Assembly (NCBI GenBank): GCA_021166845.1
Contig: JAJPEP010000035.1
Location: 1-40,041, forward strand
Direction: 5' to 3'
Source: Thiobacillus sp.
Lineage (GTDB): Bacteria; Pseudomonadota; Gammaproteobacteria; Burkholderiales; Thiobacillaceae
DNA length: 40,041 bases
Of the stretch, positions 1 to 40,041 are shown piece by piece. Each line of letters begins with the position of its first letter. Position 1 is the first letter of the stretch. The notes under the pieces were generated by a model. It saw only the letters and a program-made list of their open reading frames with translations. It made no database searches and was not told where the DNA came from. The translations under genes and the position numbers were made by a program.

Positions 1-2
1 CC

Positions 3-1481
3 GGATTGCCGGACGACGTGCTGGCGATGATGAAAGCCGCGGCCGAGGCCGACGGCAAGACCGGCTGGAAGATCACCCTGCACATGCCGTCCTACCTTCC
101 GGTGATGCAGTACGCCGACAACCGCGGCCTGCGCGAGCAGCTGTACCGCGCCTACGTCACCCGCGCCTCAGAATTCGGCAAGCCCGAGCTCGACAACACG
201 CCACTGATCGGCAGCATCCTCAGGCTGCGCCGCGAGGCCGCCGAGTTGCTGGAATTCAAGAGCTACGCCGAGGTGTCTCTGGCAGCCAAGATGGCCGACA
301 CCCCGGCCGAGGTGCTGAAGTTCCTCGACGAGCTCGGCGTCCGCGCACGCCCCTACGCCGAAAAGGATTACGCCGAACTCAAGGCCTTCGCCCGCGACGA
401 ACTGGGTCTTGCAGACCTGCAGGCGTGGGACACGACCTACGCGTCGGAAAAGTTGAGCATCGCCCGCTACAGTTTTTCGGACCAGGAAGTGAAGCAGTAC
501 TTCCCCGAGCCGCGCGTGCTGGCTGGTCTGTTCAAGCTGATCGAGACGCTCTACGGCCTGCACGTGCGCGAGGACAGCGCGCCGGTATGGCACCCCGACG
601 TCAAGTTCTACACCTTGTACGACCGAGCCGGTCAGCGCATCGGCCAGTTCTACCTCGACCTCTACGCGCGCGCCTCCAAGCGCGGCGGCGCCTGGATGGA
701 CGACGTCATCACCCGCCGCAAAACGAGCGACGGCATCCAGACGCCGGTGGCCTATCTCAACTGCAACTTCTCCGGGCCGGTGGGCGGCAAGCCTGCCCTG
801 TTCACCCACGACGAGGTCATCACCCTCTTCCACGAGGCCGGCCACGGCCTGCACCATCTGCTGACGCAGATCGAGGAACTCGGCGTCTCCGGCATCAACG
901 GCGTCGAGTGGGACGCGGTCGAGCTGCCCTCGCAGTTCATGGAAAACTTCTGCTGGGAATGGGACGTGCTGAAGCACATGACCGCCCACGTCGACACCGG
1001 CGAGCCGCTGCCGCGCGCGCTGTTCGACAAGATGCTGGCGGCGAAGAACTTCCAGGCCGGCCTGCAGACGCTGCGCCAGATCGAGTTCGCCAGCTTCGAC
1101 ATGCATCTGCACGACGACTTCGACCCCAACGGCCCCCGCACTGCGCAGGATCTGATCGACGACATCCGGAAAAAAGTCGCGGTCATCATTCCGCCCGCCT
1201 GGAACCGCTTCCCCAACAATTTCTCGCACATCTTCGCCGGCGGCTACGCGGCCGGCTACTACAGCTACAAGTGGGCGGAAGTGTTGTCCGCCGACGCCTA
1301 CGCGCTGTTCGAGGACGAGGCCGAAGGCTACGGCGGCGTGCTGAATCCGGAAGTCGGCCACCGCTTCTGGAGCGAGATCCTGGCCCAGGGCGGCGCGCGT
1401 CCGGCGCTCGAATCGTTCAAGGCCTTCCGTGGCCGCGAGCCGACCATCGACGCCCTGCTGCGGCACAACGGCATGGTTTAA
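3..1481 (+). CDS. prlC: Oligopeptidase A (M3 family), 3' part
   Basis: Cytoplasmic zinc metallopeptidase of the M3 (thimet oligopeptidase) family, which degrades short peptides, including cleaved signal peptides. The frame is open to the left window edge, so the start is missing. About 490 residues are present, against roughly 680 in full-length family members. The zinc site HEAGH lies at 831-845, followed about 25 residues later by the segment EWDAVELPSQFMEN, which carries the third zinc ligand Glu. The C-terminal block with SHIFAGGYAAGYYSYKW is typical of bacterial PrlC. The stop codon TAA (1479-1481) lies at the very start of an inverted-repeat element, so the last residues may have been set by that insertion. 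Family assignment is secure. Confidence 0.95.
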   Translation, partial: GLPDDVLAMMKAAAEADGKTGWKITLHMPSYLPVMQYADNRGLREQLYRAYVTRASEFGKPELDNTPLIGSILRLRREAAELLEFKSYAEVSLAAKMADTPAEVLKFLDELGVRARPYAEKDYAELKAFARDELGLADLQAWDTTYASEKLSIARYSFSDQEVKQYFPEPRVLAGLFKLIETLYGLHVREDSAPVWHPDVKFYTLYDRAGQRIGQFYLDLYARASKRGGAWMDDVITRRKTSDGIQTPVAYLNCNFSGPVGGKPALFTHDEVITLFHEAGHGLHHLLTQIEELGVSGINGVEWDAVELPSQFMENFCWEWDVLKHMTAHVDTGEPLPRALFDKMLAAKNFQAGLQTLRQIEFASFDMHLHDDFDPNGPRTAQDLIDDIRKKVAVIIPPAWNRFPNNFSHIFAGGYAAGYYSYKWAEVLSADAYALFEDEAEGYGGVLNPEVGHRFWSEILAQGGARPALESFKAFRGREPTIDALLRHNGMV

Positions 1482-1596
1482 CCCGGATTGTTCATTACAC
1501 GATTTATGGCGCGTAACTCTGTGCACCGATTGACGCCCGAAGGTGCACGGAGTGCACCCTACGCAAAGCATCTCGCTCTAATGAACAATCCTGGTT
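1480..1596. repeat. 117-bp palindromic (MITE/REP-like) element
   Basis: Terminal inverted repeats of 18 bp at 1480-1497 (AACCCGGATTGTTCATTA) and 1579-1596 match at 17 of 18 positions. The interior holds a second set of GTGCAC words (around 1521, 1541 and 1552) that can pair. No open frame lies inside. The left end overlaps the prlC stop codon. This architecture, without coding capacity and next to a stop, fits a non-autonomous palindromic element; it could also act as a transcription barrier after prlC. No other copy was noticed in this window. Confidence 0.65.
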
Positions 1597-1654
1597 TAAA
1601 GCTTCACCCCACGGTGGCCGTTACAAGGAGGATCACGTCTTTCGGGAGCATGGC

Positions 1655-2179
1655 ATGAAAGCAGGAACCCTCTTGATGGCAGTCTGCCTGGCGGCGGCAA
1701 GCGCGTCGCTTGCCGCCGCCCAGCTATACCAGTGGAAGGATGCGCAGGGCCGCACGGTATACAGCGACCAGCCGCCGCCGCCCAGCATCCGCAACGTCCA
1801 GCAGAAGCCGTTCAAGGGCAGTTTCATCGAAGTCGGCGAATCCTACGCGGTCAAAACCGCGCGCGAGAAATTCCCCATCACCCTCTACGCCAGCGCGTGC
1901 GGCGTCCCCTGCGACCAGGCGCGGCAACTGCTCACCGAGCGCGGCGTGCCCTTCAGCAACAAGGATCCGCAGGCAAGCGCCGAATCCCAGGCCGAGCTGC
2001 AAAAGCTCACCGGGCGCCTGAACGTACCGGTGCTGGTGGTCGGCAGCGACAAGATCGACGGCTTTGAAACCGGCCAGTGGCAGGCCATGCTGGATCGCGC
2101 CGGCTATCCAAAGTCCGCTCCGCCCGGCCGCAAGCCGGCATCGCAAACCACCACGACTCCGACACCAGCAGCTCCCTAA
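1655..2179 (+). CDS. DUF4124 / glutaredoxin-like exported protein
   Basis: A 174-residue protein with a signal peptide (residues 1 to about 22, hydrophobic, ending in an Ala-rich segment). A DUF4124-type segment follows (YQWKDAQGRTVYSDQPPP, about 25-42), then a glutaredoxin-like fold (about 74-150) with ITLYAS before the cysteines and NVPVLVVG as the expected cis-Pro strand. It probably acts on thiols in the periplasm. The cysteine pair is spaced CGVPC (C82, C86), that is CX3C rather than the usual CX2C of glutaredoxins. The tail is Pro/Ala/Thr-rich. The ATG at 1655 is chosen for the GGGAG at 1644-1648; an earlier ATG at 1650 is in another frame. The domain pair is common in betaproteobacteria; the substrate is unknown. 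Confidence 0.8.
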   Translation: MKAGTLLMAVCLAAASASLAAAQLYQWKDAQGRTVYSDQPPPPSIRNVQQKPFKGSFIEVGESYAVKTAREKFPITLYASACGVPCDQARQLLTERGVPFSNKDPQASAESQAELQKLTGRLNVPVLVVGSDKIDGFETGQWQAMLDRAGYPKSAPPGRKPASQTTTTPTPAAP

Positions 2180-2205
2180 AGGATTCCTCTTGCGGGGTGC
2201 TCCGA

Positions 2206-2232
2206 TCCACCATGGGCTGAAGCCCATGTGGA
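2206..2232. repeat. Short palindrome between grx-like gene and xth
   Basis: TCCAC-C-ATGGGCT at 2206-2218 pairs with AGCCCAT-GTGGA at 2221-2232, giving a 12-bp stem with one bulged C and a loop of two bases (or a TGAA loop if the GC closing pairs are left open). No T-run follows in either direction, so it is not a canonical terminator. It may be a REP-like sequence or a site affecting xth. Confidence 0.5.
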
Positions 2233-2243
2233 GTCGCATGCGC

Positions 2244-2249
2244 TACACT
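2244..2249 (+). promoter_or_regulatory. Candidate -10 box for xth
   Basis: TACACT lies 7 bases before the xth ATG. A start point about 7 bases downstream would fall on the ATG itself. No convincing -35 is visible, so this is a weak call. Confidence 0.3.
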
Positions 2250-2256
2250 CGGCGGC

Positions 2257-3051
2257 ATGAAAATCGCCGCCTGGAACGTCAACTCCCTCAAGGTCCGCCT
2301 GCCCCAGCTGCTGGACTTTCTCGCCACCCGCCAGCCCGACGCGGTGTGCCTGCAGGAAACCAAACTTACCGATGAAAACTTCCCGGTCGCCGAGCTGGAA
2401 GCGGCCGGCTACCGCGTCGCCTTCGTCGGGCAAAAAACCTACAACGGCGTCGCCCTCGTCAGCCGCAGCGAACCGATCGACGTACAGGTCGGCATCCCGG
2501 GGCTGGAGGACGAACAGAAGCGCGTCATCGCCGCCACCGTCGACGGCGTGCGCCTGGTGTGCGTGTACTGCCCAAACGGCCAGAGCCTCGATTCCGACAA
2601 GTATCCCTACAAGCTCTCCTGGTTCGACGCCCTCGCCGCCTGGCTGAAGGACGAACTGGCGCGCCACCCCAGGCTCGCCGTGCTCGGCGACTACAACGTC
2701 GCCCCGGAAGACCGCGACGTGCACGATCCCGAGGCGTGGAAGGACAGCGTGCTGGTGTCGGAACCCGAACGCAAGCGCTTCCGCAACTTGTTGGCGCTGG
2801 GCCTGAAAGACAGCTTCCGGCTGTTCGAGCAGCAGGAAAAAAGCTACAGCTGGTGGGACTACCGGATGATGGGCTTCCGCCGCAACCACGGCCTGCGCAT
2901 CGACCACATCCTGCTTTCCGAACCGCTCGCCGCCGCCTGCACCGCCGCCAGCATCGACCGCGACATGCGCAAACTGGAGCGGCCGTCGGATCACGCGCCG
3001 GTGCTGGCGGAATTCGATTTGGCCACGCACCAAAAAAAGGGGCGCCCTTAG
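2257..3051 (+). CDS. xth: Exodeoxyribonuclease III
   Basis: AP endonuclease / 3'-5' exonuclease of base excision repair, in the endonuclease-exonuclease-phosphatase superfamily. At 264 residues it has the usual length. Motifs in order: N-terminal [13 protein letters not shown], the metal-ligand Glu in [22 protein letters not shown] (catalytic Asp/Asn), [11 protein letters not shown], and the C-terminal SDHAPV with the catalytic His. The start ATG has no clear ribosome binding site. A TACACT hexamer (2244-2249) ends only 7 bases upstream, so the message may be almost leaderless. The 3' end is convergent with amtB, and the last codons form part of the amtB terminator hairpin. Confidence 0.95.
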
Positions 3052-3059
3052 AGCGCCCC
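3032..3059 (-). terminator. Rho-independent terminator of amtB
   Basis: On the minus strand GGGGCGC (3053-3059) pairs with GCGCCCC (3039-3045) around a 7-base loop, followed by seven T (3032-3038). It lies 25 bases after the amtB stop and includes the xth stop codon (3049-3051) in its loop. Confidence 0.85.
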
Positions 3060-3083
3060 AGCTTCCTTCGGAGAAAGGATGGA

Positions 3084-4475
3084 TCAGAGGTTGTAGGCCC
3101 GCTCGCCGTGGCTGGCGGTATCGAGACCTTCGCGTTCCTGTTCTTCGGTGACGCGCAGCCCCATGGTCATGTCGATCAGCTTGAACAGCACCAGGCTGAC
3201 CACGCCCGACCACACGATGGTGATGAGCACGCCGGTGGCCTGCGTCACCACCTGCCCGCCCATCGTGTAGTCGTCCACCCCGACGCCGCCCAGCGCGGGC
3301 GAGACGAAGATGCCGGTGCCGATGGCGCCGATGATGCCGCCGATGCCGTGGATGCCGAAGACGTCGAGCGAGTCGTCGTAGCCCAGCGCCTTCTTCAGGC
3401 CGGTGACGCCCCACAGGCAGACCACGCCGGCAACCGCGCCGAGCACGATCCCGCCCATGGTGCCGACCAGGCCCGCCGCCGGGGTGATCGCAACCAGACC
3501 CGCCACGACGCCAGATGCGAGACCCAGCATGGAGGGCTTGCCGCGCAGCATCCATTCGGCGAACATCCATGACAGGCCTGCAGCCGCAGTAGCGAGGATG
3601 GTGTTGATGAAGGCCAGCGCAGCGCCGCCGGTGGCTTCCAGGTTGGAGCCGGCGTTGAAGCCGAACCATCCCACCCACAGCAGCGAGGCGCCGATCATGG
3701 TCATCGGCAGGCTGTGCGGCGGCATCGCGTCGCGGCCGAGGCCGATACGCTTGCCCAGCACGATGGCGCCCACCAGCGCGGCGATACCGGCATTGATGTG
3801 CACCACCGTGCCGCCCGCGAAGTCCAGGTCGCCGGCTTCGAACAGGTAGCCGCCGGTCGCCCACACCATGTGCGCGATCGGCAGGTAGGAGAAGGTGAAC
3901 CACAGCGCGCCGAACACCATCAGGGCGGAGAACTTCACCCGCTCGGCGAGGCCGCCGACGATCAGCGCCACGGTGATGGCGGCAAAGGTCAGCTGGAAGG
4001 CGACGAACACCAGTTCCGGAATCACCACGCCATCGGTGAAGGTCGCCGCCGTGCTGTCGGCGGTGATGCCGGCGAGGAACATCTTCGACAGGTCGCCGAT
4101 CGCCCAGTTCATGCCGCCGCCGTCGCCGAACGCCAGCGAGTAGCCGTACACCGCCCACAGGATCGAGATCAGGCAGAAGATCGCCATCACCTGGGTCAGC
4201 ACCGACAGCATGTTCTTGGCGCGCACCAGACCGCCATAGAACAGCGCCACGCCCGGAATGATCATCAGGATGACCAGCAGGGTGGATAGCATCATCCAGG
4301 CGGTGTCGCCCTTGTCCGGCACCGGCGCCGCGGCTTCTTCCGCCGGAGCCGCTTCGACCGCATCGGCCACTGCGGACACCGCTTCCATCGCGGGCTCGAC
4401 CACTTCCTGCGCCAGCGTCAACCCGGGAGACAACAGGGCAAACAACAGGCCCAGCGAAGCAAATAGCGTTTTCAT
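3084..4475 (-). CDS. amtB: Ammonium transporter AmtB
   Basis: Inner-membrane ammonium channel of the Amt/MEP/Rh family, about 463 residues. It has a cleavable signal peptide (MKTLFASLGLLFALL...LAQE), an acidic Ala/Glu-rich spacer, then 11 membrane helices. The pore histidines are visible in VVHINAGIAALVG and FGIHGIGGIIG, and the first helix carries PGVALFYGGLVRAKN. I choose the ATG at 4475 because GAGGAG (4483-4488) sits 7 bases upstream; the ATG at 4481 would leave only one base. It lies 11 bases after glnK in the same transcript, the classic glnK-amtB pair in which GlnK plugs AmtB when nitrogen is plentiful. A strong terminator follows. Confidence 0.95.
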   Translation of the reverse strand: MKTLFASLGLLFALLSPGLTLAQEVVEPAMEAVSAVADAVEAAPAEEAAAPVPDKGDTAWMMLSTLLVILMIIPGVALFYGGLVRAKNMLSVLTQVMAIFCLISILWAVYGYSLAFGDGGGMNWAIGDLSKMFLAGITADSTAATFTDGVVIPELVFVAFQLTFAAITVALIVGGLAERVKFSALMVFGALWFTFSYLPIAHMVWATGGYLFEAGDLDFAGGTVVHINAGIAALVGAIVLGKRIGLGRDAMPPHSLPMTMIGASLLWVGWFGFNAGSNLEATGGAALAFINTILATAAAGLSWMFAEWMLRGKPSMLGLASGVVAGLVAITPAAGLVGTMGGIVLGAVAGVVCLWGVTGLKKALGYDDSLDVFGIHGIGGIIGAIGTGIFVSPALGGVGVDDYTMGGQVVTQATGVLITIVWSGVVSLVLFKLIDMTMGLRVTEEQEREGLDTASHGERAYNL

Positions 4476-4486
4476 GTTCATGCTCC

Positions 4487-4891
<405 letters not shown>

Positions 4892-5659
4892 TTAAAAAGC
4901 CTTGGAAATCCACACGGTCGTCGTGTCTTTGCCCAAAAACTCGCTGTTGGCATCCGTCCAGACCGCACGGTCGGCATCGGTGTCGGTGTACGCCACGCCA
5001 ACGGTCACGCCTTCCATAACTTTGCTCAACGTGCCCACGTCGTAGGCGAGGCTGACTTTCCAGTCGTCGTAGTCCTGCGCACCGTTGTTTTCAAAGCTGA
5101 ATGTGCCCCAATGCGCGCCAGCGGTCAGGCCGGTTTCGCCGATGGGTACGCTCGCGGAAATATCCAGATAGTCGGAGCCGTCGGCATTGGCGAAGCCGAA
5201 AACCTCATCGCTGACGGCGTAGGAATATTTGGCGGTGAACCACTTCCAGCCCAAAGCGGCGTAAATTTCTGTGGTGTCCGCATCCACCGCCCCCGCTTTC
5301 TTTCCCGGGTACATGTACTGGATCGCACCCACGTCGAAGGTCAGGCCGGTCTGGCCGATGTCGCCACGGAAACCGCCGTACACGTCGATCTCCACATTGC
5401 CGGAATCGTAGCCCTGGAAATCCTCAATCCAGCCCACGTTGGAACCCCAGGCGCCCAGATAGAAACCGCTGCTGTGCGAGTAGTCCAGGCCGCCCTGCAC
5501 GGCGGGGTCACCGCCGGTTTGGGAAATGCCCCGGAAAACGTAGTCGCTGAACATCCCGACATTGGCGCTCAAACTGTGCGGCGATTCTTCAGCTGCCATT
5601 GCAAAAGTGGGCACGCCCACCAGGCCGGTCAGAACCAAAGCATGTAGAAGTTTTTTCAT
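4892..5659 (-). CDS. TorF-family (TIGR02001) outer membrane porin
   Basis: A predicted outer-membrane beta-barrel of 255 residues. A signal peptide (MKKLLHALVLTGLVGVPTFAMA) is followed by SLSANVGMFSDYVFRGISQ, the hallmark opening of the TorF/TIGR02001 family, then alternating amphipathic strands and a terminal aromatic (ending WISKAF). I choose the ATG at 5659, with GGAG just upstream; the longer frame reaching 5761 lacks an initiator with a leader. The gene is first in the order porin-glnK-amtB and lies directly under a sigma-54 promoter with NtrC-type sites. This suggests a channel for ammonium or a small nitrogen compound, although the substrate is unproven. Confidence 0.85.
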   Translation of the reverse strand: MKKLLHALVLTGLVGVPTFAMAAEESPHSLSANVGMFSDYVFRGISQTGGDPAVQGGLDYSHSSGFYLGAWGSNVGWIEDFQGYDSGNVEIDVYGGFRGDIGQTGLTFDVGAIQYMYPGKKAGAVDADTTEIYAALGWKWFTAKYSYAVSDEVFGFANADGSDYLDISASVPIGETGLTAGAHWGTFSFENNGAQDYDDWKVSLAYDVGTLSKVMEGVTVGVAYTDTDADRAVWTDANSEFLGKDTTTVWISKAF

Positions 5660-5704
5660 GAATTTCTCCGTGGATGAAGTCGCGCAAATTCGCACTTTCC
5701 GTTC

Positions 5705-5721
5705 AGCACAAGCCGTGCCAG
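5705..5721 (-). promoter_or_regulatory. Sigma-54 promoter of porin-glnK-amtB
   Basis: On the minus strand the sequence reads CTGGCACGGCTTGTGCT. The GG (-24) and GC (-12) are separated by exactly 10 bases, and it matches the YTGGCACGNNNNTTGCW consensus with one deviation (GT for TT). The predicted start near 5694 leaves a leader of about 35 bases before the porin ATG. Confidence 0.85.
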
Positions 5722-5782
5722 ATAATTTATCATTTAAAAACAATTGGTTAAATTTATCCATCCACTCACACGAGCATAGACC

Positions 5783-5797
5783 GCACTTTCGTGGTGC
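5783..5797. promoter_or_regulatory. NtrC-type binding site 1
   Basis: GCACTTTCGTGGTGC fits the NtrC consensus GCAC-Y-N5-R-GTGC exactly. It is centred about 95 bases upstream of the predicted sigma-54 start point. Confidence 0.75.
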
Positions 5798-5813
5798 GCA
5801 TTGAAATCGTCAT

Positions 5814-5828
5814 GCACCCTCTTTGTGC
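5814..5828. promoter_or_regulatory. NtrC-type binding site 2
   Basis: GCACCCTCTTTGTGC fits the GCAC-N7-GTGC frame with one deviation at the R position. It lies 31 bp from site 1, close to three helical turns, as expected for cooperative enhancer dimers. It also lies in the upstream region of ubiK. Confidence 0.65.
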
Positions 5829-5903
5829 CGTGCGCTGCAAACGGGTGCCAGTACGCCATACATCCGGTGCTTGCTACACTCCGCCCATTAACAGGAGGCC
5901 TCC

Positions 5904-6164
5904 ATGAACCCGAATCCGAAATTTCCCAATCCCGCTTTCATCAACGATCTGGTCAACAAACTGGGCGAGGCGTTGAAGCAGTCGCCCGCGAAGGACATCG
6001 AAAAGAACCTCAAGGCCGGGGTGACCTCGATGCTCGGCAAGCTGGATATGGTGAGCCGGGAGGAATTCGACGTGCAGACCGAAGTGCTGGCGCGCACCCG
6101 CGAAAAACTCACGCAACTGGAAGTTCGCCTGTCCGAGCTGGAAAAGCAGCAGCTCGAAGACTGA
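5904..6164 (+). CDS. ubiK: Ubiquinone biosynthesis accessory factor UbiK
   Basis: A small BMFP/YqiC-family protein of 86 residues that helps the late steps of ubiquinone synthesis together with UbiJ. An amphipathic N-terminal half (NPAFINDLVNKLGEALKQSP) is followed by a C-terminal coiled coil (FDVQTEVLARTREKLTQLEVR...ELEKQQ), the usual layout. AGGAGG at 5891-5896 is well placed for the ATG at 5904. comM starts 4 bases after the stop. Its partner gene ubiJ lies about 29 kb away in this window. Confidence 0.9.
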   Translation: MNPNPKFPNPAFINDLVNKLGEALKQSPAKDIEKNLKAGVTSMLGKLDMVSREEFDVQTEVLARTREKLTQLEVRLSELEKQQLED

Positions 6165-6168
6165 TCGA

Positions 6169-7659
6169 ATGGCCGTCGCCGTCGTCAAAAGCCGGGCGTT
6201 GAACGGCATGGACGCGCCCGAGGTGGTGGTCGAGGCGCATCTCGCCAACGGCCTGCCGGCGTTCACCTTGGTGGGCCTGCCCGAAACCGAGGTGAAGGAA
6301 GCGCGCGACCGCGTGCGTGCGGCGATCCAGAATGCGCGCTTCGAATTCCCGGCGCGGCGCATCACGGTCAACCTCGCGCCGGCCGATCTGCCCAAGGAAT
6401 CCGGGCGCTTCGATCTGCCGATCGCGCTGGCGATCCTCGCCGCCTCCGGGCAGATCCCCGCCGACAAGTTCAAGCAGGCCGAATTCGCCGGCGAACTGGC
6501 GCTGACCGGCGAACTGCGCCCGGTGCGCGGTGCGCTGGCGATGGCGCTGGCCACCCGCAGTGCCGGCCGGTTGCTGGTGCTACCCGCCGCGTCGGCCGGC
6601 GAAGCGGCGCTCGCCAGCGGGGTCGAGACGCGCGGCGCGACCAGCCTGCTGGAAGTATGCGCGTGGCTGGCCGGCCAGGGTTCCCTGCTCGAACCCGAAT
6701 CCGATCCCCCGCCCGCCGCGCCGGACTATCCCGATTTCGCCGACGTCAAGGGCCAGGCCGCCTCCAAGCGCGCGCTCGAAGTCGCCGCCGCCGGCAATCA
6801 TTCCGTGTTGATGGCAGGCCCGCCCGGCACCGGCAAGTCGATGCTCGCCGCGCGCTTTCCCGGCATCCTGCCAGCGATGAGCGAGGACGAGGCGCTGGAA
6901 GCCGCCGCGGTGCAATCGCTCAACGGCGGCTTCCGCTTCGAACACTGGAAGCGGCGCCCGTTTCGCGCGCCGCACCATACCGCTTCCGCGGTGGCGCTGG
7001 TGGGCGGCGGCGGCAATCCGCGTCCGGGCGAGATTTCGCTGGCGCACCACGGCGTGCTGTTTCTCGACGAGTTGCCCGAGTTCTCGCGGCAGGTGCTGGA
7101 AGTGCTGCGCGAGCCGCTGGAGACCGGCCGCATCACGATTTCGCGCGCGGCGCGCCAGGCCGATTTCCCGGCGCGCTTCCAGCTGGTGGCGGCAATGAAC
7201 CCCTGCCCCTGCGGCTACCTCGGCCACCCCACCCAGGCGTGCCGCGACACGCCGGATCAGATCGCCCGTTATCGCGGGCGCATTTCCGGGCCGCTGCTCG
7301 ACCGCATCGACATCCAGATCAGCGTGCCCGCATTGACGCAGGACGAACTGATGCAGGCCGGCGCGGGCGAGGCCAGCGCCGCCATCCGCGAACGCGTGCA
7401 GGCCGCGCGCGGGCGCCAGATGGCGCGCCAGGGCAAGCCCAACGCCGCGCTCGGCACCCAGGAAATCGACCGCCACTGCACCCTGGATGCAGCCAGCGAA
7501 GCCCTGCTGAAGCAGGCGATCGTCCGGCTGAACCTGTCGGCGCGCGCCTATCACCGCGTGCTCAAGCTGGCGCGCAGCGTCGCCGACCTTGCCGGCAGCG
7601 ATGCCATCACCGCCGCGCATCTGGCCGAGGCGATCCAGTACCGGAGAGGCGCCGCATGA
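6169..7659 (+). CDS. comM: YifB/ComM-family Mg-chelatase-like AAA ATPase
   Basis: A hexameric DNA helicase that promotes branch migration during natural transformation in relatives. At 496 residues it has the family length. A ChlI-type N-terminal domain (AVVKSRALNGMDAPEV..., with VNLAPADLPKESGRFDL) is followed by the AAA core with Walker A GPPGTGKS (about residues 217-224), Walker B VLFLDELPEF, the GEISLAHHG segment and the Cys cluster NPCPCGYLG. The C-terminal lid domain has RAYHRVLKLARSVADL. It begins with ATG 4 bases after ubiK, and its stop overlaps the next start (ATGA), so the genes are probably co-translated. Confidence 0.93.
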   Translation: MAVAVVKSRALNGMDAPEVVVEAHLANGLPAFTLVGLPETEVKEARDRVRAAIQNARFEFPARRITVNLAPADLPKESGRFDLPIALAILAASGQIPADKFKQAEFAGELALTGELRPVRGALAMALATRSAGRLLVLPAASAGEAALASGVETRGATSLLEVCAWLAGQGSLLEPESDPPPAAPDYPDFADVKGQAASKRALEVAAAGNHSVLMAGPPGTGKSMLAARFPGILPAMSEDEALEAAAVQSLNGGFRFEHWKRRPFRAPHHTASAVALVGGGGNPRPGEISLAHHGVLFLDELPEFSRQVLEVLREPLETGRITISRAARQADFPARFQLVAAMNPCPCGYLGHPTQACRDTPDQIARYRGRISGPLLDRIDIQISVPALTQDELMQAGAGEASAAIRERVQAARGRQMARQGKPNAALGTQEIDRHCTLDAASEALLKQAIVRLNLSARAYHRVLKLARSVADLAGSDAITAAHLAEAIQYRRGAA

Positions 7660-8687
7660 GCGATTCCTACGAATCCTGGCAGGAAGAAAAGCGCTCGGCC
7701 TGGCTCTATCGCATCGTGGCCGACTGCGAGCGCGGCACGCCGCGCGCGGCGCTGTTCGACGAACTGGCACAGGCCGCCGACGACCAGGCCGGCATCTGGC
7801 TGGCAGCCATTGCCCAAAAAGGCGGCCCGCCGCCCGCGCCCTTCCAGCCCGACCTGCGCACCCGGGTCGTCGCCCGCCTCACCCGCACCTTCGGGCCGCG
7901 CACCATGCGCGGCGTGCTGGCGGCGATGAAGGTGCGCGGCATGGTGCTCTACACGCACACCCCGCCGCACCCCATGCCGCTGCGGCGCGACGACATCGGC
8001 AAGCGCCACCAGAACGGCGGCGCCGGCAATGCCCTGCGCGCCGGCGTGTTCGGCGTCAACGACGGCCTGGTGTCGAACGCCGCGCTGATCTACGGCGTCG
8101 CCGGCGCGGCGCAGGAGCCGTCGGTCATCCTGCTGACCGGCGTCGCCGGCCTGCTGGCGGGCGCCTTCTCGATGGCCGCGGGCGAATACGTGTCGGTGCG
8201 CTCGCAGCGCGAAATGTTCGAGTACCAGATCGGCCTCGAACGCGACGAACTGGAAACCTATCCGGAAGAAGAAGCCGCCGAACTGGCGCTGATCTACGCC
8301 GCCAAGGGCATGGACCCCGCCGAGGCGCGGCGGCTGGCCGACACCCTGATGCAGGACCCGGAGCGCGCGCTCGACACCCTGGCGCGCGAGGAACTCGGCC
8401 TCAACCCCGACGAACTCGGCTCGCCCTGGGTGGCGGCAAGCTCGTCGTTCACCGCCTTCACCACCGGCGCCGCGCTGCCGCTGCTGCCCTTCCTGTTCGG
8501 CCACGGCCAGGCGCTTACCGCATCGATCGCGCTCACCGCGCTCGGCCTGTTCGCCGTCGGCGCCAGCATGAGCCTGTTCACCGGCCGCCACGCCCTGCTC
8601 TCCGGCCTGCGCATGCTCGGCATCGGCGGCACAGCGGGGCTGGCGACGTATTTCATCGGCGCCTGGTTAGGGGTGACGCTGGGGTAA
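7656..8687 (+). CDS. VIT1/CCC1-family iron/manganese transporter with N-terminal helical domain
   Basis: A membrane protein of 343 residues. The C-terminal half carries the VIT1 signature, including FGVNDGLVSNAALIYGV, GAFSMAAGEYVSVRSQREMFE, the acidic metal-binding loop (EYQIGLERDELETYPEEEAAEL) and two closing hydrophobic helices. Residues 1 to about 115 are a helical domain in the position where related proteins carry a ferritin/rubrerythrin-like module, but I see no paired Glu and ExxH iron ligands there, so it may be degenerate. The ATG overlaps the comM stop (ATGA). The probable role is export of Fe2+ or Mn2+ from the cytoplasm. Confidence 0.85.
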   Translation: MSDSYESWQEEKRSAWLYRIVADCERGTPRAALFDELAQAADDQAGIWLAAIAQKGGPPPAPFQPDLRTRVVARLTRTFGPRTMRGVLAAMKVRGMVLYTHTPPHPMPLRRDDIGKRHQNGGAGNALRAGVFGVNDGLVSNAALIYGVAGAAQEPSVILLTGVAGLLAGAFSMAAGEYVSVRSQREMFEYQIGLERDELETYPEEEAAELALIYAAKGMDPAEARRLADTLMQDPERALDTLAREELGLNPDELGSPWVAASSSFTAFTTGAALPLLPFLFGHGQALTASIALTALGLFAVGASMSLFTGRHALLSGLRMLGIGGTAGLATYFIGAWLGVTLG

Positions 8688-8709
8688 GCGCAGGTCCGGG
8701 CTTGTTTTG

Positions 8710-8742
8710 TTCAGTCGTCGCAAAACGACCCGATTCAGTCGT
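8710..8742. promoter_or_regulatory. Repeated operator-like motif before the methyltransferase
   Basis: TTCAGTCGT occurs at 8710-8718 and again at 8734-8742, a 24-bp period. An inverted ACGAC lies at 8725-8729 between them. The motif lies directly upstream of the methyltransferase ATG at 8749. It may be an autoregulatory site for the restriction-modification cassette; this is inferred from position only. Confidence 0.35.
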
Positions 8743-8748
8743 TCACAG

Positions 8749-9993
8749 ATGAATGCAATGATCGAATTTCTTACGAAGCAGACGCTAGATGCGCCACCCT
8801 GTTCTGAACGTGGTCTATTTCGTAATAAACTCCAGATTCCAGAATGGGGGACGACATTGCATACCTTCTATGAATTTTTTGCCGGCGGCGGCATGGCGCG
8901 GGCCGGTCTCGGCGCGCAATGGAATTGCCTGTTCGCCAATGATCTTTCGGAAAAGAAAGCACGCGCCTACACGAGCAACTGGGGCGGCGACCATTTGGTT
9001 ATTGGAGATATTTTCGACCTAAGCAGCGCCAACTTGCCGGGACAAGCCGATTTGGCTTGGGGGTCGTTTCCCTGCCAGGATCTTTCCCTGGCTGGTGCAG
9101 GTGCTGGGCTAGATGGCAAACGATCCGGCGCTTTCTGGGGATACTGGGAGTTGATCCGTTCGCTGAATCGCGAAGGACGCAAACCCCGCATGGTCATGCT
9201 GGAAAATGTGTATGGCACATTGACCTCGCATGACGGCAAGGACTTCGACGCCATCGTGCAGGCGCTGGCCGAAGAAAATTACCAATTCGGCGCGATGGTC
9301 ATTGATGCCGTTCACTTTATCCCGCAGTCTCGCCCTCGTTTATTCATTTTGGGCATAGATGCTGGGATGCGCATTCCAGATTCGGTGCATAGCTGGACGG
9401 CGACGCCTGCCTGGCACCCGGATGCAGTGATTCGCGCGCACAACCGGCTTTCAAAACGGCAACAGGCGCTGTGGCGTTGGTGGATGCCACCAATGCCGGA
9501 TGTCGCGCCCGGTACGATTGAAAACATGCTTGAGCGCGAGCCCGCAGGCGTCTCATGGCACGCACCTGAGGAAACCGCGAAATTATTGGCGTCCATGTCG
9601 GACGTGAATCGCCGCAAAGTCATGCGCGCGCAAGCCGACGGAGAGATAAAAATCGGCACGGTCTATCGTAGAACAAGGCAGGGCGTCGTTCGTGCAGAAG
9701 TTCGTTTCGACGGTATATCTGGCTGCTTGCGCACTCCATCAGGCGGTTCCAGCCGACAAACCATTCTTATCGTTCAAGGCGAGCAAATTCGATCCCGTCT
9801 ACTATCGCCCCGTGAAGCAGCACGGTTGATGGGGCTGCCAGACAATTACAAACTTCCGGAGCGCTACAACGATGCCTACCACCTCGCCGGAGATGGAGTC
9901 GCTGTGCCCGTAGTGAGCCACATTGCACGCACGCTTCTCGATCCAATCATGAATGCCCAAGCCGCAGCCAACAACACCCGAGTTGCAGCATGA
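8749..9993 (+). CDS. DNA (cytosine-5-)-methyltransferase
   Basis: A type II modification enzyme of about 414 residues. C5-methyltransferase motifs appear in order: motif I YEFFAGGGMARAGLG, catalytic motif IV GSFPCQDLSLAG with the active Cys, motif VI ENVYG, motif VIII QSRPRLFILG, a variable target-recognition region (about 230-330), and motifs IX-X near RLLSPREAARLMGLPDNYKLP. The start is uncertain: ATG at 8749 or 8758, or TTG at 8707. The stop overlaps the next ATG (ATGA). GC content and codon use are clearly lower than in the flanking genes, which points to acquisition. By its partner it probably modifies an Eco29kI-type target (CCGCGG), but specificity cannot be read from the sequence. Confidence 0.92.
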   Translation: MNAMIEFLTKQTLDAPPCSERGLFRNKLQIPEWGTTLHTFYEFFAGGGMARAGLGAQWNCLFANDLSEKKARAYTSNWGGDHLVIGDIFDLSSANLPGQADLAWGSFPCQDLSLAGAGAGLDGKRSGAFWGYWELIRSLNREGRKPRMVMLENVYGTLTSHDGKDFDAIVQALAEENYQFGAMVIDAVHFIPQSRPRLFILGIDAGMRIPDSVHSWTATPAWHPDAVIRAHNRLSKRQQALWRWWMPPMPDVAPGTIENMLEREPAGVSWHAPEETAKLLASMSDVNRRKVMRAQADGEIKIGTVYRRTRQGVVRAEVRFDGISGCLRTPSGGSSRQTILIVQGEQIRSRLLSPREAARLMGLPDNYKLPERYNDAYHLAGDGVAVPVVSHIARTLLDPIMNAQAAANNTRVAA

Positions 9994-10715
9994 GCCGAAC
10001 TTCATCCAAAGTCGGAATTGGAATCGATCTATCGACCGAATCGCTTCCATTTGAGACAGAAGCGTTACGTGCTGCCTTGCAAGCTTTCCTCGATGTCACT
10101 GTTGATGATCCAAGAATAGGCAAACTGCACAAAATCGGCTCATACAAATGGGGCGTATACGCTTTCTTCGACTACGACGGCGAACCCATCTACGTCGGTC
10201 AAACTAATGAGATGCTTCGCACCCGCATCCGCCGCCATTTAACGAATCGCCGCACTGATGCTGTGGCGATGAACGTTTTAGACCCGGTCGAGGTATGCCA
10301 CGTGGAGATCTGGCCACTCCCACAATATCAAGGCGTCAAGAAAGATGATTTGGCTGCAAAGAAGGCCAAAGCGCACCTCAACGCTCTGGAATACACAATT
10401 TTTCAGAAATGTATTGAGCAATCGACCTTCAAAGCCATCCTCAATGAGAAAGAGCCGCCCGCACCGACAGACCCAATTCAACCGCCGCTCTCGTTTCGGG
10501 GAAAAATCGTGACGGAAGAAATTAGCCGCTTGCGTGACCACCCGGATTTGCGCATCGCACGACGTGCGTCAGTTATGGCACGTTTGGCGCAAATCATTTC
10601 AGAACGCAAAGTCCAAAAGGGATTGCGGCGCGCCTTATTGACACAAGCGGAGCGACTTCGATGGCTTGCCGAGCAGCGATACAGCCATGCGGCTGATTCA
10701 GACGAAAACGACTGA
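9990..10715 (+). CDS. GIY-YIG restriction endonuclease, Eco29kI-like
   Basis: A 241-residue protein carrying a GIY-YIG nuclease core: GVYAFF (Tyr57), IYVGQT (Tyr68), then LRTRIRRHL with the expected Arg and His83, and NALEYT (Glu134) as the likely metal-binding Glu. It overlaps the methyltransferase by 4 bases and is followed by vsr, so it is the restriction partner of the cassette. Resemblance to the Eco29kI family (KIG..KWGVYAFxDYDGEPIYVGQT) is recognised by eye. The spacing from His to Glu seems longer than I recall for Eco29kI, so the subfamily is less certain than the fold. Confidence 0.8.
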   Translation: MSRTSSKVGIGIDLSTESLPFETEALRAALQAFLDVTVDDPRIGKLHKIGSYKWGVYAFFDYDGEPIYVGQTNEMLRTRIRRHLTNRRTDAVAMNVLDPVEVCHVEIWPLPQYQGVKKDDLAAKKAKAHLNALEYTIFQKCIEQSTFKAILNEKEPPAPTDPIQPPLSFRGKIVTEEISRLRDHPDLRIARRASVMARLAQIISERKVQKGLRRALLTQAERLRWLAEQRYSHAADSDEND

Positions 10716-10733
10716 GCCTGCTCGGGCCGAATT

Positions 10734-11144
10734 GTGGATGTTTTTTCCCGCTCAAAACGTAGCGCCATCATGGCTCAAGTGAAGAGCAAGAACACTGCAC
10801 CTGAAAAAGTCGTTCGCTCACTGTTGCACAGATTGGGCTTTCGTTTCAGATTGCATCGGACTGATCTTCCTGGAACGCCTGATATCACGCTGCCAGGTCG
10901 CCGAACTGTGATTTTTGTTCATGGCTGCTTTTGGCATCAACACCCAGGCTGCAGGCATGCAGCGCGCCCTGCGAGCAACCGTACGTATTGGGACGTCAAA
11001 CTGGATAAAAATGTAACGCGTGATGCTGCGAATGTCCGGTTGTTGAGGAAACTCGGCTGGAAGGTTCTGATCGTTTGGGAATGCCAAACCACGGAGAAAA
11101 GGCTCAAGCTTCTTGCGTCACGCTTAATAAAAACATTGAGATAA
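10734..11144 (+). CDS. vsr: Very short patch repair endonuclease
   Basis: A 136-residue Vsr endonuclease that nicks at T:G mismatches created by deamination of 5-methylcytosine and so protects sites methylated by the neighbouring C5 enzyme. Recognisable blocks are RSAIMAQVKSKNTAPE, FRFRLHRTDLPGTPDI with the catalytic Asp, FVHGCFWHQHPGC with the zinc-binding Cys/His, and VIVWEC. A GTG start at 10734 fits the family N-terminus; no ATG lies at the right place. It lies 18 bases after the nuclease, in the same low-GC cassette. Confidence 0.92.
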   Translation: MDVFSRSKRSAIMAQVKSKNTAPEKVVRSLLHRLGFRFRLHRTDLPGTPDITLPGRRTVIFVHGCFWHQHPGCRHAARPASNRTYWDVKLDKNVTRDAANVRLLRKLGWKVLIVWECQTTEKRLKLLASRLIKTLR

Positions 11145-11276
11145 ACAGAAGCAGGGGCTCCCTGCCAGCGGTCGCTTTTGTCGATGGACTAACTGTCTGA
11201 ATGGCCGAAGGCTAATAATGGAGTGGCCTCAACCGGAAATTAAAGTTTTTCTTTTCCGGGCTTCGCGCGCGCACCC
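11145..11276. terminator. Convergent gap with a possible bidirectional hairpin
   Basis: This is the 132-base gap between vsr (+) and the rhodanese gene (-). CCGGAAA (11233-11239) can pair with TTTCCGG (11253-11259) around a 13-base T-rich loop. It is only a weak candidate terminator. Nothing else is recognisable, and no clear insertion scar of the restriction cassette is seen. Confidence 0.3.
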
Positions 11277-11663
11277 TCAAGTCTGCTCCCACGGCAAGCC
11301 ATCAAACCGCCAGCCATTCTTCGTGCTGCGATGGTGCGTCTCGTCCATGTCGCCCTCGAATCCATGCAGGACGTTGTAGACCTCGGGGAAGCCGTATTTT
11401 TCGAGGTAACGCCCGGCCTCGACCGAGCGCCGCCCCGAGCGGCAGATCAGCACCACCGGTCGGTTGACCGATGCCGCCTTGCGCGAATGGCCGAGAAAAT
11501 CGGGGTTGACGTCCCAGTCGGGGCCGTCCTGCCAGGCGATGTGGATCGCCCCTGCGGGATGGCCGACGAACAGGTATTCGATTTCCGAGCGGCAGTCGAT
11601 GAAGACCGCTTCGGGGTGCGACTGCAGGAAGGCGTGGGCTTCGGCGGGTTCGAGATGTTTCAT
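11277..11663 (-). CDS. Rhodanese domain protein
   Basis: A single-domain rhodanese (sulfurtransferase-like) protein of 128 residues. The active-site loop CRSGRRS provides the catalytic Cys. The CH2A-like segment [22 protein letters not shown] and the closing [12 protein letters not shown] are typical. The WRF...PW tail is characteristic of small stand-alone betaproteobacterial rhodaneses. ATG at 11663 is chosen; the longer upstream frame has no supporting start. It is divergent from metH. The sulfur acceptor is unknown. Confidence 0.85.
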
Positions 11664-11728
11664 GGCAATCACCGGCTGGACTCGATATCTGCACCATAGC
11701 ACCACCGGCGAGCCTTGCGCCATCCGAA

Positions 11729-11734
11729 TATAAT
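11729..11734 (+). promoter_or_regulatory. Candidate -10 box for metH
   Basis: A perfect TATAAT lies 27 bases before the metH ATG. The -35 region at the right spacing is poor, so an activator (for example MetR) may be needed. No cobalamin or SAH riboswitch motif is seen in this 98-base gap. Confidence 0.45.
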
Positions 11735-11761
11735 GCGCGATTGCCCAGCCGAATCCCTGCC

Positions 11762-15445
<3,684 letters not shown>

Positions 15446-15469
15446 GCCACCGTGGGTCGGCCAGCCACG

Positions 15470-15549
15470 ACTATCAATACACTATCAATCAGTATCAAAT
15501 TGATAGTTAATGACTTATCATTTCACTATCAATCAATATCAATTTGATA
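15470..15549. promoter_or_regulatory. Operator array upstream of fic
   Basis: Two 28-bp copies (15481-15508 and 15525-15552), 44 bp apart, each consist of a direct half-site ACTATCAA and a perfect palindrome TATCAA-N-TTGATA (cores 15493-15505 and 15537-15549). An extra half-site lies at 15470-15477. Half-sites recur at 10-11 bp, so they face the same side of the helix. The second copy ends 4 bases before the fic ATG, so a bound protein would block transcription or translation initiation. The C-terminal winged helix of the Fic protein is the obvious candidate ligand. Confidence 0.8.
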
Positions 15550-15556
15550 GTTAAAA

Positions 15557-16903
15557 ATGAAAATTCCGCTCTCGCCCCCACCGCTGAAGGAGTTGATTCA
15601 GGAAGCAAATGCTGAAACTCTGCCACAGCTCGCCCAACTTAGGCTGGGGCCATTGGCAAATGGGCGGTATCTACACTGGGATGATTTGCGCCACCGCACC
15701 ACACCTAACGGGCTGAGCCACAAGATATGGTGGCTAGCGCTCAGCCTGGCCCGCAGTATCAGTGCGCATACCCTGCCATTTCATGACAAACAAGGGAAAG
15801 CCTTCACCTACTCGCTACCCGAGCCCTTGTTGAAAAACTTGCACGAAATTGATCGCAGCGCGGGGCTGGTTCCAGGCGGAGAGGGCAATGCCACCCTGCG
15901 CTCCGACCAAGGGCGCTACCTGTTCAGCAGCCTAATTGAGGAAGCAATCACTTCCAGCCAATTGGAGGGCGCATCCACGACCCGCCGCGTTGCCGAAGCG
16001 ATGCTGCGTGAAGGGCGCAAACCCAGCACGCTGAGCGAGCGGATGATTTTCAACAATTTCGAGGCCATGCGACGTATCCGTGAGATCTGTGGAGACACCC
16101 TCGAACCCGAGCATGTGATCGAGTTGCAGCGGGTGTTGACCGAGGGCACGATGGAACGTCCCGAGGACTGCGGGCGACTACGGACAAGCGACGATATTGA
16201 AATCGTGGCGCCAAACAACGACAGACTAGTCCTGCATCGCCCCCCCCCTCACAGCGAGTTGCCAAAGCGGCTCAAAATCCTATGCGATTTTGCCAATGAA
16301 TCCCTCGCCGATGACACGTTCATACATCCGATCGTGCGCGCGATTCTGCTTCATTTCATGGTGGGGTACGACCACCCATTCGCAGACGGAAACGGTCGGA
16401 CAGGTCGCGCACTGTTTTATTGGTATATGGCCAAGCAGGGATACTGGTTGGTTGAGTATCTGTCCATCTCTCGCATACTGCGAAAAGCTCCCGCGCAGTA
16501 TGCACGCGCTTATTTGTTAACTGAAACCGACTCTGGTGACACAACTTACTTCCTCCTGCATCAGACGGAAGTCATCCTCAGCGGATTGTCCGCGTTGCAC
16601 CAATATTTACAGCAAAAGCAACAAGAGCAAGCTCAATTACATTCAAAACTCAGAACGCTTCAAACGTACGAAAAGCAATTGAATCATCGTCAGACCGCAT
16701 TGCTCGCCCATGCCCTCAAGCGCCCTGATGAATATTTCACCATAGAGAGCCATCAGCGTTCCCATCAGATTGCTTATGCAACGGCGCGCGCCGACCTGTT
16801 GAGTCTGGCAGCCTTAGGCTTGTTAAACGAATCCGCCCATGGGGGGCGCAAGAAAGTCTTTTACCCAGCACCTGACATTCGCCAAAAGCTTGATACCGTG
16901 TAA
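15557..16903 (+). CDS. Fic-family protein (class II, self-inhibited) with C-terminal DNA-binding domain
   Basis: A predicted AMP-transferase of 448 residues. The catalytic loop HPFADGNGRTGR (273-284) is a perfect HPFx[D/E]GNGRxxR motif. The inhibitory helix SSQLEG (133-138) lies N-terminal to it, which defines a class II Fic protein whose Glu blocks ATP. Residues about 340-448 form a long helix followed by a winged-helix-like domain (FTIESHQRSHQIAYATARADLLSLAALGLL). The ATG at 15557 lies directly behind the operator array, and the typical ribosome binding site is absent or hidden in it. GC content is lower than in metH and argH, and no partner gene is present, so the gene is probably acquired. 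The target protein is unknown. Confidence 0.9.
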   Translation: MKIPLSPPPLKELIQEANAETLPQLAQLRLGPLANGRYLHWDDLRHRTTPNGLSHKIWWLALSLARSISAHTLPFHDKQGKAFTYSLPEPLLKNLHEIDRSAGLVPGGEGNATLRSDQGRYLFSSLIEEAITSSQLEGASTTRRVAEAMLREGRKPSTLSERMIFNNFEAMRRIREICGDTLEPEHVIELQRVLTEGTMERPEDCGRLRTSDDIEIVAPNNDRLVLHRPPPHSELPKRLKILCDFANESLADDTFIHPIVRAILLHFMVGYDHPFADGNGRTGRALFYWYMAKQGYWLVEYLSISRILRKAPAQYARAYLLTETDSGDTTYFLLHQTEVILSGLSALHQYLQQKQQEQAQLHSKLRTLQTYEKQLNHRQTALLAHALKRPDEYFTIESHQRSHQIAYATARADLLSLAALGLLNESAHGGRKKVFYPAPDIRQKLDTV

Positions 16904-16920
16904 CCGTACGTTTTATCGAC

Positions 16921-17487
16921 CTACCAGCCTTCGATTAGCATCTTCTCCAGCCAGAACAGTCCGATCACGGTCTTGGTCTCGCAGATCTTGCCGCTGCGCA
17001 GCCAGTCCATCGCCTCGCCGAACGGCAGCCGCAGGATTTCCAGGAATTCGTCGGGGTCGCGGCCGTGCTTGCCTTCCGTGAGCCCGCGCGCCAGGTAGAA
17101 CGCCAGCCGCTCGTCGGAATAGCCGATGCAGGGATAGATGGTGGTGACTTCGCGCCACTCGGCGGCGGTATAGCCGGTTTCCTCTTCCAGTTCGCGCCTG
17201 GCGCAGGCGAGGTCGTCCTCGCCGGGATCGATCTTGCCCGCCGGCAACTCGATGAAGTCGCGGTGCAGCGGGTAACGGTGCTGGCGTTCCAGCAGCAGGT
17301 CGCCGTTGTCGAACACCGGAATGACGACAACGGCCCCCGGATGGACGATGTATTCGCGCGTCGATTCGCGTCCATCGGGCAGGCGAACGCGGTCGCACTT
17401 GACGTGCATCAGCCGGCCCTTGAAGACGGTTTCGCTGGCCAGTTCGGTTTCGGTGAGGTTTGGGGTCTCGTTTTTCATGGTCGCCAT
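16921..17487 (-). CDS. nudF: NUDIX hydrolase, ADP-ribose pyrophosphatase type
   Basis: A 188-residue hydrolase, probably splitting ADP-ribose or related nucleoside diphosphate sugars. The full Nudix box is present: GKIDPGEDDLACARREL followed by EEETGY (GX5EX7REUXEEXGU). The upstream segment REYIVHPGAVVVIPVFDNGDLLLERQHRYPL matches the ADP-ribose pyrophosphatase subgroup. Start is ATG at 17487 or 17478; neither has a strong ribosome binding site. A terminator for upstream minus-strand transcription ends just before it, so it must have its own start signals. It converges with fic. Confidence 0.88.
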   Translation of the reverse strand: MATMKNETPNLTETELASETVFKGRLMHVKCDRVRLPDGRESTREYIVHPGAVVVIPVFDNGDLLLERQHRYPLHRDFIELPAGKIDPGEDDLACARRELEEETGYTAAEWREVTTIYPCIGYSDERLAFYLARGLTEGKHGRDPDEFLEILRLPFGEAMDWLRSGKICETKTVIGLFWLEKMLIEGW

Positions 17488-17502
17488 GATACCGAGCGCA
17501 CC

Positions 17503-17532
17503 AAAAAAATGCCGGGCTCTTGCGAACCCGGC
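17503..17532 (-). terminator. Rho-independent terminator between algR and nudF
   Basis: On the minus strand GCCGGGTTC and GAGCCCGGC form a 9-bp stem (with one G-T pair) closed by a GCAA tetraloop, followed by A and seven T (17503-17509). It ends algZR read-through or an unannotated transcript from 17533-17778. Confidence 0.85.
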
Positions 17533-17778
17533 AGAACGGAGGCGAACCCCCCTCATTGCGGAGAACTTCTTGCTTGCTGTGCAATTAGCAAGCGTTCGCA
17601 TCCTACGAAGGGAATCCAAGCCTGGATATACAACTTTAGTTGTAGAGTCGCCTTAAGGTTATGATTAAAAACATAATTATTTTAAAACCGTACAGAAAAA
17701 TCGGGGCTAAATGTTGGTTTCTCGCTCTTCTATCGGATTTCAGGCCTGTTTGAGCGGGTGCAGGCTAGCTGCACCTCC
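17533..17778. other. AT-rich intergenic region behind algR, possible small RNA
   Basis: No gene is recognised in these 246 bases. The stretch 17640-17700 is markedly AT-rich. Inverted repeats include GCTTGCT/AGCAAGC (17572-17578, 17587-17593) and GTGCAG/CTGCAC (17758-17763, 17769-17774). Because a strong minus-strand terminator closes it, a small RNA of roughly 100-150 bases reading leftward is possible; no clear promoter was identified. Confidence 0.35.
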
Positions 17779-18543
17779 TTAAAAAGCCCTGATTTTTTCG
17801 CGCAAGGCGGAGTACTGGCGCCGGCTCACCATCAGGCGATCATCCTGACCATCCAACTTCAAGAAATGGCCGTCGTCGTCGCCGGGCAATTTGCCGATTT
17901 CGCGGATGCGCGCGCTGGCGACCAGGCAGTTGCGATGAATGCGCAGGAAGGCGTCGCCAAATTCGTTTTCCAGCCGGGTGAGCGATTCCTCGATCAGGAA
18001 TTCGCGGGCGGCGGTGCGCACGGTGACGTATTTGAGTTCCGCCTTGAGATAAAGAATGTCCGCCACCGGGATCAGCACGATGCGGCCTTTCTCGTTGACC
18101 GACAGGTGCGTGCGCGCCTTCGGATGCGCTTCGCGCAGATGGTCGAGCGTCGTCGCATTCAGCCGGTGCGCCCGCGACAGGGCGCGCACCAGGCGGTCGG
18201 CACGCACCGGCTTCAGCAGATAGTCGACCGCATTCAGGTCGAACGCCTGACAGGCGTAGGCATCGTAGGCGGTGCTGAAGATGATGGCGGGCGGGGCCGG
18301 CAACTGGTTGAGGTGGGCGGCGCATTCCAGGCCGTCCATGCCGGGCATGCGGATGTCGAGCAGCACCGCGTCGACCGGCTGCTGCTGCGCCTGGCTCAGC
18401 GCATCCAGCCCGTTGTCGGCTTCGCCGACGATGTCGACCTGCAGCTGGCCGGCGCAATCCGCCAGCACGTCGCGCAGGCGGTGGCGTGCCGGCGCCTCGT
18501 CATCGACGATGAGGACGCGCAGGGGCAGGCTGGGTGCGTTCAT
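17779..18543 (-). CDS. algR: LytTR response regulator AlgR
   Basis: A 254-residue response regulator. The receiver domain has phospho-acceptor Asp63 (AVLLDIRMPGMDG), the acidic pair VDDE near the N-terminus and Lys111 in DYLLKPV. The LytTR DNA-binding domain (about 150-250) has LSVNEKGRIVLIPVADILYLKAELKYVTV and FLRIHRNCLV. The gene overlaps the 3' end of the kinase gene by 44 bases. The pair lies head-to-head with argH, an arrangement shared with Pseudomonas algZ-algR. The regulon in this organism is unknown. Confidence 0.92.
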   Translation of the reverse strand: MNAPSLPLRVLIVDDEAPARHRLRDVLADCAGQLQVDIVGEADNGLDALSQAQQQPVDAVLLDIRMPGMDGLECAAHLNQLPAPPAIIFSTAYDAYACQAFDLNAVDYLLKPVRADRLVRALSRAHRLNATTLDHLREAHPKARTHLSVNEKGRIVLIPVADILYLKAELKYVTVRTAAREFLIEESLTRLENEFGDAFLRIHRNCLVASARIREIGKLPGDDDGHFLKLDGQDDRLMVSRRQYSALREKIRAF

Positions 18544-19546
18544 GGGTATAGGGAATGACGATGTGCACCTGATAAACGGCGCCCAGCGGTTCCAACTTGA
18601 GCTGGGCGTCGAGGTCGAAATGCAGCAGCAGCCGCTCGCGGATATTCGCCAGCGCGATGCGGTTGCCCTTATGGTGGCCGGCTTCTGTGGCGACCGGGTT
18701 GCGCACCACGATGTGCACCTTGTCGGCGCTGCGATAGATATTGAGGCTGATTTCGCCGCCGTCCGCCAGCGGCTCGATGCCGTGGTACACCGCGTTTTCC
18801 ACCAGCGGCTGGATCACCAGCGGCGGAATCAGCGCGTCGCCCGGCATCTTGTTGATGTGCCAGGCCACCTGCAGGCGGCCGCCCAGGCGCAGCTGCTCCA
18901 GTTCCAGGTAGGCGCGGGTGAGCGCGACCTCGTCTTCCAGCGATGCCAGCTGGCGGGCGTCACCCATCAGCGCGCGGAACAGGTCGGCCATGTTTTCCAG
19001 CGCGCGTTCGGCGCGGCGCGGGTCGCTGCGCACCAGCGACAGCACGGCGTTGAGGCTGTTAAACAGGAAATGCGGGCGGATGCGCGCCTGCAGAGCCTGC
19101 AGGCGCGCTTCGGTAATGGCGGGCGACAGGGCGCGGGCGCGCAGGTTGAAGTAGCCGAGCAGGCCCGCGCCGATCAGCAGCGCGAACATGGCCACGCCTG
19201 CCGGCGGAGCCGGCTGCATGCCTGCCATAAGCGGGTTGAGCCACAGCGAGGCCAGCAGCGGAACCGCCATGCCCAGCGCCAGCGTGAATCCCACGCCAAC
19301 GGGATAGGACCGGCCGCGCAGCCAGCGCCCCGCCGCGCACAGGGCCAGCAGAGTCAGCAGCAGCGCCGGCTGCGCCAGCGCCGACAGCGCGATGAACTCC
19401 GCCCAGAACGCCGGCGCATCCGCTGCCCGCGCCGCCACGCCGGCCACCAGCGCCGCTTCCACCGTCAGCGCGATGCGCAGGTTCACCCCGAGGTGGCAGA
19501 AGTTCGGCAATTCGACCTGCCGGTTGTTATGATTCTTTCTTTTCAT
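18500..19546 (-). CDS. algZ: LytS/YehU-type sensor histidine kinase AlgZ
   Basis: A membrane histidine kinase of 348 residues. Four or so hydrophobic helices (about 25-135) are followed by the His_kinase domain with phospho-acceptor His159 in [17 protein letters not shown], then the ATPase domain with [18 protein letters not shown]. No periplasmic sensor domain of size is present. The ATG at 19546 has its AGGGA directly adjacent, a poor spacing. An in-frame TTG at 19510, preceded by GCAGG, is a serious alternative, since family members begin near the LPNFC segment. It is divergent from argH, with 16 bases between the ATGs. Confidence 0.9.
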
Positions 19547-19562
19547 TCCCTGCTTTTATCCC

Positions 19563-20951
19563 ATGAGCACGTCATCGACGCCGCCCGCAGCGTGGTCCGG
19601 CCGTTTTTCCGAGCCGGTTTCCGAAATCGTCAAACGCTACACCGCGTCGATTCCCTTCGATTATCGGCTGGCCGAGTTCGATATTCAGGGTTCGCTGGCG
19701 CACGCGGCCATGTTGCACCACGTCGGCGTCCTCACCAAGGAGGATCTCGAATCAATCCGGCGCGGCATGGCCGAGCTCTTGGCCGAGATTCGCGCCGGCG
19801 GATTCGTCTGGTCGCTGGACAAGGAAGACGTCCACCTCAACATCGAGGCCGCGCTGACGGCGAAAATCGGCGACGCCGGCAAGCGGCTGCACACCGGACG
19901 CAGCCGCAACGACCAGGTGGCGACCGATATCCGTTTGTTCCTGCGCGACGCCATCGACCGTATTCTGGCGGGCCTGCGCGCCTGCCAGACCTCGCTGGTC
20001 GACCTGGCCGAGGCGCACGCCGACACCGTGATGCCCGGTTTCACCCACCTGCAGGTGGCGCAGCCGGTGACCTTCGGTCATCACCTCATGGCCTATTTCG
20101 AGATGCTGACGCGCGACGCCGAGCGCATGGCCGACTGCCGCCGCCGCGTCAACCGGCTACCGCTGGGCGCCGCCGCGCTGGCCGGCACCAGCTATCCGAT
20201 CGACCGCCAGTTCGTCGCCGACCAGCTCGGTTTCGGCGCCGTGTGCGAAAACTCGCTCGACGCCGTCTCCGACCGCGACTTCGCCATCGAATTCACCGCC
20301 GCCGCCGCGCTGGTGATGACGCACCTGTCGCGCCTGTCGGAAGAGCTGATCCTGTGGATGAGCCCGCGCTTCGGCTTCATCGACCTGGCCGACCGCTTCT
20401 GCACCGGCTCTTCCATCATGCCGCAGAAGAAAAACCCCGACGTGCCCGAACTGGTGCGCGGCAAGACCGGCCGGGTCAACGGCCACCTGGTCGCGCTGCT
20501 CACCCTGATGAAGGGCCAGCCGCTGGCCTACAACAAGGACAACCAGGAAGACAAGGAGCCGTTGTTCGATACCGTCGACACGCTGACCGACACCCTGGCG
20601 ATCTACGCCGACATGCTCACCGGCGTCACCGTCAAACCCGATGCGATGCGTGCCGCGGTAATGCAGGGCTTCGCCACCGCCACCGATCTGGCCGATTATC
20701 TGGTGAAGAAGGGCGCGCCCTTCCGCGATGCGCATGAAGTGGTGGCGCGCGCGGTGCGTGCGGCCGACACCAGCGGGCGCGACCTGACCGAACTGTCGCT
20801 CGATGAATTGCAGGCGTTCAGCCCGATGATTGCGGAGGATGTCTACGCCGTGCTGACGCTGGAAGGCTCGCTCGCCGCCCGCGACCACTTCGGCGGCACC
20901 GCGCCGGCGCAGGTTCGCGCGGCCATCGCGCGCGCGCGCCAGCGAATTTAG
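19563..20951 (+). CDS. argH: Argininosuccinate lyase
   Basis: Last step of arginine synthesis: argininosuccinate to arginine plus fumarate. At 462 residues it has the family length. The signature [12 protein letters not shown] (about 282-293) carries the catalytic Ser loop, and [13 protein letters not shown] and [16 protein letters not shown] supply the other active-site regions. The ATG at 19563 gives the usual N-terminus ([17 protein letters not shown]). No Shine-Dalgarno is visible and the promoter must lie inside algZ. Its 3' end overlaps the convergent regulator gene by 4 bases. Confidence 0.97.
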
Positions 20952-21580
20952 GCAGTGGGTTCAAGCCGCACTGGCGGCGCATGCTCGCGGCAGATCCGTC
21001 GCACCTCGGGGCTGCCGAGTTTTTCCTGCATGAGTCCGCAAAAATAGCTGCGCGGCCCCAGCCGCTGATTGTGGCGACAGGTCGCACAGACGCCAAAACT
21101 GCGTTTTCCGCTTTGCGCCTGCACCTGCGCCAGCACCTGCCGCAACACCACCATCGCCGACGTCACCCGCGCCGGGCTGGCGGTTTGCACGATGTCGCGC
21201 CAGGCGCTCCCGGCGCTCAGCGTCTTCAACAGCGTGGTGCCCCCCTCGGTCAGGATCAGCCGCACCACCCGGCCATCGCGGGGATCGGCATAACGCGACA
21301 GCAGCCGCCGCCGCGCCAGCACCAGTACCGTCTGCGATACCGTGCCCTTGGTCAGCCCGAGGTATTCGGTCAGCGCCTGCGGTGTGTTGCTGTAGCGGTT
21401 GGCCTGATTCAGATAGAACAGCACCTGCAGGTGCACCGGCTGCAAGCCCTGCGCCGCGCCCGCCTGCCGCAGGTCGGCCCGGGTCAGCAGCGACAGCCGC
21501 TCGACTAGGTCGAACAGGGTGAGCGCCTGGCTTTTCAAGTGCGCGTCAAAAACGAACCATGACGCCGCCCTGCGCGGCAA
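20948..21580 (-). CDS. MarR-type regulator with C-terminal Cys cluster
   Basis: A winged-helix regulator of about 196-210 residues. The MarR core (about 15-140) shows [14 protein letters not shown], the recognition helix [15 protein letters not shown], and the wing with [18 protein letters not shown]-terminal extension of about 50 residues carries four cysteines spaced CX2CX12CX15C (CATC, YFCG, ICRE), a likely metal or Fe-S site not found in ordinary MarR proteins. The start is uncertain: TTG at 21580 (overlapping cyaY) or TTG at 21538 (7 bases after the cyaY stop); no ATG is available. It follows cyaY on the same strand, so it is probably co-transcribed with the frataxin gene. Confidence 0.8.
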
Positions 21581-21869
21581 TCAGCGCGGCCAGCTTGTCG
21601 TACAGCGGCTCGCCGCTCCGGGTGTCGAACCAGCCGGCGCCCTGCGGCTTGAAATGAAAACCGCCCGAGCGCGCGGCGACCCAGATTTCGCGCGCGATGC
21701 CGTGGCGGTTGATGATGATCTTGCTTCCGTCGTCGAGCTCGACCTCGATGATGCCGTCCGCCGGCGTCTCGAAATCCAGCTCGGCGTCTTCCAGCGCCTG
21801 TTCGATGTGGGTCAGCGTTGCTGCGGCGGCCTGATTGAATTCGGCCTCGCCTGATTCGATTTGCGTCAT
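21546..21869 (-). CDS. cyaY: Frataxin-like iron donor CyaY
   Basis: A 107-residue bacterial frataxin, which modulates Fe-S cluster assembly. An acidic first helix (EQALEDAELDFET) is followed by the beta-sheet core (DGIIEVELDDGSKIIINRHGIAREIWVAARSGGFHF). The family length and the conserved W in EIWVA and the GGFHF element support the call. ATG at 21869 is used; the frame is open far upstream but has no supporting start there. It is divergent from lptM with 25 bases between the start codons, the same arrangement as in many proteobacteria. Confidence 0.95.
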   Translation of the reverse strand: MTQIESGEAEFNQAAAATLTHIEQALEDAELDFETPADGIIEVELDDGSKIIINRHGIAREIWVAARSGGFHFKPQGAGWFDTRSGEPLYDKLAALIAAQGGVMVRF

Positions 21870-21894
21870 GGTGTCCCGTGCTAACATTTCGCGC

Positions 21895-22020
21895 ATGAAA
21901 CTGCGCACCTTATATATAGTGTCCTTGTTGCTGTGCGGGCTGGGCCTGACTGCCTGCGGCTCCAAGGGTGACCTGTATCTTCCCGAAAATCCCCCCGCAC
22001 CGCAACGGACTTCCAATTGA
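21895..22020 (+). CDS. lptM: LPS-assembly lipoprotein LptM (YifL family)
   Basis: A 41-residue lipoprotein with signal sequence MKLRTLYIVSLLLCGLG and lipobox LTAC; the cysteine is followed by GSKGDLYLP, the hallmark of the family that stabilises LptD oxidative maturation. It lies in the conserved position between cyaY and lysA. Its stop overlaps the lysA TTG start. Confidence 0.92.
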   Translation: MKLRTLYIVSLLLCGLGLTACGSKGDLYLPENPPAPQRTSN

Positions 22021-23261
22021 ACACTTTGCATCGGCTTGATGGCCGCCTTTATCTTGAAGGCGTGGCGCTGGACGCGCTTGCCGAACGCTACGGCACGCCG
22101 CTGTATGTCTATTCCCGGCAGGCGCTCGAATCCGCCTACCAGGCCTACGCCGAGGCGTTTGCCGCCACGCCCCATCTCATCTGCTACGCGGTCAAGGCCA
22201 ATTCCAGCCTGGCGATTCTCAACCTGTTCGCCCGCCTCGGCGCCGGCTTCGACATCGTCTCGGGCGGCGAGCTGGCCCGCGTGCTGGCCGCCGGCGGCGA
22301 TCCCGGCAAGGTCGTTTTTTCCGGCGTCGGCAAGACCGCGGACGAGATGCGCGCCGCGCTCGCCGCCGGCATCCTCTGCTTCAACGTCGAGTCGGCCAGC
22401 GAGCTGCATCGCTTGAACCGCATCGCGGGCGAACAGGACAAGGTCGCGCCGGTGTCGTTTCGCGTCAATCCAGACGTCGACCCCAAGACACATCCGTATA
22501 TCTCCACCGGGCTCAAGGAAAACAAGTTCGGCGTGCCGATTGCCGACGCGCCTGCGCTCTATCGTCTGGCAGCCAGCCTGCCGAACCTGAAGATCACCGG
22601 CATCGACTGCCATATCGGCTCACAGCTTACCGACCTGTCGCCGCTGGTTGACGCCGCCGACCGCGTGCTCGCGCTGGTCGGCACGCTGGCGGCCGAGGGC
22701 ATCGCGCTGCATCACATCGACCTCGGCGGCGGCATCGGTCTCCGCTATCACGACGAAACGCCGCCCGACCTCGCCGCCTACGGCCGCACGCTGGCGGCCC
22801 GCTTTGCCGGGCGCCGCGAGAAACTGCTGCTGGAACCAGGCCGCTCGCTGGTCGGCAACGCAGGCCTGCTGCTCAGCCGGGTCGAGTATCTGAAGCCGGG
22901 CGAAGACAAGAATTTCGCCATCGTCGATGCAGCGATGAACGACCTGATGCGCCCCGCTCTGTACGAGGCGTATCACGACATCGTCGCCGTCAACGAACGG
23001 CAAACGGCGCAAAAGCGGTACGACATCGTCGGCCCGATCTGCGAAACCGGCGATTTTCTTGGCTTTGCGCGCGATCTCGCGATCGAGGAAGGCGACCTGC
23101 TGGCGCTGCTTTCGGCGGGCGCCTACGGCATGAGCATGGCGTCGAACTACAATTCGCGCCCGCGAGCGGCCGAAATCCTGATCGACAGAAATGAAATTCA
23201 TCTCATTCGGGAACGTGAAACCCAGTCCGGCCTGATGGCTGGAGAACGGCTTGTTGATTGA
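22017..23261 (+). CDS. lysA: Diaminopimelate decarboxylase
   Basis: A PLP enzyme converting meso-diaminopimelate to lysine, 414 residues. Fold-III motifs are ICYAVKANSSLAIL with the PLP Lys, the SGGEL segment, HIGSQL, DLGGGIG, LEPGRSLVGNAG and CETGDFLG with the dimer-interface Cys. The best start is TTG at 22017, overlapping the lptM stop (TTGA), which suggests translational coupling; no ATG precedes the conserved region. dapF, its usual neighbour, is not found downstream. Confidence 0.96.
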   Translation: MNTLHRLDGRLYLEGVALDALAERYGTPLYVYSRQALESAYQAYAEAFAATPHLICYAVKANSSLAILNLFARLGAGFDIVSGGELARVLAAGGDPGKVVFSGVGKTADEMRAALAAGILCFNVESASELHRLNRIAGEQDKVAPVSFRVNPDVDPKTHPYISTGLKENKFGVPIADAPALYRLAASLPNLKITGIDCHIGSQLTDLSPLVDAADRVLALVGTLAAEGIALHHIDLGGGIGLRYHDETPPDLAAYGRTLAARFAGRREKLLLEPGRSLVGNAGLLLSRVEYLKPGEDKNFAIVDAAMNDLMRPALYEAYHDIVAVNERQTAQKRYDIVGPICETGDFLGFARDLAIEEGDLLALLSAGAYGMSMASNYNSRPRAAEILIDRNEIHLIRERETQSGLMAGERLVD

Positions 23262-23562
23262 CTTTCATTGGCAAAACCAAGGGTCCGACATTCCGGATTT
23301 TTAGTATCGAATCGACACATTTTGCTTGGCTGCGACAGTTTTAATCGAATTGTTTTCGCAGAGACTTGACTATTCGTTGTACCCCCCGAAAAAGTAACTA
23401 GAATGAGGCTCACCAAGCGGAGCCTCGGTATCACCCGTGCTTAGCGGGTTTCGGGCAAGTCGGTCGCCTGTCGGTACCACGCTTTGGAAGTGCAAATTCT
23501 GACTGCACGTGGCTTCAAGCTGTAGTGACAAGTGAATGTGTTCAACTTCTAAGGAGTGTCAA
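23262..23562 (+). promoter_or_regulatory. Intergenic region: promoter and structured leader of the H1-like gene
   Basis: No gene is seen in these 301 bases. A TAGAAT -10-like box lies at 23399-23404; a TTGACT (23366-23371) is too far from it to be its -35, so the exact promoter is uncertain. The following 150 bases hold successive hairpins: GAGGCTC/GAGCCTC (23405-23426), ACCCG/CGGGT around 23433-23449, and GTGCA/TGCAC around 23488-23506. AAGGAG follows at 23551-23556. This looks like a long structured 5' leader. Confidence 0.45.
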
Positions 23563-23940
23563 ATGGCAATAGCAAAAAAACCCGCCGCCAAACCGGTGGC
23601 CAAGAAGACCGCAGCCAAACCCGCTGCCAAACCCACCATCAAGAAGGCAGCCGCAAAGCCCGTAGCCAAAAAGGCCGCTCCGGTTAAAAAGGCAGCTCCG
23701 GCTAAAAAGGCAGTCGCCGCCAAAAAACCGGTAGCCAAGAAAGCCGCTCCGGCCAAGAAGGCAGTCGCCGCCAAAAAACCGGCAGCCAAGCCCGTAGTCA
23801 AAAAGGCCGTTGCCAAGCCGGCAGCCAAGCCCGTGGTCAAAAAGGCTGCTCCCAAACCCGCCCCGGCCAAGCCGGCTGCACCCGCAGCCGCGCCTTCCCC
23901 CGCTCCGGCAGTTTCGGTCATCAAGCCTTTCGGGCTCTAA
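23563..23940 (+). CDS. Histone H1-like Lys/Ala/Pro-rich DNA-binding protein
   Basis: A 125-residue, extremely basic, low-complexity protein made of repeats of the type KKPAAKP, VAKKAAP and AKKAVA. It resembles the C-terminal tail of eukaryotic H1 and the AlgP/H1-like proteins of proteobacteria. The last 20 residues are neutral (Pro/Ala-rich, ending SVIKPFGL). It probably binds DNA non-specifically. The repeats are also direct DNA repeats and so prone to length change. AAGGAG lies 6 bases before the ATG, and a strong terminator follows. The presence of algZR 4 kb away recalls Pseudomonas, where AlgP and AlgR lie in the same region. Confidence 0.85.
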   Translation: MAIAKKPAAKPVAKKTAAKPAAKPTIKKAAAKPVAKKAAPVKKAAPAKKAVAAKKPVAKKAAPAKKAVAAKKPAAKPVVKKAVAKPAAKPVVKKAAPKPAPAKPAAPAAAPSPAPAVSVIKPFGL

Positions 23941-23965
23941 CAGGTCGGGCGCCGCCCAATCTGAA

Positions 23966-23989
23966 ACGGGGGCCAAGCCCCCGTTTTTT
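23966..23989 (+). terminator. Rho-independent terminator of the H1-like gene
   Basis: ACGGGGGC (23966-23973) pairs with GCCCCCGT (23977-23984) around a CAA loop, followed by a run of six T in all. It lies 26 bases after the stop codon. Confidence 0.92.
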
Positions 23990-24223
23990 ATTGCCGCAGT
24001 TCCTCGCTGCGCGTGTAGCGGCTTTGCGCCGGCCTGAGGTCGGCTGGGCGGCGACAGTGCCGCCTTCGGCACCAGCCGGCCGCGTCCCCCCCTGGAATGA
24101 CGAACTCACCCACGGCTTTGACGAGGCTTCGTCAACGCCGTTTCGGTACCGTTTCATCAAGCAGTCAAACCCCGCCTGATTTAATGCGGTTTTCCGCGCC
24201 ATCTGGTGACTCAGGAGGCTGGC
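23990..24223. other. Intergenic region with a long hairpin
   Basis: No gene is recognised. CGGC-T-TTGACGA (24113-24124) pairs with TCGTCAA-C-GCCG (24129-24140) around GGCT, a very stable hairpin without a T-run. A smaller GCGG-TTTT-CCGC hairpin lies at 24186-24197. Together they may be the 5' leader of the coupled small genes that follow. Confidence 0.4.
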
Positions 24224-24274
24224 ATGAACCCTGCTGAACACCTTGCAAAGACAACGCAAGAAAGACCGTCATGA
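24224..24274 (+). CDS. 16-residue upstream ORF coupled to the next gene
   Basis: ATG at 24224 is preceded by CAGGAGG (24212-24218), the best ribosome binding site in this area. The peptide MNPAEHLAKTTQERPS ends in a TGA that overlaps the next ATG (ATGA, 24271-24274). The next gene itself has only a weak binding site, so translation of the short ORF probably drives it. No run of a single amino acid suggests classic attenuation. Confidence 0.5.
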   Translation: MNPAEHLAKTTQERPS

Positions 24275-24543
24275 TTGAACTTGAGCCCGGCAACACCCTT
24301 GAAATCAGCCTGAAAGAAGATGCCCAGGGTCGCGACCGCGTAGAAGTCGAGCTCCAAGCAATCGGGTATTCACTCAGCCTCACCCCGCATCAGGCGCGGG
24401 TGCTGGCGACCGAACTCATCATGGCGGTCAACCGCGCCGAAGTGCGCGGCAACCTCAAGCGCTGCCAAAATGTGGCGCGCGGCGCCCAGCCGATCGGACA
24501 AAGGCGCGGCCTTCTCAGTCAGGCTTCGCCAAATAAATTTTAG
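24271..24543 (+). CDS. Small protein of unknown function
   Basis: A 90-residue protein not recognised. Residues 1 to about 50 look like a compact domain (IELEPGNTLEISLKEDAQG, alternating strands, then SLSLTPHQARVLATELIMAVNRAE as helix), and the tail is basic (RCQNVARGAQPIGQRRG). There is no signal peptide or membrane segment. Base composition and codon use agree with the host. It is coupled by a 4-base overlap to the upstream mini-ORF and followed by a chain of hairpins. Expression is plausible but unproven. Confidence 0.6.
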   Translation: MIELEPGNTLEISLKEDAQGRDRVEVELQAIGYSLSLTPHQARVLATELIMAVNRAEVRGNLKRCQNVARGAQPIGQRRGLLSQASPNKF

Positions 24544-24677
24544 GCCAGTCGGTTTCGACTGGACCCGGGTAGCGGGCAGCCTGGCTGGACTACCCATAAG
24601 AAGCCCCAGATTGTCGGGGGCCCGCCATCCGTGATACGGTGGCACTAGGCGCGATGGATTCGTCCTCGCGCCTTTTT
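24544..24677 (+). ncRNA. Candidate structured RNA or 3' UTR
   Basis: Five hairpins follow one another without an ORF. They are CCAGTCG/CGACTGG (24545-24562), GGGTAG/CTACCC (about 24568-24596), GCCCC/GGGGC (about 24602-24621), GCCA-U-CCGT/ACGG-UGGC with one bulged base (about 24624-24643), and a terminator. The chain fills the whole space between the unidentified small gene and thioredoxin. No known RNA family was recognised. It may be an independent small RNA or the processed 3' end of the upstream message. Confidence 0.45.
24647..24677 (+). terminator. Rho-independent terminator before thioredoxin
   Basis: AGGCGCGA (24647-24654) and TCGCGCCT (24666-24673), with an inner GGA-TTCG-TCC extension, form a long stem with a UUCG-type tip, followed by five T (24673-24677). 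Confidence 0.92.
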
Positions 24678-24713
24678 ATTTCTACTTATTTCCACTATTT
24701 CGCAGGAATCAGC

Positions 24714-25097
24714 ATGGCCGTCATCGAACTCACCCAGGACAACTTCGAATCCACCATCAAGGGCAACGACATCGTCGTCGTCGACTTCTGGGCGCCGTGG
24801 TGCGGCCCCTGCCGTGGCTTTGCGCCGATTTTCGAAGCGGCATCCGAGAAGCATGCCGACATCGTCTTCGCCAAGGTCAACACCGAAGTCGAGCAGGATC
24901 TGGCCGGCTATTTCCAGATCCGCTCCATTCCCACGCTGATGGTGTTCCGCGAACAGGTCATTCTTTTCTCCGAAGCCGGCTCGCTGCCCGCCAACGCGCT
25001 CGATTCGCTGATTGACCAAATAATGGGACTGGACATGGCGCAGGTCCACAAGGACATTGCCGAGCAGCAGGCACAGGGCCCGCAGGACCAGGCTTGA
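24714..25097 (+). CDS. trxA: Thioredoxin
   Basis: A cytoplasmic thioredoxin of 127 residues: VVVDFWAPWCGPCRGFAPIFE with the WCGPC active site, the cis-Pro in RSIPTLMVF, and the expected alpha/beta order. The C-terminal 20 residues (DMAQVHKDIAEQQAQGPQDQA) extend past the usual length of about 108 and are hydrophilic. AGGAA lies 6 bases before the ATG at 24714. The gene stands alone behind the upstream terminator, so the promoter must lie in the short gap or inside the hairpin region. It is convergent with hda. Confidence 0.93.
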   Translation: MAVIELTQDNFESTIKGNDIVVVDFWAPWCGPCRGFAPIFEAASEKHADIVFAKVNTEVEQDLAGYFQIRSIPTLMVFREQVILFSEAGSLPANALDSLIDQIMGLDMAQVHKDIAEQQAQGPQDQA

Positions 25098-25129
25098 TTG
25101 GCCTTGTCAGGCTTGATTGGCCTTGTCAG
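25092..25129. repeat. 19-bp tandem duplication at the trxA/hda junction
   Basis: GCTTGATTGGCCTTGTCAG is present twice in perfect tandem (25092-25110, 25111-25129). The trxA stop lies in the first copy and the convergent hda stop touches the second. It looks like a recent duplication. Confidence 0.9.
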
Positions 25130-25767
25130 GCCCTCAATAGCTGCCGCAGCAGCGGCAGCGTGATTGGGCGCCGCGTTTCGAGACTAAAACGATCCAGCGC
25201 CTCCAGCACCCGCAACAGGCTCTGCATGTCGCGCGCGGTGTGATTCAGCAGATAGTCCGCCACCTGGGACTCCAGTCGAAACCCCAGGGTTTCGGCGTGT
25301 TGCGCCAGTGCGGCGCGCTTTTCGGCGTCGTCCAGCGCCTGCATCTGGAACACCAGTCCCCAGCCCAGGCGGGTCTGCAATTCCGGCATGAGCGGCAATT
25401 CGGCCGGCGCCACGCTGCCCGCGGCCAGCCATAACCCGCCTGCTTCGCGCACCCGGTTGAACGCGGCAAAGCCGGCGTGCTGCTGTGCCGCACTCCATGA
25501 CTCCACCTGATCGGCGATCACCGCCTGCGCGGCCTGCTGTCCGCTGAAATCGACCGTCATCCCGCGCGTCCGGCAGGCATGCGCCCAGGCGGCCAGCAGA
25601 TAACTCTTGCCGCTGCCCGGCGCGCCCCACAGATAGGCCATGCGCTCGGCCGCGGCGCCGTCAAGCATGGCCTTCAATTGCGCCATCAGCTCGATGTTGC
25701 GCCCCGCCACAAAGCGGGCAAGTTCGGGCCGGGCGGGGGGACGGATGTCGAGAAGGAGCTGCTGCAT
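25126..25767 (-). CDS. hda: DnaA regulatory inactivator Hda
   Basis: An AAA protein of 213 residues that works with the sliding clamp to convert DnaA-ATP to DnaA-ADP after initiation. The N-terminus [11 protein letters not shown] holds the clamp-binding motif. Walker A is GAPGSGKS (about 48-55). The sensor/arginine-finger region [30 protein letters not shown] matches Hda closely. The Walker B region (GGLWLAAGS) lacks the usual paired acids, as is common in short Hda proteins. Confidence 0.9.
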
Positions 25768-25850
25768 GGGGCGATAGGATAAGGCAAAAGCCCCGGCCCA
25801 CTCCAGAAAAACCCAGGCGCCGCCAGATGAAAACGCCTGCGCTACGCAGC

Positions 25851-25856
25851 TATACT
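25851..25856 (+). promoter_or_regulatory. Candidate -10 box for nadA
   Basis: TATACT lies 33 bases before the nadA ATG at 25890. The -35 region is weak. Its position supports the start at 25890 over the in-frame ATG at 25827. Confidence 0.45.
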
Positions 25857-25889
25857 TGGCGCTTCTGCGTTGATGTCCGAGCCATCCCG

Positions 25890-26954
25890 ATGAGCCTTGC
25901 CTTTCCCGTTCCGGTCAAACCCGTGATCCAGCCGCCGCCGATGGTGGAGGAAGTGCTCGACGACGCCGAGCGCGCAACGCTGAAAGCGCGCATCAAGACA
26001 CTGATGAAACAGCAGGATGCGGTGCTGGTCGCGCATTACTACACCTCGGCCGACCTGCAGGACCTGGCCGAGGAAACCGGCGGCTGCGTGTCGGATTCGC
26101 TGGAGATGGCGCGCTTCGGCCACGCCCACCCGGCGAAGACGCTGATCGTCGCCGGCGTCAAGTTCATGGGCGAAACCGCCAAGATCCTCAACCCGGAAAA
26201 ACGCGTCCTCATGCCCGACCTTGGCGCCGAGTGCTCGCTCGACCTGGCCTGCCCGGCGGACGAATTCGCCGCCTTCTGCGACGCCCATCCGGACCGGATC
26301 TCGGTCGTCTACGCCAACACCAGCGCGGCGGTCAAGGCGCGCGCCGACTGGGTCGTCACCTCCGGCATCGCCGCCAGGATCGTCAAATACCTGCACCGGC
26401 AGGGCCACAAATTGCTGTGGGCGCCGGACCGCCATCTGGGCGAGTACGTGCGGCGAGTCACCGGCGCCGACATGATCCTGTGGCAGGGCTCCTGCGTGGT
26501 GCACGAGGCATTCAAGGCGGAAGCGCTGAAGAAGCTGCGCGCCGAGCACCCGAACGCTGCCGTGCTGGTGCACCCCGAGTCGCCCGAGGCGGTGATCGCG
26601 CTGGCCGACGTGGTCGGTTCGACCACGCAGCTGATCGAGGCGGTGCGCACCCTGCCCAATCCGGAATTCATCGTCGCCACCGACAACGGCATTTTTCACA
26701 AGATGCACGCCGCCGCACCCGGCAAGCGCCTGCTGGAAGCGCCGACCGCGGGCGAGGGCGCCACCTGCGTCTCGTGCGCGCACTGCCCGTGGATGGCGAT
26801 GAACGGCCTGAGAAAGCTCGCCGCCGTGCTGGAAAACGGCGGCAACGAAATCCATATCGAGGAATCCATCCGCGTCAAAGCCGCCGTATCGATCCAGCGC
26901 ATGCTGGATTTCGCAGCGGCCGAAAAAGCCGGACAGATCCAGCTCGGCGACTGA
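25890..26954 (+). CDS. nadA: Quinolinate synthase A
   Basis: Condenses iminoaspartate with dihydroxyacetone phosphate to quinolinate for NAD synthesis; it carries an oxygen-sensitive [4Fe-4S] cluster. At 354 residues it has the usual length. Cluster cysteines lie in [20 protein letters not shown] and the CXXCXXC segment [11 protein letters not shown] (about residues 292-302). [19 protein letters not shown] and the [11 protein letters not shown] segment are typical. The ATG at 25890 follows a -10-like box. The next gene starts 13 bases after the stop. Confidence 0.96.
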
Positions 26955-26967
26955 ACCGAGCGTAACC

Positions 26968-27900
26968 ATGGCCGGATCCAGCCTGCTCGCCCTGCTCGAC
27001 GATATCGCCACCATCCTCGACGATGTGTCGGTGATGACCAAGGTCGCCGCCAAGAAAACCACCGGAGTGCTCGGCGACGACCTGGCGCTGAACGCGCAGC
27101 AGGTCGCCGGAGTGAAAGCCGAGCGCGAACTGCCGGTGGTGTGGGCCGTGGCGAAAGGCTCGTTCAGGAACAAGCTCATTCTGGTGCCCGCCGCGCTCGC
27201 CATCAGCGCGCTGGCGCCCTGGGCGATCACGCCGTTCCTCATGCTGGGCGGCGCATTTCTATGCTTCGAGGGCTTCGAGAAACTGGCGCACAAATTCCTG
27301 CATCGCGAGGAAGCCGCGGCGCATCACGCCGAGCTCACCCAGGCGCTGGCCGACCCGGCGGTCGACCTGGTGGCGCTGGAACGCGACAAGATCAAAGGTG
27401 CGGTGCGCACCGACTTCATCCTGTCCGCCGAAATCATCGTCATCACCCTGGGCACGGTCGCGGCCGCGTCCTTCGGCATGCGGGTCGCGGTGCTGGCCGG
27501 AATCGCCATCCTGATGACCATCGGGGTGTACGGCCTGGTCGCCGGCATCGTCAAGCTCGACGATGCCGGCCTCCATTTCAGCCAGCGGCCGGGTGACGGC
27601 TTTGCCCGCCTGCAGCGCAGCCTCGGACGCGGCATTCTGCGCGCCGCGCCATACCTGATGAAAACCCTCTCGGTGGTCGGCACCGCGGCGATGTTCCTGG
27701 TCGGCGGCGGCATCCTGATCCACGGCATGCCGGGCTCACACGAGCTTGTCGGCGCCGCCACCCATGCCGCGGCAGCCCTGCCGGCCATCGGCGGCATGCT
27801 GGCGGCGCTCACCCCGCTGCTTATCGATGCGCTGATGGGTGTTGTCGCAGGCGGGCTGGTTGTGGGCGTTGTAACGGCAACCCGGCGCCTGTTCGGATAA
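26968..27900 (+). CDS. yedI: DUF808 family membrane protein (YedI-like)
   Basis: An inner-membrane protein of 310 residues. The N-terminal hallmark SSLLALLDDIATILDDVSVMTKVAAKKT is followed by about six to eight hydrophobic helices, with GFEKLAHKFLHREE after the second. The function of the family is unknown. It may be co-transcribed with nadA (13-base gap), though no functional link is known. Confidence 0.88.
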   Translation: MAGSSLLALLDDIATILDDVSVMTKVAAKKTTGVLGDDLALNAQQVAGVKAERELPVVWAVAKGSFRNKLILVPAALAISALAPWAITPFLMLGGAFLCFEGFEKLAHKFLHREEAAAHHAELTQALADPAVDLVALERDKIKGAVRTDFILSAEIIVITLGTVAAASFGMRVAVLAGIAILMTIGVYGLVAGIVKLDDAGLHFSQRPGDGFARLQRSLGRGILRAAPYLMKTLSVVGTAAMFLVGGGILIHGMPGSHELVGAATHAAAALPAIGGMLAALTPLLIDALMGVVAGGLVVGVVTATRRLFG

Positions 27901-28024
27901 TCCGGTCCGGCTGGTTGCGGCTTGCCATGTAGCGGCTCACGACTTGCGCCCATATCCCGTAAAATACCGACTTTGAAGCAGATGAATTCGGCATCGCCCC
28001 GGCGACGCCCGGACACGACCCAGC

Positions 28025-31000
28025 ATGACCGCACGCCTGCGCGAAATCCCCTACAACTACACCTCGTTTTCCGATCGCGAAATCGTCATTCGCCTGCTCG
28101 GCGCAGACGCCTGGGACGTGCTCAATACCCTGCGCGGCGAGCGCAAGACGGGGCGCTCGGCACGCATGCTGTTCGAGGTGCTGGGCGATATCTGGGTGGT
28201 GCGGCGCAACCCCTATCTGGAAGACGACCTGCTCGACAACCCCAAGCGGCGGCAGATGCTGATCGAGGCGCTGCGGCACCGCCTGCACGAGATCGAGGTG
28301 CGGCGGCAGGGCAATGAGCTGGTCGGCCAGCTGCTGGAAGCGGCCGCGCGCGCGGTGCGCGAATTCGAGGCCTGGTTTACCGACACCGCCAGCCTGCGCG
28401 CGCGCATCCTGCGCCGCCTGGCCGGGGTCACCCGGTGCGACAACATTTCATTCGACGGCCTGGCGCGCGTCTCGCATGTCACCGACGCCACCGACTGGCG
28501 GGTGGAATACCCCTTCGTCGTGTTGGCCCCGGACACCGAAGCCGAGATGGCCGGGCTGGTGGCCGGGCTGATCGAACTGGGACTGACCATCATTCCGCGC
28601 GGCGGCGGCACCGGCTACACCGGCGGCGCGGTGCCGCTCACCGACCGGGCCGCGGTGATCAACACCGAAAAGCTCGAGGCGATGAGCGCGGTGGAGATGA
28701 CCCACCTGCCCGGCGTCGAATTCGAGGTGCCGACGATCCACTGCGGCGCCGGCGTCGTCACCAAGCGGGTGATGGAAGCGGCCGACGCGGCCGGGCTGGT
28801 GTTCGCGGTCGACCCGACCTCGGCGGACGCTTCCACCATCGGCGGCAACGTGTCGATGAACGCGGGCGGCAAGAAGGCCGTGCTGTGGGGCACCGCACTC
28901 GACAACCTGGTGTCGTGGCGCATGGTCACGCCGGACGCCGACTGGATCGAAGTCACCCGGCTCAACCACAACCGCGGCAAGATTCACGACGTGCCATCGG
29001 CCACGTTCGAAATCCGCCGCTTTGCCGCCGACGGCAAGACGCCGAAAGGCTCGCCGGAAATTCTCCTCATCCCCGGCAGCCGCTTCCGCAAGACCGGGCT
29101 TGGCAAGGACGTCACCGACAAATTCCTCGCCGGCCTGCCCGGCATCCAGAAGGAAGGCTGCGACGGCCTCATCACCTCGGCACGCTTCATCCTGCACCGG
29201 CTACCCGCGTACACCCGCACCGTGTGCCTGGAATTCTTCGGCCACGCTTCCGAGGCCACCCCGGCGATCGTCGAAATCAAGGATTATTGCGACGCCCACG
29301 CCGACGTCCTGCTCGCCGGGCTGGAGCATCTCGACGCGCGCTACGTCAAGGCGGTCGGCTATGCGACCAAGGCGCCGCGCGCCGCCCGACCGAACATGGT
29401 GCTGCTGATCGACGTGGCGTCGGACAATGAAGTCGCGGCAGGCGAAGCCGCCTCGCACATCGTGCGCATCGCCAACGCACGCGGCGGCGAAGGCTTCATC
29501 GCGGTATCGGCGGAAGCGCGCAGGAAATTCTGGCTCGACCGCGCCCGCACCGCCGCCATCGCGGCCCACACCAATGCCTTCAAGATCAACGAGGACGTGG
29601 TGATTCCGCTGCCGCGGCTGGGCGACTACACCGACGGCATCGATCGCATCAACATCGAACTGTCGATCGCCAACAAGCTGAAGCTGCTCGACGCACTGGC
29701 GGAATTCTTCGACGCGCCGCAGTTGCCGCTGCTGGAAGACGACGACACCGTCGCCGACCCGACACAGGTGGAGGACAAGCGCCAGCGCGCGCGGGCGCTG
29801 ATCGAAACGGCGCGCACCCGCTGGACCGGGTACCTGGCCAAGCTCGACGCGCCTCTGCCCACGGACGATCCGCGCCTCACCCCTCACCCCTCACCCCTCA
29901 CGATCTTCACCGCCTTGCGCGACAAGCACATCCGCGTATCGTGGAAGCGCGAAGTCCGCCGCGAACTGCACCAGCTGTATATCGGCCGGGAATACACTCC
30001 GGTGCTCGAGGCCTGCGACCGCATCCATAAAGAGGTGTTGAAAAGCCGCGTCTTTGTGGCGCTGCACATGCACGCCGGCGACGGCAACGTACACACCAAC
30101 ATCCCGGTCAACTCAGACGACTACGCCATGCTCGCCGCCGCCAATGCCGCGGTTGCGCGCATCATGAAACTCGCCACCGATCTCGGCGGGGTCATTTCGG
30201 GCGAGCACGGCATCGGCCTGACCAAGCTGGAGTTTCTCGACGCAGCGACGATCGCGACCTTCGCCGACTACATGAAGAAGGTCGACCCCGCGCACCATTT
30301 CAACAAGGGCAAACTGCAGCCCGGCGCGGATCTGCGCAACGCCTATACACCATCGTTCGGCCTGCTGGAAGCCGAATCGATCATTCTCGAAGCCTCCGAG
30401 ACCGGGGCCATCGCCGATTCGATCAAGGACTGCCTGCGCTGCGGCAAGTGCAAACCGGTGTGCAACACCCACATCCCGCGCGCCAACCTGCTGTACTCGC
30501 CGCGCAACAAGATCCTCGCCACCTCGCTGCTGATCGAAGCCTTCCTGTACGAGGAGCAGACCCGGCGCGGCGTGTCGCTCAAGCACTTCGACGAGTTCGG
30601 CGACGTCGCCGACCACTGCACCATCTGCCACAAGTGCAAGAATCCCTGCCCGGTCGACATCGATTTCGGCGACGTCTCAATCGCCATGCGCAACCTGCTG
30701 CGCAAACAGGGCAAGAAGAAATTCAACCCCGGCACCTGGGCGTCGATGGCATTTCTGAACGCGACCGACCCCGCCACCATCAAGGCGCTGCGGAAGCCGC
30801 TGATCGAATGGGGCTATGCCGCGCAGCGCACGGGGCATACCCTGTTCAAGCGCATGGGACTGATCCAGGCGCAAACGAAGAATCCGCCCGCGAGCCTGGG
30901 CAGGCCCAAGCTCGTCGCGCAGGTCATCCATCTGGTCAACAAGCCGATGCCGGGCGGGCTGCCGAAGAAGACCTCGCGCGCGCTGCTGGGGCTGGAAGAT

Positions 31001-31831
31001 CCATCGATCGTGCCGATCCTGCGCAACCCGGCCAAGCTGTCCGACGATGCCGACGCGGTGTTCTACTTTCCCGGTTGCGGCTCGGAACGGCTGTTCTCCC
31101 AGGTGGGGCTCGCCACCCAGGCGATGCTGTTCGAACTCGGCGTGCAGACTGTGCTGCCGCCCGGCTACCTGTGCTGCGGCTATCCGCAGATCGCGGGCGG
31201 GCAAGCCGACCGCGGCGAGGCGATCACGGCACAAAACCGCGTGCTGTTCCACCGCGTGGCCAATACGCTGAACTACCTCGACATCAAGACCGTGATCGTG
31301 TCGTGCGGCACCTGCATGGACCAGCTGCTGAAATACGAATTCGAGAAGATCTTCCCCGGCTGCCGCCTGCTCGACATTCACGAATACCTCATGGAAAAAG
31401 GCGTGAAACTGGAAAACGTCAGCGGCGAGAAATATCTCTACCACGACCCCTGCCACACGCCGATGAAGACCCACGCGCCGATGAAAGTCGCCAACGCGCT
31501 GCTGGGCGGCGGAGTCGTCCTGTCGGACCGCTGCTGCGGCGAATCCGGCACGCTCGCCGTCACCCGCCCGGACATTTCCACCCAGATCCGCTTCCGCAAG
31601 GAAGAGGAAATCCGCGCCGGCGTCGCCGCGCTCAACCCCGGCAAGCAGCCGGTCAAGCTCCTCACCAGTTGCCCATCGTGCCTGCAGGGGCTGTCGCGCT
31701 ACAGCGACGACGCCGGCACCGAGCCCGACTACATCGTGATCGAACTGGCGAAGCGTCTTCTGGGCGAGAACTGGATGACGAGCTATCTCGCACGGGTCGG
31801 CAACGGCGGCATCGAGCGGGTGCTGCTTTGA
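28025..31831 (+). CDS. Giant FAD-linked oxidase / Fe-S / CCG oxidoreductase (DUF3683)
   Basis: A 1268-residue fusion resembling D-lactate/glycolate dehydrogenases. In order: a DUF3683-type N-terminal domain (1 to about 145); an FAD-binding domain (about 155-340; [15 protein letters not shown] near 190, [13 protein letters not shown]); an FAD-oxidase C-terminal domain (about 380-790; [26 protein letters not shown]); two [4Fe-4S] motifs ([11 protein letters not shown] near 802, [11 protein letters not shown] near 864); and two CCG domains (FPGCGSE/CCGYPQ and DPCHTP/CCGESG, about 1015-1200). It probably oxidises a 2-hydroxyacid and passes electrons to the quinone pool. A heptanucleotide repeat interrupts the coding sequence near residue 617. 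The stop overlaps the TTG of the HIT gene. Confidence 0.9.
29875..29901. repeat. Heptanucleotide repeat inside the FAD oxidoreductase gene
   Basis: CCTCACC is repeated nearly four times in perfect tandem. The unit length of 7 is not a multiple of three, so gain or loss of one unit would shift the reading frame near residue 617. At the present length the frame is intact, encoding LTPHPSPLT. Confidence 0.9.
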
Positions 31832-32487
31832 GCTGTCCGCTTTGCGATACGCCCGGCGGAACGGTGATGTGGCAGGACGATTTCTGCCGCGTGGTGCTGG
31901 CCGACGAACCGGATCACCCCAGCTTCCTGCGCGTCATTCTCAACGCCCACGTCAAGGAAATGACCGACCTGCCGGCCGCCGATCGGCAGGCCTTGATGCG
32001 CGCGGTGTTCGCCGCGGAAGCCGCGTTGCGCGAGGTGATGGCGCCCGACAAGATCAACCTCGCCTCGCTCGGCAGCGTGGCGCCCCATCTGCACTGGCAC
32101 GTGATCCCGCGCTTTGCGGATGACCCGCATTTCCCCAATCCGGTGTGGGGCGCAAAACAGCGCGACACGCCGCATGCCGCGCCGCCGGACCTGGATGCGC
32201 GGCTCGCCGCTGAGTTCCACCCGCAAGGGGTAGGCCGTGGTTCTCCCCGCAAGGGGGAGGCCGTGGTTGTAAAGCCGATAAATCGGCAACAACCACGCAC
32301 TAAAGACGCTGAAGCGTCAAGAACCACGCTCCACCCGCAAGGGGTAGGCCGTGGTTCTAAAGACGCTGAAGCGTCAAGAACCACGCTCCACCCGCAAGGG
32401 GTAGGCCGTGGTTCTAAAGACGCTGAAGCGTCAAGAACCACGCTCACCCGGCGGCTTGCCCCTGTGCCGGGAACGGAATCACGGTAG
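31828..32487 (+). CDS. HIT family hydrolase with repeat-derived C-terminal tail
   Basis: A histidine-triad protein (nucleotidyl hydrolase or transferase), 219 residues as read. The N-terminus [11 protein letters not shown] has a CXXC pair, and the active site [10 protein letters not shown] lies at about residues 89-98. The natural protein should end near residue 130 ([10 protein letters not shown]). From there the frame runs through four 57-bp repeat units, adding a tail of [19 protein letters not shown] repeats. It then enters the antisense of phoR by 44 bases before a stop. The TTG start at 31828 overlaps the preceding stop (TTGA), and no ATG is available near the conserved start. The domain call is secure; the tail is probably non-functional. 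Confidence 0.85.
32217..32444. repeat. Nested 57-bp palindromic repeat array
   Basis: There are three copies of one 57-bp unit: one split into 32217-32244 and 32302-32330, then 32331-32387 and 32388-32444. A variant unit of exactly 57 bp (32245-32301) is inserted into the split copy, flanked by CT on both sides. Each unit holds a small hairpin (ACCC-GCAAG-GGGT) and a large one: arms CGTGGTTCT/AGAACCACG with inner GACGC-TGAA-GCGTC. The variant has CGTGGTTGT/ACAACCACG and GCCGA-TAAA-TCGGC, so the stems changed in a compensatory way. The array ends on the phoR stop codon. Confidence 0.92.
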
Positions 32488-33790
32488 CGGAAGGCGGGGC
32501 GGACATCAGGCGCTGCGTGGGGAAGACGGCAGAAAAGGTGCTGCCCTTGCCGGGGATGGACTGGATCTCCAGACGTGCGCCATGACGGGTGAGGACGTGC
32601 TTGACGATGGCGAGCCCGAGCCCGGTGCCGCCGGTTTCGCGCGAGCGGCTGCGGTCGATGCGGTAAAAGCGCTCGGTCAGGCGCGGAATATGTTCGGCGG
32701 CGATGCCTTCACCGGTATCGGTGACGGAAAAAACGCCCTCCCCCTCACGCTCGCGCCAGGTCAGCGTGATTTCGCCGCCGTCGGGGGTATAGCGCACGGC
32801 ATTCGATACCAGATTGCCGAGCGCGCTGCGAATCTCCTGCAGATTGCCTTTCAGCCAGGCGCTGCTGTCGAGCTGCAGGCTGACCCGATGCCGCCCGTGA
32901 CTCAGCGACTCGGCCTCGGATTTCAGTGCGTGGGCCAGTTCGGCGACATTGACGGGCTCGTCTTTTAGCGTGTGATCGGTGCTTTCCAGGCGCGACAGGG
33001 TCAGCAGATCGTCCAGCAGGCGCTGCATGCGCCGGGTGTGGTCGAGCATCAGGTCGAAATAGCGGCGCGATTCGCCGCGCGGCAGGTCGGGGGCGTCGGC
33101 GAGGGTTTCAACGAAGCCGCCGACCACGGTCAGCGGCGTGCGCAATTCGTGCGAGACGTTGGCGATGAAATCGCGCCTCATGGCGTCGACCCGATCGAGA
33201 TCGGTAATGTCGCGGGCGACCAGCAGTTTCTTGCCTTCGCCGAACGGCACCAGTTGCAGCGACAGGGTCAGCTCGCGGTTGAGCGGCGACTTGCACACCA
33301 GGCGGCGCGAATAATCGGAAGCGTCGAGAAAGTCCAGAAAATGCGCCTGCCGCAGCAGGTAACGCACGAACTGGCCGCGGTCGCGCTCGCAGTCCAGTCC
33401 CATGTATTTGCGCGAAGCGGGGTTGCACCAGTCAATCTGCTCATTGCCGTTGAGAATGACCATGCCGTCAGGCACCGCCATCGCGGCATGCTCGAACTGT
33501 TCGAGCGCGTTGGAGAGCTCACTGCGGCTGGCGCGCTGGCGGCGCTGGAGTTTTTGCAGGCGGTAGAAAATGTCGCCCCAGGTGCCGGTGGCGTCGGGTG
33601 GATCCACTTCATCGGGGCTTTCCAGCCAGCGCGACAGGCGGTATTCCTGCCACAGGCGGCGCAGCATCACGAAGGCCTGGATGCCTGCCAGAAAACCCAG
33701 CGCGGCCACCCATCCCCATCCAGCCCACAAAAACAGGGCAACCAGCAATACGCTGGCCAGCACGCCGAGCGGACGCCACCAGAAACCCAT
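32444..33790 (-). CDS. phoR: Phosphate regulon sensor kinase PhoR
   Basis: A 448-residue histidine kinase. Two N-terminal membrane helices without a large periplasmic loop (1 to about 45) and a linker are followed by a PAS domain (about 95-195). The DHp domain has phospho-acceptor His214 in FIANVSHELRTPLTVVGGFVE, and the ATPase domain has N, G1 and G2 boxes (LGNLVSNAVRYTP, DTGEGIA, GGTGLGLAIVK). It lies 34 bases after phoB. The stop codon TGA (32444-32446) shares its last base with the repeat array, so the C-terminus may have been reset by the insertion. Confidence 0.95.
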   Translation of the reverse strand: MGFWWRPLGVLASVLLVALFLWAGWGWVAALGFLAGIQAFVMLRRLWQEYRLSRWLESPDEVDPPDATGTWGDIFYRLQKLQRRQRASRSELSNALEQFEHAAMAVPDGMVILNGNEQIDWCNPASRKYMGLDCERDRGQFVRYLLRQAHFLDFLDASDYSRRLVCKSPLNRELTLSLQLVPFGEGKKLLVARDITDLDRVDAMRRDFIANVSHELRTPLTVVGGFVETLADAPDLPRGESRRYFDLMLDHTRRMQRLLDDLLTLSRLESTDHTLKDEPVNVAELAHALKSEAESLSHGRHRVSLQLDSSAWLKGNLQEIRSALGNLVSNAVRYTPDGGEITLTWREREGEGVFSVTDTGEGIAAEHIPRLTERFYRIDRSRSRETGGTGLGLAIVKHVLTRHGARLEIQSIPGKGSTFSAVFPTQRLMSAPPSATVIPFPAQGQAAG

Positions 33791-33824
33791 GTTTAACAGT
33801 CCGATGAAACCGAAGGTGGGCGGA

Positions 33825-34517
33825 TTATCCCACTTCGGCCGAAAATCGGTAGCCCGAACCGCGCACAGTCTGGATCAGTTCGGCGTGACCGGACGGCTCC
33901 AGCGCCAGGCGCAGGCGGCGGATGTGGACGTCGACCGTACGCTCCTCCACGAACACATCGTCGCCCCAGACCTGATCGAGCAGCTGGGTGCGTGAATAGA
34001 CACGCTCGGGGTGCGTCATGAAGAAATGCAGCAGGCGAAATTCGGTCGGCCCCAGTTCCAGCGCCTGGCCGCGGCCCTGCACGCGATGGCTGGCGGGGTC
34101 GAGCCGCAAGCCGTTGATTTCCACCAGCTCGTCGGTCATCTGCGGCGCGCGGCGGCGCAACACGGCCTTGATGCGCGATACCAGTTCGCGCGGGGAAAAT
34201 GGCTTGGTGATGTAATCGTCGGCGCCGCTGTCCAGCCCCAGCACCTTGTCGCGCTCTTCGCCGCGCGCGGTCAGCATGATGATGGGGATCGGCTGGTAGC
34301 GTTCGTCGCTGCGCAGGCGGCGGCACAGGTCGACGCCCGACATGCCGGGCAGCATCCAGTCGAGCAGGATGACGTCGGGCAGCGTGCTCTTGAGGAACCT
34401 CAACGCATGCTCGGCGTCGCCGGCGGCAGTGACCTGATGGCCGGCCTGCGTCAGGTTGAACTTGAGCAGCTCCTGAATCCCGGCTTCGTCTTCGACCAGC
34501 AAAATATTGGCAGCCAT
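33825..34517 (-). CDS. phoB: Phosphate regulon response regulator PhoB
   Basis: An OmpR/PhoB-class regulator of 230 residues. Receiver domain with phospho-acceptor Asp53 ([13 protein letters not shown]) and Lys in [12 protein letters not shown]; the winged-helix domain (about 130-228) has [31 protein letters not shown] and [10 protein letters not shown]. The family length is exact. A triple Pho box lies 35-63 bases upstream of the ATG, so it is autoregulated by phosphate limitation. Confidence 0.97.
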
Positions 34518-34552
34518 GGTGACTCCAGCTCTGTTTTGATGGTGGCCATACT

Positions 34553-34580
34553 ATGACAGCAGTATGACCGATTTATGACA
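34553..34580 (-). promoter_or_regulatory. Pho box upstream of phoB
   Basis: On the minus strand there are three half-sites, TGTCAT, GGTCAT and TGTCAT, spaced exactly 11 bp (plus-strand ATGACA at 34553 and 34575, ATGACC at 34564). The AT-rich spacer TAAATC lies in one interval. This is the direct-repeat layout recognised by PhoB. Confidence 0.88.
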
Positions 34581-34617
34581 CCGGCACGCCCGTGCCAAAC
34601 CCGCGCCAGCCGTGCGC

Positions 34618-34626
34618 TGGTAGAAT
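34618..34626 (+). promoter_or_regulatory. Extended -10 promoter of ubiE
   Basis: TGG-TAGAAT is an extended -10 element 29 bases before the ubiE ATG. No good -35 is present, as is usual for the extended type. Confidence 0.55.
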
Positions 34627-34655
34627 TCCCGCCTTATTCGTTTACCCAGACTGCC

Positions 34656-35390
34656 ATGGATAAAACCACCCATTTCGGCTACAAGCAGGTCGCCGAGTCC
34701 GAAAAAGCCGCCAAGGTGGCCGAGGTCTTCCATTCCGTCGCCGCGCAGTACGACATCATGAACGACCTAATGTCGGTCGGCCTGCACCGGTTGTGGAAGC
34801 GCTTTGCGGTGGCGCAGGCGGGTCTGCGGCCGGGCATGAAGGTTCTCGACGTCGCCGGCGGCACCGCCGACCTCACCCGGCTATTCCTGAAGGAAGTCGG
34901 CGAAACCGGCGCCGTGCTGCTCACCGACATCAATTTCTCCATGCTGCGCGAAGGCCGCGACCGCATGCTGAATGAGGGCAGGACCCCGCCCACCGTGCAG
35001 TGCGACGGCGAGCGGCTGCCGTTTCCCGACAATTATTTCGATTGCGTATCGGTGGCCTTCGGCCTGCGGAACATGACGCACAAGGACCAGGCGCTGGCCG
35101 AGATGCACCGCGTGCTCAAACCCGGCGGGCGGTTGCTGGTGCTGGAGTTTTCCAGGGTATGGAAGCCGCTGGAGCCGGCCTACGACCTGTATTCCTTCAA
35201 GCTGCTGCCGCTGATGGGCAAGCTGGTCGCAAACGATGCCGGCAGCTACCAGTATCTGGCCGAGTCGATCCGCATGCACCCCGGCCAGGAAGAACTGAAG
35301 ACCATGATGGAAAACGCAGGCTTCGCCAAGGTCGGCTACCACAACCTGACGGCCGGCGTGGTGGCCCTGCACAAGGGCTTCAAGGTTTGA
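34656..35390 (+). CDS. ubiE: Ubiquinone/menaquinone C-methyltransferase
   Basis: AdoMet-dependent C-methylation of the quinone ring, 244 residues. [21 protein letters not shown] and [25 protein letters not shown] are the UbiE/COQ5 opening. The AdoMet-binding site is [11 protein letters not shown]. The later signatures [15 protein letters not shown] and [15 protein letters not shown] are present. The ATG at 34656 is chosen by the family N-terminus. The stop overlaps the ubiJ start (TTGA). Confidence 0.97.
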
Positions 35391-35965
35391 TCGCTGGAGC
35401 CCTCTTCGAGCGCAGCCTGAATCACCTGCTGCGGCAGTCGCCCGGCGCGGCCGAGGCGCTCGCCAGGCATGCGGGTGCGAGCGTGCGCTTCGACCTCACG
35501 CTCGCGCAAGTCGACTTCCGCATCGCCGACGACGGCTGCTTTTCCGAGGCGGAGGTCGACGCTCCCGACGCCGTCATCCGCCCCACCCCTGCGCTCATCG
35601 CCCGCCTGCCGTTCTTCGGCCGCGAGGCGCTGCGCGATGCCGACTACAGCGGCGACCCGGCGCTGCTCGCCACGCTCGACCGCGTGTTCAGGCAGCTGGA
35701 CTGGGATGTCGAAGCCGACCTCGCGCCGCTCGTCGGCGACATCGCCGCACATCGCCTGCACGCGCTCGGACGCGATGCCCTGGCCGGTCTCGCCCATGCG
35801 TTCTCCGCGCTGGGCCACAATGCCGGCGAATACGTGGTCGAGGAAGCCGAGCTGATGGCGCGCGCAATCGACGTCGCGCGCTTCAACCGCGCCGTCGACA
35901 TGCTGGCCGATGATGTGGCGCGACTGGAAGCCCGCCTGCGCCTGCTGGAAGCTGGCCACGCATGA
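35387..35965 (+). CDS. ubiJ: Ubiquinone biosynthesis accessory factor UbiJ (SCP2 domain)
   Basis: A 192-residue protein with an N-terminal SCP2-like lipid-binding fold (about 1-110; [12 protein letters not shown], then [18 protein letters not shown]) and C-terminal helices ([19 protein letters not shown]). It organises the soluble Ubi complex with UbiK. Its place between ubiE and ubiB is the conserved one. Start is TTG at 35387, overlapping the ubiE stop; no ATG or GTG fits. The stop overlaps the ubiB ATG (ATGA), so the three genes are probably coupled. Confidence 0.9.
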
Positions 35966-37533
35966 AGCTATTGCGTCTCGCCCGCATCCTGACCATCGGC
36001 CTGCGCTTCGGGCTGGAAGAGTTCTTCCTCGGCCACGAACGGGTGCGGCCGCTACGCTGGCTGGTGCGCGCCACGCTGTTCTGGCGGCCGCTGACCGAAC
36101 CGCGCGGGATGCGTCTGCGCCACGCACTGGAGGCGCTGGGTCCGATTTTCGTCAAATTCGGGCAGATGCTGTCGACCCGGCGCGATCTGGTGCCGCTCGA
36201 CATCGCCGACGAACTCGCCCTGCTGCAGGACCGGGTGCCGCCCTTTCCCTCCGCCGAGGCCGTCGCCACGCTGGAGAAGCTGTACAGGAAACCGCTGGCC
36301 GAAGTGTTCGCCGAATTCGACCCCACCCCGGTCGCTTCGGCCTCGGTGGCACAGGTGCATTTCGCCCGGCTGCACGACGGCATCGCCGTCGCGGTGAAGG
36401 TGCTGCGCCCCGGCATCGCGCCGGTGATCGCGCACGACGTGTCGCTGCTCTATGCCGCCGCCGGTCTGGTCGAGAAACTGTTTGCCGACGGCCGCCGGCT
36501 GCGCCCGCGCGAGGTGGTGGCGGAATTCGAAAAGCATCTGGGAGACGAGCTCGACCTGATGCGCGAAGCCGCCAACTGCTCGCAGCTGCGGCGCAACTTC
36601 AGGGATTCGCCGCTGCTCCTGGTGCCCGGGGTGTACTGGGACTATTGCGGTCACGACGTGATGGTGATGGACCGCATGGAAGGGATCCCGGTGAGCCAGA
36701 TCGAGCGCCTGCGCGAAGCCGGCATCGACATTCCGAAACTCGCCGCCACCGGCGTGGAAATCTTCTTCACCCAGGTGTTCCGCGACGGCTTCTTCCACGC
36801 CGACATGCACCCCGGCAACATCCTGGTGCGCCCGGGAAGCCGACCGCTCCCCGGGGAAGCGGACGCTGGGCTCAAACCGGTTAACGACCAGTACATCGCG
36901 CTCGACTTCGGCATCATGGGCACGCTCACCGAGGTCGACAAGCAATACCTCGCGCGCAACTTCCTCGCCTTTTTCCGCCGCGACTACAAGGGGGTGGCGC
37001 TGGCGCATCTGGAATCCGGCTGGGTGCCGGCCGACACCCGCATCGACGAGCTCGAGGCCGCGGTGCGCGCAGTGTGCGAACCGGTGTTCGACCGCCCGCT
37101 CAAGGACATTTCCTTCGGCCGCGTGCTTCTGCAGCTGTTCCAGGCGTCGCGCCGCTTCAATGTCGAAATCCAGCCGCAGCTCGTTTTATTGCAGAAGACC
37201 CTGCTCAACATAGAAGGCCTCGGCCGCCAGCTCGATCCCGAGCTCGACCTGTGGAAAACCGCAAAGCCGTTTCTGGAACGCTGGATGAACGAACAGCTCG
37301 GCTGGCGCGCGCTGGTAAAGAACCTGCAGACCGAAACGCCAAAATGGGCCGCCCTGCTGCCGCAGCTGCCGCGCCTGGCGCATCAGGCCTTGAACGAAAA
37401 CCGGCTGGCCCGGGTGGAAGCCGGCCTCGCCCTCATGCTGCAACAGCAGCACGCCCGCAACCGCTGGCTCGGCGTCATCGCCGGCCTGCTCGCCATACTG
37501 GCAGCCGCCACCCTCTATTTCAATCTGCGATAA
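35962..37533 (+). CDS. ubiB: Ubiquinone biosynthesis protein UbiB
   Basis: An atypical protein kinase-like ATPase of 523 residues (ABC1/COQ8/UbiB family) that supports delivery of ubiquinone intermediates. The KxGQ motif is in [11 protein letters not shown], the Ala-rich loop in [13 protein letters not shown], the Lys in AVKVLRPG, the catalytic region in [12 protein letters not shown] and the metal ligand in ALDFGIMG. A hydrophobic C-terminal helix ([19 protein letters not shown]) anchors it in the membrane. About 18 extra residues ([14 protein letters not shown]) interrupt the segment between HPGN and LDFG; this looks like a tolerated loop insertion. Confidence 0.96.
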
Positions 37534-37542
37534 GGACTCGCC

Positions 37543-38979
37543 ATGCTGATCGGCTTCGTCGTGCTGTATCTGGTGCTATCCATCGGCATCGGCCTGTATG
37601 CCGCCACCAAAGTCCACAGCGCGGCCGACTACATCACCGCCGGCCGCTCGCTGCCGATGGTCGTCGTCATCGCCATGGTGTTCGCAACCTGGTTCGGCGC
37701 CGAAACGGTGCTCGGCATCCCCGCCACCTTCCTCGACGAAAACCTCGGCGGAACGATTTCCGACCCCTTCGGCGCCTCGCTCGCTCTGATCCTGTTCGGC
37801 CTGTTTTTCGCCCGCCCGCTGTACCGGATGAAGCTCGTCACCCTGGGCGACTTCTTCCGCCAGCGCTACAACCGTCCGGTCGAGGTGGTGATCTCGGCGG
37901 CGATCGCGCTGTCCTACCTGGGCTGGGTGTCGGCGCAGGTGGTGGCGCTGGGGCTGGTGTTCAACGTGCTTTCCGACGGCCTCATCACTCAGCAGGAAGG
38001 TATCCTCATCGGCGCGGCGGTGGTGCTGCTCTACACCCTGTTCGGCGGCATGTGGTCGGTGGCGCTGACCACCCTGGTGCAGATGACCGTGATCGTCATT
38101 GGCCTGCTGTGGATCGCCAAGCTGGTAGGCGACATGCCCGAAGTGGGCGGCATCGCGCCGGTGGTCGCGCACGCCGCGGCCGCCGGCAAGTTCGAATTCT
38201 GGCCGCCGCTGGAGTGGGCCGCGGTCGTCACTTTCGTCGCCGGCCTGCTGACCATGGGGCTGGGGTCGATCCCGCAGCAGGACGTGTTCCAGCGCGCCAA
38301 CGCCGGCAAGTCGGAACGCATTGCGGTGTGGGGCACGGTCATCGGCGGCTCGCTGTATTTCCTGTTCGCCGCGGTGCCGATCTACCTCACCTACTCCGCC
38401 ACCCTGGTCGACCCCGCCATGACGGCAACCGTGCTGGCCGACGATGCGCAACTGGTACTACCAACCTTCGTCAAGGCCCATCTGCCCTTCTATGCGCAGA
38501 TCATCTTTTACGGCGCCCTGCTCTCAGTCATCATGTCCACCGCCTCCGGCACCCTGCTGGCGCCGTCGGTCACCATCTCGGAAAACATCATCAAGGAATT
38601 CATGCCGCACCACCGCATGAGCCAGAAAAAGCTGCTGTGGATCACCCGCGCCGTCGTCGTCGCTTTCACTGGGTTGGTGGTGTTTTATTCGCTGTGGTCG
38701 CTGCAAACCGAAACGAGCATTCACCAGATGGTGGAAAACGCCTACAAGGTCACGCTCGCCTGCGCCTTCGTGCCGCTGGTGGCGGGGCTGTACTGGAAGC
38801 GCGCGAATAATCTGGGGGCGGGGCTTTCCATTGTGCTGGGACTGGTCGTGTGGATTGCAATGGAGTTCGTTGCCCCGGATGCGGCCTTGCCGCCGCAGTT
38901 CGCCGGGCTGATCGCGAGCGCGCTGGGCATGGGCACGGGGGGACTGTCTCGCGCTTGGTCTGCTGGCGGCGCCGCATAA
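37543..38979 (+). CDS. Sodium:solute symporter family protein
   Basis: A secondary transporter of 478 residues in the SSS family. It has about 13 hydrophobic helices; the family pattern is visible in TKVHSAADYITAGRSLP, the ATWFGAETVLGIPATF helix, the GLGSIPQQDVFQR loop and LSVIMSTASGTLLAPSVTISENI. The substrate is not evident. AAGGAC precedes the ATG at 37543, 9 bases after ubiB. The last codons run directly into a toxin remnant in the same frame, and a second, damaged copy of its 3' third lies at 39558-39770, so the end of the gene may have been rearranged. Confidence 0.88.
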   Translation: MLIGFVVLYLVLSIGIGLYAATKVHSAADYITAGRSLPMVVVIAMVFATWFGAETVLGIPATFLDENLGGTISDPFGASLALILFGLFFARPLYRMKLVTLGDFFRQRYNRPVEVVISAAIALSYLGWVSAQVVALGLVFNVLSDGLITQQEGILIGAAVVLLYTLFGGMWSVALTTLVQMTVIVIGLLWIAKLVGDMPEVGGIAPVVAHAAAAGKFEFWPPLEWAAVVTFVAGLLTMGLGSIPQQDVFQRANAGKSERIAVWGTVIGGSLYFLFAAVPIYLTYSATLVDPAMTATVLADDAQLVLPTFVKAHLPFYAQIIFYGALLSVIMSTASGTLLAPSVTISENIIKEFMPHHRMSQKKLLWITRAVVVAFTGLVVFYSLWSLQTETSIHQMVENAYKVTLACAFVPLVAGLYWKRANNLGAGLSIVLGLVVWIAMEFVAPDAALPPQFAGLIASALGMGTGGLSRAWSAGGAA

Positions 38980-39129
38980 GATCGGCGAATAGTTAGTTAC
39001 GACAACGAACGTGGGAAGGGCGATAACCGGCATCTCGCAGAAAACGAAAAGCCATATTCGTTCTCTAGCGTCGAGACGCTGGTTGCCGATTTCTTGTCTG
39101 ACGTGCGGCATGCGCGAGGTGAATCATGA
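38980..39129 (+). pseudogene. Truncated TumE-family (DUF6516) toxin
   Basis: Reading on in the frame of the symporter stop gives IVSYDNERGKGDNRH, then KPYSFSSVETLVADFLSDV, ending in a TGA that overlaps the next ATG. This is the C-terminal half of the TumE-like toxin family, whose signature is YDNERGKGDHRH. The N-terminal half is missing, cut off at the symporter end. It is non-functional as it stands. Confidence 0.7.
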
Positions 39130-39479
39130 GCGAAACAGTCAATCTCCACGTAGGCTCCATCGAGGAAATGGGGAAGCGCTTCACCGGCGCTTGGCACCGG
39201 CTGGCGCATGGGGAAGCGGTCAAGGAAACCCATCTGACCTTTTTTGACCTGGAAACGATGATGTCCACGCTGTCTCCCAAGCGACTGGCGCTGTAGCGGC
39301 ACGTCCATCAACATCCCGCCAGGACGATTTCCGGGTTGGCCAAAACGCTTGGCAGAGACTACAAGCGGGTCCATGACGATGTCTCGGCACTGGCTCATGC
39401 GGGCCTGATCGTGCGCAATGAGAACGGCATTCGCGCTCCATACGATAGCGTCCAGGCCATCGTGTCGCTCAACGCCTAA
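39126..39479 (+). pseudogene. TumA-like antitoxin (HTH) with internal stop
   Basis: The 117-codon frame MSETVNLHVGSIEEMGKRF...SVQAIVSLNA is interrupted by TAG at codon 57 (39294-39296), after SPKRLAL. The second half, HPARTISGLAKTLGRDYKRVHDD, is the helix-turn-helix of HVO_A0114/TumA-type antitoxins. A single C-to-T change (CAG to TAG) would explain the stop. Upstream and overlapping lies the toxin remnant, so this is a decayed toxin-antitoxin module. Confidence 0.75.
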
Positions 39480-39557
39480 CCCACGCCGGACATCATCGCC
39501 GACCGCGGCGAAATCAGGCAAAAGTTGAGGCAACAGGGTCGACTGCAAGGCACATCC
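39480..39557. other. Spacer between the toxin-antitoxin remnant and the symporter fragment
   Basis: No feature is recognised in these 78 bases. An in-frame remnant-like segment (DIIADRGEIRQKLRQQG) can be read but is not assigned. Confidence 0.3.
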
Positions 39558-39770
39558 CCACCGCCTCCGGCACCCTGCTGGCGCCGTCGGTCACTATCTC
39601 GGAAAACATCATCAGGGAATTCATGCCGCCAATAATCTGGGGGCGGGGCTTTCCATCGTGCTGGGATTGGTTACATGGATCGCGATGGAATTCATCGCGC
39701 CCGAGGCCGCTTTGCCGCCGCAGTTCAGTTTGTCGGGCCGATTGCGAGCGCGGCGGGGATGGGTGTGGGG
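39558..39770 (+). pseudogene. Fragment of a second symporter copy
   Basis: 39558-39629 matches 38537-38608 of the intact symporter with only two differences. The sequence then jumps to a stretch matching 38806 onward, so about 197 bp are deleted. After the jump the match is weaker, with most changes at third codon positions (LGLVTWIAMEFIAPEAALPPQF against LGLVVWIAMEFVAPDAALPPQF). A 5-base insertion follows, then a 9-bp tandem repeat. The fragment cannot make a transporter. Confidence 0.88.
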
Positions 39771-39794
39771 AGTGTGGGGAGTGTGGGGAGTGTG
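39763..39794. repeat. 9-bp tandem repeat
   Basis: GTGTGGGGA is repeated 3.5 times in perfect tandem at the end of the symporter fragment. Confidence 0.9.
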
Positions 39795-39901
39795 TTGGCC
39801 ACTACTCGCAGACGTATTTTACATTCGGGTACGACGTTAAGACAATGAACCCATAAACATTAAGCGTTTGTTATTAAAGTAGTTTTCAATTCCATTCAAC
39901 A
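39795..39901. other. AT-rich spacer before the insertion sequence
   Basis: No gene or clear signal is seen. Composition is much more AT-rich than the rest of the window. Confidence 0.4.
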
Positions 39902-40041
39902 GTAAGCGTCCAGCCGCCCCACCTGTAGTTTCCCGCTCATCCCATGCAATCTTGCCCCTTTTTTGGAGGGACACCAGATGGCGAAGCGGCATGGGCAGGA
40001 ATTCTGGCGAGTGCATATTGAAGCCTGGCGTCGGAGTGATC
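39902..40041 (+). mobile_element. Left end of an IS66-family insertion sequence
   Basis: The terminal sequence GTAAGCGTCCAGCCGCCCC at 39902 has the GTAA start typical of IS66-family inverted repeats. It is followed within 80 bases by the first accessory gene. The right end and any 8-bp target duplication lie outside the window; the adjacent 8 bases are ATTCAACA. Confidence 0.8.
39978..40041 (+). CDS. tnpA: IS66 accessory protein TnpA, 5' part
   Basis: ATG at 39978 is preceded by GGAGGG. The first 21 residues, MAKRHGQEFWRVHIEAWRRSD, match the N-terminus of the small IS66-family TnpA (EFW..H.EAWR.S). The gene runs off the window. Confidence 0.8.
   Translation, partial: MAKRHGQEFWRVHIEAWRRSD

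Follow-up and report, generated by a model that had tools for sequence, protein, structure and literature searches.

A probable mobile element of 57 bp in Thiobacillus that inserts into palindromes, including its own copies

In the window (i.e., the whole stretch of 40,041 nucleotides from Thiobacillus sp. that we analysed), four units of 57 bp stand together, and one of them lies inside another. We consider it very probable that these are copies of a non-autonomous mobile DNA element that is usually 57 bp long and that folds into two hairpins, a small one and one that caps a longer stem. The element inserts as an exact unit without a consistent target duplication, and it is far commoner than controls at certain positions in other palindromic repeats and at a single position in its own centre. 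Because it inserts into palindromes and into its own centre, nested and tandem arrays build up, and because 57 bp amounts to 19 codons, it can stay in frame within protein-coding genes. Short palindromic repeats are common in bacteria, and how those without a linked transposase move is an open question (PMC3733652, in its part on CGTC REPs). A gene that has empty, single, and nested alleles in related species makes the boundaries, the frame, and the target of such an element directly readable.

If L and R are the left and right halves of a unit, then the array has the order L1[L2 R2]R1 L3R3 L4R4. The nested variant is unit 2; the other three resemble one another. The parts of the array are:

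32218-32445, + strand: whole array, four units, 4 x 57 = 228 bp
32218..32243, + strand: left half of the outer (first) unit, with hairpin 1 and the 5' arm of stem 2; phase taken from empty sites
32244..32300, + strand: nested variant unit (TCCCC...CGCAC), 57 bp, at GGTTC^TAAAG of the outer unit; model score 88.5 bits
32301..32331, + strand: right half of the outer unit, with the inner hairpin and the 3' arm of stem 2
32332..32388, + strand: third unit, intact, tandem
32389..32445, + strand: fourth unit, intact, tandem

An earlier note on this DNA described a 57-bp unit in three copies, with a variant fourth unit nested in the first, and our reading of the sequence confirms this. The note had the first copy split after base 28 with CT on both sides. 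We see the same event with the phase shifted by one base, but the CT is not a general feature of insertion sites. The paired changes in the stems of the variant are present as described (GTTCT/AGAAC to GTTGT/ACAAC, GACGC/GCGTC to GCCGA/TCGGC, and ACCC/GGGT to TCCCC/GGGGA). Units 3 and 4 are identical as well as tandem, and tandem pairs of units were also found at other loci. The four-unit array is far from chance. TRF gives a score of 295 for 32300-32450, and if the array is folded as single-stranded DNA, then z = -9.0 and 0 of 200 shuffles are equally low.

The left half of a unit is typically Y(A/C)CCCGCAAGGGG(T/G)AGGCCGTGGTTGT and contains the small hairpin, while the right half is typically AAAGCCGATAAATCGGCAACAACCACGCWC and contains the second hairpin. 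The closing stretch of the left half base-pairs with that of the right half, and the unit as a whole has three helices in two hairpins. The ends of the element are Y(A/C)CCCGC on the left and CGCWC on the right; as read, these are not inverted repeats of each other, so there are no terminal inverted repeats. Among 71 distinct single units, 59 are 57 bp long, 10 are 56 bp, one is 58 bp, and one is 81 bp. Given the 56-bp units and the 81-bp one, neutrality to the reading frame is not universal, which we count against our explanation. The 81-bp unit (L337, on contig C5 of genome G032 near 164261; G, C, and L numbers are our labels for genomes, contigs, and loci) has 24 additional bases in the loop of the inner hairpin.

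The fold appears to have been kept through compensating changes, as the earlier note proposed. We compared 19 units from the window's own genome, picked by hand from its matches and some of them diverged, with a structure that we had derived by reading the sequence. Both sides have changed at 11 of the 18 pairs, there are 33 such cells as compared to 9.6 in shuffles, and 88.3% of cells are paired versus 26-45% with the partners slid. In each of five measures, none of 500 shuffles reached the observed value, although related sequences may exceed shuffles even without structure. The covariation indicates that the folded structure of the element is under constraint. Nested units can be paired in two ways. 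In 14 nested pairs chosen by script, pairing outer arm with outer arm and inner arm with inner arm gives 235 of 252 Watson-Crick pairs versus 210 of 252 if the arms are crossed, and it was better in 8 of the pairs, tied in 6, and worse in none. Separately, a second dispersed repeat (L020-L024, L081, and L083, from the window's own genome, G008, and G029) has the same first hairpin, ACCCGCAAGGGGTACGCC, and then diverges (GGCGGGTGCCCCGCTGCTGCGCAGCGACCCTTCCGCAG or near).

The element is a dispersed family that is patchy across the order. Within the window's own genome, BLAST finds it at about a dozen further places (E < 0.001), and a covariance model built from the 19 units has 20 matches (E < 1e-6), three of them in the window. 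(Two of the 20, each at the beginning of a contig, C32 and C55, appear to be one sequence.) With E up to 0.01, the model matched 36 of the 36 genomes of the genus that were searched, with 1 to 62 matches each (these were drawn from 56 and include the own genome), and 3 of 24 genomes from other families. With E up to 1e-5, 37 of 399 genomes from the order have matches, own genus included, and these come from 17 of 158 genera. In the class, 3 of 369 genomes match, namely the own genome and two from outside the order. The model search that the earlier note suggested thus places the unit well beyond the locus in the window. No Rfam family reaches its gathering score in the window, and, as the note had supposed, no described family was matched in the searches that we made.

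That the element inserts is clearest in conserved protein genes. We read 30 loci each for oligopeptidase A, for an RdoA/YihE-like kinase, and for MutY, from 51, 50, and 53 matched genomes, respectively. The window's own oligopeptidase A gene is empty:

188..189, + strand: site without an insertion in the oligopeptidase A gene; filled in G032, G006, and G002 (nested)

For oligopeptidase A, 22 loci are empty, 7 are filled, and one has a remnant. The empty site reads CCCGAG^CTCGAC in the window and in G028. At this site, G032 and G006 have one 57-bp unit. In G002, that unit is present too, as its ACGG/CCGT arms show, and a second one lies inside it at GGTTG^TAAAG, in frame. The oligopeptidase A frames are open, with 708, 913, and 727 codons from stop to stop. 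G117, which belongs to another family, also has an in-frame unit with the ACGG/CCGT arm change at the equivalent place in an oligopeptidase A frame of 720 codons (L280). Because orthologous loci show empty, single, and nested alleles, insertion is proven. This bears out two claims of the earlier note: that the repeat is a mobile structured element and that one unit has inserted into another, which is also seen again at other loci.

Empty sites, which that note had proposed to look for, are present in orthologues of all three genes. The kinase is empty at 28 of its 30 loci, with a single unit at one and two tandem units at the other. MutY is empty at 26, filled at 3, and remnant-like at one; here the unit is read on the other strand. 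The own genome's MutY, on contig C43, is among the loci read, and a further filled MutY, in G003, is outside the 30 loci. Aligned to PDB sequences, MutY has 19 extra residues and the kinase 38 (36 without a match and 2 that were aligned twice); in oligopeptidase A, the element accounts for 19 residues of a gap of 22. With these cases, the list of proteins bearing peptides from selfish DNA comes to include MutY, oligopeptidase A, and a kinase, and the functional cost of such peptides becomes testable. We also note in-frame remnants of 24 bp (L213, oligopeptidase A of G068) and about 27 bp (L199, MutY of G077), which look as if the central hairpin had been deleted. In the oligopeptidase A of G078 (L209), another palindromic repeat of about 51 bp (AAGGACTCCGATCCACTATGGGC...) is in frame within the element's inner loop; this is a different element nested in the 57-bp element, and sequence similar to it is found near element copies in L071, L156, and L295.

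The array in the window lies in frame in one gene and at the stop codon of another, which the earlier note did not mention:

31867..32487, + strand: HIT-family gene (PF01230), with 76 element codons in frame and then a C-terminus like that of G032
32444..33790, - strand: phoR-like sensor kinase gene, convergent, ending at the array

The HIT frame, whose start may be upstream near 31829, passes through all four units. The empty HIT orthologue in G032 ends in SRQLAPGPGTESR, and the C-terminus of the window's HIT protein beyond the array resembles it. On the other strand, the stop codon of phoR, which stays TGA, is made up of the last TC of the fourth unit and the A that follows. The tail of HIT is variable among 30 loci. 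In G002, G069, G029, and G015, there are copies near the end of HIT, but the HIT frame ends differently, and we count this against our explanation.

Nesting is not confined to these genes. Nested clusters account for 10 of 81 in our first set and 4 of 58 in G032 (L066 is common to both sets). One of the four nests in G032, along with L002 and L077, was recognised by eye, where the scan had missed a decayed left half. In the nests that were read closely, the inner unit is always at GGTT(G/C)^TAAAG or its variant.

To describe the targets, we used 53 sites from the 58 clusters of G032; the 5 excluded clusters had units that the half-unit scan missed or split. Two kinds of other palindromic repeat contain 32 of the 53 sites. 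The left flank is of the GTAGGAG type at 24 sites, with CGGCG next at 12 and variants at the rest, and 8 sites are in the loop of a CCGG palindrome. However, 21 of the 53 sites fit neither class, which counts against our explanation. Of the 53 sites, 27 have a stem of at least 6 bp that touches the point of insertion, versus 104 of 1047 nearby control points. The mean folding energy of the joined sites also differs from the controls (-13.95 versus -12.68, p = 0.025, for 50 G032 sites after dropping copies with identical units and 8-bp flanks), but the difference is small and we count this against our explanation as well. In the sequence that we fetched, which is biased toward element copies, the REP was empty 39 times, had 56-58 bp inside 11 times, and had 111-114 bp inside 4 times. 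Near-identical composites of 111-112 bp occupy three REP sites in G032; two of these sites are separated by 2 kb.

We found no consistent target duplication: the first base of the element is the same as the base after it in 32 of 67 sites (T/T in 16, C/C in 15, and A/A in 1), and no single duplication accounts for the HIT, oligopeptidase A, and REP sites alike. The earlier note's two-base CT target does not hold, as the bases that flank other sites vary, and the varying flanks together with the empty sites rule out a target duplication of either CT or 1 bp. Nor is there one short fixed target on the left, as left flanks vary despite the 24 GTAGGAG-type flanks in G032. At L071 (G006, contig C44 near 1338), six left halves are followed by two right halves (LLLLLLRR). 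In this array slippage or misassembly also acts, which we count against our explanation.

As we explain the array in the window, one unit landed at the end of the HIT gene, on the phoR stop codon; a second landed in the centre of the first, and two more lie in tandem. A hairpin-recognising enzyme that is encoded elsewhere would move the element, probably via a single-stranded hairpin intermediate. The fold would be kept because the folded structure is the substrate, and the host would tolerate the element in gene ends, in repeats, and in the loops of proteins.

As a possible mover, the earlier note named a REP-type (RAYT) transposase. An element of the REP type, moved by a resident RAYT or other Y1 (HUH) transposase, would be expected to be a small palindrome without a consistent target duplication, frequent at gene ends, and to enter beside hairpins, as this one does, and 40 of the 56 genomes of the genus have Y1 matches. 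However, none of the 32 Y1 loci that we scanned carries the element (these are a subset of all Y1 matches, with flanks of up to 1.5 kb). Four genomes without a Y1 match (G005, G020, G035, and G012) hold 21, 23, 12, and 12 copies, although these are drafts in which the gene may have been missed. Also, two Y1 genes of the own genome (L032 and L033) are flanked by other repeats, and where Y1 matches do lie near copies (G002 contig C14 and G029 contig C2), the copy, as read by eye, is inside another palindromic repeat. We saw no strand bias either: relative to 20-kb GC skew, orientations split 23 against 28 (in one draft genome, with skew as a rough proxy). So RAYT as the mover is unsupported, and we think that it is doubtful, if still the likeliest single candidate among those we weighed. 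More generally, a single-stranded route is favoured by how short the element is, by its hairpins, and by the absence of a duplication; against it speak the orientations, in which we saw no bias, and the lack of a linked Y1 gene among the 32 loci. The even orientations may speak against classical lagging-strand transposition of single strands, although local GC skew is a rough proxy. As to the Y1 loci themselves, the genes at L032 and L033 (contigs C92 and C95) each have REP-like repeats of their own (GTAGGGTGCACT... and GTGGGAGCGGGTTTACCCGCGA), which differ from the element, and a third locus in the own genome, L031, sits among other repeats, as read by eye, with no copy of the element.

It seems unlikely to us that an enzyme of the DDE or IS110/IS1111 type, with REP palindromes as its target, moves a minimal element in trans. 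In some genera, IS elements do insert into REPs (PMC3733652, in the part cited), and the element does enter behind one REP tag. Against this, it lacks terminal inverted repeats and a consistent duplication, and its 57 bp are very little for a circle or synapse of double-stranded DNA. Also, no full-length element is present at a REP site in the fetched sequence, and neither is a longer autonomous or coding version; the paired stretches of over 150 bp at REP sites do not both start and end like the element. We give similarly little credence to host polymerases, which could act by hairpin-induced template switching or by letting reverse-transcribed RNA copies enter hairpins. This would account for the insertion at hairpins, for the tandem and LLLLLLRR expansions, and for the remnants with internal deletions, and no enzyme was found; but under template switching, identical unit termini at unrelated loci are unexpected. 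The remaining weight is on other routes, some of them other single-stranded ones. Finally, we see hardly any chance that the variant unit arose in place by tandem duplication and mutation, without insertion. The tandem pairs, here and elsewhere, would suit this idea, but one locus has empty, single, and nested alleles, and nesting is at the equivalent place in unrelated loci. For the nested unit, the oligopeptidase A allele series rules out local duplication with mutation; the tandem copies themselves may come from duplication.

To return to the mobile element that we favor, it seems to form a new, non-autonomous family among palindromic elements, akin to RPEs and REPs. No such element in Thiobacillus was named among the papers searched, with most subscription papers outside our reach. 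Palindromic repeats have also been reported from Wolbachia. Like RPEs and these repeats, the element is a palindromic selfish repeat that is in frame in conserved protein genes, and here too there are orthologues without it. RPEs are rickettsial, are about 105-150 bp long, and lie in frame within conserved protein genes (PMC2229807 and PMC10969869, each in part). The element is set apart from them by its description: it is 57 bp rather than 105-150 bp, has two hairpins, nests in itself, and sits in other palindromes.

As for REPs, the part of PMC3733652 that we rely on describes the GTAG and CGTC classes as stem-loops of 20-40 bp that end, on one side, in an unpaired tag, GTAG or CGTC, reports REPs inside genes in several species (Thauera included), and treats CGTC REPs as lacking a dedicated transposase and their way of moving as open. 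These REPs resemble the element in that, according to the same part, they are small palindromes, are found at gene ends, supply stop codons for flanking genes, and are in some cases inside other palindromes. In contrast, the element is 57 bp, has two hairpins and untagged ends, and itself inserts behind the tag of a GTAG-like REP. In REP-RAYT systems, the gene for the tyrosine transposase is flanked by the repeat, whereas the element is at none of the 32 Y1 loci that we scanned. Small elements derived from IS200/IS605, and REPINs, have hairpins near their ends and make no target duplication. The element is like them in both respects, but we found no fixed short left target, no strand bias by the rough proxy of GC skew, and no linked Y1 gene among the 32 loci scanned. 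It also differs from MITEs in having neither terminal inverted repeats nor a consistent target site duplication.

Short palindromes that spread are also known from organelles: those of Volvox are often inserted into one another and lie in intergenic regions and introns (PMC2670323, in part), and the GC clusters of yeast are flanked by AG or ACT repeats, which are taken as target duplication (PMC4478555, in part). What is distinctive of our element is the combination of self-nesting at one place and a preference for palindromes. More tentatively, the landing pads may be hairpins as such (the foot or loop of foreign palindromes, or the element's own centre), composites may move on as larger units, peptides of 19 residues may be written into housekeeping proteins outside the Rickettsiales, and the enzyme may fall outside the classes linked to REPs. 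Taken together, we would call this reading possible rather than likely.

The window also contains simpler repeats. There are 18-bp tandem repeats at 23668-23778 (AAAAAGGCAGCTCCGGCT), which perhaps code for a lysine- and alanine-rich tail, and exact short tandem repeats at 29875-29901 (CCTCACC x3.9) and at 39763-39794 (GTGTGGGGA x3.6).
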